A DNA stretch of 64,000 nucleotides from Pseudomonadota bacterium (GTDB lineage Bacteria > Pseudomonadota > Gammaproteobacteria > Burkholderiales > Burkholderiaceae_C), in assembly GCA_020161145.1 (NCBI GenBank), contig JAIUPQ010000002.1, positions 372,001-436,000 on the forward strand, in the 5' to 3' direction. Shown here piece after piece: positions 1-64,000 of this stretch. Position 1 is the first letter of the stretch. Each line of letters opens with the position of its first letter. The notes beneath the pieces are model-generated. The model was not told the origin of the DNA. It did not search any database and was given only the letters and a program-made list of their open reading frames with translations. Position numbers and translations under genes: made by a program.

Positions 1-2
1 TG

Positions 3-533
3 GCCGGCCAGCGCGTGGTCATCATGGGCGGCACCGGGCCGGTGGGCCGCATTGCCGCCGTGCTGGCGGCCCAGGCCGGGGCCGACGTGGCGCTGTCCAG
101 CCATGGCGGGCTGGCGTCCGCCAGCAAGGCGGCCGAGGCCACCGGCCAGCGCTTCGGGGTCAGACTGGGGGCGGTCAGCGGCGCCGATCGCGAGGCCGTG
201 CGCGCGGCCTTGGCCGGGGCCGATGTGCTGCTGGCCTGCGCCGCCGCCGGCGTCCAGGTGGTGACTGCGCAAGACCTGACGCACGCCAAACGGCTCAAGG
301 TGGCCGCCGACGTCAACGCCGTGCCGCCTGAAGGCATTGCCGGCGTGGGCGTCAAAGACAACGCCAAGCCACTGGCCGGCACCCAGGCCGTGGGCATCGG
401 GGCGCTGGCCATTGGCAACGTCAAATACCAGACCCAGAACCGCCTGCTCAAGCGCATGGCGGCCAGCGACACGCCGCTGGTGCTGAGCTTTACAGAGGCC
501 TTCGAGACGGCCCAGGCCTATCTGCAGGAGTGA
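3..533 (+). CDS. mtdB: Methylene-H4MPT dehydrogenase MtdB (C-terminal part)
   Basis: NAD(P)-dependent dehydrogenase that oxidises methylene-tetrahydromethanopterin to methenyl-H4MPT in cytoplasmic formaldehyde oxidation. The visible part opens with the Rossmann motif VVIMGGTGPVGR and continues through the conserved DVNAVPPEGIAG and GALAIGNVKYQ stretches to a natural stop. The start lies before the window. Family members are near 290 residues, so roughly the first 110-120 are missing. The stop overlaps the GTG start of the next gene (GTGA), which indicates translational coupling. The mch and fae genes downstream support the assignment. Confidence 0.9.
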   Translation, partial: AGQRVVIMGGTGPVGRIAAVLAAQAGADVALSSHGGLASASKAAEATGQRFGVRLGAVSGADREAVRAALAGADVLLACAAAGVQVVTAQDLTHAKRLKVAADVNAVPPEGIAGVGVKDNAKPLAGTQAVGIGALAIGNVKYQTQNRLLKRMAASDTPLVLSFTEAFETAQAYLQE

Positions 534-1657
534 AGCTGCTCATCGCCGCCACCAGCGCCCGCGCCCTGGCGGAAGCGGCCTGCACCAGCGGGTTCGAGGT
601 GGTGGCGCTGGACGTGTTTGGCGATGCCGACACGCGGCGTGCCGCCCGCCATTGGGCCTCCATCGGGGAGCCCGCCACGCTGCGCATCGACGCCGGCCGG
701 CTGGCCCAGGCGCTGCACACCCATGCGCCGGGTGCCCTGGGCTGGGTGGCCGGCAGCGGGCTGGAGGCGCTGCCCCATTGGCCCGAGGTGGCGGGCCTGC
801 CGCTGCTGGGCCGGCGGGGCCCGGTCCAGGGCGCCGAGTGGCTGGCCGCGCTGACGCAGCTGGGCCTGCCGCACCCGCCGTCGCAGGCCACGCCACCGCC
901 GCAGGGCGATGGCTGGCTGCGCAAAGACCTGGCCTCGTGCGGCGGCGTCGCGGTGCGGCGCGGCGACCTGCGGCCCGGCGGCGCCAGCGTGTACTGGCAG
1001 CGCGAAGAGGCGGGTCTGCCGGTGTCCCTGACCTTCATCGCCAACGGCCGTGAGGCCGTGGGGCTGGGCATCAACCGCCAGCTCACCCACACGGACGAGC
1101 CGGGCCGACCCTATCGGTTTGCGGGCGTGGCTGCCCCGCAGCCGCTGCCGGCGGCGGCCGAGGCGGCGCTGCTGCGGGCGGCGCGCGCGCTGACGGCCCG
1201 GTTCGGTCTGCGCGGCCTGGCCGGCCTTGACGCCCTGTGGCGGGGCGACACGCAGGACGACACCATCCGCGTGCTGGAGCTCAACGCCCGCCCGCCTGCC
1301 AGCCATGCCCTGCATACCGGCCCGCTGCTGGCCTGGCATGTGGCGGCCTGCCTGGAGGCGCGCCTGCCGCCCGAGGTGAGGCCCGGTTTTGCACTGCCCG
1401 TGCCCACCACGGCCAGCGCCCTGGCCCACGTGCTGGCACCCACGGCCGGTCGGCTGACGGCCGGTCTGCTGCAGGCCTGGACCGCCCGCGAGGGCGTGCA
1501 CGACGTGGCCCGCCCCGAAGACACCCCGCTGGCGGTGGCCGCCGGTGCGCCGCTGTGCACCGTCAGCGTGCAAGGCCCTGCCCACGACATCGACGCGCGG
1601 CTGCACGCCGCCCGCGCATACTGCCTGGCCGATTGGAGAGCCCACCATGTCCGTTGA
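530..1657 (+). CDS. ATP-grasp ligase of the H4MPT gene cluster
   Basis: A 375-residue ATP-grasp-type protein, starting at the GTG that overlaps the mtdB stop. The N-terminus has a pre-ATP-grasp fold (KLLIAATSARALAEAA). The C-terminal half carries metal/nucleotide-binding ATP-grasp features, including GLDALWRG followed by RVLELNARPPAS at about residues 230-255. Similar carboligase-like proteins occur between mtdB and mch in methylotroph archaeal-type clusters and are thought to act in H4MPT or methanofuran biosynthesis. Substrates are unassigned. A tyramine- or glutamate-ligating role is possible but not shown by the sequence. It overlaps mch by 11 bases. Confidence 0.7.
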   Translation: MKLLIAATSARALAEAACTSGFEVVALDVFGDADTRRAARHWASIGEPATLRIDAGRLAQALHTHAPGALGWVAGSGLEALPHWPEVAGLPLLGRRGPVQGAEWLAALTQLGLPHPPSQATPPPQGDGWLRKDLASCGGVAVRRGDLRPGGASVYWQREEAGLPVSLTFIANGREAVGLGINRQLTHTDEPGRPYRFAGVAAPQPLPAAAEAALLRAARALTARFGLRGLAGLDALWRGDTQDDTIRVLELNARPPASHALHTGPLLAWHVAACLEARLPPEVRPGFALPVPTTASALAHVLAPTAGRLTAGLLQAWTAREGVHDVARPEDTPLAVAAGAPLCTVSVQGPAHDIDARLHAARAYCLADWRAHHVR

Positions 1658-2636
1658 ATCCACCCCGCTCAGCGTCAACCAGTTGGCCATGCCGCTGGTG
1701 CGCCGCCTGATTGACCACGCCGACCGCCTGGGCGTGGCTGTGCGCACCCTGCCTTCGGGCGTCACCCTGGTCGATGCCGGCATTGAGGTCAGCGGCAGCG
1801 TCAAGGCCGGCCTGCTCATTGCCGACATCTGCCTGGGTGGGCTGGGCCGCACCCGCACCGTGCCCTGTGCCCAGAGCGGCTGGCCCACCTCGCTCACCGT
1901 CAGCAGCCCCCAGCCCGTGCTGGCCTGCCTGGGCAGCCAGTACGCCGGCTGGAGCCTGGCGGCCAGCGCCGAGGAGACGGGCGCCAAGAAATTCTTCGCC
2001 CTGGGCTCGGGCCCGGCGCGGGCGCTGGCGGCGCGCGAGCCGCTGTTCGCCGACCTGGGCTACCGCGATCGCGCCGAGCAGGGCGTCATCGTCATGGAGG
2101 TGGACTGCGAGCCGCCCCAGGTGGTGCTGGACAAGGTGTTGCGCGACACCGGCCTGGCGCCGCAGGGGCTGACCGTCATCCTCACCCCCACGCGCAGCCT
2201 GGCGGGCAGCACCCAGGTGGTGGCGCGCGTCATCGAGGTGGCGCTGCACAAGGCGCATGAGCTGGGGTTCGACCTGGCCCACGTGATGGACGCGGCCGGC
2301 ACGGCGCCGCTGCCCGCGCCCATTGCCGATGCGGTGCAGGCCATGGGCCGCACCAACGACGCCATCCTCTACGGCGGTCAGGTGCACCTGGTGGTGCGCG
2401 GCAACGCCGAGGCCGCCCGCGACCTGGCGCGGCGCCTGCCCTCGCGCCAGTCGCGCAGCCACGGCAAAGGCTTTGCCGAGATCTTCAAAGAGGCCGGCTA
2501 CGACTTCTACCAGATCGACCCCATGCTGTTCGCCCCGGCCGAGGTCTTCGTCAGCCACGTCGAAAGCGGCGAGACCTTCCATGCCGGCGGGCTGGACATG
2601 GCGCTGTTGATGAGCCTGTGGCGCTGTGACGCCTGA
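1647..2636 (+). CDS. mch: Methenyl-H4MPT cyclohydrolase
   Basis: Hydrolyses methenyl-H4MPT to formyl-H4MPT, the step after MtdB. The product is 329 residues, the normal length. Family stretches include LIADICLGGLGRT, GLTVILTPTRSLAGSTQVVARV near the middle, GRTNDAILYGG and the C-terminal FYQIDPMLFAPAEV. I chose the ATG at 1647, preceded by GGAGAG at 1635-1640, over an upstream in-frame start at 1545. The 1545 start would lie deep inside the previous gene and add non-homologous residues. The stop overlaps the next ATG (TGATG). Confidence 0.95.
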   Translation: MSVESTPLSVNQLAMPLVRRLIDHADRLGVAVRTLPSGVTLVDAGIEVSGSVKAGLLIADICLGGLGRTRTVPCAQSGWPTSLTVSSPQPVLACLGSQYAGWSLAASAEETGAKKFFALGSGPARALAAREPLFADLGYRDRAEQGVIVMEVDCEPPQVVLDKVLRDTGLAPQGLTVILTPTRSLAGSTQVVARVIEVALHKAHELGFDLAHVMDAAGTAPLPAPIADAVQAMGRTNDAILYGGQVHLVVRGNAEAARDLARRLPSRQSRSHGKGFAEIFKEAGYDFYQIDPMLFAPAEVFVSHVESGETFHAGGLDMALLMSLWRCDA

Positions 2637-3550
2637 TGGGGTGCTTGCGCGTCGCCCTGTTCACCGACGAGATCGGCTGGCACACGCGGCAGTTGCAGGC
2701 CGCGCTGCGCGCGCGTGGCGCTCAGGGGCGCTGCGTCGATCTTGAGCACTGCGCCATCGACACCACGCGCGCGGCGGGTCTGCGCATTCCGGGCTTTGCC
2801 GGCCTGCCCGACGCGGCGCTGGTGCGCGGCATCGCCGGTGGCACCTTCGAGCAGGTGACCAAGCGGCTGGGGGTGCTGCATGCGTTGCGGGCGCTGGGGG
2901 TGCCGGTCTACAACGAGGCGCGGGCCATCGAGCGCGCGGTGGACAAATCCGCCACCAGCCTGCTGCTGCACGCAGCCGGCTTGCCCACACCGCCCACCTG
3001 GGCCACCGAATCGGCGGCCGAGGCCGAGCGCCTGGTTGCGCGCGCCAGCGCAGCGGGCGAGGCCTTGGTGGTCAAGCCGCTGTTCGGCTCGCAAGGCAAG
3101 GGCTTGCTGCGCGTGGGCTGGGTCAACGGCGCCCACCAGCCGCTGCCGCCCCAGGTGTTCGGCTCACGCCGCTTTGGCCACGGCAAGATGGCCTATCTGC
3201 AGCGCTACGTGCCGCCGCCCGCCACGCCAGGCCACGACTGGCGTGTGCTGGTCATTGGCGGCCGCGCACGCGCCGCCATGCGCCGCATCAGCGACGGCTG
3301 GGTGCACAACGTGGCCCAGGGGGCGCGCTGCGAGGCGGCGGCGCTGACGCCCGAGTTGGCGCATCTGGCCGAGGCCGCCAGTGCGGCGCTGGAGCTGGAC
3401 TATGCCGGCGTCGATCTCATCCCCGGCGCTGGCGGCGCGCAGGTGCTGGAGGTCAACGGCGTGGCCGCCTGGCAAGGCTTGCAGCGGGTCACGCCGTTCT
3501 CCATTGCCCAGGCGCTGGTCGATGACTTGCTGGATCGGCGCCGGCCATGA
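2636..3550 (+). CDS. RimK-family ATP-grasp ligase (Orf5 type)
   Basis: A 304-residue RimK-like ATP-grasp protein. It has the ATP-binding segment VVKPLFGSQGKGLLRV at about residues 145-160, a DWRVLVIGGRARAAMRR strand, and the terminal metal-binding motif GVDLIPGAGG...VLEVNGVAAWQGL. Archaeal relatives add glutamate to H4MPT (MptN) or to F420. In methylotrophs the gene next to mch is called orf5 and is needed for the H4MPT pathway. Glutamylation or a related amino-acid ligation in cofactor synthesis is therefore the likely role, by inference. Coupled to both neighbours by 1-4 base overlaps. Confidence 0.75.
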   Translation: MGCLRVALFTDEIGWHTRQLQAALRARGAQGRCVDLEHCAIDTTRAAGLRIPGFAGLPDAALVRGIAGGTFEQVTKRLGVLHALRALGVPVYNEARAIERAVDKSATSLLLHAAGLPTPPTWATESAAEAERLVARASAAGEALVVKPLFGSQGKGLLRVGWVNGAHQPLPPQVFGSRRFGHGKMAYLQRYVPPPATPGHDWRVLVIGGRARAAMRRISDGWVHNVAQGARCEAAALTPELAHLAEAASAALELDYAGVDLIPGAGGAQVLEVNGVAAWQGLQRVTPFSIAQALVDDLLDRRRP

Positions 3551-4392
3551 CGCCGGCCGCTGCCTTTCTGCAGGCCTGCGCGCTGGACGTGGCCGTGCGC
3601 AAACCCGGCAACGTCAGCCAGGCATCGCCTGGCCATGGCATGACGGCGGCCGACTTCCTGGCCAGCAGCGAGGCGGCCGCGCCCGCACTGGTGCAGGCCG
3701 GGTCGGTGGGCGCGCGCATCGAGGCCGCCGTGGCCGCCACCTGGCAGCGCGTGGGCTGCAACACCAATCTGGGCATCGTGCTGCTGTGCGCGCCGCTGGC
3801 CATGGCCGTGCAGCAGGCGGCGCGGCCGGATCGCCCGGCGCTGCGCGCCGCCTTGCAACAGGTGCTGGGCAGCCTCACGGTGGCCGATGCCGAGGCCGCG
3901 TTTCGCGCCATCCGGCTTGCCAACCCCGGTGGCCTGGGCGAGGCGCCCGAGGGCGACGTGCGCGAAGCGCCAGCGATGACGCTGCGTGACGCCATGGCGC
4001 TGGCCGCCGGGCGGGACCGCATCGCCCGCTTTTACGCCGAGGGCGGGGCCGAGCTGTGGGAGGTGGGCCTGGCGGCCCGCGACGCCGTGGCCGCGCCGCT
4101 GGCCAGTACCCAAACCGTGCAAGCCATCTACCTGGCCTGGCTGGCCAGCGCGCCGGATGCACACATCGTGCGCAAACATGGGCTGGCGGTGGCGCAAACT
4201 GTCATGCAGCAGGCGGCGCCCTGGTGGGCGCGCGCCCGTGCGGGTGCCGTGCCGGACGATGACCCGGCGTTTGCGGCCTGGGATGCGGCGCTGAAGGCGG
4301 CCCGCATCAACCCCGGCACCAGCGCGGACTTGACCGTGGCCACGCTGATGGCCGCGGGCTGCCTGGAAGCTGGGGCAAACCCTGAGCCGTGA
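3547..4392 (+). CDS. CitG/MdcB-like protein of the H4MPT cluster (Orf7 type)
   Basis: Belongs to the triphosphoribosyl-dephospho-CoA synthase fold. It shows the family's early KPGNVS motif (about residue 19) and the GCNTNLGIVLL motif (about residue 75), which correspond to the KPG and GxNTxxG nucleotide-binding motifs of CitG. No citrate or malonate decarboxylase genes are nearby, so acyl-carrier loading is unlikely. In methylotrophs this gene (orf7) sits between orf5 and fae and is linked to H4MPT or methanofuran synthesis. Its chemistry is not established. The start overlaps the previous stop (ATGA). Confidence 0.7.
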   Translation: MTPAAAFLQACALDVAVRKPGNVSQASPGHGMTAADFLASSEAAAPALVQAGSVGARIEAAVAATWQRVGCNTNLGIVLLCAPLAMAVQQAARPDRPALRAALQQVLGSLTVADAEAAFRAIRLANPGGLGEAPEGDVREAPAMTLRDAMALAAGRDRIARFYAEGGAELWEVGLAARDAVAAPLASTQTVQAIYLAWLASAPDAHIVRKHGLAVAQTVMQQAAPWWARARAGAVPDDDPAFAAWDAALKAARINPGTSADLTVATLMAAGCLEAGANPEP

Positions 4393-4434
4393 CGGGGCTT
4401 GCGTGGCACGCTTCGTGTATGCTGATTTGAGTCG

Positions 4435-4451
4435 CCGGTGACGGTCACCGG
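4435..4451. promoter_or_regulatory. 17-bp perfect palindrome in the fae leader
   Basis: CCGGTGAC-G-GTCACCGG is an exact inverted repeat 46 bases before the fae start, within the only sizeable gap of this operon (4393-4497). A TATGCT hexamer at 4418-4423 could be a -10 element, which would put the palindrome just after the transcription start. It could be an operator or an mRNA 5' hairpin that boosts or tunes fae expression. The protein that binds it is unknown. Confidence 0.45.
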
Positions 4452-4497
4452 TGTCACATCTGTGTAGGCAACCTTTTGCTAGAGGAGCAACGAGAAC

Positions 4498-5007
4498 ATG
4501 GCCAAGATCGATCGCATGTTGGTGGGTGAGTCGCTGGTGGGTGATGGCAACGAAGTTGCGCACATCGACCTCATCATCGGCCCCCGTGGCACGGCCGCCG
4601 AAACCGCGTTTGCCAACGCGCTGACCAACAACAAGGACGGCTTCACCTCGCTGCTGGCCGTCATCGCCCCCAACCTGTTGACCAAGCCGTCCACCGTGAT
4701 GTTCAACAAGGTCACCATCAAGGGTGCCAAGCAGGCCGTGCAGATGTTCGGCCCCGCCCAGCGCGGCGTGGCCATGGCCGTGGCCGACTGCGTCGAGGAC
4801 GGCACCATCCCGGCCGACGAGGCCAACAACCTGTTCGTCTGCGTGGGCGTGTTCATCCACTGGCTGGCTGAAGACGACAAGAAGATCCAGGACTACAACT
4901 ACGCCGCCACCAAGGAGTCGATCAAGCGCGCCGTCGCCGGCTTCCCCACGGCGGCCGAAGTCGTGGCCAAGAAGGGCAGTGCCACCCACCCGTTTGCCGC
5001 CAACTGA
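4498..5007 (+). CDS. fae: Formaldehyde-activating enzyme
   Basis: Condenses formaldehyde with H4MPT to methylene-H4MPT, the entry step of the pathway. At 169 residues it is the normal length. It has the conserved [15 protein letters not shown] stretch, with the catalytic histidine at position 22, then [16 protein letters not shown] and [17 protein letters not shown] strong ribosome site (AGAGGAGC) lies about 9 bases before the ATG. It is separated from the upstream genes by about 100 bases containing a candidate promoter, consistent with the very high independent expression typical of fae. Confidence 0.97.
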
Positions 5008-5056
5008 CATTTGGCGTAGCATTGAGGCACGCAAGCGCTGAACCCTTGCGTTCCTT

Positions 5057-5114
5057 GCGCGGCTTGATTGGCCGCGCCCCCAGCCGGCCCACCATTGCGG
5101 TGCGCGCCGGCTGG
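5057..5114. terminator. Two hairpins between convergent fae and folB-like genes
   Basis: First hairpin: GCGCGGC / GCCGCGC (5057-5063 and 5071-5077, loop TTGATTG). Second hairpin: CCAGCCGGC / GCCGGCTGG (5080-5088 and 5106-5114), followed by TTCATTTT. The position between convergent genes fits transcription termination, perhaps from both sides. The T tract is weak. Confidence 0.45.
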
Positions 5115-5150
5115 TTCATTTTGGGATCGGCGCGGCTGTCGCCGCACCGG

Positions 5151-5630
5151 TCAGCTGGGGATCATCCCCGAGCCGATCCAGCGCAACACCTGGGCGCTGT
5201 GCGCCGCCTGCACGGCCGGGCCGTCGCGGCTGGCGCTGCGCTCGATCTGCACGCCCACGGCACCCACGTCGTCGAACTTGCGCGGCTTGACGATCTTGAC
5301 GCGCACCCAGGTGGCGCCAAAGTCCACCAGCAGCATCTGGGCGATCTGCTCGGCCAGCGCCTCGAGCAGCGTCACGCCGTGGTGCGTCATCAGCGCACGC
5401 AGGCGCTCGCGCACCACGCCGTAGTCGATGGTGTCGGCGATGCGGTCGGTGGCGCAGGCGCGCGCGCGCGGAATGCCCGCCACCACGTCGATGATCAGCG
5501 GCTGCGGGTTGTGCAACTCGGTGTCGTGGATGCCGATCACCGTCTGGCCGGTGAAGCCCTCGATGAAGATCAAATCCAGCGGCTGCGCCTCGGCGGCCAG
5601 GACGGGGGCGGAGATGAAAGGCATGGACAT
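5151..5630 (-). CDS. Dihydroneopterin aldolase-like protein (FolB family)
   Basis: FolB-type aldolase/epimerase fold, 159 residues from the ATG at 5630. Visible features are the IFIEGFTGQTVIGIHDTE opening strand, a DYGVVRERLRAL helix and the TLLEALAEQIAQMLL segment with the conserved glutamate. The enzyme converts dihydroneopterin to 6-hydroxymethyl-dihydropterin, a precursor of folate and, in this neighbourhood, probably of H4MPT. Upstream in-frame codons would extend it to 5726, but they lack family similarity and run into the promoter region of the divergent regulator. No clear ribosome site was seen, so the start is tentative. Confidence 0.75.
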   Translation of the reverse strand: MSMPFISAPVLAAEAQPLDLIFIEGFTGQTVIGIHDTELHNPQPLIIDVVAGIPRARACATDRIADTIDYGVVRERLRALMTHHGVTLLEALAEQIAQMLLVDFGATWVRVKIVKPRKFDDVGAVGVQIERSASRDGPAVQAAHSAQVLRWIGSGMIPS

Positions 5631-5752
5631 GGTGGGCGTGGCTTGCAAAATCGGGGCCTGCTGGCACAGCTCGTGCAATCGGCATTGTGCGTGAGGCCAG
5701 CCGGGGGGCTTGGCACTACAGTCCACCCTCTACGGGTGCAACGGGGACAGGC

Positions 5753-7729
5753 ATGACGTTGGTGTTGCCGCGGCGTGAGCGCCATGCGGATCGGGTGTTC
5801 GAGGTGGTGCGCGGCGGCGTGCGCGATGCGGCCGAGCCGGTGGTGGCGCGCTCATGGGGCCGCTGTCTCAATGAGTTCCAGTTGCATCCCGACCGCCCGC
5901 CGCGCCAGGTGCCATTGGTGTCCGACACGGCGCTGGCCGGACGGCAGGGCCGGCTGGCCGACCTGCTGGACTGCGCCCGCTTCGAGATGACCTCGCTCTA
6001 CCAGCAGATGGGCGACGACGAAACGGCGGTGCTGCTGACCGACACCGACGGCGTCATCCTGCACATGGTGGCCTCGGCCGACTTTGCCGCCGAGATGGCC
6101 GGCTACGGCATGCGGGTGGGCGCCATCTGGAGCGAGGCCGAGGCCGGCACCAACGGCATGGGCACCTGCCTGGCCGCCGCCGCGCCGGTGGCGGTGCGGC
6201 GCGAGGATCACTTCTTCACCCAGTTCACCGAGCTGACCTGTTCGGCCGTGCCCATTTACGACCCGGCGGGCGAGCTGACGGCGGTGCTGGACGTCTCCAG
6301 CCGCTCCACCCAGGCGCAGCAGCATCTGCTGGTGCTGCTGGGCATGACGGCGCGGATGATCGAAAACCAGCTCATCGACGCGCAGTTCCGCAGCGCGCAT
6401 GCGGTGCATTTCCACAGCCGCCCCGAGTTCGTCTACACGCTGCACGAAGGCCGGCTGGCCGTGGGCAGCGGTGGCGAGGTGCTGGCCGCCAACCGCAGTG
6501 CGCTGTTCCAGATGGGCATGACCACCATGGGCGAGATCCGTGGCCAGCGCTTCGAGGCGCTGTTCCAGGCCACGCTGCCCGAGCTGCTGGAGCGCAGCCG
6601 GGCCTCGGCCTACCACCCCGTGGTGGCCTACCGTGCCCATGCCGCCCACCGCTTCTTTGCCGTGGTGCGACCGCCGCAGGGCGCGGGCGAGACGGCTCCG
6701 CTGATGCCGCCGCCGGTGGCGTCCCGCCTGAGTCCACGGACGCCGTCGGTGGCCGTGCCCATCCAGGGCGGCGTCACCTTTGCCGACCCGCGCCTGGCCC
6801 AGGCGCTGCAGGTGGCGCAGCGCGTGATTGCGCGGGCCACCCCGGTGCTGCTCAGCGGCGAGACCGGCTCGGGCAAAGAGGTGTTCGCCCGTGCCGTGCA
6901 CGAGGCCAGCCCCCATGGCAGCGGTCCGTTCGTGGCCATCAACTGCGCCAGCCTGCCCGAAAACCTGATCGAGTCCGAGCTGTTTGGCTACCGGGCCGGC
7001 GCCTTCACCGGCGCCCAGCGCACCGGCCGGCGCGGCAAGATCGTGCAGGCCGACGGCGGCACCTTGTTCCTCGACGAAATCGGCGACATGCCGCTGGATT
7101 TGCAGGCGCGGCTGCTGCGGGTGCTGGAAGACCGCCAGGTGACGCCGCTGGGCACCGAAGACGTGTTGACTGTCAACTTCCAGCTCATCAGCGCCAGCCA
7201 CCGCGACCTGCTGACGCGGGTCGAGCAAGGCGAGTTCCGCGAAGACCTGTACTACCGCCTCAGCGGGGTGGAGCTGGTGCTGCCGCCGCTGCGCGAGCGC
7301 AGCGACAAGCGCGAGCTGATGCTGGCCTTGCTGGCCACCGAGGTCGGCGTCGGCAGCAAGCTGACCCAGGCCGCCGAGCACCTGCTGATGAACCACCCCT
7401 GGCCCGGCAACGTGCGCCAGCTGCGCCACGTGCTGCGCGCGGCGGCGGCGCTGGCCGATGGGGCCGTGCTGGACATCGCCCACTTCCCGTCGCTGCGCCC
7501 GCGTGGCGAGGCCAGCCTGCTGCCGCCGGTGCTGCCCAACCCCGAGCCCACGCCGCCGCTGCCGCCGCTGGGGCCCATCCAGGCCAACGAGCGGCAGGTG
7601 CTGCTGGGCCTGCTGGAGCAGCACCGCTGGAACGTCAGCCAGGTGGCCAAGGTGCTGGGTGTCAGCCGCAACACCCTCTACCGCAAACTGCACAAGCTGC
7701 ACATTCCGGTCTCCCATCCCTGCGCATGA
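5753..7729 (+). CDS. Sigma-54-dependent transcriptional activator (AcoR type)
   Basis: A 658-residue enhancer-binding protein. Residues 60-195 form a GAF-like sensor (TAVLLTDTDGVIL, EAGTNGMGTCLA, VLDVSSR). The AAA+ core has Walker A GETGSGKE near 368, the sigma-54 contact loop GAFTGA near 417 and Walker B GGTLFLDEIGD. The C-terminus is a Fis-type helix-turn-helix (VSQVAKVLGVSRNTLYRKL). Start chosen at 5753, with GGGGACAG just upstream, rather than 5687. The signal it senses is unknown. Because it is the first gene of an operon of cofactor-synthesis genes (ATGA overlap with the next gene), it probably controls C1 metabolism, perhaps as an alcohol or aldehyde sensor. Confidence 0.88.
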   Translation: MTLVLPRRERHADRVFEVVRGGVRDAAEPVVARSWGRCLNEFQLHPDRPPRQVPLVSDTALAGRQGRLADLLDCARFEMTSLYQQMGDDETAVLLTDTDGVILHMVASADFAAEMAGYGMRVGAIWSEAEAGTNGMGTCLAAAAPVAVRREDHFFTQFTELTCSAVPIYDPAGELTAVLDVSSRSTQAQQHLLVLLGMTARMIENQLIDAQFRSAHAVHFHSRPEFVYTLHEGRLAVGSGGEVLAANRSALFQMGMTTMGEIRGQRFEALFQATLPELLERSRASAYHPVVAYRAHAAHRFFAVVRPPQGAGETAPLMPPPVASRLSPRTPSVAVPIQGGVTFADPRLAQALQVAQRVIARATPVLLSGETGSGKEVFARAVHEASPHGSGPFVAINCASLPENLIESELFGYRAGAFTGAQRTGRRGKIVQADGGTLFLDEIGDMPLDLQARLLRVLEDRQVTPLGTEDVLTVNFQLISASHRDLLTRVEQGEFREDLYYRLSGVELVLPPLRERSDKRELMLALLATEVGVGSKLTQAAEHLLMNHPWPGNVRQLRHVLRAAAALADGAVLDIAHFPSLRPRGEASLLPPVLPNPEPTPPLPPLGPIQANERQVLLGLLEQHRWNVSQVAKVLGVSRNTLYRKLHKLHIPVSHPCA

Positions 7730-8322
7730 TCGACGACGACAACCCGCCCGTCGAAGGGCTGCCGCGGCGCTCGCGGTTCGCCTGGTGCATCACCGGCTCG
7801 GGCCATTTTCTGGACGAGTCCATGGCGCTGGCGGCGCGGCTGCCCGAGGTGGATCTCTTCCTCTCCGCCGCCGGCGAAGAGGTGCTGGGCATCTACGGCC
7901 AGAGCCTGGCCTCGCTGCGCGAGCGCTGGCGCGTCTTTCGCGACAAGACCGCCAGCAGCGTGCCGGTGGGCGCGCTCTACAGCGATGTCTATCACACGGT
8001 CATCATTGCCCCGGCCACCAGCAACACGGTGGCCAAGTGCGCGCTGGGCATCTCCGACACCTTGCCCACCAACATGCTGGCCCAGGCCGGCAAGCTGGGC
8101 ATTCCCAGTCTGGTCTTTGCCTGCGACGCCGAGCCGGTCATCGTCACCCGGGCGCCGCACGACTGGGTGACGCTGCGCCCCCGGCCCACCGAGCTGGACC
8201 ACGTCGAGCGCCTGCGCGGCATCGCCCACGTGCGCGTGGCGGCGGTGCTGCCGGAGTTGCGCGTGCTGCTCGAGCAGCGGCTGACCGAACTGAATCTCGC
8301 GTGGAACACATCCTCTTCCTGA
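7726..8322 (+). CDS. Flavoprotein, candidate dihydromethanopterin reductase
   Basis: A 198-residue flavoprotein of the DfrB/AfpA/DmrX-like group, with a flavin-binding start (AWCITGSGHFLDES) and the PATSNTVAKCALGISDTLPTN region typical of phosphopantothenoylcysteine-decarboxylase-fold flavoproteins. Archaeal and some proteobacterial relatives reduce dihydromethanopterin to H4MPT with FMN. The location inside an H4MPT operon makes that role the best guess. The start overlaps the previous stop (ATGA) and the end overlaps the next gene by 22 bases. Confidence 0.65.
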   Translation: MIDDDNPPVEGLPRRSRFAWCITGSGHFLDESMALAARLPEVDLFLSAAGEEVLGIYGQSLASLRERWRVFRDKTASSVPVGALYSDVYHTVIIAPATSNTVAKCALGISDTLPTNMLAQAGKLGIPSLVFACDAEPVIVTRAPHDWVTLRPRPTELDHVERLRGIAHVRVAAVLPELRVLLEQRLTELNLAWNTSSS

Positions 8323-9695
8323 CCGGCCGCCTGGCGCAGCCGCAACTGGAGCGCGTGCTGGCCGGCATGGCGGGCACGCCCTTTACCTGGAGCGTGCACG
8401 ACCTGGGCCTGCAAGTCGCCGCGCTGATGACCACCGACATGGTGCGCCGGCGCCTGCCCGAGCTGCCGCCCTGCGACCGGTTGCTGCTGCCCGGCCGCTG
8501 CCGGGGCGACGTGGACGCGCTGGCCGGCCACTACGGCATCCCGGTGCAGCGCGGGCCCGACGAGCTCAAAGACCTGCCGCAGTTCTTCCAGCGCGCCGCG
8601 CAACCGGTGGACTTGAGCCGCTACCGCACCCTGGTGTTCGCCGAAATCGTCGATGCGCCGCGCCTCACCGTGGCGGCCATCGTGGCGCGGGCGCAGGCGC
8701 TGGCGGGCGAGGGCGCCGACGTCATCGACCTGGGCTGCCTGCCGGCCACGCCGTTTGCCCACCTGGAAGACACCGTGCGGGCGCTGAAGGCCCAAGGGCT
8801 GCACGTCAGCGTGGACAGCCTGGACACCGCCGAGCTGCTGCGCGGCGGCCAGGCCGGTGCCGACTACCTGCTGAGCCTGACCGATGAAACCCTGTGGGTG
8901 GCCGACCAGGTGGCCGCCACGCCCGTGCTGATACCGCGCACACCCGAGGACACGGCCTCGCTGGACGCCGCCATCGCCGGCATGGTGGCGCGTGGCCGCC
9001 CGTTTCTGGCCGACCCCATCCTCGACCCCATTCCCTTCGGCTTCACGGCCTCCATCGTCCGCTACCACGCCCTGCGCCAGCGCCACCCCCGGGTGGCCCT
9101 CATGATGGGCGTGGGCAACCTGACCGAACTGGTCGAGGCCGACACCAGCGGCATCAATGCCTTGTTGTTCGGCATGGCCGCCGAGCTGGACGTGGCAGCC
9201 GTGCTGACCACCTCGGTCAGCCCCCATGCCCGCCGCGCCGTGGCCGAGGCCGACGCCGCGCGGCGCGTCATGCACGCCGCCGTGCAGATGCAGACCCTGC
9301 CCAAAAGCCTCTCGCCGCTGCTGGCCACCGTGCACGAGCGGCGCCCTTACACCGACACGCCGGCCGACATCGCCGCCACCGCGGCGCAGATCAAAGACCC
9401 CAACTTCCGCGTCCAGGTGGCCCAGGACGGCATCCACGTCTACAACCGCGACGGCCACCATGTGGCCAGCGACCCTTTTGCGCTGTGGCCACAGCTCAAG
9501 CTCGACGCCTACGGCGCCCACGCCTTCTACATGGGGGTGGAGCTGGGCCGCGCCGAAATCGCCCACCAGCTGGGCAAGCGCTACAACCAGGACCAGCCCT
9601 TGAACTGGGGCGTGGCCTGGCAGCCGGGTGCCGAGGACATGTACCACTTCCGGGCCACCGGCAGCACACTCAAGAAGAAGCCGGCCGATGAATGA
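8301..9695 (+). CDS. Dihydropteroate synthase-like protein (DUF6513 type)
   Basis: A 464-residue protein with an N-terminal domain of about 110 residues, then a DHPS/TIM-barrel region. The barrel shows AEIVDAPRLTVAAIVARAQ, GADVIDLGCLPATPF, VSVDSLDTAELL, ADPILDPIPFGF and MMGVGNLTELVEADTSG. Starts at the GTG at 8301. The extension to 7458 seen in this frame is an artefact. In H4MPT makers a DHPS-like enzyme should join the pterin to the ribofuranosyl-aminobenzene arm, and this protein is a good candidate. That is inference, since no experiment is visible here. It overlaps the DUF447 gene by 8 bases. Confidence 0.7.
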   Translation: MEHILFLTGRLAQPQLERVLAGMAGTPFTWSVHDLGLQVAALMTTDMVRRRLPELPPCDRLLLPGRCRGDVDALAGHYGIPVQRGPDELKDLPQFFQRAAQPVDLSRYRTLVFAEIVDAPRLTVAAIVARAQALAGEGADVIDLGCLPATPFAHLEDTVRALKAQGLHVSVDSLDTAELLRGGQAGADYLLSLTDETLWVADQVAATPVLIPRTPEDTASLDAAIAGMVARGRPFLADPILDPIPFGFTASIVRYHALRQRHPRVALMMGVGNLTELVEADTSGINALLFGMAAELDVAAVLTTSVSPHARRAVAEADAARRVMHAAVQMQTLPKSLSPLLATVHERRPYTDTPADIAATAAQIKDPNFRVQVAQDGIHVYNRDGHHVASDPFALWPQLKLDAYGAHAFYMGVELGRAEIAHQLGKRYNQDQPLNWGVAWQPGAEDMYHFRATGSTLKKKPADE

Positions 9696-10254
9696 CGTGA
9701 TCTACGAGGCCATCGTCACCACGGAGCGACCCGATGGCACGCCCCACATCACCCCGCTGGGCATACGCTGGCGCGAGGGGCAGGTGGTGTTGATGCCGTT
9801 TCGGCCCTCGTCCACCCTGGCGCAGGCGCTGGCCACGCGCCGGGCCGTGGTCAGCCTCATCACCGACACCCGCATCATGGCCGGCTGCGTCACCGGCCGG
9901 CGCGACTGGCCTTGCGTGCCCACGGCGGGCGGGTTTCGGCTGGCCGCCGCGCTGCGCCACCTGGACCTGCAACTGGCCCGGGTGGACGACGACGCGCAGC
10001 GCCCCGCGCTGACCTTTGACGTGACCGCCGACCAGACCCATGCCCCCTTTGCCGGTCTCAACCGCGCCCAGGCGGCGCTGCTGGAGGGGGCGGTGCTGGT
10101 CAGCCGGCTGCACCTGCTGACGCCGCAGAAGATCGATGCCGAAATGGCCTATCTGGCCATTGCCATCGCCAAGACCGCCAGCGACGCCGAGCGCGAGGGC
10201 TGGGCCTGGCTGCAGGAGGCGGTGACCGCCCACCGCCAGGGGCAGGATGCATGA
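9688..10254 (+). CDS. DUF447 protein of the methanopterin/methanofuran cluster
   Basis: A 188-residue DUF447-family protein with a flavin-reductase-like split barrel: IYEAIVTTERPDGTPHITPLGI, FRPSSTLAQALATRRAVVSL and FAGLNRAQAALLEGAVLVSR. Homologues are almost confined to methanogens and methylotrophs with H4MPT, which supports a role in cofactor synthesis or repair. No reaction has been assigned. It is coupled by overlaps to the DHPS-like gene (8 bases) and to mfnB (ATGA). Confidence 0.75.
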   Translation: MNDVIYEAIVTTERPDGTPHITPLGIRWREGQVVLMPFRPSSTLAQALATRRAVVSLITDTRIMAGCVTGRRDWPCVPTAGGFRLAAALRHLDLQLARVDDDAQRPALTFDVTADQTHAPFAGLNRAQAALLEGAVLVSRLHLLTPQKIDAEMAYLAIAIAKTASDAEREGWAWLQEAVTAHRQGQDA

Positions 10255-10949
10255 GGGTGCTGGTCAGCGTGCGCAACGTGGCCGAGGCGGCACTGGCGGC
10301 CGAGGCCGGGGTGGACTTCATCGACCTCAAAGAGCCCGCCAACGGCGCCCTGGGTGCGCTGCCATTGGCCGAAGTGCGTGCCGGTGTGGCCACGGTGCGG
10401 CGGCTGGCCCCCGCCGCGCGGGTGAGTGCGACGGTGGGCGACTGGCCGGCCGAGGCGCTGGAGGCCGTCACCGCGCAGGCCCGCGCCGTGGCCGCTTGCG
10501 GCGTCGATGACGTGAAGGTGGGTGTGCCGCCGGGCGCCGACGCGCTGCTGGTGCGGCTGGGCGCGCTGCGCCAGCAAGGCCTGCCCATCGTGCCCGTGCT
10601 GTTGGCCGACGGCGGCGTGCCGCGCACGCTGCCCAGCGGCTTTGCTGCCGTCATGCTGGACACCCAGGACAAGCTGGGCGGCAGCCTGCGCCAGCGCCTG
10701 CCACTGGCCGAGCTGGCGGCCTTTGTGCGCGCCGTGCAGGCCGGCGGCGCCTGGGCTGGGCTGGCCGGCGCGCTGACGCTGGACGACGCGCGGGCGCTGG
10801 CCCCGTTGGCGCCGGATTTTCTGGGTTTTCGCTCGGCCGTCTGCGCCGGGCCGCGGGCGGGGGCGCTGTGCCGCCAGCGGCTGGACGCGCTGCTGGCGGC
10901 GCTTGCGGCGCCGGCCGAGGGTCAGGGGCGCGCGTCCGGCAGGGCGTAG
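10251..10949 (+). CDS. mfnB: (5-Formylfuran-3-yl)methyl phosphate synthase
   Basis: MfnB (DUF556) makes 4-HFC-P, the furan precursor of methanofuran, from two glyceraldehyde-3-phosphates. Visible family motifs are the N-terminal VLVSVRNVAEAALAAEAGVD, then DFIDLKEPANGALGA with the Schiff-base lysine in DLKEP, SATVGD, DDVKVG, MLDTQDK and FLGFRSAVC. At 232 residues it is of usual length. Last gene of the operon. Its 3' end overlaps the end of the convergent glucose dehydrogenase remnant by 28 bases. Confidence 0.92.
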   Translation: MRVLVSVRNVAEAALAAEAGVDFIDLKEPANGALGALPLAEVRAGVATVRRLAPAARVSATVGDWPAEALEAVTAQARAVAACGVDDVKVGVPPGADALLVRLGALRQQGLPIVPVLLADGGVPRTLPSGFAAVMLDTQDKLGGSLRQRLPLAELAAFVRAVQAGGAWAGLAGALTLDDARALAPLAPDFLGFRSAVCAGPRAGALCRQRLDALLAALAAPAEGQGRASGRA

Positions 10950-12732
10950 GCGATCACGTAGTCGCCTCGGTAGGCCTTGGCCGCGTAGGTGGCGCCGCCG
11001 ACCGACAGCACGATGTACTGCTTGCCATTGGCCGCCACATAGCTCATGGGCGTGGCGTTGGCGCCGATGGGCATCTCCATCTTCCAGACCTCGGTGCCGG
11101 TCTCGACGTCGAAGGCGCGCAGGTAGTGATCCATGGCGCTGCCGAAGAACACCAGCCCGCCACCGGTGACCACGCTGCCGCCCAATGTGGGCATGCCGAT
11201 GGGCATCTGGATGCCGGTGCGCACGCCGACGAAATCCAGGTTGGCCACGGTACCCACCGGCCGCTGCCACAGCAACTGGCGCGTGTGCAGGTCGATGGCC
11301 GAGAGCGTGCCGTAGGGTGGGCGCGAGCACAGCAGGCCCAGCAGCGACTGCTGCGCCGTGCGCAAAATGCCGTAGGGCGTGCCCAGTTGCGGTCCCACCG
11401 GCGCGTGGGGGCCGGGTATGCCGTCGGACGCCGGCACCTGGTCGCGCGGCAGCAGCTGCGTGACGATGGGCAGACGCAAGTCGTTGATGACGAAGATGCC
11501 GCGACGCTCGTCGATGGAGCCCGCGCCCCAGTTCATGCCGCCCTGCGCGCCCGGGTAGGTGAAGAAGGGCTCGACCGAGGGTGGCGTGAACTCGTCGCCC
11601 GTGTAGCGCAGCTTCTTGAAGCCGATGCGGCAGAACACCAGATCGACCGGCGTGGTGCCCCACATGTCGCGTTCGGTCATGCCCTGGCCGCCGATCTGGG
11701 GCATGCCCACCGAATAGGGCTGGGTGGGTGAGAGATCGGTCAGCCCCGGGGCGCCACCCGTGGTGCTGACCGGGCGCTCCTGCACCTCGGCCAGCGGCGT
11801 GCCGGTTTCGCGGTTCAGGTAGAAGAGCTGACCGCGCTTGGTGGGCTGAATCAACGCCGGAATCATCTGCCCCGTCTTGGGGTCGAGCACGTCATAGAGC
11901 GAGGGTTGCGCCGGCAGGTCGTAGTCCCAGACGTCTTTGTGCACGGTCTGGAAGTGCCAGCGCACCTGGCCGGTCTTCAGGTCCAGCGCCACCACCGAGC
12001 TGTTGTAGCGGTCGTCGAAGGGCCGGCGGTGGCTGCGCCACATGTCGGGCGTGGCGCTGCCGGTGGGCAGGTAAATCAGGCTGCGCGCGTCGTCCACGGC
12101 CATGTGCGACCACACATTGGGCGTGTAGCGGGTGTAGGTCTGTCCGGATGGCGGGGGGCCGTTGTCGCCGGGGCGGCCGGCGTCCCAGGCCCAGCGCAAC
12201 TCACCCGTGCGGTCGTCGAAGGCACGGATCACGCCCGAGGGCTCGCCCACGGCGTAGTTGTCCACCACCATGCCGCCGACCACGATCACCCCCTGCGCCA
12301 CGGTGGGCGCCGAGGTCTGCATGTACTCGCCCGGCTGCACCTCGCCCATGCCGTCGCGCAGATCCACGCTGCCTGCGCGGCCAAAGCCGTCGCAGGGCTT
12401 GCCGGTGTCGGCGTCCAGCGAGATCAGGCGTGCGTCCACCGTGCCCAGCGCCAGCCGCCGCGTGCAGGCGGCAGATCCGGCGTCGCCGGGTGTTTCGTAG
12501 TAGGTGCCGCCGCGGCAGCGCATGAAGAAGGGCGCGCCGTCCACAGCACCAGCCACAGCAGCACGCCCAGGGCGAACAGGCGCGGGATCAAAGGCCAGAA
12601 CCACAGACCCAGCGGCTGGACGTCCCACCAGGCCCAGACGGTGCTGGCAGCGCAGACGGCCATGAACAGCCCCACCCCGAGTGGCCGCGCGCGCCATGAG
12701 GCCATGGCGGAGCCGGCATGTCGCTTTCGCAT
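10922..12732 (-). pseudogene. gcd: Membrane PQQ glucose dehydrogenase, internally deleted
   Basis: The C-terminal part, about 535 residues from PFFMRCRGGTYYET to the end, is a complete PQQ eight-bladed propeller tail (SLDADTGKPCDGFG, VWDYDLPAQPSLYDV, WGTTPVDLVFCRIGFKKL, GSAMDHYLRAFD). Upstream, from an ATG at 12732, only about 55 residues of the membrane domain remain (FMAVCAASTVWAWWDV, FWPLIPRLFALGVLLWLVLW). They are in a different reading frame, meeting the propeller frame near 12540. Relative to the usual length of about 800 residues, about 200 are missing: several membrane helices and the first propeller blades, including the WPAYGRD region. I therefore call it a pseudogene. A truncated soluble product from an internal start is conceivable but unlikely to bind PQQ normally. 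Confidence 0.7.
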
Positions 12733-12843
12733 GGCGTGCGGATTGGTGTTCCGGGCCGGACACAGCATCCGGCTCGACCCATGCAATCGTGGACAGGCGG
12801 CTGCATAAACTGGGCTTTTCTGCACAACCCAGGAGCGAGACCC

Positions 12844-13617
12844 ATGACCGACCATGCCATCAAGGGCAAAACCGTCTTCATTGCCGGCGGTGCCAAAAAC
12901 CTCGGTGGGCTGATCGCCCGCGATCTGGCCCAGCACGGTGCCAAGGCGGTGGCCATCCACTACAACAGCGCGGCCACCCGGGCCGACGCCGAGGCCACGG
13001 CGGCCGCCATTGAGGTCGCGGGCGCGCGGGCGGTGGCCATCCAGGCCGACCTCACCACGGCCGCCGCCATGGCGCGGTTCTTCGCCGAGGCCGTGGCGGC
13101 CGTCGGCAAGCCGGACATTGCCATCAACACCGTGGGCAAGGTGCTGAAAAAGCCGCTGATGGAGGTCAGCGAGGCCGAGTACGACGAGATGACCGCCGTC
13201 AACGCCAAGACCGCGTTCTTCTTTCTTCAGGAGGCCGGCCGGCATGTCAACGACGGCGGCAAGGTCTGCACGCTGGTCACCTCGCTGCTGGGGGCGTTCA
13301 CGCCGTTTTACGCCGCCTATGCCGGCACCAAGGCGCCGGTCGAGCATTTCACCCGCGCGGCCGCCAAAGAGTTTGGCGCGCGCGGCATCTCGGTCACCGC
13401 AGTCGGCCCGGGCCCCATGGACACGCCCTTCTTCTACCCCGCCGAAGGGGCCGATGCGGTGGCCTACCACCGCACGGCAGCCGCCTTGTCGCCGTTCAGC
13501 AAGACCGGCCTGACCGACGTGGCGGACGTGGTGCCCTTCATCCGCCACCTGGTCAGCGACGGCTGGTGGATCACCGGCCAGACCATTCTGATCAACGGCG
13601 GCTACACCACCAAATAA
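12844..13617 (+). CDS. SDR family oxidoreductase
   Basis: A 257-residue classical short-chain dehydrogenase. The nucleotide-binding glycine motif is the variant AGGAKNLGG (about residues 15-23). An IHYNS stretch suggests NADP preference. The catalytic YAGTK (YxxxK) lies near residue 158, with VGPGPMDTPFF and ITGQTILINGGY at the end. ATG at 12844 with AGGAGCGAG upstream; a longer start at 12718 lies in the divergent remnant. The substrate is unknown. The gene stands alone. Confidence 0.85.
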   Translation: MTDHAIKGKTVFIAGGAKNLGGLIARDLAQHGAKAVAIHYNSAATRADAEATAAAIEVAGARAVAIQADLTTAAAMARFFAEAVAAVGKPDIAINTVGKVLKKPLMEVSEAEYDEMTAVNAKTAFFFLQEAGRHVNDGGKVCTLVTSLLGAFTPFYAAYAGTKAPVEHFTRAAAKEFGARGISVTAVGPGPMDTPFFYPAEGADAVAYHRTAAALSPFSKTGLTDVADVVPFIRHLVSDGWWITGQTILINGGYTTK

Positions 13618-13637
13618 ACCGGTCGCGGCGGGGGCGC

Positions 13638-15047
13638 TCAGTACCGGTCATCGAGCGCGAAGATGGGCTTGCGCGAGGCCCAATGGCCTTCGGTGAAATC
13701 GGGGAAGGCCACGGTCTGGCTGCCCTGGGTCACCGAGGCCTCCGACAGCGGCGTGATGGCGCTCCAGGTCACCGCGTCGTAGATGTCGATGGGCATGGGC
13801 TCGGCGCGCTTGAGCGCCTCGATGAAGGCGTGGATGACGAAGAAGTCCATGCCGCCGTGGCCCGAGCCCTCGGCGGTCTGGCCATATTTGCGCCACAGCG
13901 GATGGTCGTAGGTCTTGAACCACGTGCTTGCCGCATCCCATTCGTCGTGCTTCTTGGACTTGCCTTCGATGTAGATGCCGTCGGCCACATCCATCCACAG
14001 CCCTTGCGTGCCCTGCACGCGAAAGCCCAGCGAATAGGGTCGCGGCAGCGAGGTGTCGTGGGTCAGCAGCATGGTTTCGCCGCCCGCGCAGGCCAGTTGG
14101 GTCTGCACCACGTCGCCCAGCTTGAACCGCACCGCATTGTTCGGGTGCGTGGGGTTCTGGCCTTTGACGTAGGCCGACAGGCCACGCGCCTTGCTGGCGT
14201 AGCTGGTGAGCTGGACAAAGCGGTTGCCGCGATTGATGTGGGCCTGCATGGCGCAAGGGCCTATGCCATGGCTGGGGTAGAGGTCGCCGTTGCGATGGAC
14301 CGAATGGTCGGTGCGCCAGCGCGCCTCCGACCAGCCCTTGGCGCCGAACTCCACGCCCTGGCCATAGAGCTTGCCTGGCACGCCGCTGTTGAACTTGACC
14401 GGGCGCAGGTCATGCTCATAGCCGCCTTCGAGGTGCACGATTTCGCCGAACAGGTTCTGGCGCGCCATGTTCAACGCCGCCAGCACGTCGCGGCGGTAGC
14501 AGACGTTCTCCAGCAGCATGTAGGGCACACCGCTGGCCTGCTGCGCGCGCAGCACCTGCCAGTGGTCGTCCAGCGTCACGCCGGCCACCACCTCGCAGCC
14601 CACGGCGATGCCGGCCTGCATGGCGGCGATGGCCTGCGGCGCATGCAGCTCCCAGGGCGTGACGATGAGCACGGCATCGAGCTTGCCGCCGCTGCCATCG
14701 GCCAGCAACTGGCGCCAGGCATCGGGGCTGCCCGTGTAGAGCGCGGGCATCGGCCGGCCGGCCTTGAGGACCAGATTGCGGGCGTAGTTCAACGCCCAGT
14801 CGTCGATGTCACACAGCGCGGTGACGGCCACGTCGTCGCGGCGCAGCAGCTCGCGCAGATGCACCCATCCGCGCGCGCCCGTGCCAATGACGCCCACCTT
14901 GAGCTGGCTGCGCGGCGTGGCAAACGCACGGGCCACCTGGTCGGCCGTGGCCGGGCGCAGGCCAGGCCGCGGCGTGGCCAGGGCCTGCCGGCCACCAGTC
15001 CAGCCGACGGCGGCGGCGGTGAGGGCAAAGTTGCGTCGGTTCAGCAT
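13638..15047 (-). CDS. GH109-type Gfo/Idh/MocA protein, probable Tat substrate
   Basis: A 469-residue NAD-dependent glycosidase-like protein. The N-terminus MLNRRNFALTAAAVG resembles a twin-arginine signal. The Rossmann start KVGVIGTGARGWVHLREL lies near residue 48. It is followed by LIVTPWELHAPQAI, MLLENVCYRRDVLAALNMAR and RNGDLYPSHGIGPCAM, hallmarks of alpha-N-acetylgalactosaminidase family GH109. Such enzymes remove sugars by an oxidation-elimination mechanism with bound NAD. Periplasmic action on a glycan is likely. Substrate specificity cannot be read from the sequence. Divergent from a LysR gene. Confidence 0.8.
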   Translation of the reverse strand: MLNRRNFALTAAAVGWTGGRQALATPRPGLRPATADQVARAFATPRSQLKVGVIGTGARGWVHLRELLRRDDVAVTALCDIDDWALNYARNLVLKAGRPMPALYTGSPDAWRQLLADGSGGKLDAVLIVTPWELHAPQAIAAMQAGIAVGCEVVAGVTLDDHWQVLRAQQASGVPYMLLENVCYRRDVLAALNMARQNLFGEIVHLEGGYEHDLRPVKFNSGVPGKLYGQGVEFGAKGWSEARWRTDHSVHRNGDLYPSHGIGPCAMQAHINRGNRFVQLTSYASKARGLSAYVKGQNPTHPNNAVRFKLGDVVQTQLACAGGETMLLTHDTSLPRPYSLGFRVQGTQGLWMDVADGIYIEGKSKKHDEWDAASTWFKTYDHPLWRKYGQTAEGSGHGGMDFFVIHAFIEALKRAEPMPIDIYDAVTWSAITPLSEASVTQGSQTVAFPDFTEGHWASRKPIFALDDRY

Positions 15048-15228
15048 GGCAGGGCTTTCTGATGAGGGGGACCGCTGGGCACAAGGGCAGGGCCGGCAAC
15101 ACGCGATGGCCGGCGCCGCCCACCAAGCGGCCTATTGTCCCTGGCTGCGGCGGGCGGGCAGGCCTCGCGCCAGGCCAGGCGAGCCGGCGCGCACGCCACC
15201 TACCATGACAAAAAAAAGGGGTTTGAGC

Positions 15229-16134
15229 ATGGACCGACTTGACCAGTACCGCGTCTTTGCCCGGGTGGCGCAGTTGGGCAGCTTCATCCAGGCCGCGCAC
15301 GCCTTGGGCCTGCCTCGTGCCACCGTGTCGGCGGCCGTCCAGCAACTGGAAGCGACGCTGGGCACACGCCTGTTGCACCGCACGACGCGGCGGGTCAGCC
15401 TGACGGCAGATGGCCTGCGGCTGCTGGAGCGCGTGCAGGCGCTGCTGGCCGAGGCCGACGAGGTCGAGCAACTCTTTCACACCGACCCGGGCCGGGTCAG
15501 CGGGCGGCTGCATGTGGACGCGCCCAGCCGCATTGCGCGCCGATTGATCTCGCCCGCGCTGCCCGGTCTGCTGCGCCGCCATCCGCAGCTGCAACTGGTC
15601 CTGGGCTCGACCGACCGGCTGATCGATCTGGTGGGCGAGGGCGTGGATTGCGCGGTGCGAATCGGCAAGCTGCCCGACAGCAGCCTGGTCGTGCGCCCGC
15701 TGGGCCACATTGAACAGATCAACTGCGCCAGCCCCGGCTACCTGCGCGAGCACGGCGTGCCCACCGACCCCGATGGGTTGGCCAAAAACCACTGGGCCGT
15801 GGGCTATGCCGCCGTCCCGTCGGCGCCGGCGCCCTCTTGGACCTATCTGGACGCCGACCAGACGCGGGCCGTGGCCGTGCCCAGCCGGGTCAGCGTCAAC
15901 AACGCGGAGAGCTACATCGCCTGCGCCGTATCCGGCGTGGGGTTGATCCAGATTCCGCGCTTCGACGTGCAGCACCTGATCGAGGGCGGGCAGCTGGTGG
16001 CGGTGTTGCCCGCCTACCAGGCGTCGCCTCTGCCGGTCTCGCTGGTCTATGCGCACCGGCGGCAGCGCTCGCGCCGGATGGGGGTGTTCATCGAGTGGTT
16101 CGAGGCCTTGATGCGGCCCCACCTGCTGGCCTGA
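15229..16134 (+). CDS. LysR family transcriptional regulator
   Basis: A 301-residue LysR regulator. N-terminal winged helix-turn-helix with DQYRVFARVAQLGSFIQAA and LPRATVSAAVQQLEATLGTRLLHRTTR (residues 3-50 in all), followed by a periplasmic-binding-like effector domain (GRVSGRLHVDAPSRIARRLI, GEGVDCAVRIGKLPDSSLV). Two starts are possible, 15205 and 15229. I prefer 15229, which matches the usual family start just before the DQ/LxxF motif. It probably acts on itself and on the divergent GH109 gene. Confidence 0.85.
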   Translation: MDRLDQYRVFARVAQLGSFIQAAHALGLPRATVSAAVQQLEATLGTRLLHRTTRRVSLTADGLRLLERVQALLAEADEVEQLFHTDPGRVSGRLHVDAPSRIARRLISPALPGLLRRHPQLQLVLGSTDRLIDLVGEGVDCAVRIGKLPDSSLVVRPLGHIEQINCASPGYLREHGVPTDPDGLAKNHWAVGYAAVPSAPAPSWTYLDADQTRAVAVPSRVSVNNAESYIACAVSGVGLIQIPRFDVQHLIEGGQLVAVLPAYQASPLPVSLVYAHRRQRSRRMGVFIEWFEALMRPHLLA

Positions 16135-16149
16135 TGGCCGGCCGCCGGC

Positions 16150-16761
16150 TCATGGCGGCGGCGCCTGCAAACCCTCCAGCAGCGTGGCGAGCGCCGCCTC
16201 CAGCGGCTTGGCGCCCACTTTTTGCGGCAGCAACAACCCCTCGATGGCCAGCAGGGTGAGGCCGTGCATCTGCGCCCAGCAGGCCGCCACCTGAGCCTGC
16301 ACCGGGCGGCGCCTGAACACGCCGGCCTGCTGGCCGCGCGCCAGCAGATCGACCAGCACGCCCAGCGTCTGCAAGACGCGCTCGCTGGCGTGGACGCTGG
16401 CCGCATCGCCGGCCTCGGCACTGAACATCAGCCGGTACAGCGCCGGGTTGCGCAGGCCGAATTGCATATAGGCCGAGGCGGCGGCGCGAAACGCCGCGAG
16501 CACCGACCGCGACGGCGGCTCGCCCGCCGCCCGCAGCTCGCGCCCCAGTTGCTCGAAGCCCTGCACCGCCAGCGCCGCCAGCAGCGCCCCCTTGTCCGGA
16601 AAGTGCTTGTACGGCGCCGCATGGCTGACCCCGACGCGACGGGCCACCTCGCGCAAGGTGAACTGCCAGCCTTGCTCTTCGGCCAGCAGCGTCAGGGCCG
16701 TCTCGATCAGCGCCCGGCGCAGATCGCCATGGTGGTAGGGGCGCGGCGGGGCTTGTTCCAT
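16150..16761 (-). CDS. TetR/AcrR family transcriptional regulator
   Basis: A 203-residue TetR repressor. DNA-binding region YHHGDLRRALIETALTLL, then FTLREVARRVGVSHAAPYKHF (about residues 9-52), with a TetR_C_33-type ligand domain (RNPALYRLMFSAE). ATG at 16761; the longer frame to 16842 would cover the divergent promoter. It is transcribed away from the aldehyde dehydrogenase gene and so probably represses it in the absence of an aldehyde-type ligand. Confidence 0.85.
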   Translation of the reverse strand: MEQAPPRPYHHGDLRRALIETALTLLAEEQGWQFTLREVARRVGVSHAAPYKHFPDKGALLAALAVQGFEQLGRELRAAGEPPSRSVLAAFRAAASAYMQFGLRNPALYRLMFSAEAGDAASVHASERVLQTLGVLVDLLARGQQAGVFRRRPVQAQVAACWAQMHGLTLLAIEGLLLPQKVGAKPLEAALATLLEGLQAPPP

Positions 16762-16826
16762 ACGGCAGCAGGGGTGGTCGTCATCAACCCACCCATGTTC
16801 CCATAAAGATGCCAGTGAAAACATTG

Positions 16827-16855
16827 TTGACACAAGAAACATGAGGCCTTATGCT
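16827..16855 (+). promoter_or_regulatory. Sigma-70 promoter for the aldehyde dehydrogenase gene
   Basis: TTGACA (16827-16832) and TATGCT (16850-16855) are separated by exactly 17 bases, a near-consensus promoter reading towards the dehydrogenase start at 16891. It lies in the 129-base gap between the divergent TetR gene and its likely target, where a repressor could block it. Confidence 0.65.
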
Positions 16856-16890
16856 CGCTCAAGTTGTCAGTGTCTACATTGGAGTCCATC

Positions 16891-25175: not shown

Positions 25176-26309
25176 ATGAAACCCATTGCACTTGCCGCCG
25201 CCACCCTGTTCGCCACCTCACTCGCGCTGGCCGCCCAGGTGGCGTGGTCACCCCCATCGCTGACGTTGACGGAAGGCCCCTTCATGCTCAGCCCGCGCGC
25301 CGGCCATCAGGCCACGGCCCTGCGGTCAGGCCAGGTGCTGTTCACCGGGGGCTGCGCCGAAAGCGGCTGCGATGCCGTCCAGCGCTCGGCCGAGTTGTTC
25401 AACCCGGCGGGGGCCGACGCCGGCCGCTACGCCGCAGCCGGCCGCATGCACGAGGCCCGCGTTTCGCACACGGCCGCGCTGCTGCCCGATGGCCGGGTCT
25501 TGTTGGCGGGCGGTTGGACCGGCGCCGCCACCACGGCCACGACCGAGTGGTACGACCCCCAGACGCGGCAGTTCAGCCGTGCCGCGCCCATGTCGGTGCC
25601 CAGGATGGACGGGACCGCCACGCTGCTCGCCGACGGCAAGGTGCTGATCGTGGGTGGGGCCCCGCAGACCAACCGCCCCAGTGCGACGGTCGATGTCTTC
25701 GATCCAGCCACGAACACGATGGCCGCTGCCGCCCCGCTGCAGACGGCGCGGGCGCATCACGCGGCCGTGCGGCTGCCGGACGGCCGCGTGCTGGTCGTGG
25801 GTGGCCTGGTGGGCCGGGCCGTGGCGACGGCATCGGCCGAGATCTACGACCCGCAAACCGGCCGCTTCGCACCCACCGGCGCCCTGAGCCAGCCCCGCTG
25901 CAAGCTGGCCGCGCTGCCGCTGCAAGATGGCCGCGTGATGGTGTTGGCCGGCTCAACCGATTGCAACGAACGCCGCCGGCTGGCCAGCACCGAAATTTAC
26001 GACCCCAGGACCGGGGTGTTCGGGCCGGGGCCGGTGCTGCGCAACCCGCGCTACAAGGTGGCCAGCGCCGCCGCCGTGCTGCCCAGCGGAGCCGTCCTGA
26101 TTGCCGGTGATGCCCAGGATGTCGAAGTCTGGCGGCCCGGGGAGGCCCAGTTCTCGGCGCTTGCGGGCCGGTTGGCCGCCGGACTCGCCTTCAGCACGGC
26201 GACGCTGTTGCCGGACGGCCAGTTGCTGATTGCTGGCGGCTACGACGAAGACATTGCGCCGACTGCACAGTCCTGGCGGGTCGCCGAGGCCGGGCTGCCG
26301 GCGCGCTGA
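25176..26309 (+). CDS. Secreted Kelch-repeat protein
   Basis: A 377-residue exported protein. The signal peptide is MKPIALAAATLFATSLALAA. After it come about six Kelch-type propeller blades, each with a G(R/K)VL(L/V).GG or equivalent strand: SGQVLFTGGCAESG, DGRVLLAGGWTG, DGKVLIVGGAPQ, DGRVLVVGGLVG, DGRVMVLAGSTD, DGQLLIAGGYDE. Alternate strands contain ..EIYDP.TG.F. Such proteins bind partners or act as galactose-oxidase-like scaffolds. I see no copper-radical site, so a binding role is more likely. Confidence 0.8.
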   Translation: MKPIALAAATLFATSLALAAQVAWSPPSLTLTEGPFMLSPRAGHQATALRSGQVLFTGGCAESGCDAVQRSAELFNPAGADAGRYAAAGRMHEARVSHTAALLPDGRVLLAGGWTGAATTATTEWYDPQTRQFSRAAPMSVPRMDGTATLLADGKVLIVGGAPQTNRPSATVDVFDPATNTMAAAAPLQTARAHHAAVRLPDGRVLVVGGLVGRAVATASAEIYDPQTGRFAPTGALSQPRCKLAALPLQDGRVMVLAGSTDCNERRRLASTEIYDPRTGVFGPGPVLRNPRYKVASAAAVLPSGAVLIAGDAQDVEVWRPGEAQFSALAGRLAAGLAFSTATLLPDGQLLIAGGYDEDIAPTAQSWRVAEAGLPAR

Positions 26310-26335
26310 ATGCGGGTGGGTGCCGGCATAGCGAT

Positions 26336-27691
26336 TCACGCATCGGGTTGCCTTTCGAAAAAGAAACAGTCAGGCAGGAAGGCCGGGGCGATGGAGGCTA
26401 TGTCCTTGGCCGACACGCCGCAGGCGAAGAAGCCGTCGCGCCAATGCCGGACGACATCCGCGAGGCGATCAATTTGCCCGCGTGCCTCTTCAACCGACAA
26501 GCCGAAACGCCCTGCCTGCGACAGGAGGTTGTAGATGCTGGCCGTGCGGCCATAGCTGCCGACGGTCAACGCCAGGTCGCGCCGCTCCAGGCTCACCACA
26601 GGCGCGGGCACGAGGTCGTAGGCCGGAGACAGCCGCCATCCCTCTTGCCTGCGCAGCAGGGCGTGGTTGCGCGGATGATCATCGTTGTTGGTCACGGCGG
26701 CATTGAAGACCATCCGCCTGAACAGTTCGGCGCAGTCGGCTTGCGGTTGGTCGGACCAGCGGCGCAGGTTGTCGGCCATCAGCGGATAGGACCAGCGCTC
26801 CCGGTCCAGATGGCTGTCGCCGCAATCGAGCACGGTCAGGCCGCTGACAAGACCGAATCGCAGGTAGCCCTTGCCGGTGCGGGTCTCGACGTACTGGCGA
26901 TCGAACCGTTGCAGCATCAGCACGTCGCGCTCGCCGACCGTCTCCAGCCGGGCTTGCGTGACGTTCAGGCCGCATCGGCGCGCGAGGTCTAGCGTCGCCA
27001 ATTCGATGCGCTGCAGATTGAAGCGGTCCTCTCTGGCGGGAAATTTGCCCAGCCATAGATGGTGCGCATCCTCGATCGTGGCCTTCGGCCGCGCACCACC
27101 CATGCTGGTGCCTGGATCGAGCTGTTCGAGCAGATGGGCGGCCACGGGGCGTCCTTCTTCGATCGCCTGTGTGGCCGCGATCAGTTCGGCCAACTGGTGG
27201 GTGCGGTTGTACTGGCGCCTGGGCGCGGGCGGCTCGACCTTCAGCCCAAAGCTCAAGTAGCCGGCCCCGTCTTGCGGACCATGCAGCAAATAGTCGATTT
27301 CCTGGAGGTCCGCCGCGCTGCGCTCAAGCTTGTGTTCGATCACGCGCCGGCCCCAGGCGTCGGGGCCAGCGTCCCGCACTGCACCGGGAATGCCCTTGAG
27401 CTGGGTGAATTCGAAGACCTGCTTGGCCAGAGGCAGTCGGAACGGATCGAGTGCCACCGCGTCCGGGCGTTGAAGGTAGCGGTCGCCGTAGCGAAACCGC
27501 CCGATCTGTGTGCCGTCGGGCAGCGTCTGCACCCGGAGCAGCGCGGCCGGCACCGCCTCCAAGGTGCCAGGCAGTTGAATGTAGACATAGGCTTCGCGTA
27601 CTGAGCGCCCCCAGGCCCGGGCTGCGCCCAGTCCCCCTCCCAAGGGGGGCAAGACAACTTGGGGCGGCCCGGCGCGGCGCTCAGAAGTCAT
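26336..27691 (-). CDS. hipA: HipA-family Ser/Thr kinase toxin
   Basis: A 451-residue HipA. Couple_hipA N-terminal domain (YVYIQLPGTLEAVPAALLRV), substrate/ATP loop (SMGGARPKATIED), kinase core (DRFNLQRIELATLDLARRCG, VLMLQRFDRQYVETRTG), catalytic NNDDHPRNHALL and the DFG-like LSPAYDLVPAP. HipA kinases phosphorylate translation targets such as GltX and cause dormancy; HipB neutralises them. The first ~32 residues come from an 84-bp repeat element and are unlike HipA. The family-typical start would be near REAYVY at about 27596. The ATG at 27691 overlaps the end of hipB by 11 bases. Confidence 0.88.
   Translation of the reverse strand: MTSERRAGPPQVVLPPLGGGLGAARAWGRSVREAYVYIQLPGTLEAVPAALLRVQTLPDGTQIGRFRYGDRYLQRPDAVALDPFRLPLAKQVFEFTQLKGIPGAVRDAGPDAWGRRVIEHKLERSAADLQEIDYLLHGPQDGAGYLSFGLKVEPPAPRRQYNRTHQLAELIAATQAIEEGRPVAAHLLEQLDPGTSMGGARPKATIEDAHHLWLGKFPAREDRFNLQRIELATLDLARRCGLNVTQARLETVGERDVLMLQRFDRQYVETRTGKGYLRFGLVSGLTVLDCGDSHLDRERWSYPLMADNLRRWSDQPQADCAELFRRMVFNAAVTNNDDHPRNHALLRRQEGWRLSPAYDLVPAPVVSLERRDLALTVGSYGRTASIYNLLSQAGRFGLSVEEARGQIDRLADVVRHWRDGFFACGVSAKDIASIAPAFLPDCFFFERQPDA
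27601..27684. repeat. 84-bp element with terminal inverted repeats at the hipB/hipA junction
   Basis: Bounded by CTGAGCGCC (27601-27609) and its exact reverse complement GGCGCTCAG (27676-27684). Inside are a CCCCCTCCCAAGGGGGG stem and an ACTTGGGGCGGCC segment. I recognise this composition from short dispersed palindromic repeats in Comamonadaceae genomes. On the minus strand it supplies the last bases of hipB and the first ~30 codons of hipA, with no frame break. Confidence 0.6.
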
Positions 27692-28025
27692 AGTCGTCGC
27701 CCGCCTTGCGGGCCTTGCCCGCCCGCTTTGGGCGGCGCGACGCTTCGAGCGCCTTGCCGTGGAGATCGCTGTCGGGATCCGCCACCGCGTCCAGCGACTG
27801 GTCCAGGCCGAGTGCCCACAGGACGGTGACGCACACGCCGACCGCCGTACCTGGCTTGCCGAGCTCCAGCGCCGTCAGGGTGTTGCGGTTGATGCCCGCT
27901 TTGCCGGCGAGATCGGCAACCGACCAACCGCGCCGAATGCGCGCCACCCGGATGCGCTGGCCCAGCTGGACGACGCGCTCGGTGGCTTGCGATGGCATCA
28001 CGAATTTACTCATGAAACTAGGCAT
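27681..28025 (-). CDS. hipB: HipB-type antitoxin, XRE helix-turn-helix
   Basis: Up to 114 residues. The central XRE domain is QLGQRIRVARIRRGWSVADL, then AGKAGINRNTLTALELGKPG, and the end is a basic tail (RRPKRAGKARKAGDDYDF), as is usual for HipB. It represses its own operon and binds HipA. ATGs at 28025, 28013 and 27998 are possible. I list the longest; the operator palindrome overlaps the first two. The stop lies in the repeat element and overlaps hipA. Confidence 0.85.
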   Translation of the reverse strand: MPSFMSKFVMPSQATERVVQLGQRIRVARIRRGWSVADLAGKAGINRNTLTALELGKPGTAVGVCVTVLWALGLDQSLDAVADPDSDLHGKALEASRRPKRAGKARKAGDDYDF

Positions 28026-28075
28026 TTCATATACTCAACGCCCACTATGCTAGGCTTTTAGCGCGTAGAGAACAA
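28012..28075 (-). promoter_or_regulatory. hipBA promoter with repeated operator motif
   Basis: Minus-strand -35 TTGTTC (28070-28075) and -10 TAGCAT (28047-28052) are 17 bases apart. Downstream, ATGAAA-CTAGGCA-TTTCAT (28012-28030) is a perfect inverted repeat. Its core CTAGGC recurs at 28050-28055, over the -10, in the same orientation and 32 bases away. This is the expected layout of HipB autorepression; the site is not the E. coli HipB consensus. Confidence 0.5.
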
Positions 28076-28253
28076 GACTGAAGACGGGAAGAATTTCGCC
28101 AAATTAGGCAAACAAGTCGATAGTGCCTTGTATTTTGGGCATTTTGTAGGGGCTGTGGCAGCACGTCCCGATCGCCACCCGTTGGCCTGAGCGCATGAAC
28201 TAGCTTTGCAGCCGTCGTTCATGCTCCGTACGTGCTGAACGCCGTCAGCGCCA
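28076..28253. other. AT-richer gap between hipB promoter and LysR gene
   Basis: Noncoding in all frames as far as I can see. It is visibly richer in A/T than the flanks, as is the hip locus, supporting acquisition of that locus. I see no terminator or RNA gene in it. Confidence 0.4.
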
Positions 28254-29240
28254 TCACCGCCGCTGCCCGGCCCCCAGGCTGCGCTTGCGGTGGCCCGCCG
28301 GGTTGGCCGCGCGGGCTGCCTGTGCCAGCTGCTCGCGCTGCTCGATCAGAAAGTCCATCAAGGCCCGGATCTTGGCCGGCATCTGGGCCCGTGACGGCAC
28401 GTAGAGATAAAAGCCCGGGAACGGGGGGCACCAGGCCTCCAGCACCCGCACCAGCGTGCCCTCTGCCAGGTGCTGGCGCACGCACAGGTCGATGTGCCGC
28501 ACCAGCCCCACGCCTTGCAGCGCGCCGCGCAGCATGCTTTCGTCGTCGTTGAACACGGCATTGCCCTGGGGCTCGAACACCAGGGTGCGGCCTTCGGCAT
28601 CGGGCGAGGTGAAGGCCCAGCGGTCGATGGTGCCGCTGGAGGTGAAGCGATAGGCCAGGCAGTTGTGCTGCGTCAGGTCGGCAGGCGTCTGGGGCACGCC
28701 ATGCCGCTCGAAATACCCGGGTGAGCCCACGATGGCCATCTCCAGCGGCGGCGTGACGGGTACCGCCACCATGTGGGCGTCCAGGCTCTCGCCCAGGCGC
28801 AAGCCCACATCCAGCCCCTGGGCCACGATGTTGGTGAAGCCGTCGTCCATCACCAACTCCAGCCGCAGCTTGGGGTGGCGTGCCAGAAATGCACCCAGGT
28901 GCGGCTCGATCAGCAGCCGTGCGGCAATGCGCGAAGCACTCATGCGGATCAGGCCCGAGGGCTCGGCATGCGCCTCGCCCACCTCCTTTACAGCCTGCTC
29001 GATGGCGGTGAGCGCGGGCTGCACCACATCCAGCAGGCGCTGGCCTTCAGCCGTCAGCGACATGTCCCGCGTCGTGCGGTTGAGCAGCCGCACGTTCAGG
29101 CGCTGCTCCAGCCCTTTGAGGTGTTGGGACAGCGCGGCGCGCGTCACCTCCATCTCCGTGGCCGCCTTGGTGAAGCTGCGGTGGCGGGCAATGTGGGCGA
29201 ACCAGGTCAGGGACGAGAGAAGGGCGGGATCGAGTGGCAT
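28254..29240 (-). CDS. LysR family transcriptional regulator
   Basis: A 328-residue LysR regulator. Helix-turn-helix TWFAHIARHRSFTKAATEME and TRAALSQHLKGLEQRLNVRL (residues 11-51), then an effector domain (GLIRMSASRIAARLLIEPHL, GFTNIVAQGLDVGLRLGES). The C-terminus is long and basic. It is divergent from the hydrolase operon at 29366, with 125 bases between starts, and likely controls it. AT-rich sequence with an AGTTTAACTAAC stretch just upstream may hold the operator. Confidence 0.85.
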   Translation of the reverse strand: MPLDPALLSSLTWFAHIARHRSFTKAATEMEVTRAALSQHLKGLEQRLNVRLLNRTTRDMSLTAEGQRLLDVVQPALTAIEQAVKEVGEAHAEPSGLIRMSASRIAARLLIEPHLGAFLARHPKLRLELVMDDGFTNIVAQGLDVGLRLGESLDAHMVAVPVTPPLEMAIVGSPGYFERHGVPQTPADLTQHNCLAYRFTSSGTIDRWAFTSPDAEGRTLVFEPQGNAVFNDDESMLRGALQGVGLVRHIDLCVRQHLAEGTLVRVLEAWCPPFPGFYLYVPSRAQMPAKIRALMDFLIEQREQLAQAARAANPAGHRKRSLGAGQRR

Positions 29241-29365
29241 TTGTTTAGTTTAACTAACCATTTATGCGGCAAATGAGTGATTTATTTAATCCAATAAGGG
29301 CGGCAACATCCAGCCTGTTTCTGTCGCTTTGCCGACGATTTTTCAACTCGCAACGAGGAGATCTC

Positions 29366-30283
29366 ATGCCCCGAACCACGTTCAAGAACCTCAACGGCCA
29401 AGGCATCACCATGGCTGCCGTCGTCGAGTTCCCGGCCGACTTTGACAAGAGCAGGACGTACCCCGCCGTGGTCGTCTCGCACCCCGGCGGTGGTGTCAAG
29501 GAGCAGACGGCCGGCCTCTATGCCCGAAAGCTGGCCGAGCACGGGTTGATCGCCATTGCGTTTGACCGCTCCTACCAGGGCGAGAGCACCGGCGAGCCGC
29601 GCCAGTTGGAGAACCCCTACATCAGCACCGAAGACGTCAGCGCCGTGATCGACTACCTGACCACACTGCCTTACGTGGACAAGGCCCGGATTGGCGCCAT
29701 GGGCATTTGCGCGGGCGCAGGCTACAGCGCCAACGCGGCCATCAACGACCGCCGCATCAAGGCGCTGGGCATGGTGAGCGCAGTGAACATCGGCCAGATG
29801 TTCCGCAACGGCTGGGAGAACACCGTCAAGGATGCCGACGCGCTGCCTTACCTTGAAGCGGGCGCTGCGGCCCGCACCGCCGATGCGGGCAACAACGGCA
29901 TGGCGACCATTCCGCTGGCCCCGCTGAAGGAAGAAGACGCACCCAATGCCGAGTTGCGCGGCGCCTGGGAGTACTACCACACCCCCCGATGCCAGCACCC
30001 CAATGCGCCGGGCTACACGCTGGCGCGCAACCTCACGCAAATCATCACCTACGACGCCTACAACAAGGCCGAGGCCTTCCTGACCCAACCCGTTCTGGCC
30101 GTGGCCGGCAGCAAGGCGGGCAGCAAGTGGATGAGCGACGACTTGATCGCCCGCGCGGCCAGCCAGGACAAGACGCTGTACGTGGTCGATGGTGCCGACC
30201 ACATGGACTTGTATGACGTGCCCAGGTACGTGGATGAGGCCGTCTCGAAGCTGGCGCCGTTCTTCCAGGCCAAGCTGAAGTAA
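29366..30283 (+). CDS. Alpha/beta hydrolase with cysteine nucleophile (paralogue 1)
   Basis: A 305-residue alpha/beta hydrolase of the dienelactone-hydrolase/YcjY type. The nucleophile elbow is GICAGAG with Cys115 in place of serine. An oxyanion-side SHPGGGVKEQTAGLYARKLA motif and the histidine in VDGADHMDLYD complete the set. ATG at 29366 with GAGGAG upstream. The substrate is unknown; Cys nucleophiles occur in dienelactone hydrolases. Tandem with a close paralogue at 30325, both probably under the divergent LysR. Confidence 0.75.
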   Translation: MPRTTFKNLNGQGITMAAVVEFPADFDKSRTYPAVVVSHPGGGVKEQTAGLYARKLAEHGLIAIAFDRSYQGESTGEPRQLENPYISTEDVSAVIDYLTTLPYVDKARIGAMGICAGAGYSANAAINDRRIKALGMVSAVNIGQMFRNGWENTVKDADALPYLEAGAAARTADAGNNGMATIPLAPLKEEDAPNAELRGAWEYYHTPRCQHPNAPGYTLARNLTQIITYDAYNKAEAFLTQPVLAVAGSKAGSKWMSDDLIARAASQDKTLYVVDGADHMDLYDVPRYVDEAVSKLAPFFQAKLK

Positions 30284-30324
30284 GACCGGTCACTCCTTTT
30301 TTCCAACCAACCCACGAGTTATTC

Positions 30325-31251
30325 ATGAGCACGACAAAGAGCATTCAGATCAAGCACACCTACTGGCACATTGCTGCGGACTTGCATCTCCCACCCGGTT
30401 TCGACGACAAGAAGAAGTACCCGGCCATCATCAGTGCCCACCCCATCGGCAGTTGCAAGGAGCAGACCGCCGGGAACGTCTACGGGAAGAAGCTGGCGGA
30501 GGCCGGGTTTGTCGTCATCGCCTTTGACCGCAGCACGCAAGGGCAGAGCGGTGGCGAGCCCCGATCCATCGAAGATCCGGCCATGGCGGTGGAAGACTTC
30601 AGCCGGGTCATGGACTACCTGGTCACGCTGCCTTACGTCGATGCCGACCGCATCGGGGTGCTGGGCATCTGTGGCGGCGGTGGCTACGCCATCAATGCGA
30701 CCATGACCGAGCGCCGCATCAAGGCCCTGGTCAGCATCACGGGCGTCAACTACGGCCGCCTGTGTCGCGAAGGCTTCAGCGGTTTCGATCCCATCGGCCA
30801 GATGGAGGCCATGGCCAGGCAACGCACGGCCGAGGCCCGGGGCGAGGCACTCAAGGTAGACCTGTTCGTCCCCCCGTCAATGGATGCGGCAGTCCAGTCG
30901 GGCATGACGGACATTGACGTGCTTGGGGCGACAGACTACTACCGCAATCGCTGCGTCAACGAAAACGCCGGCACGCGGGCACTGTTCTCGCATCGCGCGG
31001 CCTCCGTCGGCTGGGATGCCTTCCACCTGGCCGAGACGCTTCTGACGACGCCCATGATGGTGGTGGTTGGGGACAAGCCGGGCGGATTTGGCGCCTACCG
31101 CGATGGACTGGAGATCTATGCGCGCGCCGCATCAAAGGTCAAGAAACTGGTGGTCGTCGAAGGCTGGTCGCACTACGACCTGTACGACAAGCCCGAACCG
31201 GTGGCCATCGCCATGGCCCGGGTGGTGCCGTTCTTCAAAAGCACGCTGTGA
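30325..31251 (+). CDS. Alpha/beta hydrolase with cysteine nucleophile (paralogue 2)
   Basis: A 308-residue paralogue of the preceding gene product, with the same layout: SAHPIGSCKEQTAGNVYGKK, FDRSTQGQSGGEPR, nucleophile elbow GICGGGG with Cys116, and VEGWSHYDLYD with the catalytic histidine. Identity is moderate, so the duplication is old and the pair may have divergent substrates. The next gene follows after 14 bases, indicating one operon with an NAD(P)-binding protein. Confidence 0.75.
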   Translation: MSTTKSIQIKHTYWHIAADLHLPPGFDDKKKYPAIISAHPIGSCKEQTAGNVYGKKLAEAGFVVIAFDRSTQGQSGGEPRSIEDPAMAVEDFSRVMDYLVTLPYVDADRIGVLGICGGGGYAINATMTERRIKALVSITGVNYGRLCREGFSGFDPIGQMEAMARQRTAEARGEALKVDLFVPPSMDAAVQSGMTDIDVLGATDYYRNRCVNENAGTRALFSHRAASVGWDAFHLAETLLTTPMMVVVGDKPGGFGAYRDGLEIYARAASKVKKLVVVEGWSHYDLYDKPEPVAIAMARVVPFFKSTL

Positions 31252-31265
31252 GCCCGGAGCCCGCC

Positions 31266-31904
31266 ATGACCCATGTCCTCATCCTCGGTGCCAGTGGCCA
31301 GATCGCCCAATGGGTCGTCAAAGCTCTCGCCGACGACAAGAACCTGCGCCAGACCCTGATGCTGCGCGACCCCAAAAAGCTCACGGGCCAGGAGCCCGCC
31401 AACGCCCAGGTCGTGATCGGCAATGTGCTGGACAAGAAACTGCTCAAGGACGCCATGGCCGGCCAGGACATCGTCTATGCCAACCTCACCGGCGCCGACC
31501 TGGACCAGCAGGCCCAGGCCGTCATCGCCGCCATGCAGGCGGCGGGCGTCAAGCGCCTGGTCTTTGTGCTGTCGCTGGGCATCTATGACGAAGTGCCGGG
31601 CCCGTTCGGCGCGTGGAACCAAGCCACCATCGGCGAAGACTTGAAGCCCTTCCGCCGCGCCGCCGATCTGATCGAAGCCTCGGGCCTCAGCTATACCTTG
31701 TTGCGCCCGGCCTGGCTGACGGACGAGGACGAGGTGGACTACGAACTGACTGCCAAAGGCCAGCCCTTCAAGGGCACCGTGGTCTCGCGCCGCAGTGTGG
31801 GCGACCTGATCGCCAAGGTCATCGCATCGCCCGGCCTGCACGTGGGCGAAAGCCTGGGCGTGAACAAGCCCAACAGCGACGGCGACAAGCCGTACTTCAT
31901 GTAA
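31266..31904 (+). CDS. NAD(P)H-binding Rossmann protein (atypical SDR)
   Basis: A 212-residue NAD(P)-binding protein of the SDR_a5/NmrA-like type. Starts with THVLILGASGQIAQWVVKAL and continues with VIGNVLDKKLLKDAMAGQD, RLVFVLSLGIYDEVPG and SYTLLRPAWLTDEDEVDYE. No YxxxK pair is visible, so it may sense or bind the cofactor rather than catalyse. ATG at 31266 has GGAG upstream; a GTG at 31248 overlapping the previous gene is possible. Third gene of the hydrolase operon. Confidence 0.75.
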   Translation: MTHVLILGASGQIAQWVVKALADDKNLRQTLMLRDPKKLTGQEPANAQVVIGNVLDKKLLKDAMAGQDIVYANLTGADLDQQAQAVIAAMQAAGVKRLVFVLSLGIYDEVPGPFGAWNQATIGEDLKPFRRAADLIEASGLSYTLLRPAWLTDEDEVDYELTAKGQPFKGTVVSRRSVGDLIAKVIASPGLHVGESLGVNKPNSDGDKPYFM

Positions 31905-32084
31905 ATCGGGGCTGGCCACCGACTCGTCGTCGATGAGGCCCGCCACCTGTCCGGCGGCGATCGGCCCTGGCACGCATGGCCATCTAAGTGGCGCGCTTGG
32001 CATGTCGCCGGTCGGGGTGGCACGCTAAGCTGTTCCCACGCACTGGACTCCGGTCTGGTCATCACCGGTCCCGGGCACATTCGC

Positions 32085-33095
32085 ATGGCACGCCACCTCA
32101 CCTTTTCATTGGACATCGGCTGGCGCACGCTGCTGGCGGACTTCGGCCTGAAGCCCGAGCATGTGCTGCGCAAGGCCGGACTGCCCGAAGACCTGTTCTC
32201 CCGCGCTGAGCGTGGCCTCAATACGGACGAGTACTTCCGCTTCTGGCGCGCGCTGGAGCAGGAGGCGGGCGATCCCCTGTTTGCGCTGCATCTGGTGGAA
32301 AAAGTATCGGCCGAGGTGTTCGATCCGCCCCTGTTCGCCGCGCTGTGCAGCGCCAACCTGATGCAGGCGGTGCAGCGGCTGGCCAAGTACAAACAACTCG
32401 TGGCGCCCATGAGCCTGGCGGTGGGCGTGGACGGCGCGGGGTCGCTCACGGTGTCGCCGCGCTGGCTGTCGGTGCAGACCGAGGTGCCTTACGCGCTGCA
32501 GGTGGCCGAGGTGGCCTTCTTGCTGCGCCTTGCCCGCCTGGCCACACGCGAGCCGGTTCAGGCGCTGCGGGTGGAGCTGCCGCAGCTGCCGCCCAGCGCC
32601 TGCGCGCGCGACTACAAGCGCTTCTTCGGCGTGCCCGTGCAACGGGGGGATGCGCCCCGCATCGGCTTCGCCGCAGCCGACGCGCTGCGCCCCTTCCTCA
32701 CCGTGAACGAAGGCATGTGGCGCGTGTTCGAGCCCGACCTGCGCCGCCGGCTCAGCCAGCTGGATGCCGCCGCCACCACGGGCGAGCGCGTGCGCGCCGT
32801 GCTGCTGGAGCTGCTGCCCAGCAACACGGCCACCATCGAGAAAGCCGCCGAGCGCCTGGGGATGAGCAAGCGCACCCTGCAGCGCCGCCTGGAAGACGAG
32901 GGCGAGAACTTCCGCGCCCTGGTCCACACCACCCGCGAAAGCCTGGCCCGCCACTACCTCGGGAGCACGACGATGACGGGCGGCGAGATAGCCTTTCTGC
33001 TGGGCTTTGAAGACCCCAACTCCTTCTACCGCGCCTTTCTGGAATGGACGGGCCAGACGCCGGACACCGCCCGCAGCGCCATGCGTATGAACTGA
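32085..33095 (+). CDS. AraC family regulator with Arabinose_bd-type N-domain
   Basis: A 336-residue OruR/ArgR-like AraC regulator. Residues 15-200 resemble the PF12625 ligand domain (LLADFGLKPEHVLRKAGLPE, ALCSANLMQAVQRLAKYKQL). The C-terminal AraC helix-turn-helix pair is visible as IEKAAERLGMSKRTLQRRL and EIAFLLGFEDPNSFYRAFLE. Its ligand is unknown. Twelve bases separate it from the next gene, so it may be cotranscribed with the oxidoreductase and patatin genes. Confidence 0.85.
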   Translation: MARHLTFSLDIGWRTLLADFGLKPEHVLRKAGLPEDLFSRAERGLNTDEYFRFWRALEQEAGDPLFALHLVEKVSAEVFDPPLFAALCSANLMQAVQRLAKYKQLVAPMSLAVGVDGAGSLTVSPRWLSVQTEVPYALQVAEVAFLLRLARLATREPVQALRVELPQLPPSACARDYKRFFGVPVQRGDAPRIGFAAADALRPFLTVNEGMWRVFEPDLRRRLSQLDAAATTGERVRAVLLELLPSNTATIEKAAERLGMSKRTLQRRLEDEGENFRALVHTTRESLARHYLGSTTMTGGEIAFLLGFEDPNSFYRAFLEWTGQTPDTARSAMRMN

Positions 33096-33107
33096 GGACG
33101 ATCACCC

Positions 33108-33782
33108 ATGACCGAACAAGAGAACCCACGCAACGTGCTGCTGGCCGGCGCCACCGGACTCGTCGGCGGCCTGCTGCTGCAGGCCTTGCTGGCCGACGGC
33201 GGTGTCAGCGAAGTCCACGCGCTGACCCGCCGTCCGCTGGCCCTGCACCACCCCAAGCTGCAGACCCACACCGTGGATTTCGCCCACCTGCCCGCGCTGC
33301 CACCGGTGGACGAGGTGTACCTGGCCCTGGGCACCACGATCAAGGTGGCGGGCAGCCAGGCGGCCTTTCGTGCGGTGGATTTCGATGCCAACCTGGCCGT
33401 GGCCCAGGCCGCGTTCGCGGCAGGGGCGCGCCGCGCGGGCCTGGTCAGCGCCGGATCGGCCAACGCCCGGTCGGCCGCGTTCTATACCCGCGTCAAGGGC
33501 GAACTGGAGGATGCGCTCAAGGCCATGTCCTTCAAGGCGCTGGTGATCGCCCAGCCCTCGCTGCTGCTGGACCAGCGCGATGGCCTGGGCCAGCCCTCGC
33601 GCTTGGGCGAGCGCATCGCCATCCCGGTGGCCAGGCTGCTCGCGCCCATCCTGCCCGGGGCCTACAAGCCCGTGCATGCCCGGGCCGTCGCCCAGGCGCT
33701 GGTGCGCACCGTGCCCACGGCCGAGGGCGTGATCGTCCTCCCTTCCGACGTGCTGGCCCGCATCGGCGCCGAGCGGGGGTGA
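33108..33782 (+). CDS. NAD(P)H-binding oxidoreductase, HTATIP2-like
   Basis: A 224-residue atypical SDR. Nucleotide motif NVLLAGATGLVGGLLLQALL at the start, then LALGTTIKVAGSQAAFRAVD, SAGSANARSAAFYTRVKGEL with a YxxxK pair (YTRVK), and IAQPSLLLDQRD. This is the pattern of HTATIP2/TIP30-like and Semialdhyde_dh-like reductases. The reaction is unknown. Followed one base later by the patatin gene. Confidence 0.75.
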   Translation: MTEQENPRNVLLAGATGLVGGLLLQALLADGGVSEVHALTRRPLALHHPKLQTHTVDFAHLPALPPVDEVYLALGTTIKVAGSQAAFRAVDFDANLAVAQAAFAAGARRAGLVSAGSANARSAAFYTRVKGELEDALKAMSFKALVIAQPSLLLDQRDGLGQPSRLGERIAIPVARLLAPILPGAYKPVHARAVAQALVRTVPTAEGVIVLPSDVLARIGAERG

Positions 33783-33783
33783 G

Positions 33784-34764
33784 ATGAGAGGGGGTGTCCT
33801 GCGCCGGTGCCTGCCCATGCTTGCGGCCGGCCTGCTGGCGGCCTGCGCCAGCGTGCCTGAGCCGGCGCCGCGCAGCTTCGAGGGCGGCTGGCTGATCGAC
33901 GGGGCCTTGCAGGCGCCAGCCGCCCCGTTGCCTGCCCGGTCGCCCGCGGCCAGGCCCCGGGTGGCCCTTGTCCTGGGCGGTGGCGGCTTGCGCGGCTACG
34001 CCCATATCGGCGTGCTGCAGGCGCTGGAAGCGGCCGGCATTCAACCCGATCTGATCGTGGGCACGTCCATCGGCGCCATCATCGGCGCGGCCTATGCGTC
34101 GGGCCGCACGCCTGAGCAGCTCTGGCAGCAGGCCAACACCTTGCGGGTGCGCTCGCTGGCCGATGTCACGCTCAGCGGCCCTGGCTTCGTCAAGGGCGAG
34201 GCCCTGGCGCGCTGGGCCGACGGCCTGGTCGGTGGGCAGGTCATCGAACGCTTTGCGGTGCGTTTCGCCGCCGTCGCCACAGACATCGACCGCACCCGGC
34301 CCTATGTGATCACGCAAGGCGACGCCGGCCAGGCGCTGCGCGCGTCGGCCGCGATCCCGGGCGTGTTCCTGCCGGTGCAGGCGGATGGCCTCACGCTGGT
34401 CGATGGCGGCGTGACCGCCCTGGTGCCGGTGCACGCGGCCCGCGCGCTGGGCGCCGACGTGGTGATCGCCGTGGACATCTACTGCCACGGCCCGCGGTAC
34501 CCATCGAGCTCGTCCGTGTCGATGTGGCTGCGGGTGTCGCAGGCGCAGAGCTGTCTGCTTTCCGGCCCTGAGGCCGCATCGGCCGACGTGCTGATCGCCC
34601 CGGCGATCGCGCCGGCCGGCGTGGACGATGCCGAGGGCCGCGAAACGGCCCGGCGGCTGGGCTACGAGGCCGCCATCGCCCAACTGCCCGCCCTGCGCGC
34701 GGTGCTTGGGCGACACGGCCCCATGGTTGACGCGGCTGAAGCCGCAGCGGCATCAGGGCGCTGA
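33784..34764 (+). CDS. Patatin-like phospholipase lipoprotein
   Basis: A 326-residue protein. The N-terminal lipoprotein signal LPMLAAGLLAACAS has the lipobox cysteine at about residue 21. The patatin domain has the oxyanion motif LGGGGLRGYAHIGVLQ, the nucleophile GTSIG and the catalytic Asp in LVDGGVTALVP. Likely an outer-membrane-anchored acyl hydrolase acting on phospholipids in the envelope. It is tightly linked to the preceding reductase gene, for no known metabolic reason. Confidence 0.82.
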   Translation: MRGGVLRRCLPMLAAGLLAACASVPEPAPRSFEGGWLIDGALQAPAAPLPARSPAARPRVALVLGGGGLRGYAHIGVLQALEAAGIQPDLIVGTSIGAIIGAAYASGRTPEQLWQQANTLRVRSLADVTLSGPGFVKGEALARWADGLVGGQVIERFAVRFAAVATDIDRTRPYVITQGDAGQALRASAAIPGVFLPVQADGLTLVDGGVTALVPVHAARALGADVVIAVDIYCHGPRYPSSSSVSMWLRVSQAQSCLLSGPEAASADVLIAPAIAPAGVDDAEGRETARRLGYEAAIAQLPALRAVLGRHGPMVDAAEAAAASGR

Positions 34765-34894
34765 GCGACCTGCCCGCTGAGGGGCATGGCGGCCCACGAG
34801 GTGGCGCCAATGGCAAGTCACTTGGCGCGTGACGCCAGCCCATGCGTTGGCCTTCCCCAAGAAACTGACGGCTACTCAACAAGCGAGGTTCGTC

Positions 34895-35725
34895 ATGTTC
34901 GTCAAAGGAAAGCAAACCGCCCTGGTCACCGGCGCCTCGTCGGGCATGGGCAAGGCGATTGCCCGGCGCCTGATCCAGGATGGCTACCAGGTCTATGTGG
35001 CCGCACGCGGCATGGACAAGATGGCCGATCTGGCCCGGCTGGGTGCTCAGCCCCTGCGCATGGATGTGGCGAAGGACGAGGAGATCGTGGCTGGCGTCGA
35101 AACCATCCTCGCCCAGACGGGCGGCGTGGACGTGCTGGTCAACAACGCGGGCTTCGGGCTGTATGGGCCGGTCGAAGAGATCAGCATGGACGAGGCGCGC
35201 CACCAGTTCGAGGTCAACCTCTTCGGCGCTGCGCGGCTCACGCAACTGCTGCTGCCCGCCATGCGCGCCAGGCGCTCGGGGCACATCGTCAACATCACCT
35301 CGATGGGCGGCAAGATGTACAGCATCCTCGGCGCCTGGTACCACGCCACCAAGCACGCGCTGGAAGGTTGGTCGGACTGCCTGCGTCTGGAGGTCGCCGA
35401 GTTCGGCATCAAGGTCGTGATCGTCGAGCCTGGCGTGATCGAAACAGGCTTTGGCGACGCCGCCAGCGACACCCTCGTCAAGCGCTCGGCCAGCGGCCCG
35501 TATGGCCGGCTGGTGCAGATGGTGGCCCAGGCGATCCAGAAGACATACGGGCATGGCACCGGCAGCGACCCGGGCGTGATCGCCGATGTGGTCGCTCAGG
35601 CGGTGGCCAGCCGCAACCCGCGCACGCGCTATGCCGCAGGCAGGTTCGCCAAGCTGCTGATCCGCCTGCGCGTGGGGCTGGGCGATCGGCTGTTCGACCG
35701 GATCATCCTGAGCCAGATGGGCTGA
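34895..35725 (+). CDS. SDR family NAD(P)-dependent oxidoreductase
   Basis: A 276-residue classical SDR. TALVTGASSGMGKAIARRL (cofactor), VDVLVNNAGFGLYGPVEEI, INITSMGG-type active-site serine and YHATKHALEGW (YxxxK) are all present. The sequence resembles the DltE/YqjQ and retinol-dehydrogenase-like group. ATG at 34895 with AGCGAGG upstream; the longer frame to 34829 lacks similarity. Substrate unknown. A hairpin follows the gene. Confidence 0.83.
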   Translation: MFVKGKQTALVTGASSGMGKAIARRLIQDGYQVYVAARGMDKMADLARLGAQPLRMDVAKDEEIVAGVETILAQTGGVDVLVNNAGFGLYGPVEEISMDEARHQFEVNLFGAARLTQLLLPAMRARRSGHIVNITSMGGKMYSILGAWYHATKHALEGWSDCLRLEVAEFGIKVVIVEPGVIETGFGDAASDTLVKRSASGPYGRLVQMVAQAIQKTYGHGTGSDPGVIADVVAQAVASRNPRTRYAAGRFAKLLIRLRVGLGDRLFDRIILSQMG

Positions 35726-35782
35726 CAGGCCCGCTGGACGCCAAGATGGGCAAGCCGGGCATGGGATGCAGCGCGAACGACA

Positions 35783-35809
35783 AAGGGAACGCGCTCTATA
35801 CGTTCCCTT
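35783..35809. terminator. Hairpin between convergent genes
   Basis: AAGGGAACG (35783-35791), loop CGCTCTATA, CGTTCCCTT (35801-35809). Nine paired bases between the SDR gene and the end of the SQR-like gene, with short T/A tracts on either side, suggest a bidirectional terminator. Confidence 0.6.
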
Positions 35810-35880
35810 CTTGCCCTGACCAGGGGCGCTGGCTTGCCTGGCTGGCGTTGCGCACAAGCGCCCCTATGCAAGGAAGGCCG

Positions 35881-37152
35881 TCAGGCCGAACCACTCAGCA
35901 TGCGCAGGTAGGCCGGCTTGAAGGCCTCGATTTCCTTTGGCCAGTTCCTGCCAAGGTCCTCGGGAGTGGCGGGGCCGCCCGACGATGCGGGCATGGTGAA
36001 GACGCTGGCAGCGCTGCGGCCAGCAATCTCGGCGAGGATCTGGTCTGCGACGACAGCAGATTGCAGTCCTGCCGCAAATGCGGTCTTGGGCACCGGTGCC
36101 CCCACCACATCACCCAGCCCGTAGACATGGGGGTAGCGGGCATGACGCAAGGTGTCTTTGCTGACTTCCAGCCAGCCGCCTGCAGCCCATTTGCCGCTTC
36201 GCCACGGCAAGGCGCTTTTGCGAACCGCGTCCGGCGCTCGCATCGGCGGCACGATGTGCAGGAAATCGTAGGCGACCTCTTCGCTGCCCTCTTTTGTGCT
36301 GAAAACGGCGATGCGCCGGCCCGGATCGACCGACTTCAGCGTCCGGTTGTTGTTGACCGCAATGTCGCGTCCCTTGAAAAGCGCGTTGATCTGATCAGCA
36401 AGGGCAGGCATGCCGATCACGGCGTCCGGGGCGGAGTTGTAGGTGATTCGAGCCTTGCTGCGGACGCCTGCGCGACGCAGGTGATCTTCCACGAGGAACG
36501 TGTACTTCATCGGTGCGGTGGGGCATTTGATGTCACCTGCTGGACGAACGAACACGGCATGCCCACCTTTTTCGGAAAAGGCCGACATCAACTTCGAGGT
36601 GTCCTGCGCGGCGGCCGGTCCACGGTAAACGCTGCCGATTCCCGCCTTGCCGATCAACGCCTCATCCATGCCTTCGATCGAGGCGTAGTCCTGGCTCAAG
36701 CCTGTGGCGACCACGAGGAAGTCATAAGGAATCCGGTCGCCCTTGTCCGTCACCACCGCCTTTCCATCTGCATCGAACTCGGCGACGCTGGCGGACACCA
36801 GCCTGACGTTCTTGGGAATGTAGGCGGCCGTCTGTGAAAGCACGTAGTCGATCGGCTTCAAACCAGCCCCCACCAGCGGCAGACCAGGCTGGTAGTAGTG
36901 CTCCTTGCGTGCGTCGATCACGACAATCTGCGCGCCTGCCAGGCCGGCGGCCAGATGAGAGGCGACGGCCAGTCCGCCAGCCCCGCCTCCTGCGACAACA
37001 ATGCGGGCCTTGGTCATGACGGGAGAGGCTGCAAAGGCCATGCGGGATGGCAAGGCCATGCCCAGCATCCCTAAGGCGACTCCCTGGACGACCCGGCGTC
37101 GCGGGATCGACAAGGAAAGTTCTGCGGCTCGAAGAGTTTTTTCGTCTTGCAT
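35881..37152 (-). CDS. Exported SQR/FccB-like FAD oxidoreductase with a single cysteine
   Basis: A 423-residue flavoprotein. N-terminal Tat-like signal IPRRRVVQGVALGMLGMALP (residues 16-35), then the FAD motif RIVVAGGGAGGLAVASHLAA, DARKEHYYQPGLPLVGAGL, ATGLSQDYASIEGM, KCPTAPMKYTFLVEDHL and GLGDVVGAPVPKTAFAAG. This is the sulfide:quinone oxidoreductase/flavocytochrome c fold. Cys210 is the only cysteine, whereas true SQRs use two or three for sulfide oxidation. Sulfide is still the likeliest theme, given the operator and genes nearby, but activity is uncertain. ATG at 37152 with AAAGGA upstream. Confidence 0.75.
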   Translation of the reverse strand: MQDEKTLRAAELSLSIPRRRVVQGVALGMLGMALPSRMAFAASPVMTKARIVVAGGGAGGLAVASHLAAGLAGAQIVVIDARKEHYYQPGLPLVGAGLKPIDYVLSQTAAYIPKNVRLVSASVAEFDADGKAVVTDKGDRIPYDFLVVATGLSQDYASIEGMDEALIGKAGIGSVYRGPAAAQDTSKLMSAFSEKGGHAVFVRPAGDIKCPTAPMKYTFLVEDHLRRAGVRSKARITYNSAPDAVIGMPALADQINALFKGRDIAVNNNRTLKSVDPGRRIAVFSTKEGSEEVAYDFLHIVPPMRAPDAVRKSALPWRSGKWAAGGWLEVSKDTLRHARYPHVYGLGDVVGAPVPKTAFAAGLQSAVVADQILAEIAGRSAASVFTMPASSGGPATPEDLGRNWPKEIEAFKPAYLRMLSGSA

Positions 37153-37197
37153 CGGGTGTCCTTTGGTGGATGCGTGGATGAAGCGACTGCCGCTCAT

Positions 37198-37583
37198 GCG
37201 GCAGCTGGTTGGTGACTCCTGTTGTCTGCAGGCCGACTCGAAACGGGCTCGGGTACTTGCGTTCCAGCCGCTTCAATGCCTTCATTCAATCATTATGCTG
37301 AATAATCGCATGTAGGTGAGCCTGGTGTCAAGAACGCCAAGTGCAGCGCCCTGCGCGTCTGATTGGTTGTCGCGCCCAAGGAACAGGTCTGGGTGCACGA
37401 CCGTGACGACGTCGACCATGCCGCGACGCACCTGGTGCGCCGCACGCGTTGGCTTAAGAGATGCCCATCGGCATGGTCACCCTCAGTCCAGAACGTGGCT
37501 CAGCCGCCCACCCGGCCGCCAGCGCCTGGCCTACTCAGCACGAAGTGGCGTGGTCGAGGCGACAACGACCTTGACACGCGCTG
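37198..37583. other. Gap with an operator but no clear gene
   Basis: Apart from the operator at 37284-37303 this gap holds no gene I can support. A frame from 37316 that reads into the opposite-strand regulator has Arg/Pro-rich, shadow-like composition. An in-frame stretch ending in a stop near 37365 (coding KNAKCSALRV) could be a leftover C-terminus of a lost gene. Confidence 0.35.
37284..37303. promoter_or_regulatory. ATTCA-N10-TGAAT operator upstream of the SQR-like gene
   Basis: ATTCA (37284-37288), ten bases, TGAAT (37299-37303), 132 bases before the SQR-like start. It has the same arms and spacing as the site at 40640-40665 by the ArsR-rhodanese/DsrE promoters. AT-rich sequence between the arms contains CATAAT (minus strand), a possible -10. 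Probably bound by one of the ArsR-type regulators. Confidence 0.55.
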
Positions 37584-38252
37584 TCAGGCGGCGGTCTCGA
37601 TCTCCAGACCCGCAGCCTTCCATTCGGGAAAGCCGTCTTCCAGGCGGCGCACGTGAAAGCCCTTGGCTCGCAGAAGCGCAACGGCCTCGAACGACAGCAC
37701 ACAGTAGGGGCCGCGGCAGTAGGCGACGATCTCGTGCTTCTTGGGCAGCTTGGTCAAACGCGTCGTCAAATCTTCCAGCGGGATGTTGAGCGCGCCGGGC
37801 AAGTGTCCGATGGCGAATTCGTGCTCAGGTCGAACGTCGATCAACGTCACCGAGCCATCTTGCAGTTGCTCGATCAATTCCTCTCTTGACACCGGCGCCA
37901 GTGCGTCGCGTGCAGAGAAATAGTCCCGCATGATCTGCTGTACTTCGGCGCGGTTGCGTTCGCCAACGCAGCCCAGTGCCTTGAGCAACGCAGTGATCTC
38001 TGTGTGGCCGGCAAGGCTATACAGGACATATTTGCCCTGCCGCTCCGTGTCCACCAGGCGCGCGCGCCGAAGAATCTGTAGATGACGCGACGTATTGGCA
38101 AAGGTCAGTCCGCTCAGTCCGCTCAGTTCTTCGACGCTGAGTTGTCCTTGCGCAAGGTATTCAAGGAGTTCGAGCCGATGCGGATGGCCGACGCCTTGAG
38201 CGATCTCTGCAAGATTGGAAAAGACGGCCTGCTTCGGCCCCACCTGTACCAC
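37584..38252 (-). CDS. ArsR-rhodanese fusion regulator (Ser47/Ser113 paralogue)
   Basis: A 222-residue fusion of an ArsR/SmtB winged helix (residues 10-115: GHPHRLELLEYLAQGQLSVE, TFANTSRHLQILRRARLVDT) and a rhodanese domain (125-222: TLIDVRPEHEFAIGHLPGAL, AYCRGPYC with Cys179 and Cys183). It starts at GTG 38252, preceded by GAGGGAC; the frame extension to 38408 is not similar to anything. It aligns without gaps to the regulator at 39956-40621, but has serine at both positions where that one has Cys47 and Cys113. It may be a constitutive or sulfane-blind repressor, or may sense via its rhodanese cysteines or Cys95. Confidence 0.8.
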   Translation of the reverse strand: MVQVGPKQAVFSNLAEIAQGVGHPHRLELLEYLAQGQLSVEELSGLSGLTFANTSRHLQILRRARLVDTERQGKYVLYSLAGHTEITALLKALGCVGERNRAEVQQIMRDYFSARDALAPVSREELIEQLQDGSVTLIDVRPEHEFAIGHLPGALNIPLEDLTTRLTKLPKKHEIVAYCRGPYCVLSFEAVALLRAKGFHVRRLEDGFPEWKAAGLEIETAA

Positions 38253-38346
38253 GTGCGTCCCTCGATAGGTTGGGTTGATCTTAGGGTGAACCAGTCTTTC
38301 TAGCACAGTCGCAGAAGTCGGACAAGCGCACGGTCCGACAAGGCCA

Positions 38347-38649
38347 TCAGCCGTGACCGTCGGGAATCTGGACGGCAAGCATCTCACCCAGGGCACAGGC
38401 GTTGCCATCCGCGCTGAGCGTCAACGCGATCACGGCCTTTCTGCCCTCCAGCGAACGCAGCGTGCCGACCCTCACCAGTTCGGTGCCCATCGGCGTTGGC
38501 CGCTTGACGTCGATCTTCAAGGAGGCGGTGACGAAGCGGATGGGCGCAAGCTCGTCGTGGCTCCTGAGTTTGTGCCCGTGCGGGTTGGCCGGTCCGCATC
38601 CATAGCAGTGGGCGAACTTCGCAGGGTAGTTGTCTTGAATGGCTTTCAT
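38347..38649 (-). pseudogene. PaaI-type thioesterase with internal deletion
   Basis: 100 residues. Start MKAIQDNYPAKFAHCYGCGP matches hotdog-fold thioesterases that open with FxHCYGCGxxNxHG. The end RFVTASLKIDVKRPTPMGTE and LSADGNACALGEMLAVQIP matches their last strands. About 55-60 residues that normally lie between (central helix and catalytic region, near residue 35) are absent, in frame. Function is probably lost, though a small stable domain could persist. Located between the two regulator/PLP genes of the sulfur island. Confidence 0.6.
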
Positions 38650-38718
38650 GACTTGACGATGTGGAGGCTTTCAAGCCGCCGGGCGGACGACCCGGCGGCT
38701 CTCGTGACGGCACACTGT

Positions 38719-39894
38719 TCAGCCGAGCGCCTGTTTCAGATCCGCGATCAGATCGTCAGCATCTTCCAACCCGCAGGACAGCCGAACCATGCCATCGGCG
38801 ATGCCGCGCCGCTGGCGTTCCTCCGGCGTCATGCCGTGATGGGTTGTGGTGATGGGCTGCGTGACCAGGCTTTCCACGCCACCCAGGCTGGCAGCAATGG
38901 TGAACAGCTTGAGCCTATCAACCACCGATGCCGTGGCAGTCGCATCGCCATCGAAGACGAAGCTGATCATGCCGCCGAAGCCGCGCATCTGCTTGCGCGC
39001 CACGTCGTGGCCGGCGAAGCTCGCAAGGCCCGGATAGTTCACCTGCCTGATCTTCGGATGCCTGCTCAGGAACTCGGCCACGGCCTGCGCATTGGCGTTC
39101 TGCTGGCGCACGCGCACCGTGAGGGTACGCAGGCTGCGCGCCAGCAGGAAGGCCACCTCGGGGGCCATCATCTGGCCGAGATTCTTGCGCCACGGCCAGA
39201 TGGGGGCGACCAGCGATTGCGCGCCGATCACGACGCCGCCGGTCAAGTCACTGTGACCGCCCAGGTACTTCGTGGTGCTGTGAACCACCAGATCGGCGCC
39301 GAGCTGCAGCGGCGACTGATTGACCGGGGACGCAAACGTGTTGTCCACCACGGTCAGCGCCCCGCGCGCATTGGCGACCTTGACGGCGGCGGCAATGTCG
39401 ATCACTTCCATGTTCGGGTTGGTCGGCGTCTCGAAGAAGACGATGCGTGTGCGGTTGGTGATCACGTCCGTCAGCCGTTCTATTTCGCTGCCGAGCAGGA
39501 AGGTCGTCTGGATGTTGAGGCTGGGCAACTGGCTTTGCAGCAGCTCGAAGGTGCCGCCGTACACGTCGCCGATGCAGACGATGTGATCGCCGCTCTTGCA
39601 GTAGGTCAGGAACACGGCCGCCTCGGCGGCCATGCCCGAGCTGAAGACAAGTGCGGCTTCACCGCCTTCCAGCAGCGCCAGCTTTTTCTCGGCCGCCTTG
39701 ATGGTCGGGTTCAGGCCGTAGCGGGTGTAGAGATTGCCCTCGGCGCGACCTTCGACCACATCCAGCAGCGCCTTGGTAGACGGAAATCCGAACGTGGAGT
39801 GGTTGTAGAGCGGCGTATGGATGCCGCCTTGCGCATCCATCGACTCACCGCCGTGAACGCACAAGGTGGACAGACCTGATTTCACTTCTTGCAT
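38719..39894 (-). CDS. Cys/Met-metabolism PLP enzyme (cystathionine gamma-lyase/synthase type)
   Basis: A 391-residue PLP enzyme. Diagnostic parts are YTRYGLNPTIKAAEKKLALL, FSSGMAAEAAVFL, FFETPTNPNMEVIDI, VVDNTFASP and the PLP lysine Lys209 in HSTTKYLGGHSD. The family includes cystathionine gamma-synthase, gamma-lyase and methionine gamma-lyase, which I cannot separate by eye. ATG at 39894 with AAGGAG upstream; the longer frame to 40125 runs inside the neighbouring regulator. Among sulfur genes, a gamma-lyase that releases H2S or cysteine persulfide is attractive. Confidence 0.85.
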   Translation of the reverse strand: MQEVKSGLSTLCVHGGESMDAQGGIHTPLYNHSTFGFPSTKALLDVVEGRAEGNLYTRYGLNPTIKAAEKKLALLEGGEAALVFSSGMAAEAAVFLTYCKSGDHIVCIGDVYGGTFELLQSQLPSLNIQTTFLLGSEIERLTDVITNRTRIVFFETPTNPNMEVIDIAAAVKVANARGALTVVDNTFASPVNQSPLQLGADLVVHSTTKYLGGHSDLTGGVVIGAQSLVAPIWPWRKNLGQMMAPEVAFLLARSLRTLTVRVRQQNANAQAVAEFLSRHPKIRQVNYPGLASFAGHDVARKQMRGFGGMISFVFDGDATATASVVDRLKLFTIAASLGGVESLVTQPITTTHHGMTPEERQRRGIADGMVRLSCGLEDADDLIADLKQALG

Positions 39895-39955
39895 GGATAA
39901 AAGCTCCTTATTGCGGGTGGTTTGAATTGGAGAAATGGATGGGAAGCAGCGTGTC

Positions 39956-40621
39956 TCAGATGGTTGCGACAGCCAGGCCGGCAGCCTTCCACTCGGGAAA
40001 GCCGTCCTCCAGGCGCTGGATGCGATAGCCCTTGGCACGCAGCGCCGCCACCGCCTCGTTGGACAGGACGCAGTAGGTGCCACGGCAATAGGCCACGATG
40101 GCCTGGTCCTTGGGGAGCTGCGCAAGTCGGCGCTCCAGTTCGTCTACCGGCATGTTGAGCGCGCCCGGAATATGGCCGAGGGCGAATTCGCTGGGCGAGC
40201 GAACGTCGAGCACCGTCACCATGTCGTCTTTCAGGCGTGCCATCAGTTCTTCCCGCGAGACCGCTTCCAGCGCCTCCCGGTCACAGACGTAGTCGCTCAT
40301 GACGCCCTGCATTTCCAGCACGTTGCGTTCGGCCATGCGTCCCATCGCATTGAGCAGTGGGATGACTTGCGCGCAATCGGCCAGCGTGTAGAAGACCTGC
40401 TTGCCCTGGCGCGTGTTGCTGACGAGTCGCGCACGTCGCAGCAACTGGAGATGGCGAGACGTGTTCGCCACGGTCAACCCGCAACCCGTTGCCAATTGCT
40501 CCACGCTCTGCGGCCCCTGGGCCATGAGTTCGAGCAGTTCAAGGCGATGTTCGTGGCCCATCGCTCTTGCGATCCCGGCCAGGTTCTCGTAAATCACACG
40601 CTTGGGGTTTGAGCTTGACAT
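39956..40621 (-). CDS. ArsR-rhodanese fusion regulator (Cys47/Cys113)
   Basis: A 221-residue fusion. ArsR winged helix at residues 10-115 (GHEHRLELLELMAQGPQSVE, LTVANTSRHLQLLRRARLVS), rhodanese at 125-221 (TVLDVRSPSEFALGHIPGAL, AYCRGTYC with Cys179 and Cys183). Cys47 lies in the helix before the recognition helix and Cys113 in the last ArsR helix. The 66-residue spacing equals that of the redox pair in the persulfide sensors BigR (42/108) and SqrR (41/107). It probably releases its operator when reactive sulfur forms a bridge between them, while the rhodanese domain could deliver the sulfur. Divergent from dsrE. Confidence 0.88.
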   Translation of the reverse strand: MSSSNPKRVIYENLAGIARAMGHEHRLELLELMAQGPQSVEQLATGCGLTVANTSRHLQLLRRARLVSNTRQGKQVFYTLADCAQVIPLLNAMGRMAERNVLEMQGVMSDYVCDREALEAVSREELMARLKDDMVTVLDVRSPSEFALGHIPGALNMPVDELERRLAQLPKDQAIVAYCRGTYCVLSNEAVAALRAKGYRIQRLEDGFPEWKAAGLAVATI

Positions 40622-40639
40622 GGTGATGCCTGTTGATGG

Positions 40640-40665
40640 ATCATTCACGTAAACGATTGAATGAT
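40640..40665. promoter_or_regulatory. ATCATTCA-N10-TGAATGAT operator between ArsR-rhodanese and dsrE
   Basis: Perfect 8-base arms at 40640-40647 and 40658-40665 with a 10-base spacer, centred between the divergent starts at 40621 and 40694. A plus-strand TATAAC (40665-40670) touches its edge and would be the -10 for the dsrE operon. Its inner core equals the site at 37284-37303. Expected to be bound by the adjacent ArsR-type regulator. Confidence 0.7.
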
Positions 40666-40693
40666 ATAACCTCAACATGGAAGCTGCAAGACT

Positions 40694-41044
40694 GTGAAGA
40701 CCCTCATCATCATCAACGATCCCCCCTATGGCACCGAGCGCATGTTCAACGCCTTGAGACTGGCCGGTGGGCTGGTCAAGGGCGAGGGTCACCAGACCAC
40801 CGTGTTCCTGATGGGCGATTCGGTCTCTGGCGCCAAGGCGGGACAGAAGACTCCTGACGGCTACTACAACGTCGAGCGCATGTTGCGCCGGATCGTCAAC
40901 GGCAAGGGGGAAGTCCTGCTGTGCGGCACCTGCCTGGATGCACGCGCCATTACCGAGGACGAACTGCTGACCGGCACCCGGCGCAGCACGATGGACGAAC
41001 TGACGGCGGCGACGGTGGCTGCTGATAAGGTGCTGGTGTTCTGA
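40694..41044 (+). CDS. DsrE-family sulfur-trafficking protein
   Basis: A 116-residue DsrE/DsrF-like protein: KTLIIINDPPYGTERMFNAL at the start, VFLMGDSV, then LLCGTCLDARAI with Cys77 and Cys80 (CxxC). DsrE-type proteins carry persulfide on such cysteines and pass it between sulfur enzymes in the cytoplasm. One base separates it from the cysteine desulfurase gene, so the two are coupled. Expression is probably controlled by the operator upstream. Confidence 0.85.
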   Translation: MKTLIIINDPPYGTERMFNALRLAGGLVKGEGHQTTVFLMGDSVSGAKAGQKTPDGYYNVERMLRRIVNGKGEVLLCGTCLDARAITEDELLTGTRRSTMDELTAATVAADKVLVF

Positions 41045-41045
41045 C

Positions 41046-42188
41046 ATGGCGCGGGTCTATCTCGACTACAACGCCAGCACGCCAATCGACCCGGCGGTAG
41101 CGGCTGCCATGCGGCCGCTACTGGAGGATGCCTTCGGCAATCCGTCGAGCGGTCATTGGGCGAGCGTGACCGCCAAAGCGGCGCTGGAGCGTGCACGCAG
41201 CCAGGTGGCGTTGCTGCTTGGCGCGTCGCCCGACGAGATCGTTTTCACCAGCGGCGGCAGCGAGGCCAACAACCTTGCCATCAAAGGCTCCTTCTTCGCC
41301 CTGCGCGACAGGGGCGAGCACATCATCACGCAGGCCACCGAGCATCCGGCGGTGTTGAAGCCGCTGGCGTTCCTTGAGAAGCTGGGGGCCACCGTGACTT
41401 ATCTGCCCGTCGATGGCACTGGCCGCGTCGATCCCGATGCGGTACGCCATGCCATCACGCCGCGCACGATTCTGGTCAGCATCATGCATGCCAACAACGA
41501 GACGGGTACGGTGCAGCCTATCGAGGCGATTGGCGCCATCACGCGCGAGCACGGTATCCGTTTGCACACCGATGCGGCGCAATCGGTAGGCAAGATCGCC
41601 ACGCGAGTCGATGACCTGGGCGTCGATTTGCTGAGCATTGCCGGTCACAAGCTCTACGCCCCCAAAGGCGTCGGCGCGCTCTATGTGCGGCGAGGCACGG
41701 CGCTGGAGCCGCTGATCCACGGCGCCGGCCATGAACAAGGGAGGCGGGCCGGCACCGAAAGCGCACTGATGGCCGCCGGACTTGGCCAAGCCTGCGCGCT
41801 GGCTGCCGACCTTGCTCCTGTCGCGCGCATCCGCGAACTGCGCGACCATTTCTGGCAAGCCTTGCAGGACATTTACGGCGAGCGCGTATTGCTCAATGGC
41901 CACATCGATCTGCGACTTCCGAATACGCTCAATGTGTCCTTCATCGGGCAGGTGGGCGCCGACGTACTGGCGCGTCTTGAGGGCGTGGCGGCATCTACCG
42001 GCTCTGCGTGTCATGCCGGCCGTGTGGAGCTGTCGCCTGTTCTGGCCGCCATGGCCGTGAGCGAGCGCGCGGGCATGGGTGCTGTACGTTTCAGCCTGGG
42101 GCGGGCAACGACACGGGCAGAGATCGACTCGGTCGTGGCGCAGTGGCGCTTCCACGCCGCCACAACGGAACAACCTGAAAACTCATAG
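41046..42188 (+). CDS. Cysteine desulfurase (NifS/IscS-like)
   Basis: A 380-residue class V aminotransferase. YLDYNASTPIDPAV and EIVFTSGGSEANNLAIKG at the start, ATEHPAVLK, HANNETGTVQPIE, the PLP lysine Lys202 in IAGHKLYAPKGVG, GGxQExxxRxGT-like GAGHEQGRRAGTES and the sulfur-carrying Cys322 in STGSACHAG. It moves sulfur from cysteine to its own cysteine as persulfide. Linked to DsrE instead of IscU, so it probably feeds a dedicated sulfur-transfer route rather than general Fe-S assembly. Confidence 0.9.
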   Translation: MARVYLDYNASTPIDPAVAAAMRPLLEDAFGNPSSGHWASVTAKAALERARSQVALLLGASPDEIVFTSGGSEANNLAIKGSFFALRDRGEHIITQATEHPAVLKPLAFLEKLGATVTYLPVDGTGRVDPDAVRHAITPRTILVSIMHANNETGTVQPIEAIGAITREHGIRLHTDAAQSVGKIATRVDDLGVDLLSIAGHKLYAPKGVGALYVRRGTALEPLIHGAGHEQGRRAGTESALMAAGLGQACALAADLAPVARIRELRDHFWQALQDIYGERVLLNGHIDLRLPNTLNVSFIGQVGADVLARLEGVAASTGSACHAGRVELSPVLAAMAVSERAGMGAVRFSLGRATTRAEIDSVVAQWRFHAATTEQPENS

Positions 42189-42195
42189 AGGCAAC

Positions 42196-43398
42196 ATGCT
42201 CAGCAACGCCATGCACCGCCAGGTGCTCATACTTGCCAGCGCGCAGGCGCTGTTTCAGATCGTCTCGGTCGCCGTCATGACCGTGGGTGGCCTGGCCGGT
42301 GCGGCTCTCGCCCCTTCGCCGCGCTGGGCGACCCTACCCATCGCCACGATGTTTCTGGGAACGGCAATGATGATGTTCCCCGCCTCGATGTGGATGGCTC
42401 GCGTCGGTCGCCGCGCGGGCTTTCTGGGCGGGACGTTGTTGGGCATTGCGGGTGGACTCGTGGCCGCATTCGGAATTGCCAACGGATCGCTGACCTTGTT
42501 GGCGTTTGGCACGTTCCTGATCGGGAACTACCAGGCGTTTGCACAGTTCTATCGTTTCGCCGCCAGTGAAGTGGCCAGCGTTGCTTTTCGTGCGCGGGCC
42601 ATCTCGCTTGTCATGGCTGGGGGTGTGGTCGCTGCGTTAGCCGGGCCTATGCTGGCTCGTCTTGGTGGGCCGCTGATGACACCGGAATACCTGGGTTCGT
42701 TTCTCATTCTGGCGGTGGTCTCATTGGTTGCCACGGTCGTCTTGTTGGGTTTCCAGGTTCCGGTACAGACGCTTGCCGTCACCGAGGAAACCAGCAAGGG
42801 CCGTCCCTGGCAGGAGATCGTTTTTCAGCCCACCTACTTCGTTGCGCTGTTCGGTGCGGCCACCGGCTACGGCATCATGATCCTGGGGATGACGGCGGCA
42901 CCAATCGCGATGGTGCATCACCAACATGCACTTGGCGCGGCTTCGACCGCGATCCAACTTCACGTGCTGGGCATGTTTCTGCCGTCTTTCATCACGGGCT
43001 CGTTGATTGCGCGGTTTGGTGTGCTGCGCATCATGTTGACCGGTGTGATGTTGTTCGTTGGTCATGTCTTGATGACCTTGACCGGCACCGGTTTCGGCTC
43101 GTTCGCCAGCGCGCTGATCTTGCTTGGTGTGGGTTGGAACTTCCTGTATATCGGTGGCACCACGCTGCTGACCAGCACCTACGCGCCGGCCGAGAAGGCA
43201 CGGGCACAAGCCATCAATGACATGACGATCTTCGCCGTTGGGCTGGCGTGCTCATTCGGCGCGGGAGGTTTGCTGGAGGCGCTAGGCTGGCAACAGCTCA
43301 ACCTGTTGCTGTTGCCGTGGCTGGCCCTGGCCGCTCTGTCTCTTGGCTGGCTTGGACTCAAGCGACAGGCCTTGCTGCGGCAGGAGCAAACGGGATGA
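42196..43398 (+). CDS. MFS transporter of the sulfur island
   Basis: A 400-residue major facilitator with about 12 hydrophobic helices. Cytoplasmic loop MARVGRRAGFLGGTLLG matches the MFS loop 2-3 motif. FGTFLIGNYQAFAQFYRFAA and LGVGWNFLYIGGTTLLTSTY recall the YfcJ/NarK-like group whose substrates are poorly known. ATG at 42196 with AGAGG upstream, 7 bases after the desulfurase stop, so it belongs to the dsrE operon. Export or import of a sulfur compound is an inference from context. Confidence 0.78.
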   Translation: MLSNAMHRQVLILASAQALFQIVSVAVMTVGGLAGAALAPSPRWATLPIATMFLGTAMMMFPASMWMARVGRRAGFLGGTLLGIAGGLVAAFGIANGSLTLLAFGTFLIGNYQAFAQFYRFAASEVASVAFRARAISLVMAGGVVAALAGPMLARLGGPLMTPEYLGSFLILAVVSLVATVVLLGFQVPVQTLAVTEETSKGRPWQEIVFQPTYFVALFGAATGYGIMILGMTAAPIAMVHHQHALGAASTAIQLHVLGMFLPSFITGSLIARFGVLRIMLTGVMLFVGHVLMTLTGTGFGSFASALILLGVGWNFLYIGGTTLLTSTYAPAEKARAQAINDMTIFAVGLACSFGAGGLLEALGWQQLNLLLLPWLALAALSLGWLGLKRQALLRQEQTG

Positions 43399-43455
43399 CG
43401 GTGGCTTTTGACGCAAATCAGGTGGGGTTCACGAGGCGGGCCTACCGGTACCGAG

Positions 43456-45057
43456 TCACTCCCACTCAATCGTCGCCGGCGGCTTGCTGCTGACGTCGTA
43501 GGTCACGCGGTTGATGCCGCGCACCTCGTTGATGATGCGGCCGGAGACTTTTTTCAGCAGGCTGTAGGGCAGCTCGGCCCAGTCGGCGGTCATGAAGTCG
43601 CTGGTCTGCACGGCGCGCAGCGCCACCACCCAGTCGTAGGTGCGGCCGTCGCCCATCACGCCCACGCTCTTGACGGGCAGAAAGACGGTGAAGGCCTGGC
43701 TGGTGAGGTCGTACCAGCTCTTGCCACTGTGCGGCTCGATGGTGGAGCGCAGCTCGTCGATGAAGATGGCATCGGCCCGCTGCAGCAAGGCCACGTACTC
43801 GGGCTTGACCTCGCCCAGCACGCGCACGCCCAGGCCGGGGCCGGGGAAGGGGTGGCGGTAGACCATTTCGGGCGGCAGGCCCAGGGCCACGCCCAGCTCG
43901 CGCACCTCGTCCTTGAACAGCTCGCGCAGCGGCTCCAGCAGCTTGAGCCCCAGCGTCTCGGGCAGGCCGCCCACGTTGTGGTGGCTTTTGATGGTGGTGG
44001 CCTTCTTGGTCTTGGTGCCGCCGCTCTCCACCACGTCGGGGTAGATGGTGCCCTGGGCCAGCCACCTGGCGTTCTGGAGCTTGGCGGCCTCGGCCTGGAA
44101 GACCTCGACGAACTCGCGGCCAATGACTTTGCGCTTGGCCTCGGGGTCGGTGACGCCCTTGAGGTGACCCAGGAACTGGTCGCTCGCGTCCACATGCACC
44201 ACGCGCGCATGCAGCTTGCCGGCAAACATGTCCATGACCATCTGCGCCTCGTTCAGGCGCAGCAGGCCGTGGTCGACGAAGACGCAGGTGAGCTGGTCAC
44301 CGATGGCGCGGTGGATCAGCGCGGCGGCCACGCTGGAATCGACGCCGCCCGACAGGCCCAGGATGACGTCTTCGTCGCCCACCTGCTCGCGGATGCGGGC
44401 CACGGCTTCTTCGATGTAGCCGCTCATCACCCAGTCGCCCTTGCAGCCGGCGATCTCGCGCACGAAGCGCTGCAAGATGGCCGCGCCGTGCACGGTGTGC
44501 GTCACCTCGGGGTGGAACTGCACGGCGTAGTAGCCGCGCGCCTCGTCGGCCATGCCGGCGATGGGGCAGCTCGGCGTGCTGGCCATCAGCTTGAAGCCGG
44601 GCGGCAGTTGGGTGACCTTGTCGCCGTGGCTCATCCAGACCTTGAGCATGCCGTGGCCGTCGGCGGTGGCGAAATCCTGGATGCCATTGAGCAGCCGGGT
44701 GTGGCCGTGGGCGCGCACCTCGGCGTAGCCGAATTCGCGGTGGTCGGCCGGCTCCACCTGGCCGCCGTTCTGCACGGCCATGGTGAACATGCCGTAGCAA
44801 ATGCCCAGCACGGGCACGCCTGCCTCCCACACGGCCTGCGGCGCGCGCAGCTGGTGGTCTTCGTAGGTGCTGGCGTGGCTGCCCGAGAGGATGATGCCCT
44901 TGGCGCCAAAGTCGCGGATGAAGTCGTCCGACACGTCGTTGGGGTGGATCTCGCAGTAGACGTGGGCCTCGCGCACGCGACGGGCAATCAACTGCGTGAC
45001 CTGGGAGCCGAAGTCGAGGATGAGGATCTTGTCGTGGTGCATGGCGGTGGCGCTCAT
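43456..45057 (-). CDS. guaA: GMP synthase (glutamine-hydrolysing)
   Basis: Converts XMP to GMP using glutamine and ATP. A 533-residue protein with an N-terminal class I amidotransferase ([20 protein letters not shown], catalytic Cys in GICYGMFTM, triad HPEVTHT), the ATP-pyrophosphatase P-loop [16 protein letters not shown] and the GMPS C-terminal dimer domain ([16 protein letters not shown], ending TIEWE). The start overlaps the stop of the upstream MFS gene by ATGA, tying it to the MFS and guaB genes in one transcription unit. Confidence 0.97.
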
Positions 45058-46385
45058 CAGGGTTGCGTCGGGGGTGCGGCCGGGCTCACCGCAGCATCGG
45101 GGGCGATGTGGGCGGGCGCCTGGGCCTCATGTTTGAAATGCACCCAGCAGGCCGCCAGCGAGGCGGCCTGCAACAGGGCACACAGGTAGAACGGGGCGCC
45201 CACGCGCCAGTCGTCGCGCGGCAGGTCGGCCACCAGGTACATCAAGCCCATGCCCAGCAGCGGGGCCATGACGGCCATCAAGCTGTTGAGCGAGGAGAGG
45301 GCGCCCATGGTCTCGCCCTGGCGGCGCGCATCGGCCGCGTTGGAGATGTGGCTTTGCAGCGCCGGCCCGGCGGCATAGGCCAGCAGGCCCACGCCGATGG
45401 CCACATACATCACCCAGCCCGCCGTGGCGGCGCCCCACAGCAGGTTGCTGACCACGGCTGAGGCCAGGCCGGCCATGGCCAGTTGCGGCACCGAAAACAC
45501 CTTGAGCAGCGGCCGCAGCAGCCCGCCCTGCACCACCACGGCCAGCACGCCCACGGCGAACAGCGCCCAGCCGTTGTCGCGCGGCGTCCAGCCGAATTTG
45601 TGCTGGGTGTAGAGCACCCATGAGCTTTGCAGAATCAGCTGCGCCAGGCCACTGAGCGCCACCACCCAGACCAGGCTGCCCACGCCGCGCAGCTGCGCGA
45701 GGCGGGCAAACACCGACAGCGGGCTGGCCTTGCGCCAGTCCATGTGCGTGCTGCGGCGCGCCGGCGGCAGCGACTCGGGCAGCACGAAGTAGCCGTACAG
45801 CCAGTTCAGCACCGCCAGCGTGCCGGCCACCACAAAGGGCACGTGCAGGTCGCCCCGCAGGCCGAAGGGCAGTTGCGTCTGCGGATCGCCCAGCAGCCCG
45901 CCCAGCACGGGGCCGAGGATGAAGCCCATGCCAAAGGCCGCGCCCAGCATGCCAAAACGCTTGGCGCGGTCTTGCGGCGCCGTGATGTCGGCCACGTAGG
46001 CGTTGGCCACCGCCACGTTGGCCTGCATGGCGCCCGAAAAGATGCGCACCAGCACCAACTGCCACAGCGCGGTGGCCACCGAGGTGACGAAGAACGACAG
46101 CGCCAGCCCCGAAAAGCCCACCAGCATGATGCGCCGCCGACCGTAGCGGTCGGAGAGGGCGCCCAGGATGGGCGAGCCCACAAAGTTGGCCGCGCCAAAG
46201 GCCAGCGACACGGCCAGCATGGCCGCCGTCTGCTCGCGCGGCGAGTGGGCGAACGAGGTCACCAGCGGCGCCAGCACGGGGATGATGAGGCCGATGGAGA
46301 TCATGTCGATCAACACGGCCAGCATGATGAAGCCCATGCCGGCGGCACGGGGCTTGGGGGACGGGGTGTCGCTGACGATGGTCAT
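45057..46385 (-). CDS. MFS transporter, TetA-like
   Basis: A 442-residue 12-helix transporter. PVLAPLV near the start, [20 protein letters not shown] (loop 2-3 motif), [20 protein letters not shown] (antiporter motif C). The layout is that of the TCR/TetA drug-proton antiporters; the substrate cannot be told. It sits between guaB and guaA, which is unusual but in the same direction, with ATGA overlap to guaA. A purine-related efflux role is possible, by position only. Confidence 0.85.
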
Positions 46386-46439
46386 GGGGGCGGGAAGGAA
46401 AACGGGGTCATGCGACCCCGTCCGTAGCGCGGCGGGCGC

Positions 46440-47912
<1,473 letters not shown>

Positions 47913-48001
47913 GGGAAACATCCTTACGCAAAGTCGAATTATACGGAAGTCACTGCGCATTTCCGGTGCTCGCCGGGGAGGTGGACTTCTACACTGTGCA
48001 A

Positions 48002-48565
48002 ATGACTGCCATCATGATGATGACCATGTACCGTCTGCGACTGCCTGCCTTGTGCATGGCTGCGTTGCTCTGTTTGACCACCGCCGAGGCAGCCCCCCTG
48101 TGGAAGTGGCGGGACGCCAACGGCCGCGTGCAGATCAGCGACCGCCCGCCACCCAAAGAGGTGCCGGACAGCGCCATCATCCAGCGCCCTGACGCTGCCG
48201 CCACCATCAACTACAGCCCGGCCGCCGTGCCGCCGGGCCATGTGACGCCCGTGGGGCGGGGGCGCGGTGCATCCACAGCCGCAGAGAGTGCCCCGGCCGT
48301 GGACCCCGAACTGGAAAAGCGCCGCAGCCAGATGCAAGCCGAGGCGGCCAAGCAGCCGCCCTCAGCCCCCGCCAAAGCCGACCCTCAGGCCGCGGCCCAG
48401 CGCGCCGAAAGCTGCCGCCGCGCGCAGAACCTGCTGGCCGCGTTGCAAAGCGGCCAGCGCATGGCCCGCGCCGGTGCCCAGGGCGAACGCGAGGTGCTGG
48501 ACGACAAGGCCCGAGCCGAGGAAGTCCAGCGCGCGCAGGCGCAAATCCTCTCCCACTGCAACTGA
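48002..48565 (+). CDS. DUF4124-domain secreted protein
   Basis: About 187 residues. Signal peptide ([18 protein letters not shown]), then the DUF4124 motif [17 protein letters not shown], common in beta-proteobacterial envelope proteins. A charged, Ala/Lys/Gln-rich helical tail with coiled-coil character follows ([36 protein letters not shown]). It has two cysteines, one near residue 148 and the other next to the terminal Asn. Role unknown, periplasmic. Several ATG codons cluster at 48002-48026; the last of these gives the cleanest signal peptide. Confidence 0.72.
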
Positions 48566-48567
48566 CC

Positions 48568-48894
48568 CTAGCCCGCAGGGCGGGGTGGGCGCTGGCCCGG
48601 CTTGATCTGCTGCTGCTTGTAGCGCAGCCGCCGCGCCTCCTTGGGATCCACCCGCAGCGGGCGCCAGATCTCCACCCGGTCGGCCTCGCGCAGCGGTTTG
48701 TCGGCCGGCTCGGCGCGCATCCAGACGCCAAAAGCCAGTGCGCTCAGGTCCAGCGCGTACTTGGCCACCAGCCCGCTGGCCGCAATGGCCTCGCCCACGG
48801 TGGCGCCGGGCGCCAGCCTCAGGTGCACCTGATCGACTTCGCGCGGGGCCGGGCTGTAGGCCACCGTCACGTGCAGCCGCTCATCGTTTGCCAT
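48568..48894 (-). CDS. rnfH: RnfH family protein
   Basis: A 108-residue ubiquitin-fold RnfH/YfjF protein. Conserved [39 protein letters not shown], then [20 protein letters not shown] with RRLRYKQ at the C-terminus. The biochemical role is unclear, although it is always next to ratA. ATG at 48894 lies 14 bases inside the end of ratA, so the two genes are translationally coupled. Confidence 0.9.
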
Positions 48895-49336
48895 AGACGG
48901 CCTCGGCCCGTTTGATGAAGGCATCCACCAGCGTGCCCGCCACCTTGTCGAACACGGGGCTGAGCACCAGCTCCAGCGGGCGGCTGGAAAACGCATAGCG
49001 CAAATCGAACTCGATGCGGCAGGCACTGGCCGCTGCCTGCCCGGGGCGCATCAGCGGCGCAAAACGCCAGTTGCCTTCGAGCACCGAGAACGGCCCATCC
49101 ACCAGCGTCAGTTGCACGCTCTGGTCGGGCACCTGGACGTTGCGCGTGGTGAAGGCATGGCGCATGCCGGCCAGCGCCATGTGGACGCGCGCCGTCACGC
49201 CGTCATCGTGCGTCTGCACCACCTCGCCCTTCTCGCACCAGGGCAGAAACTGGGGGTAGGCGGGCACATCCACCACCAGACGGTACATCTCGGCGGGGCT
49301 GTACCAGAGCAATACGGACTTGCGAACCTGCTTCAT
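48881..49336 (-). CDS. ratA: RatA/Coq10-like START protein
   Basis: A 151-residue polyketide-cyclase/START-fold protein. [20 protein letters not shown] at the start, then [16 protein letters not shown] and the conserved [12 protein letters not shown] and [17 protein letters not shown]. coli RatA was described as a ribosome-association toxin, and the homologue Coq10 binds ubiquinone, so either function is possible. Starts 3 bases from the first possible smpB ATG on the other strand. Confidence 0.9.
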
Positions 49337-49351
49337 ACAATGACCGCAATT

Positions 49352-49831
49352 ATGACCAAGCCCCCCGCCGCCATTGCCGAAAACCGCCGCGCCCGCCATG
49401 AGTACCACATTGAAGAGCGTTACGAGGCGGGCATGGTGCTCGAAGGCTGGGAGGTCAAGGCCATCCGGGCCGGCCAGGTGCAACTGACCGACGGCTACGT
49501 GGTCATCAAGAACGGCGAGCTGTACCTGATCGGCTGCCGCATCAACGCGCTGCGCTCGGCCTCGACCCACGTCAACCCCGAGGCCGACCGCACCAAAAAG
49601 CTGTTGATGAACAAGGACGAGATCCGCCGCCTGGTGGGCAAGGTGGAGCAGCGCGGCTACACGCTGGTGCCGCTGAACCTGCACTGGAAGGCGGGCCGCG
49701 TCAAAGCCGAGGTGGCGCTGGCCAAGGGCAAGGCCCAGCACGACAAGCGCGAAACCGAGAAGAAGCGCGACTGGGATCGCGAGAAGGGGCGACTGATGCG
49801 CCACAAAGTCTCCAGCAAAGGGGGGGCGTAG
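49352..49831 (+). CDS. smpB: SsrA-binding protein
   Basis: Binds tmRNA (SsrA) and rescues stalled ribosomes. 159 residues. Markers are [75 protein letters not shown] and the basic tail. An in-frame ATG at 49340 would add 4 residues. No strong ribosome site is seen for either. The promoter must lie inside ratA. Confidence 0.96.
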
Positions 49832-49833
49832 CC

Positions 49834-50784
49834 ATGGCGCCCTGCCTGGAAACCGCGCTCTACCCGCCCGTGGCCGCGTTGCGCAGCGGCAAGCTGGACG
49901 TGGGCGACGGCCATACCCTGTACTGGGAAACCTGCGGCAACCCCAACGGCATTCCGGCCGTTTTTCTGCACGGCGGCCCGGGTGCCGGCATCGGCCCCAC
50001 CAGCCGACGTTTTTTTGACCCCACGCGCTGGCATGTGGCCTTGTTTGACCAGCGAGGCTGCGGCCAGAGCACGCCGCTGGGCCAGACCGAGGCCAACACC
50101 ACCGCCCATCTGGTGGCCGACATCGAGCGGCTGCGCGAGCACCTGGGGATCGAGCGCTGGCTGGTTTTTGGCGGCTCCTGGGGCTCCACACTGGCGCTGG
50201 CCTATGCGCAGGCGCACCCGGCGCGCTGCCTGGGCCTGGTGCTGCGCGGCATCTGGCTGGGCAGCCAGGCGGAAATCGACTGGTGGCTCTACGGCATGCG
50301 CCAGTTCTTCCCGCGCGAGTGGGAGGCCTTCTCGGCCCACGTGGACGACGCCCCCGACCTGCTGGCCGCCTACCTGGCGCGCATGCAAGGCACCGACGAG
50401 GCCGTGGCCCACGCCGCCGCCCGCGCGCTGGCCCGCTACGAAGGCGCCTGCCTGCACCTGCTGCCGCAGCCGGCCGAGGCTGAAGAAGACGCCAGCCGCC
50501 TGCTCTCCACCGGCCTGCTGGAGGCGCATTACTTTGCCCACCAGGCGTTTGTGGCGCCGGGGCAGTTGCTGGCCGGCATGCCCCGCATCGCCCACTTGCC
50601 GGGCGTCATCGTGCATGGCCGCTACGACGTGATCTGCCCCGTGCGCTATGCCTGCGCGCTGGCCGATGCCTGGCCGGGCGTGGATTTGCGCATCGTGCCT
50701 GATGCGGGCCACTCCTCCATGGAGCCCGGCATTGCCACCGCGCTGGTGGCGGCCACCGACCAGATGGCACAGCGGCTGGGCTGA
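49834..50784 (+). CDS. pip: Proline iminopeptidase
   Basis: Releases N-terminal proline from peptides. A 316-residue alpha/beta hydrolase of family S33. LHGGPGAGI oxyanion motif, DQRGCGQSTPLGQTEANTTA, VFGGSWGSTLALAYAQAHP with the nucleophile serine, GAC..LLP helical cap and the C-terminal ..PDAGHSSMEPGI histidine. Two bases separate it from smpB, so it is cotranscribed and cytosolic. Confidence 0.93.
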   Translation: MAPCLETALYPPVAALRSGKLDVGDGHTLYWETCGNPNGIPAVFLHGGPGAGIGPTSRRFFDPTRWHVALFDQRGCGQSTPLGQTEANTTAHLVADIERLREHLGIERWLVFGGSWGSTLALAYAQAHPARCLGLVLRGIWLGSQAEIDWWLYGMRQFFPREWEAFSAHVDDAPDLLAAYLARMQGTDEAVAHAAARALARYEGACLHLLPQPAEAEEDASRLLSTGLLEAHYFAHQAFVAPGQLLAGMPRIAHLPGVIVHGRYDVICPVRYACALADAWPGVDLRIVPDAGHSSMEPGIATALVAATDQMAQRLG

Positions 50785-50798
50785 GCGGCGAGGCCGCC

Positions 50799-51332
50799 AT
50801 GCGCTACACCCGACTGCCTGAACTGGACCACCCGCTGGCGTGGCTGCGGCTGCTGCGGGCCGACGACATCGGGCCCTGGTATGCCGCGCTGAGCCAGCCG
50901 CAGGTGTTTGAGCACACGAGCTGGAACCTGCAGGCCGCGCGGGAGCTGGCCGTCTATGCCCAACCGCCCGACCCGACCGACGCCGCCGCGATGTTGCGCC
51001 TGGCCATTGCAGCGCGGGACGACGACCGGCTGCTGGGCACCGCAGGCTTTCATTCGGTCTGGCCGCCCGACCGGCGCGCCGAGATCGCCTACGACCTGGT
51101 GCCCGCCGCCTGGGGCCAAGGCCTGGCCACGGCGGCCGTCAAGGCCTTGCTGGACTGGGGCCACGGGCATGTGGGCCTGGTGCGCATCCAGGCCACGGTG
51201 CTGGTCAGCAACGCGCCCTCGCTGGCCGTGCTGGCGCGCTGCGGCTTTGCCCGCGAGGGCTTGCTGCGCAGCTACCGCCAGGTGCGCGGACGCAGCGGCG
51301 ACTTCTGGCTGTACGCCCACGTGGCGCCGTGA
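50799..51332 (+). CDS. GNAT acetyltransferase, RimJ/RimL type
   Basis: A 177-residue N-acetyltransferase. LRLLRADDIGPWYAALSQPQ at the start, then LLGTAGFHSVWPPDRRAEIA, the acetyl-CoA loop AAWGQGLATAAVKALLDWG and NAPSLAVLARCGFAREGLLR. It belongs to the GNAT group that acetylates ribosomal proteins or small molecules; the acceptor is unknown. Fourteen bases after pip, same operon. Confidence 0.83.
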   Translation: MRYTRLPELDHPLAWLRLLRADDIGPWYAALSQPQVFEHTSWNLQAARELAVYAQPPDPTDAAAMLRLAIAARDDDRLLGTAGFHSVWPPDRRAEIAYDLVPAAWGQGLATAAVKALLDWGHGHVGLVRIQATVLVSNAPSLAVLARCGFAREGLLRSYRQVRGRSGDFWLYAHVAP

Positions 51333-51336
51333 GGCG

Positions 51337-51552
51337 CTACGGCGTCGGCGGCGTGTCGGCGCCGGACTCGTCCTCCCGGAGGGTGGCGTCCACGGCCTGC
51401 CGCACCCAGGCGTCGAGCCGGGCGTCGTTGGCCGTGAAGGCCCGGCAACGGCGGCAGATGACGCGGTGCCACCCTGCGGTCAGCCGCACCGGCAGGGCGG
51501 CAGCAGGCAGTTGCTCCGAGGTCAGCAGGAAGATGTACTCACGGCAACGCAT
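51337..51552 (-). CDS. Small zinc anti-sigma factor (ZAS motif)
   Basis: A 71-residue soluble protein with Cys3 and the exact H-x3-C-x2-C zinc motif His29-Cys33-Cys36 (GWHRVICRRCRAF), characteristic of zinc-containing anti-sigma factors and zf-HC2 proteins. No membrane helix, so it would hold the sigma factor in the cytoplasm. The ATG overlaps the sigma factor stop by one base (TGATG). A change in zinc or thiol state could release sigma (inference from the family). Confidence 0.75.
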   Translation of the reverse strand: MRCREYIFLLTSEQLPAAALPVRLTAGWHRVICRRCRAFTANDARLDAWVRQAVDATLREDESGADTPPTP

Positions 51553-52121
51553 CAAACGGCTCCTTCGGCACCAAATCCACGGGTGGCCAGGCACAGCTGC
51601 AGCTGCTTGCGGGCCCGGCTCAGGCATTGCCAGTAGTCGGCGCGCGACAGGCCCAGCGTGTCGCAGATGGCCTCGGCCTCCCACTCCAGCAGCACGCGCA
51701 GGCTGAACACGCGCGCCGGCTTGGGCGGCAGGCGCTCGGTGCAGGCCTCGACCAGGGCAAAGAACTGCGCGGTGTGCAGTTGCGCATCGGGCAGATGCCA
51801 GCGTGCCACGCTCTGGCCGGCGGCCCATTTGCCGCGCGCGTTGAACAAGGTCTGGTCCAGGGTGTCGTCCTCCTCGGGGGCCTGGGGCTCGCCGTGGCGG
51901 CCACGGTCGCGCAGTTGGTCGGTGATCTTGTGTTTGAGGATGCCGAACAGGTAGGGGCGGGGGTCGGCGGGCCATTGGGCCGGTGGCTGTGCCAGCAGCG
52001 CGGCCAGCGCCTCCTGCACGGCGTCTTCGGCGTCCTCGGCGCAATGCAGATGCAGGCGGGCGTAGCGCAGCATGGGCGCGCGCCAGCGCCGCGTGATGTC
52101 TTGCGCGCTGGCGCTGGTCAC
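51552..52121 (-). CDS. ECF RNA polymerase sigma factor
   Basis: A 189-residue ECF sigma factor, starting at the GTG that overlaps the DoxX stop (GTGA). Region 2 is at about residues 10-75 (APMLRYARLHLHCAEDAEDA, PRPYLFGILKHKITDQLR), region 4 at about 120-180 (LPPKPARVFSLRVLLEWEAE, ICDTLGLSRADYWQCLSRAR). Cotranscribed with the bufferin-like genes and followed by its zinc anti-sigma factor, so it is the obvious regulator of this operon, perhaps through the site upstream of the precursor gene. Confidence 0.88.
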   Translation of the reverse strand: MTSASAQDITRRWRAPMLRYARLHLHCAEDAEDAVQEALAALLAQPPAQWPADPRPYLFGILKHKITDQLRDRGRHGEPQAPEEDDTLDQTLFNARGKWAAGQSVARWHLPDAQLHTAQFFALVEACTERLPPKPARVFSLRVLLEWEAEAICDTLGLSRADYWQCLSRARKQLQLCLATRGFGAEGAV

Positions 52122-52600
52122 GGCGCCTGCCGCAGCCCGAGCCCGTGATCCAGCGACCAGCGGCCCGGGCCCTGGGTGAAGACGGCCAGCAGCATCAGCG
52201 CCAGCATCAGCGGCACCTTGAAGCCCAGGCCGGCCTCGGTCTCGATCTGGTTCCAGCCGGCCCAGCCCAGATCGAAGTGCACGCTGACCACGGCCACCCA
52301 GGTGACGAAGAGCAGCGCCAGCGCGGCCAGCCGGCTGTGCAGGCCCACCAGCAATGCCAGGCCGGCCAGGCACTCGACGACGCCCGCCGCCAGCCAGTTG
52401 ACCTGCGTGCCCAGCAGCGACACCGGCCAGGGCAGCATCAGCGTGGCAAACCACTCGGGCGGCGTGGGGCCCGCCGCCAGCTTGACCCAGCCGGCCTGGA
52501 TGAACTCCTGAGCCAGCCACAGGCGCAGGCCCAGCAGGCCCAGGTCGCGCAGGCCGTCAAGGCGCCGCGCGCTGCTGATCGAGAAAGACGATGAAGGCAT
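52118..52600 (-). CDS. DoxX-like membrane protein of the bufferin operon (BufD/GigD type)
   Basis: A 160-residue protein with four hydrophobic helices: GLLGLRLWLAQEFIQAGWVK, VNWLAAGVVECLAGLALLVG, LALLFVTWVAVVSVHFDLG and PLMLALMLLAVFTQGPG. This is the DoxX fold. DoxX genes regularly end DUF2282/DUF692/DUF2063 operons. The role in the cytoplasmic membrane is unknown but may be redox or export. It overlaps the DUF2063 gene by 44 bases and the sigma gene by 4. Confidence 0.83.
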   Translation of the reverse strand: MPSSSFSISSARRLDGLRDLGLLGLRLWLAQEFIQAGWVKLAAGPTPPEWFATLMLPWPVSLLGTQVNWLAAGVVECLAGLALLVGLHSRLAALALLFVTWVAVVSVHFDLGWAGWNQIETEAGLGFKVPLMLALMLLAVFTQGPGRWSLDHGLGLRQAP

Positions 52601-52838
52601 CGGTCAGGTCTCCGTAGAAATGCGAATCCCAAGCCGATTCGCGCACGAAGGCGGCGATCAGCTCGTGCCAGCCCGGCTCGCCCAGGCGCTTGCGCACCTC
52701 GGGGAACTGGGCGTCGATCATCTGGGCCGCACCCAGATGCACCAGATAGCGGTAGGCGCGCAGCCCGTCCTCGCGGTAGCCCTCGGGCACCACCTCGCTG
52801 CGGCCTCTTACGTAGTCAAAGAAAGCGGCCTCAGGCAT
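52557..52838 (-). CDS. DUF2063-type partner of the MNIO enzyme (BufC), short
   Basis: A 93-residue protein (MPEAAFFDYVRGRSEVVPEG, AYRYLVHLGAAQMIDAQFPE, GWHELIAAFVRESAWDSHFY). The later part matches the HxxxxxFVxxxxxxSxxF pattern of DUF2063 proteins (BufC), which bind the precursor leader and the MNIO enzyme. Many BufC proteins are much longer, so this is a compact single-domain version, as in some beta-proteobacteria. Its start lies 31 bases inside the end of the MNIO gene, so both are coupled. Confidence 0.72.
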   Translation of the reverse strand: MPEAAFFDYVRGRSEVVPEGYREDGLRAYRYLVHLGAAQMIDAQFPEVRKRLGEPGWHELIAAFVRESAWDSHFYGDLTDAFIVFLDQQRAAP

Positions 52839-53605
52839 TGCAACTCCTCGTTGAGCACCTCGGCCGAGGGCACGTCGTTGTCCCATTCGAGCAGGATGGG
52901 GTGGCCGTGGGTGGCCTGCCACTGGCGTGCCAGCGCCGTGGTGGCGGGCTCCACGCGGGCGCTGTGGGTGTCGATGTAGAGGCCGAACCGCGCATCGAAC
53001 TCGTGCCCGGCCACATGCAGGTAGCGCACGCGGGTGGCATCGATGCGGGCCGTGAACGCCTCGGCCGTCAGGCCGCCGTGGTTCTTGAAGTTGACGGCGG
53101 CGTTGTTCACGTCCAGCAGCAGGTCGCAGTCGGCCAGCTCCAGCACGCGCTGGATGAAGTCCGGCTCCGGCAGGTCGCCCACGTTGGCATACCAGGTGGT
53201 GTTCTCCACCGCCATGCGCTGGCCCAGGGCGTCCTGCACGGCGGCGATGCGCCCGGCCACCCGCTGCGCCTCGGCCTCGGTGCAGGCGATGGGGAACAGG
53301 TCGTAGAGCTGGTGCGCGTCGCCGCTGGCGGCCAGGTGGTCGGAGTAGTGCACGGGCAGGCCCGTGGCACCCAACTCGGCCATCAGCTCGCGCAAGCCTT
53401 GCATGAAGGCCGGCTGCAGCGCGCCGTGGCCGCCCAGGTTCAGCGACACGCCGTGCAGCCAGACGGGCCGGCCGGCGGCCACGATCTGGTGCAGCGGTGT
53501 GCGGTCGCGCCGCAGCCAGTTCTCTGGTGCGACCTCGAAGAAGTCTGCCGTGAGGCTGGCCAGATCCCAGTCGGCCATCTCGCGGCGCAGGCCCAATCCA
53601 ATCAT
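52808..53605 (-). CDS. MNIO (DUF692) peptide-modifying enzyme, BufB type
   Basis: A 265-residue DUF692 TIM-barrel enzyme. Multinuclear non-heme iron oxidative enzymes modify cysteines in ribosomally made peptides (for example into thiooxazole or oxazolone-thioamide). Conserved segments are GLGLRREMADWDLA, DFFEVAPENWL, WLHGVSLNLGG, PVHYSDHLAASGD, VENTTWYAN, LLDVNNAAVNFKNHG, YLHVAGHE, DTHSARVEP and LLEWDNDVPS, carrying the His/Asp/Glu/Asn metal ligands. I start at ATG 53605; the apparent 372-residue frame to 53926 only reads the precursor gene in another frame. Ten bases after the precursor gene. Confidence 0.92.
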   Translation of the reverse strand: MIGLGLRREMADWDLASLTADFFEVAPENWLRRDRTPLHQIVAAGRPVWLHGVSLNLGGHGALQPAFMQGLRELMAELGATGLPVHYSDHLAASGDAHQLYDLFPIACTEAEAQRVAGRIAAVQDALGQRMAVENTTWYANVGDLPEPDFIQRVLELADCDLLLDVNNAAVNFKNHGGLTAEAFTARIDATRVRYLHVAGHEFDARFGLYIDTHSARVEPATTALARQWQATHGHPILLEWDNDVPSAEVLNEELQCLRPLSLTT

Positions 53606-53615
53606 GATGCGGTGC

Positions 53616-53831
53616 TTACTTCTTGCTGCATGAGGCGTCTTTTTTGCTGCACTTGGCTTCGAACGCGGCGCTGGCGGGGCTGGCCGCCTTCTTGCTGCAC
53701 GAGGCGTCTTTCTTGCTGCACTGGGCGTCTTTTTTGCCGCACTTGGCTTCCGATGCGGCGCTGGCCGGGTTGGCGGCCCGCTTGGCGCAGGATGCATCCT
53801 TCTTGCTGCACTTGGCGTCTTTCTTGCTGCA
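53616..53831. repeat. 90-bp tandem repeat with 21-bp sub-repeats in the precursor gene
   Basis: The coding repeats of 30 residues are visible in the DNA as near-copies (for example GCGTCTTTTTTGCTGCACTT and GCGTCTTTCTTGCTGCACTG), each with 21-bp units encoding the CxKKDAx heptads. The last block has two of the usual three heptads. Such DNA can expand or contract by slippage, changing the number of cysteines. Confidence 0.75.
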
Positions 53832-53981
53832 TTTGGCGTCTGACGCCCCGTCGGCCGGTGCCGAGGCGGCTTTTTTGCCGCAGGTGCCGGCGCCGCAGCT
53901 GTGCTGAGGGGCTTCCCCGGCGGCATAGGCCGAGGCGGCGATGGCGGTGGCGGCCAGGGTGGCCAGTTGTTTGAGGTTCAT
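53616..53981 (-). CDS. Cys/Lys heptad-repeat bufferin-like precursor peptide
   Basis: A 121-residue precursor. Residues 1-20 are a Sec signal (MNLKQLATLAATAIAASAYA). The mature part has ten cysteines: 29 and 34 (HSCGAGTCG), then 51, 58, 65; 81, 88, 95; 111, 118, spaced exactly 7 apart within blocks that recur every 30 residues. Each heptad reads CxK(K/R)-D-A-x or close to it. The mature region has no other recognisable fold. Bufferins are DUF2282/GigA-like copper-binding peptides whose EGKCG-type cysteines are modified by MNIO. Here the canonical core is replaced by a longer KKDA-Cys array. Likely exported to buffer copper or a similar metal (inference). Confidence 0.8.
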   Translation of the reverse strand: MNLKQLATLAATAIAASAYAAGEAPQHSCGAGTCGKKAASAPADGASDAKCSKKDAKCSKKDASCAKRAANPASAASEAKCGKKDAQCSKKDASCSKKAASPASAAFEAKCSKKDASCSKK

Positions 53982-54044
53982 CACGGGTGCTCCATGCGGG
54001 TTGAGAGAGGGCCGCAGCGGCGTGATTGCCGTGCGTGCCCTGGG

Positions 54045-54073
54045 TTGTCGCACAAGCGGGGTGGAACCTGACA
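54045..54073 (-). promoter_or_regulatory. Candidate ECF-type promoter before the precursor gene
   Basis: Minus strand: TGTCAGG (54067-54073), 16 bases, CGACAA (54045-54050). Spacing and the CGAC core recall ECF-sigma promoters, and the site is 64 bases before the precursor ATG. Only a weak match, so tentative. Confidence 0.3.
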
Positions 54074-54091
54074 GTTTTTTTCGCGGCCATG

Positions 54092-54124
54092 AAAAAAACC
54101 GGTGCCGCGGGCGCGGCACCGGTT
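54092..54124 (-). terminator. Rho-independent terminator of the lipoprotein gene
   Basis: AACCGGTGCCGCG and its perfect complement (54097-54109, 54112-54124) form a 13-pair stem with a 2-base centre. On the minus strand it is followed by seven T residues (54098-54092). It ends the transcript of the gene at 54153-55994 and isolates the bufferin-like operon. Confidence 0.88.
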
Positions 54125-54152
54125 GTCTGGCCTGGTGTGCCGCAGCCGGACG

Positions 54153-55994
54153 TCAGGGCCGCGTGCAATACGTCGCGGTCACCGGGGTCACCGCCGGGGC
54201 GGTGCTGCTGTAGCTGTTCACCGTGCGCACGGTGACGTTGCAGCTCGCGTCCACGTCGAACTCGAGCACGTTCCACCAGTCGGTGGCGTCGCTGTCGCCT
54301 GCACCGGCCACGTAGAGCCGCAGTGGCTGATCGGCGAAATTGACTTCCACGCGCGCATCCGACAGGCTGAGCCAGCGATCGAGTTGGCCCGAGTAGTTGT
54401 GCACCGAGTAGCGGTAGGTTCCCACCATCAGCTTGTTCAGCGTCACCACTTCAGGGCCGAAGCTGCTGACGTCGTCCACGTCCAGGTTGGCATAGGGGGC
54501 AGACAGCAGATTGCCTGGGTTGCTGTAATAGATGTGGCTGCCGTCGGGTGCAAGCAGGTGCGAGTCCAGATCCACGGGTAACTCGCCCCAGGTCAGGCGC
54601 AGGGTGCCACCCAGGCCAAACGGAGTCAGCACCAGGCAGGAGTCCAGCGCGTAGTCCTGGCTGCCCGCCTCGATGCGCACGGTGTTGGTCAGCAGGTTGA
54701 CGGACTGGCCAACGATGGCCGCCGTGCCGGACTTCATCATGGGCACGCTGAAGGCGCCGTTGGCATCGGTGTAGGCGGTGCCGGTGCCGCTGTAGCTGAT
54801 GCCGTCGGTGATCACCGTCGCATGGGCGATCCGGTTGCCCACCTCATCGGCTACGCAGCCGTTGACGTAAATGGTGTCGTAGACGCGGTCGGCATTCCAG
54901 GTGGTGAAGTGGGTCACCGTGCCCGTGTAATAGCGGGCGCCGGGCTCGCCGGCCAGGGTGGCCGTGCCTTCTTCCACCCAGACACCAGCGGTCTGATCGA
55001 AGTGGTAGAGCGGGACGGTCTCGGGCCACTCACTGCTGCGCGTGGACAGCGGAATGCGCAGCGTGGCAGAGGCGCCCGGTGCCAGATTCAACTCGTTGCC
55101 AGCCTCGTCATACAGGCGCACGTTCAAGGCGCCCCAGCTCTGCAGCGGCGTAAGGGCGCCCTCCACCAGGGTGTTGTAGTCGCCCGGCATCTGCGCCGGA
55201 TCCACGGCGGGCGAGATGGGCGTGATGCGCACGCGCACGTTGCCGCTGGCCGCCGTGCCGTCGGCCCGCACCAGGCCGTTGGCCGGCAGCACGACTTGCG
55301 CCGTCGAGTCGGGCACGGTGGCGGTGCCGCCGGTGGCGATTGGCAGCACGGTGTCGGCCGCATACGGCAGCAGGCGCACGTTCACCTCGGTGCGGCCGGC
55401 CTGCACACGGGCGATGCGCGAGGTTTCGATATGCGTGTCGGCGCCGAACACGACGCTCACCCGGTCGGCCAGCGGCACGCCGGGCAGGGTGTAGTTGCCG
55501 GTGGCATCGGTCAGCGCCGTCAGCCCGCCCAGCCGCACGGTCACGTTGGGCACGGCGTTGCCGGTATTGGCATCAAGCGCCAGGCCGCCGACCGTACCGT
55601 AAGGCGGCACCGTCAGCGCCACCGTGGCGCTGGCACACATCCGGTTGTCGGCGGCGTTGCACAGCTGGTAGCCCAGGCTGTAGCTGCCCGGCGCCATGTC
55701 GCTAGCCAGGGTGATGACGCCACCCGCCACACTGACACCGACTGGCAATGTCCCCGTGGTGGTGAACGTGACATTGCCGTCACTGCCCACGCGGGCGGCG
55801 CTGCCCTCCACGGTGTCGTTGTCCAGCACGCTGGCGGTGTTGCCGGGGGTCAGACTCACCGTATCGTTTTGTGGCAGGGGCGCGGCGTGCACCACGGGGG
55901 TGGGCACGTCCGGTCCGTCGCTGCCACCGCAGCTGGACAGGATGAGGCTGGCGCCGCACAGCAACGCGCTGCCGGCCACGCGCCCAATGGGCAT
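54153..55994 (-). CDS. Large secreted lipoprotein with Ig/CarboxypepD-like domains
   Basis: A 613-residue lipoprotein: signal with lipobox (ALLCGASLILSSCGGS, Cys at about residue 22), then an Ig-like/cadherin-like section (NDTVSLTPGNTASVLDNDTV), a carboxypeptidase-regulatory-like beta domain (ALDANTGNAVPNVTVRLGGL, TDATGNYTLPGVPLADRV), a second such domain near residue 400 and a C-terminal beta domain with DLDSHLLAPDGSHIYYSNPG, resembling DUF2135/YfaP modules. Surface-exposed; perhaps an adhesin or polymer-binding protein. It stands alone with its own terminator. Confidence 0.7.
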   Translation of the reverse strand: MPIGRVAGSALLCGASLILSSCGGSDGPDVPTPVVHAAPLPQNDTVSLTPGNTASVLDNDTVEGSAARVGSDGNVTFTTTGTLPVGVSVAGGVITLASDMAPGSYSLGYQLCNAADNRMCASATVALTVPPYGTVGGLALDANTGNAVPNVTVRLGGLTALTDATGNYTLPGVPLADRVSVVFGADTHIETSRIARVQAGRTEVNVRLLPYAADTVLPIATGGTATVPDSTAQVVLPANGLVRADGTAASGNVRVRITPISPAVDPAQMPGDYNTLVEGALTPLQSWGALNVRLYDEAGNELNLAPGASATLRIPLSTRSSEWPETVPLYHFDQTAGVWVEEGTATLAGEPGARYYTGTVTHFTTWNADRVYDTIYVNGCVADEVGNRIAHATVITDGISYSGTGTAYTDANGAFSVPMMKSGTAAIVGQSVNLLTNTVRIEAGSQDYALDSCLVLTPFGLGGTLRLTWGELPVDLDSHLLAPDGSHIYYSNPGNLLSAPYANLDVDDVSSFGPEVVTLNKLMVGTYRYSVHNYSGQLDRWLSLSDARVEVNFADQPLRLYVAGAGDSDATDWWNVLEFDVDASCNVTVRTVNSYSSTAPAVTPVTATYCTRP

Positions 55995-56128
55995 GGTTCG
56001 CTAAGCCATGGCTTTTTCCTTCCTTGTGGTGCCGGTGGCTGCCGGAACAACGTGTGGTTCCGAACCCTCCGACCCCATGGCGACTGATCGTATAGAGCCT
56101 TCGCCGGTGCTCCCCAGGGGGATTTCGC

Positions 56129-57502
56129 CTACATTGCCCATGAGGGCAGGTGTGTCCCCGGCGGCATCGCCAGCCGCTCCCAGGTCGCTGGTGTGCGCGC
56201 CAATTGCGCGCTGTGGCGCAGCGTCACCAGGCGGCCGAAGCCGCTGTCCACCGCCTCCAGCCAGGGCTCACGTGCCGGCGGCTGGGCGGCAAAGCCGTGC
56301 ACCACGCGCGGCAACTGCCACAGCCAGTGGCCGGTCTGCGCCAGCGCCACCTGCACGTGCCAGGCGCCGCCTTCGCGCTGCTGGCGGTGCAGTGCGGCCG
56401 CCGCGCCCAGCGCGATCAGGTGGCCGCTGACGTGGTCCAGGGCCTGCATGGGCAGGGCGCGCGGCTGGCCGTCGCCGAAGGCCACACCCTCGGCGTGGTT
56501 GAAGCCGGCGGCGGTCTGCACCAGCGAGTCGAAGCCGCGTCGCGCAGCCCAGGGGCCGTCGGTTCCCCAGGCGCTGAGGCTGACGGTGACCAGCCCCGGG
56601 CGCAGCCGGGCCAGTTCATGCGGTGCAAACCCGCGCGCGGCCAGGCCACCCGGCCGGTAGCCCTGTACGAAGACGTGGGCGTCTTGCACCAGCGCGCGCA
56701 GCACGGTGCGGCCGGCTTCGCCGTTCAGGTCCAGCAGGCACGAGCGCTTGCCCTGGCTGAGGTCGGCGATGGCGGCAATGTTGGGCAGGTGCGGGCCGTT
56801 GACCATCAGCACGTCGGCGCCGTAGCCGGCCAGCATGCGTGTGCCCACCGGGCCGGCCAGGATGCGCGTCAAGTCCAGCACGCGCACGCCCGTCAGCGGC
56901 CGCTGACCAGCGGTCAGTTTGGGCAGGGGCAGCGGCGGGCCGTCGCCCACGCGGGTGACGGTGAACAGCGGTTGTGCGGCCACGGCCTGAGCTTGTGCCG
57001 TGGCCTCCCACTGGGCGCGGGTGCGCAGCGCGGCGACGACCAGACCGCGCTCGGCGGCGGCGGTCTCGAACGCCTCGGCGTCCCAGGCCTGCAGGGCGCG
57101 GACCACGTCGGCCTTGGTGGCGGTGGCCGCATCCAGCCCCAGCAGCGCCAGCGCGCCGTCGCGGTGGTGGGCGAAGTTGGCGTGGATGCGCACATGGCCG
57201 TCGCGGCAAGGGTAGAGGCCGGAGTAGGCGTCCCACATGTCGGGCACCACGCCGTTGACGCTGAACCAGGAGGTGCACTCCAGCGCGGCGTGGGTGGCGT
57301 CCACGGCCACGTCCTGCCGCAGCTGGCCGCGCAGGTGGCCCAGCTCGCACGCCGCCAGCGCTGCCGCCGCAATGCCGGCCTGCGCCGCCGCGCCGACGGC
57401 GAATGACGAGGGCAGCACCGGGTCGTGGCCGCTCAGGCGGGCGTGGGCCAGGGCTTGGGGCGGCAGGCCGGTGAGGGGCCAAAGCAGATCGAGCGTGTGC
57501 AT
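56129..57502 (-). CDS. CaiB/BaiF-type CoA transferase
   Basis: A 457-residue class III CoA-transferase with two partial CoA_transf_3 segments. The second half has GVRVLDLTRILAGPVGTRML, GYGADVLMVNGP, SCLLDLNGEAGRTVLRALV, HVFVQGYRPGGLAARG and SLSAWGTDGPWAARRGFDSL. The first segment lacks the usual opening ('..RVLDL.R..AGP') and the aspartate motif is only in the second, as in the tandem-like group. Start at ATG 57502; the longer frame to 57676 does not resemble the family. Acyl-CoA substrate unknown. Monocistronic. Confidence 0.8.
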   Translation of the reverse strand: MHTLDLLWPLTGLPPQALAHARLSGHDPVLPSSFAVGAAAQAGIAAAALAACELGHLRGQLRQDVAVDATHAALECTSWFSVNGVVPDMWDAYSGLYPCRDGHVRIHANFAHHRDGALALLGLDAATATKADVVRALQAWDAEAFETAAAERGLVVAALRTRAQWEATAQAQAVAAQPLFTVTRVGDGPPLPLPKLTAGQRPLTGVRVLDLTRILAGPVGTRMLAGYGADVLMVNGPHLPNIAAIADLSQGKRSCLLDLNGEAGRTVLRALVQDAHVFVQGYRPGGLAARGFAPHELARLRPGLVTVSLSAWGTDGPWAARRGFDSLVQTAAGFNHAEGVAFGDGQPRALPMQALDHVSGHLIALGAAAALHRQQREGGAWHVQVALAQTGHWLWQLPRVVHGFAAQPPAREPWLEAVDSGFGRLVTLRHSAQLARTPATWERLAMPPGTHLPSWAM

Positions 57503-57935
57503 GGCGGCGGCGCGGAGTGAGTGGGCATCTTGCCAGCACTTGCCGTGCTGTGAAGACAGCGGTCTGGAGGTGCTGGTGGATCCGATCCGGGGCTGCGCCT
57601 CGCGGTTCGACTTGAGCGGTTTGATGCCCGATTTGGAGCGGTCGCTCGGTGTGCCCGCGGGTTTGCATACGCCCAAGTCGCCGGGCCGCTCCCAAGTGCG
57701 AATCCCGCAGCACGCCGTGCGGCGGGAAGTCCCGTGAGCGCGCAGGCGTTCGGGCAGGACAAGCGCAGCGACAACGCAGTGCTGATGTCACCGACGGCTT
57801 GGGGTGAAGTGCCAGAGTTGGCCCTGCGACTTCAGCGAGCGATGGCCGGTCGCTGACTATCGTGCAACTGAAGCCCTTGGGCGCGAGGGGGAGCGGCTTG
57901 GGGTGGCATAGTGACCATCCCCTTCGCTGGATCGT
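57503..57935. other. 433-bp gap with no gene recognised
   Basis: I see no open frame with family-like composition, no tRNA, and no clear hairpin with T tract here. The sequence lacks long repeats. It probably holds the divergent promoters of the CaiB-type gene and the hydrolase gene. Confidence 0.4.
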
Positions 57936-58973
57936 ATGGATGCCTTGACGCCACCTTTCGCTTCACCGCCCGGTCATCGGCGCGCCCGCCCGGGTTGCCA
58001 GGCCTGGATTCTGGTCTTGCTGGGTGGCTTCCTGCACGCCACCGTTTGGGCCGCCGGGTTTGCACGGGTGACCGTCCCGGCCGAGGGCGGCCAGCCACCG
58101 CTGCAGGCGATGGTCTGGACGCCTTGCAGCCAGCCGCCCCAGCCGCAAACCGTCGGCCCTTTCACGCTGCAAGGCACGCCGGGCTGCGCCATCCGTGGCC
58201 GCGACCTGCCGCTGGTGGTGATCTCGCACGGGCAGGGCGGCACGCTGCTGGGCCATCACGACACGGCCACAGCGCTGGCCGACGCGGGCTTTGTGGTGGC
58301 GGCGCTCAACCACCCGGGCGATACCTATGGCGACGATGGCCGCGCGCAGCAATTGGGCATCTTCGAGTCTCGCCCGCGCGACGTGTCGCGGCTGGTTGAC
58401 TTCATGACCCAGCGCTGGTCTCAGCGGGCGGTGCTGCGGCCGGGCGCCATCGGCGTGTTTGGCTTCTCGCGCGGCGGCTACACGGGGCTGGCGCTGGTGG
58501 GTGCGCGGCCCAACCTTCAGGCAGCCAGCCCGCGTATCTGCCAGGGGCTGACGCGCTGGCTGGTGCCCCTATGCTGGCGGGTTTCGGCCAGCGATGCCCG
58601 CATCCAGCCGAAGGCCGACCCGCGCATCCGCGCTGCCGTCATCGTCGATCCGTTGAATCTGTTCGACGCCGCCGGGTTGGCCCAGGTGCGCGTGCCGGTT
58701 CAGCTATGGGCTTCACAGCAGGGCGGCGATGGGGTCAAGCTGGCCGATGTCGAGGTCATCCGCAACGCCCTGCCACCGGGCACCGAGTACCACGTGGCGC
58801 AAGGGGCAGGGCACTTCGCCTACCTGGCGCCGTGCCCGCCCGCCTTGGCGGCCGACGCACCCAAGCTCTGCCGCGACCCTGATGGTTTTGACCGCGTGGC
58901 ATGGCACCGGCAGATGAACGCGGCCGTGGTCCGGTTTTTTCAGGCGCGCTTGAACGGCAGCCCCACGCCCTGA
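57936..58973 (+). CDS. Exported alpha/beta hydrolase (PAF-acetylhydrolase/dienelactone type)
   Basis: A 345-residue secreted hydrolase. N-terminal uncleaved or cleaved signal (AWILVLLGGFLHATVWAAGF, residues 23-42), then VISHGQGGTLLGHHDTATAL, HPGDTYGDDGR, nucleophile GFSRGG with serine near 179 and a late AQGAGHFAYL histidine. Resembles PF03403/PF12740-type predicted dienelactone hydrolases found in the periplasm. Probably cleaves an ester; the substrate is unknown. An N-terminal start at 57936 gives a positively charged pre-signal segment, longer than usual. Confidence 0.75.
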   Translation: MDALTPPFASPPGHRRARPGCQAWILVLLGGFLHATVWAAGFARVTVPAEGGQPPLQAMVWTPCSQPPQPQTVGPFTLQGTPGCAIRGRDLPLVVISHGQGGTLLGHHDTATALADAGFVVAALNHPGDTYGDDGRAQQLGIFESRPRDVSRLVDFMTQRWSQRAVLRPGAIGVFGFSRGGYTGLALVGARPNLQAASPRICQGLTRWLVPLCWRVSASDARIQPKADPRIRAAVIVDPLNLFDAAGLAQVRVPVQLWASQQGGDGVKLADVEVIRNALPPGTEYHVAQGAGHFAYLAPCPPALAADAPKLCRDPDGFDRVAWHRQMNAAVVRFFQARLNGSPTP

Positions 58974-59012
58974 GGGCGATGCCGGGTGCCCGCATGGGGC
59001 CGCACCCGGCCG

Positions 59013-59861
59013 CTACTGCCGCGCCGTGCGCACGCTGGGCGGCAGCACCTGGGGGTGGCTGGTGCGAAACGGGTTGATGTCCAGGCCGCCGCGCCGCGTG
59101 TAGCGGGCGTAGACGGTCAGCCGCTGGGGCCGGCAGCGGGTGCGGATGTCCATGAAGATGCGCTCCACGCAGTGCTCGTGGAACTCGTGGTGGTTGCGGT
59201 AGCTGACCAGGTACTGGAGCAGCCCGGCCTGGTCGATGGGCGGGCCGCTGTAGGCGATCTGCACCGCGCCCCAATCAGGCTGGCCGGTGACCAGGCAGTT
59301 GCTCTTGAGCAGGTTGCTGGTCAGCACCTCCTGCACGCTGGGTTCGTCCTCGGCGGCGTGCAGCAGCTCGGGCGCGGGCGTGTAGTGGCTGCACTCGATG
59401 TCCAGCCGGTCGAGGCTGAGGCCTGAGAGCTCCTGCAGCGGCTCGCGGTCGAACGCATCGGGCAGCAGCAGGCGCACGCCCACGCCGGCCTGCACGGCGG
59501 GTGCGCCGCGCCACAACAGCGCGTTCAGGTCGGTGCGCAGCCGCTGCTGCACCTCGACTGCGCTGTCAAACCGGGTGTTGGCAAAACTGCCCAGGTAGAG
59601 CTTGAACGACTTGCTCTCCACGAGGTGGGGCGTTTCGCAGGGTACGGTGACGTGGGCGATGGCCACCTGCGGCTTGCCGCGCGCATTGAGCCAGCTCAGT
59701 TCATAAGCCGTCCACAGATCGGCGCCCATGAAGGGCAGCACGCCCGTCACGCCGATGGCCACGCGGTTGGTGGCGCGCTCGATGGGGAACAGCAGCGTGG
59801 GGTCGTACTGGCCCGTGTAATGGCTGGGCTGGCCCAGCGGGGAGTGGTGGGCGTCGGGCAT
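59013..59861 (-). CDS. queF: NADPH-dependent preQ0 reductase
   Basis: Reduces 7-cyano-7-deazaguanine to preQ1 in queuosine synthesis. 282 residues, the size of the bimodular QueF type. QueF motif [17 protein letters not shown] (residues 82-98) supplies the substrate glutamate. Cys189 in [15 protein letters not shown] is the thioimide-forming residue. The C-terminus includes [16 protein letters not shown]. It has an ATG directly following the end of the FABP-like gene (4-base gap), so both are cotranscribed. Cytoplasmic. Confidence 0.96.
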
Positions 59862-59865
59862 GCGC

Positions 59866-60507
59866 TCAGCTGCCCTTCAGGGCCGCCAGCGCCAGCGGGT
59901 TGGGCGTGGGCTCGGCGACTTTGGTCAGGCGGTTGCGGTCGGTGTGGTGGAAGGGCTCGGCCAGCCCCTGGATCTGCATCACCGTGTCTTCGTCGTACCA
60001 CCAGCTGCCGTCGGCGTCGAACCCCACCTTGATGCGGAATTCGAGGGTCTTGAAGGCATGGTCCAGAAACGGCCCCGAGCAGATGCCGAACGTGGGGTCA
60101 CCCAGCCGCGCCACCAGCTCGAACTCGCTCGCGTCGGGCGCCACCTGCCCGCCGGCCATGGCCACCTGGCCACGGGGGATGGTCAGGGTGTGGATGACGG
60201 TCTGCGTGGCCGGCTCCCACAGCCAGTAGCCCACCTGGTCGTGGTAGGTCTTGACGTTGTCGGGCTTGGTGATGTGGGTGTGGTAGCGCAGCCCGTAGAA
60301 CAGCTGCGGGCCGTTGGTCTGCGCGTCGATGGGCTGGGCCTCGTAGCGCTCCACGAAGGCCTGCTTCTTGGGCCCCTCGGCCTTGGGCTTGACGTCCAGC
60401 CCGCGCGTGCCCTGCCAGATGCCGGCCATGCGCGCCAGCGGGCCCAGGTTGGCCAGCGTGTGGACGTCGATCGCGGGCTCGGTGTAGATGTCGCGGGGGT
60501 AGCTCAT
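59866..60507 (-). CDS. FABP/nitrobindin-like beta-barrel protein
   Basis: A 213-residue protein of the DUF1794/FABP heme-binding family. Visible motifs are [49 protein letters not shown] and [21 protein letters not shown], with histidines in the barrel mouth. Nitrobindins bind ferric heme and detoxify peroxynitrite, whereas other members bind unknown ligands. Start at ATG 60507 ([10 protein letters not shown]); upstream frame extension is without support. Precedes queF. Confidence 0.78.
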
Positions 60508-60580
60508 GGTGTGCGGCCTGTCATCAAGCGGATGACTGCGCACTATGCCTTGAGTTGCGCCGCCGCGGGCGCACGCGGTG

Positions 60581-60826
60581 TCAGGTCAGCGGCTGGTCGG
60601 CAGCGTCCGGTTCGGCTTCGACCTCGGCTTCGGCGTCGATCTCGGCGTCGTAGGTGGCTGCACCGGCCGCGCCTTTGGCGCTTTTGGGAATCAGCGGCTT
60701 GTCCAGCGGGTGGCAGACGCGGCGGTTGAGGCTGGCCAGTTTGGTCGAGCGCTCCATGGCCGCAATCACGGCCTGGGGGTCCATCAACATGCCGAACGGA
60801 TTGGCTTTGGCGGAGGCGAGGCGCAT
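60581..60826 (-). CDS. Small conserved hypothetical protein
   Basis: An 81-residue protein too short for easy annotation, with a conserved core (LMDPQAVIAAMERSTKLASL, NRRVCHPLDKPLIPKSA) and an acidic, low-complexity tail (AEIDAEAEVEAEPDAAD). I have seen the core in Comamonadaceae proteomes as an uncharacterised small protein, but have no function to offer. ATG at 60826, no strong ribosome site visible. Cytoplasmic; possibly regulatory. Confidence 0.6.
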   Translation of the reverse strand: MRLASAKANPFGMLMDPQAVIAAMERSTKLASLNRRVCHPLDKPLIPKSAKGAAGAATYDAEIDAEAEVEAEPDAADQPLT

Positions 60827-60937
60827 AGTGGAACTCCAGGCGGTGCAATGGATCGGTTGGTGGAGGCACTCTAGGTGGCACCGCGACCTGTGACCATTGG
60901 TGCAGCGGCCATGCCGGATGTCGGAAATACACTGACA

Positions 60938-62026
60938 ATGGGTTACATGAAAGCGCTGTCTTGGGCCGCCGTGCTGGCGGCCATTGTCTTTTTGGCGGGC
61001 TGTGGGCCTGCCGCTCCCGAGGCCGGTGAGCCGCCCCCCGTGACCGTGCGCACGGTGCAAGTCCAGCCGCAGGACTGGCCGGTGCGCCTGCGCGCCGTGG
61101 GCAGCGTGACGCCGCCGGCCAGCGTGGAGGTGCGCCCGCAGGTGACGGCCACCGTGCAGGCCGTGCACGTCAAGGACGGCGACATCGTGCGGGCCGGCCA
61201 GTTGCTCTTTACGCTGGACGGGCGGCCCGGCGCTGCCCAGGCCGCCCAGGCCCAGGCCCAGATCGTGCGCGACCGCGCCACGTTGGCCGACCTGCAGCGC
61301 CAGCAGCGGCGCGCCGAAGAGTTGCTGGCGCAGCGCTTTGTCTCCCAGGGCGCGGTGGACACCGCGCGCGCCCAGGTGCAGGCCCAGGCGGCCGTGGTGG
61401 CGGCGGGCGAGGCGGCGTGGCAGGGCGCGCAGCTCAACCTGGGCTATGCCCGCATCACGGCACCCATGGCGGGGCGGGCGGGCATCGTGGCGGTCTCGCC
61501 CGGCGCGGTGGTGCAGGCGGGGCAGACGCCGCTGGTGACGCTGGTGCAGATCGACCCCATCGACGTGGCCTTCGGCGTGCCGCAGCGCCTGCTGGCCGAC
61601 GTGCTGGCCGCCCAGCGCGCGGGTGACGTGAGCGTGACGGCCGAGGTCCCGGGCAGCGCACCGCTGACCGGCCGGCTGCACGTGGTGGACAACGCCGTGG
61701 GCGCGGGCTCGGGCACCGTCACCGTCAAGGCCCGTTTCGCCAACGCCGATCAGCTGCTGTGGCCGGGCGCGTTTGCCCAGATCAGCCTGACGCTGCGCAC
61801 GCTGCCGGGCGCCCTGGTGGTGCCGCAGGCGGCCATCGTGCAGGGCCAGCGCGAGCGTGCGCTCTTTGTGGTGCAAGGCGGCAAGGCACAGCGCAAGACC
61901 ATCACCGTGCTGGACAGCGCCGATGGCAACGCGGTGGTCAGCGGCCTGGCGCCGGGCGCGCAGGTCGTGGTCGAAGGCCGCACCAACGTGCGCGACGGCG
62001 CTCCGGTGGTGCTGCAGCAACCATGA
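60938..62026 (+). CDS. RND efflux periplasmic adaptor lipoprotein
   Basis: About 362 residues. Lipoprotein signal (ALSWAAVLAAIVFLAGCG), then HlyD/MFP structure: barrel-sandwich (GSVTPPASVEVRPQVTATV, VHVKDGDIVRAGQLLFTLDG), coiled-coil hairpin (ATLADLQRQQRRAEELLAQR), second lipoyl half (LGYARITAPMAGRAGIVAVS) and membrane-proximal domain (VVPQAAIVQGQRERALFVVQ). It links the permease to an outer-membrane channel not in the window. Start 60938 or 60947. The stop overlaps the permease ATG (ATGA). Confidence 0.92.
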   Translation: MGYMKALSWAAVLAAIVFLAGCGPAAPEAGEPPPVTVRTVQVQPQDWPVRLRAVGSVTPPASVEVRPQVTATVQAVHVKDGDIVRAGQLLFTLDGRPGAAQAAQAQAQIVRDRATLADLQRQQRRAEELLAQRFVSQGAVDTARAQVQAQAAVVAAGEAAWQGAQLNLGYARITAPMAGRAGIVAVSPGAVVQAGQTPLVTLVQIDPIDVAFGVPQRLLADVLAAQRAGDVSVTAEVPGSAPLTGRLHVVDNAVGAGSGTVTVKARFANADQLLWPGAFAQISLTLRTLPGALVVPQAAIVQGQRERALFVVQGGKAQRKTITVLDSADGNAVVSGLAPGAQVVVEGRTNVRDGAPVVLQQP

Positions 62027-64000
62027 ATTTCTCGGCGCTCTTCATCCGCCGTCCGGTGATGACGGTGCTGCTCAACCTGGCCATCGTGCTGGCCGGGGTG
62101 CTGATGTACCGCAGCATCCCGGTGGCCGCGCTGCCCAACTACGACACGCCGGTCATCAACGTTTCGGCCCGCCTGCCCGGCGCCAGCCCCGAGACCATGG
62201 CCACCTCGGTGGCACTGACGCTGGAGAAACAGTTCCAGACCATTGCCGGCCTGGCCTACATCAGCTCCAGCAGCACGCTGGGCGAGACCTCGGTGACGCT
62301 GGAGTTCGAGCCCGGGCGCGACATCGACTCGGCGGCGCTGGACGTGCAGGCCGCGCTGCTGCGGGCGCAGCGGCGGCTGCCGCAGGACATGACCGAGCTG
62401 CCCTCGTACCGCAAGGTCAACCCGGCCGACTCACCCATCCTCTTCGTGGCGCTGGCCTCACCCGCGCTGTCGCCGTCCGACCTGCAGGACTATGCCGACC
62501 ACCTGATCCTGCCCTCGCTGTCCACCATCAACGGCGTGGCCCAGGTGTTCACCTTTGGCTCCAAGCGCTATGCGGTGCGGGTCGAGGTGGACCCGGCGGC
62601 GCTGGCGGCGCGCAACATCGGCTTTGACGAGTTGGCCACCGCGCTGCGCGCGGCCAACGTCAACACGCCGGTGGGCACGCTCGATGGGCCGGCCCAGTCG
62701 CTGACGCTGCAGGCCAACCGCCAGTTGCAGGATGCGGCCGATTTCGCCCGCCTCATCGTCAGCGCGCCGGGCGCCACGCAGACGGTGCGGCTGGCCGACG
62801 TGGCCCGGGTGCTGGACAGCCTGGAGTCCACCCAATCGTTCTCCACCCTCAATGGCGAGCCCACCATCACGCTGGCGGTGATGCGCCAGCCGGGCGCCAA
62901 CACCGTGGCCGTGGTGGACGCCGTGCGCGCCGCGCTGCCGGCCCTGACCGCGCAGCTGCCGCAGAGCGTGACGCTGCGCACCGTCAACGACCGCTCGCTG
63001 TCGGTGCGCGAGGCGCTGCACGACGTGACGCTGACGCTGCTGGGCACCATCGTGCTGGTGGTGCTGGTGATGTTCCTCTTTCTGCGCCGCGTCACGGCCA
63101 CGGCGGTGCCGGCGTTGTCGCTGCCGGTGTCGCTGCTGGGGGCGGTGGCGCTGCTGGGCTGGCTGGGCTACAGCCTGGACAACATCTCGCTGCTGGGCCT
63201 GACCCTGGCCGTGGGCCTGGTGGTGGACGACGCCATCGTGGTGCTGGAAAACATCATGCGCCACATCGAGGACGGCGAGCCGCCGCTGACCGCTGCCTTC
63301 AAGGGCGCGCGCGAGGTGGGCTTCACCATCGTCTCCATCTCGCTGTCGCTGGTGGCGGTGTTCATCCCCATCTTCTTCATGCCCGGCGTCATCGGCCTGC
63401 TGTTCCACGAGTTCGCCGTGGTGGTGGGGTTGGCCATTGCGGTGTCGGCCTTTGTGTCGCTGACGCTGGTGCCCATGCTGGCCTCGCGCTGGATCGGCCC
63501 CGAGCATGGCCGCCATGGCGCCCTGGTGCGCGCCTTTGAGCGCGCCTTCGACCGCGTGCTGGCTGCCTACACCCGCACACTGGATGGGGCGCTGGCCCAT
63601 CGCGGGTGGGTGATGGGGGTGGCCGTGGGCACGCTGGTGGCCACGCTGGTGATGTTCTGGGCCATTCCCAAAGGCTTTTTCCCGCAGGAAGACCTGGGCC
63701 AGATCCAGGTCAGCGTCGAGGCCGGCGACGACACCTCGTTCGAGGCCATGGTGGCGCTGCAGACCCAGGTGGCCGAACGCCTGCGCAACCACCCCGCCGT
63801 GCGCACCGTCAGCAGCTTTGCCGGCAGCGGCAGCGGGCGCATGTTCATCAACCTCAAGCCGCGCAGCGAGCGCGCGCCCATGGCGCAGGTGCTCGACGAA
63901 TTCCGCCAGCAGGCGCGCCAGGTGGCCGGCATCAACATCTACCTCAACCCCATGCAGAACCTGCGGCTGGGTGGCCGCATCAGCCGCGCCCAGTACCAGT
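62023..64000 (+). CDS. RND multidrug efflux inner-membrane permease (5' 659 codons)
   Basis: The first 659 residues of a permease of about 1030, cut by the window end. HAE1-type hallmarks: FIRRPVMTVLLNLAIVLAGV (helix 1), RLPGASPETMATSVALTLEK, SSSSTLGETSVTLEFEPGRD, LTLAVGLVVDDAIVVLENIM with the proton-relay Asp pair, and SLSLVAVFIPIFFMPGVIG. It uses the proton gradient to expel drugs or solvents across both membranes with its adaptor. Resembles MdtB/MdtC-MexQ proteins; the substrate is unknown. Confidence 0.93.
   Translation, partial: MNFSALFIRRPVMTVLLNLAIVLAGVLMYRSIPVAALPNYDTPVINVSARLPGASPETMATSVALTLEKQFQTIAGLAYISSSSTLGETSVTLEFEPGRDIDSAALDVQAALLRAQRRLPQDMTELPSYRKVNPADSPILFVALASPALSPSDLQDYADHLILPSLSTINGVAQVFTFGSKRYAVRVEVDPAALAARNIGFDELATALRAANVNTPVGTLDGPAQSLTLQANRQLQDAADFARLIVSAPGATQTVRLADVARVLDSLESTQSFSTLNGEPTITLAVMRQPGANTVAVVDAVRAALPALTAQLPQSVTLRTVNDRSLSVREALHDVTLTLLGTIVLVVLVMFLFLRRVTATAVPALSLPVSLLGAVALLGWLGYSLDNISLLGLTLAVGLVVDDAIVVLENIMRHIEDGEPPLTAAFKGAREVGFTIVSISLSLVAVFIPIFFMPGVIGLLFHEFAVVVGLAIAVSAFVSLTLVPMLASRWIGPEHGRHGALVRAFERAFDRVLAAYTRTLDGALAHRGWVMGVAVGTLVATLVMFWAIPKGFFPQEDLGQIQVSVEAGDDTSFEAMVALQTQVAERLRNHPAVRTVSSFAGSGSGRMFINLKPRSERAPMAQVLDEFRQQARQVAGINIYLNPMQNLRLGGRISRAQYQ

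Follow-up and report, generated by a model that had tools for sequence, protein, structure and literature searches.

A six-gene MNIO operon with ECF/ZAS regulators and a DUF2063 partner without RRE in a Burkholderiales genome

The partner proteins of MNIO enzymes are credited with two jobs: they hold the precursor through an RRE, and they allow the active mixed-valent iron cluster to form. In the closest described systems, relatives of the EGKCG group carry a 5-thiooxazole and bind Cu, the PME1-linked MNIO products characterised so far all bear this same modification, and motifs with a charged residue immediately after the Cys are left unprocessed by FonB, as described in PMC13097082. Regarding regulation, the Neisseria rpoE operon (NMB2140-2145 / NGO1948-1943) includes the gonophorin genes, and its meningococcal version already has the ECF/ZAS arrangement, so that such control of an operon of this kind is not new; the expression of the meningococcal sigma factor is unchanged by oxidants (PMC2893595). 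Some Buf1 clusters hold ECF sigma genes together with NrsF, and many PME-type 2 partners are short and probably a lone DUF2063-like domain (PMC12452194).

Operon layout and regulation

In the window, that is, the whole stretch of 64,000 nucleotides analysed, gene calls and domain searches located the six tightly coupled minus-strand genes described by the sequence-only reading (Table 1); the precursor and MNIO genes are separated by 10 nt and, from the MNIO gene onward, every gene overlaps its successor. The genes are also conserved together, with the MNIO-DUF2063 pair present in all 50 fetched relatives and the DoxX gene in 42 of them. The own genome contains a single MNIO match and a single DUF2063 match. 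Six plasmid records were found, every one below 60% identity. No recurrent metal gene was recognised among the flanking families common to at least four loci (Pfam check on three of nine), in a survey that excluded eight loci, each of them a copy of either the window or another locus. Several of the remaining recurrent flanking families resemble antisense frames.

Table 1. Features of the operon and its upstream region, in window coordinates.
Feature	Position	Strand	Evidence or remark
Precursor peptide, 121 aa, Sec signal, 10 Cys, C-[SGA]-K-K repeats	53616..53981	-	Same family in 45/50 relatives
MNIO (DUF692) enzyme, 265 aa	52808..53605	-	PF05114; iron ligands and Asp242 conserved; Asn243 at the FonB-Phe250 position
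Bare DUF2063 partner, 93 aa, without RRE	52557..52838	-	PF09836
DoxX/HvfX membrane protein, 160 aa	52118..52600	-	NF050144
ECF sigma factor, 189 aa, GTG start	51552..52121	-	PF04542 and PF08281; nearest TIGR02943
Putative zinc-type anti-sigma factor, 71 aa, H-x3-C-x2-C and N-terminal Cys, without membrane part	51337..51552	-	Motif and conservation
ECF-type promoter TGTCAGG-N16-CGAC, 65 nt upstream of the precursor start	54047..54073	-	Upstream-region comparison

The sigma factor matches PF04542 (40.7 bits) and PF08281 (33.1 bits), each above its cut-off, and its nearest model, TIGR02943, gives 150.6 bits against a cut-off of 162.2. The best model for the anti-sigma factor reaches only 19.6 bits (cut-off 50), and its identity therefore rests on the H-x3-C-x2-C motif (WHRVICRRC in the window), kept in 29/29 rows, and on conservation, which point to a ZAS anti-sigma factor encoded beside its cognate ECF sigma gene. 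This pair occurs in 28 of the 50 relatives, and the earlier description of the locus as an MNIO-type RiPP operon whose regulators are of the ECF and ZAS kinds is supported. Six clade relatives have an ECF gene in divergent orientation together with an NrsF-like gene (Pfam check for one, L035). The promoter pattern TGTCAGG-N15-17-CGAC was found in 22/22 tested sigma/ZAS loci, including the window, these being the very sequences from which it was derived, and in 200 shuffles the mean was 0.005 and the maximum 1. Across the own genome it gave four matches versus three for the backward control, and no wider regulon is therefore claimed. The DoxX protein scores above the cut-off of its HvfX model (84.1 bits versus 80).

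Enzyme, partner and precursor

By sequence comparison, the MNIO protein is nearest to HvfB/EGKCG-type (captophorin) enzymes, but it belongs to a clade of its own. It matches PF05114 with 222.4 bits (cut-off 25), and its best model is HvfB NF003818, at 219.2 bits, yet under the cut-off of 360; the BufB model NF050167 gives 185.6 bits, far under its cut-off of 310. In the tree, the separate clade comprises 52/52 rows (100/100), the nearest branch is the EGKCG group, Buf2 forms a separate branch, and the clade sits on a long stem (1.55), so that its function may have drifted. The specificity residue of the enzyme, at the position equivalent to FonB-Phe250, is Asn in 50 of the 52 clade rows, Phe in EGKCG enzymes and Asp in 10 of 11 Buf2 rows. 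The iron-site and catalytic Asp columns inspected, in which the ligand roles are assigned by homology and not from a structure, are identical across clade, EGKCG and Buf2 rows, barring one gap row.

The partner carries the DUF2063 signature (PF09836, 41 bits; cut-off 27.2) and ends 0-14 residues after this match in the window and in 50/50 relatives, one of them (L047) with a broken frame, which means that the RRE is missing. In the order-level controls, which cover 70 of 71 DUF2063 matches, the window's own being omitted, the residues beyond the domain were measured and numbered 150-199 in 66/70. The HvfC model covers the partner at 3-91 of 237, and the alignment to full-length partners is confined to columns 19-106 of 272 (98.6%, profile match). 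The length of the open frame was rejected as a proxy for partner length because the 93-aa gene sits inside a 352-codon open frame. The operon is complete, as had been proposed, in that all six genes are present, but not with regard to the partner, which is without RRE. That this partner is a bare DUF2063 domain had been overlooked in the sequence-only reading.

The comparison of precursors beside the same MNIO subtype, which had been suggested as a check, recovered one family in 46 of the 51 loci (window and relatives), in which 233 of 299 Cys lie inside C-[SGA]-K-K repeats. EGKCG repeats occur in 0/46 of these precursors, and NPFxxxxLSSGY, the post-signal segment of EGKCG precursors, is gone from 46/46. 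The core is indeed unlike that of standard bufferins, since none of the 36 members scanned of the 46 matches any Pfam family or any of the precursor models for bufferins or Hvf, and DUF2282 (Buf1 precursor) is unmatched by the window precursor and by 36/36 scanned members. Conservation of the signal peptide was rejected as special evidence, Buf2 rows being equally conserved. Neither a C-x-K-K precursor family nor an RRE-less PME1 clade appears among the literature matches listed, in which PMC12452194 and PMC13097082 are represented without their supplementary tables, where such precursors may be contained; the bare DUF2063 partner, the C-[SGA]-K-K precursor and the Asn enzyme appear to be three clade traits not encountered in the literature searched.

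Proposed function and alternatives

The operon probably makes an exported, Cys-modified metallophore of the captophorin type (5-thiooxazole), induced by stress and produced by way of a minimal partner without RRE. Thiol or metal stress would free the ECF sigma factor from the cytoplasmic zinc anti-sigma factor, and the freed sigma factor would start transcription of the operon at TGTCAGG-N16-CGAC; the bare DUF2063 domain would render the MNIO active, the enzyme would oxidise Cys residues within the C-[SGA]-K-K repeats ahead of Sec export, and in the periplasm the exported peptide would buffer copper or a metal like it, DoxX/HvfX being a putative membrane accessory. As there is no RRE, recognition would have to use the signal peptide, the CGAG[TS]C[GS]KK start and the DUF2063/MNIO surface. 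Points that speak against this reading are that the flanking families surveyed yielded no recurrent metal gene, that oxidants leave the expression of the meningococcal sigma factor unchanged, that the clade stem is long and that the anti-sigma factor scores below its model cut-off. More tentatively, RRE-based docking may have been replaced in this clade: the bare DUF2063 domain may read or shield the Sec signal peptide and set the diiron cofactor, the RRE and the presumed docking segment NPFxxxxLSSGY having been lost together, and an Asn-gated MNIO may make a new C-x-K-K product.

A new product or a new metal may be involved. The Cys is followed here by a small residue and then Lys, and FonB rejects a charged residue at +1, so that carrying its chemistry over to this peptide is conjecture. 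One alternative, rather unlikely, keeps the same layout but has the Asn-gated enzyme form a group different from 5-thiooxazole on C-x-K-K, or has the product deal with a different metal or with thiol stress: the clade-specific Asn, the long stem and the Lys two positions after Cys favour this reading, but the metal ligands and catalytic base are unchanged, and all characterised PME1-linked products in the source cited above are 5-thiooxazoles. Provision of the RRE in trans by another protein is improbable; in the own genome PqqD is matched clearly once (61 bits) and weakly three times, and sequence models could miss partners, but its MNIO and DUF2063 matches are single and the docking-like segment is gone from every precursor. 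An unmodified, metallothionein-like thiol buffer, with the MNIO serving something else, is suggested by the Cys and Lys richness of the mature part and by the lack of aromatic residues past position 26 in 45/46 precursors, the exception being the window's own, and is very improbable given that the precursor adjoins the MNIO gene in 45/50 loci and that the iron site is intact. Membership in the bufferins, as initially proposed, rests on the same kinds of genes and on the ECF sigma factors also known from Buf1 clusters, but an ordinary Buf1 or Buf2 operon is refuted by the precursor (no DUF2282), by the enzyme (low BufB score, EGKCG side of the tree) and by the RRE-less partner, and retains hardly any probability. 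The partner is short and one frame is broken, yet a decayed remnant is the least credible reading, as the same length is kept in the other 49 relatives, from several families, and the 41-row alignment has 18 invariant columns and 63% mean column identity.

If the captophorin-like reading holds, a lineage with the DUF2063 half alone would separate the two jobs of the partner and make each of them testable, as a natural test of how MNIO enzymes recognise their substrates, and its precursor, enzyme and partner genes (121, 265 and 93 aa) form a minimal three-gene set. It would also add to the MNIO substrate classes one that is marked by a single enzyme residue, and it points to NPFxxxxLSSGY as a candidate docking segment of EGKCG precursors.

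Comparison with known systems

The locus shares with HvfABCX (oxazolin), fontiphorin and gonophorin the MNIO, the DUF2063 partner and a Sec-exported precursor with repeated Cys, and with hvf specifically the DoxX/HvfX gene. EGKCG captophorins differ in their EGKCG repeats, Phe at FonB-250 and RRE partners, whereas the window has C-[SGA]-K-K repeats, an Asn enzyme and an RRE-less partner. Of the PME-type 1 partner features, the DUF2063 signature is present and the RRE after it is absent, whereas PME-type 2 partners are without this signature and are paired to signal-less precursors, unlike the signal-bearing precursor found here. Buf1 (DUF2282) and Buf2 bufferins have the same bufABC gene order, DoxX and a signal-bearing precursor, but other precursor families, other MNIO branches and full-length partners. 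The Neisseria rpoE operon has the same kinds of genes, with the ECF sigma and cytoplasmic ZAS genes as the last two (PMC2893595), although its DoxX gene comes first and its partner NGO1945 is full length with an RRE (PDB 3dee, 249 residues). Finally, the six clade relatives in which an NrsF-like gene accompanies a divergent ECF gene resemble the SigF/NrsF control of Caulobacter, unlike the window, where the ECF sigma factor pairs with a soluble ZAS protein.

Gene content, clade and distribution

Gene and domain reading confirmed the six-gene minus-strand operon that the sequence-only reading had taken for a complete bufferin-like RiPP operon with ECF sigma and zinc anti-sigma factors; the sequences show that it belongs to a distinct clade of MNIO systems, with a partner lacking the RRE, and show its promoter as well. 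The operon may carry out thiooxazole chemistry and may have a copper or redox function.

Coordinates of the operon and of individual features in other loci
Feature	Location	Strand	Description
Window operon	53981-51337	-	Cys-rich signal-bearing peptide, MNIO (DUF692), DUF2063 protein, DoxX/HvfX, ECF sigma, 71-aa H-x3-C-x2-C protein
Extra Comamonas gene	L032:3638-3937		DUF4148 protein (45 bits)
L064 partner	G299:C297:47064-47333		Outside this clade; possibly partial RRE
Second promoter-like site (L123)	G000:C8:138616-138642		Own genome; 55 nt upstream of small open frame

In a midpoint-rooted MNIO tree of 117 sequences, the 52 rows with minimal partners (the window, 50 loci with a related MNIO, and L117) form a single clade (100/100) on a stem of 1.55 changes per column, and a further branch (100/99) unites it with 11 MNIO rows whose precursors are EGKCG-like; 10 of these have full partners, and the partner of the remaining one is truncated where its contig ends. 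At the position of Phe250 of the fontiphorin MNIO FonB, reportedly linked to selectivity around Cys (PMC13097082), this clade carries Asn in 50 of 52 rows and His in two, while EGKCG rows carry Phe (11/11) and Buf2 rows Asp (10/11), the latter two labels having been assigned by reading neighbouring precursors.

The 50 loci (best segments 55-69% identical) come from scanning a single genome for each species with short peptide patterns from the window's enzyme, by which distant members may be missed; their named hosts are Comamonadaceae, Sphaerotilaceae, Alcaligenaceae, Oxalobacteraceae, Neisseriaceae, Methylophilaceae, Zoogloeaceae, Azonexaceae, Moraxellaceae and Oceanospirillaceae. Among 274 evenly drawn genomes of the class, at E up to 1e-60, the window-type MNIO query matched its own genome only and an EGKCG-type query matched 116. 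The clade is taxonomically broad, but uncommon. One strain of Macromonas nakdongensis holds two of its loci (L002 and L043), and the genome that contains the window has a single MNIO match, a single DUF2063 match and one clear match to PqqD.

One precursor family is present in 46 of the 51 loci (45 and the window), with a signal peptide resembling MN[IL]K..A.LAA..IA.SA.A, followed in 45 of the 46 by a CGAG[TS]C[GS]KK-like start and then by C-[SGA]-K-K repeats, a context that holds 233 of the 299 Cys (4-10 per precursor). EGKCG occurs in none of these 46 precursors; none of the 36 that were scanned matched a Pfam family, and NCBIfam gave weak CsgA matches in two (best E 0.0028). No precursor was found at L034 and L047, or at L020, L025 and L050, where the sequence starts at the enzyme or close to it. 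In four Comamonas loci (L023, L027, L032 and L038) an extra gene separates precursor and MNIO, those of the other three being similar in sequence to that of L032.

The DUF2063 partner and precursor recognition

Across the window and all 50 loci, the DUF2063 protein ends 0-14 residues beyond its match to the window's protein, which for its part extends 7 residues past the Pfam domain. At L047 (Pelistega indica) the MNIO is intact, but the reading frames of both DUF2063 and DoxX are broken. As a control of partner length, 110 genomes of the order gave 71 DUF2063 matches, of which the 70 outside the window were used: 66 have 150-199 residues after the domain, and the others are L064 (80 residues), L061 (contig end), L121 (310, below the cut-off) and L117 (5), this last being the same locus as L022. 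In a profile comparison (98.6%), the short partner aligns to columns 19-106 of the 272 of full-length partners. PME-type 1 proteins, to which signal-bearing precursors have been linked, are described as having a narrow size range and full DUF2063-RRE length (PMC12452194), and a 2026 preprint presents the partner family as fusions of DUF2063 with an RRE, full or partial, reporting also that the mixed-valent diiron state requires HvfC (PMC13419390). The present clade departs from that account of the family as DUF2063-RRE fusions.

In EGKCG precursors, the segment NPFxxxxLSSGY lies directly after the signal peptide. Among the best 30 EGKCG-query loci of the class, 24 have a candidate precursor and six have none; the strict pattern is found in 19, and the five non-matching candidates are close variants by eye (L135, L145 and L153) or wrong frames (L151 and L152). 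At every one of the 30 loci the end of the partner frame lies 742-814 nt beyond the MNIO stop, so that the partner is long, and in order-level EGKCG precursors a relaxed pattern is present in 10 of 11 (exception L096). None of the 46 precursors of this clade matches the strict or the relaxed pattern; segment and RRE are therefore absent together, and the segment may dock on the RRE. A fontiphorin alanine scan is reported to have found no single leader position essential (PMC13097082).

HvfA without its signal is reported to be poorly modified, and the same source relates that a bufferin signal serves also as leader (PMC13419390). The first 20 precursor residues are 52% identical in this clade at 60-70% enzyme identity (306 pairs), the same measure giving 33% for EGKCG (17), 41% for Buf1 (24) and 56% for Buf2 (22). 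This conservation fits recognition through the signal peptide, a route that the window's operon may use, but is not special.

Expression control and comparison with known systems

Sigma and zinc-type anti-sigma (ZAS) genes lie downstream in 28 of the 50 loci; all 29 ZAS rows have the H-x3-C-x2-C motif, and their N-terminal Cys was recognised by pattern in 27 and by eye in the other two. The candidate promoter TGTCAGG-N15-17-CGAC stands 45-125 nt upstream of the precursor in all 22 tested loci with the pair (29 carry it; four near-copies and three that lack a precursor were set aside), and 6 of the 19 loci that lack the pair have this motif too. Shuffling gave a mean of 0.005 (200 shuffles) for this pattern, which was derived from the same sequences, and exact dyads, counted without fitting, occurred in 12 of 22 versus 2-3 in 10 shuffles. 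The L123 site, a second promoter-like match in the window's genome, was not above the backward control.

In L024, L030, L034, L035, L037 and L040, a divergent upstream ECF gene and an NrsF-like gene (Pfam for L035 only) replace the ECF/ZAS pair, and the five with a precursor share GTAACC-N14-18-CGTA; regulator and promoter are swapped within one clade. Downstream of the operon, L013, L021, L026 and L036 encode an ABC substrate-binding protein and a hybrid histidine kinase (Pfam for L021 only).

An ECF/ZAS pair on an MNIO operon, as in the window, is already known from Neisseria, where MseR is reported to require Cys4, Cys34 and Cys37 and sigma expression to be unaltered by oxidants (PMC2893595); a related sigma factor of H. 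influenzae reportedly responds to hypochlorite and acts on a DoxX cluster (PMC7907618). The window operon probably works like the captophorin systems, yet falls outside their partner definition.
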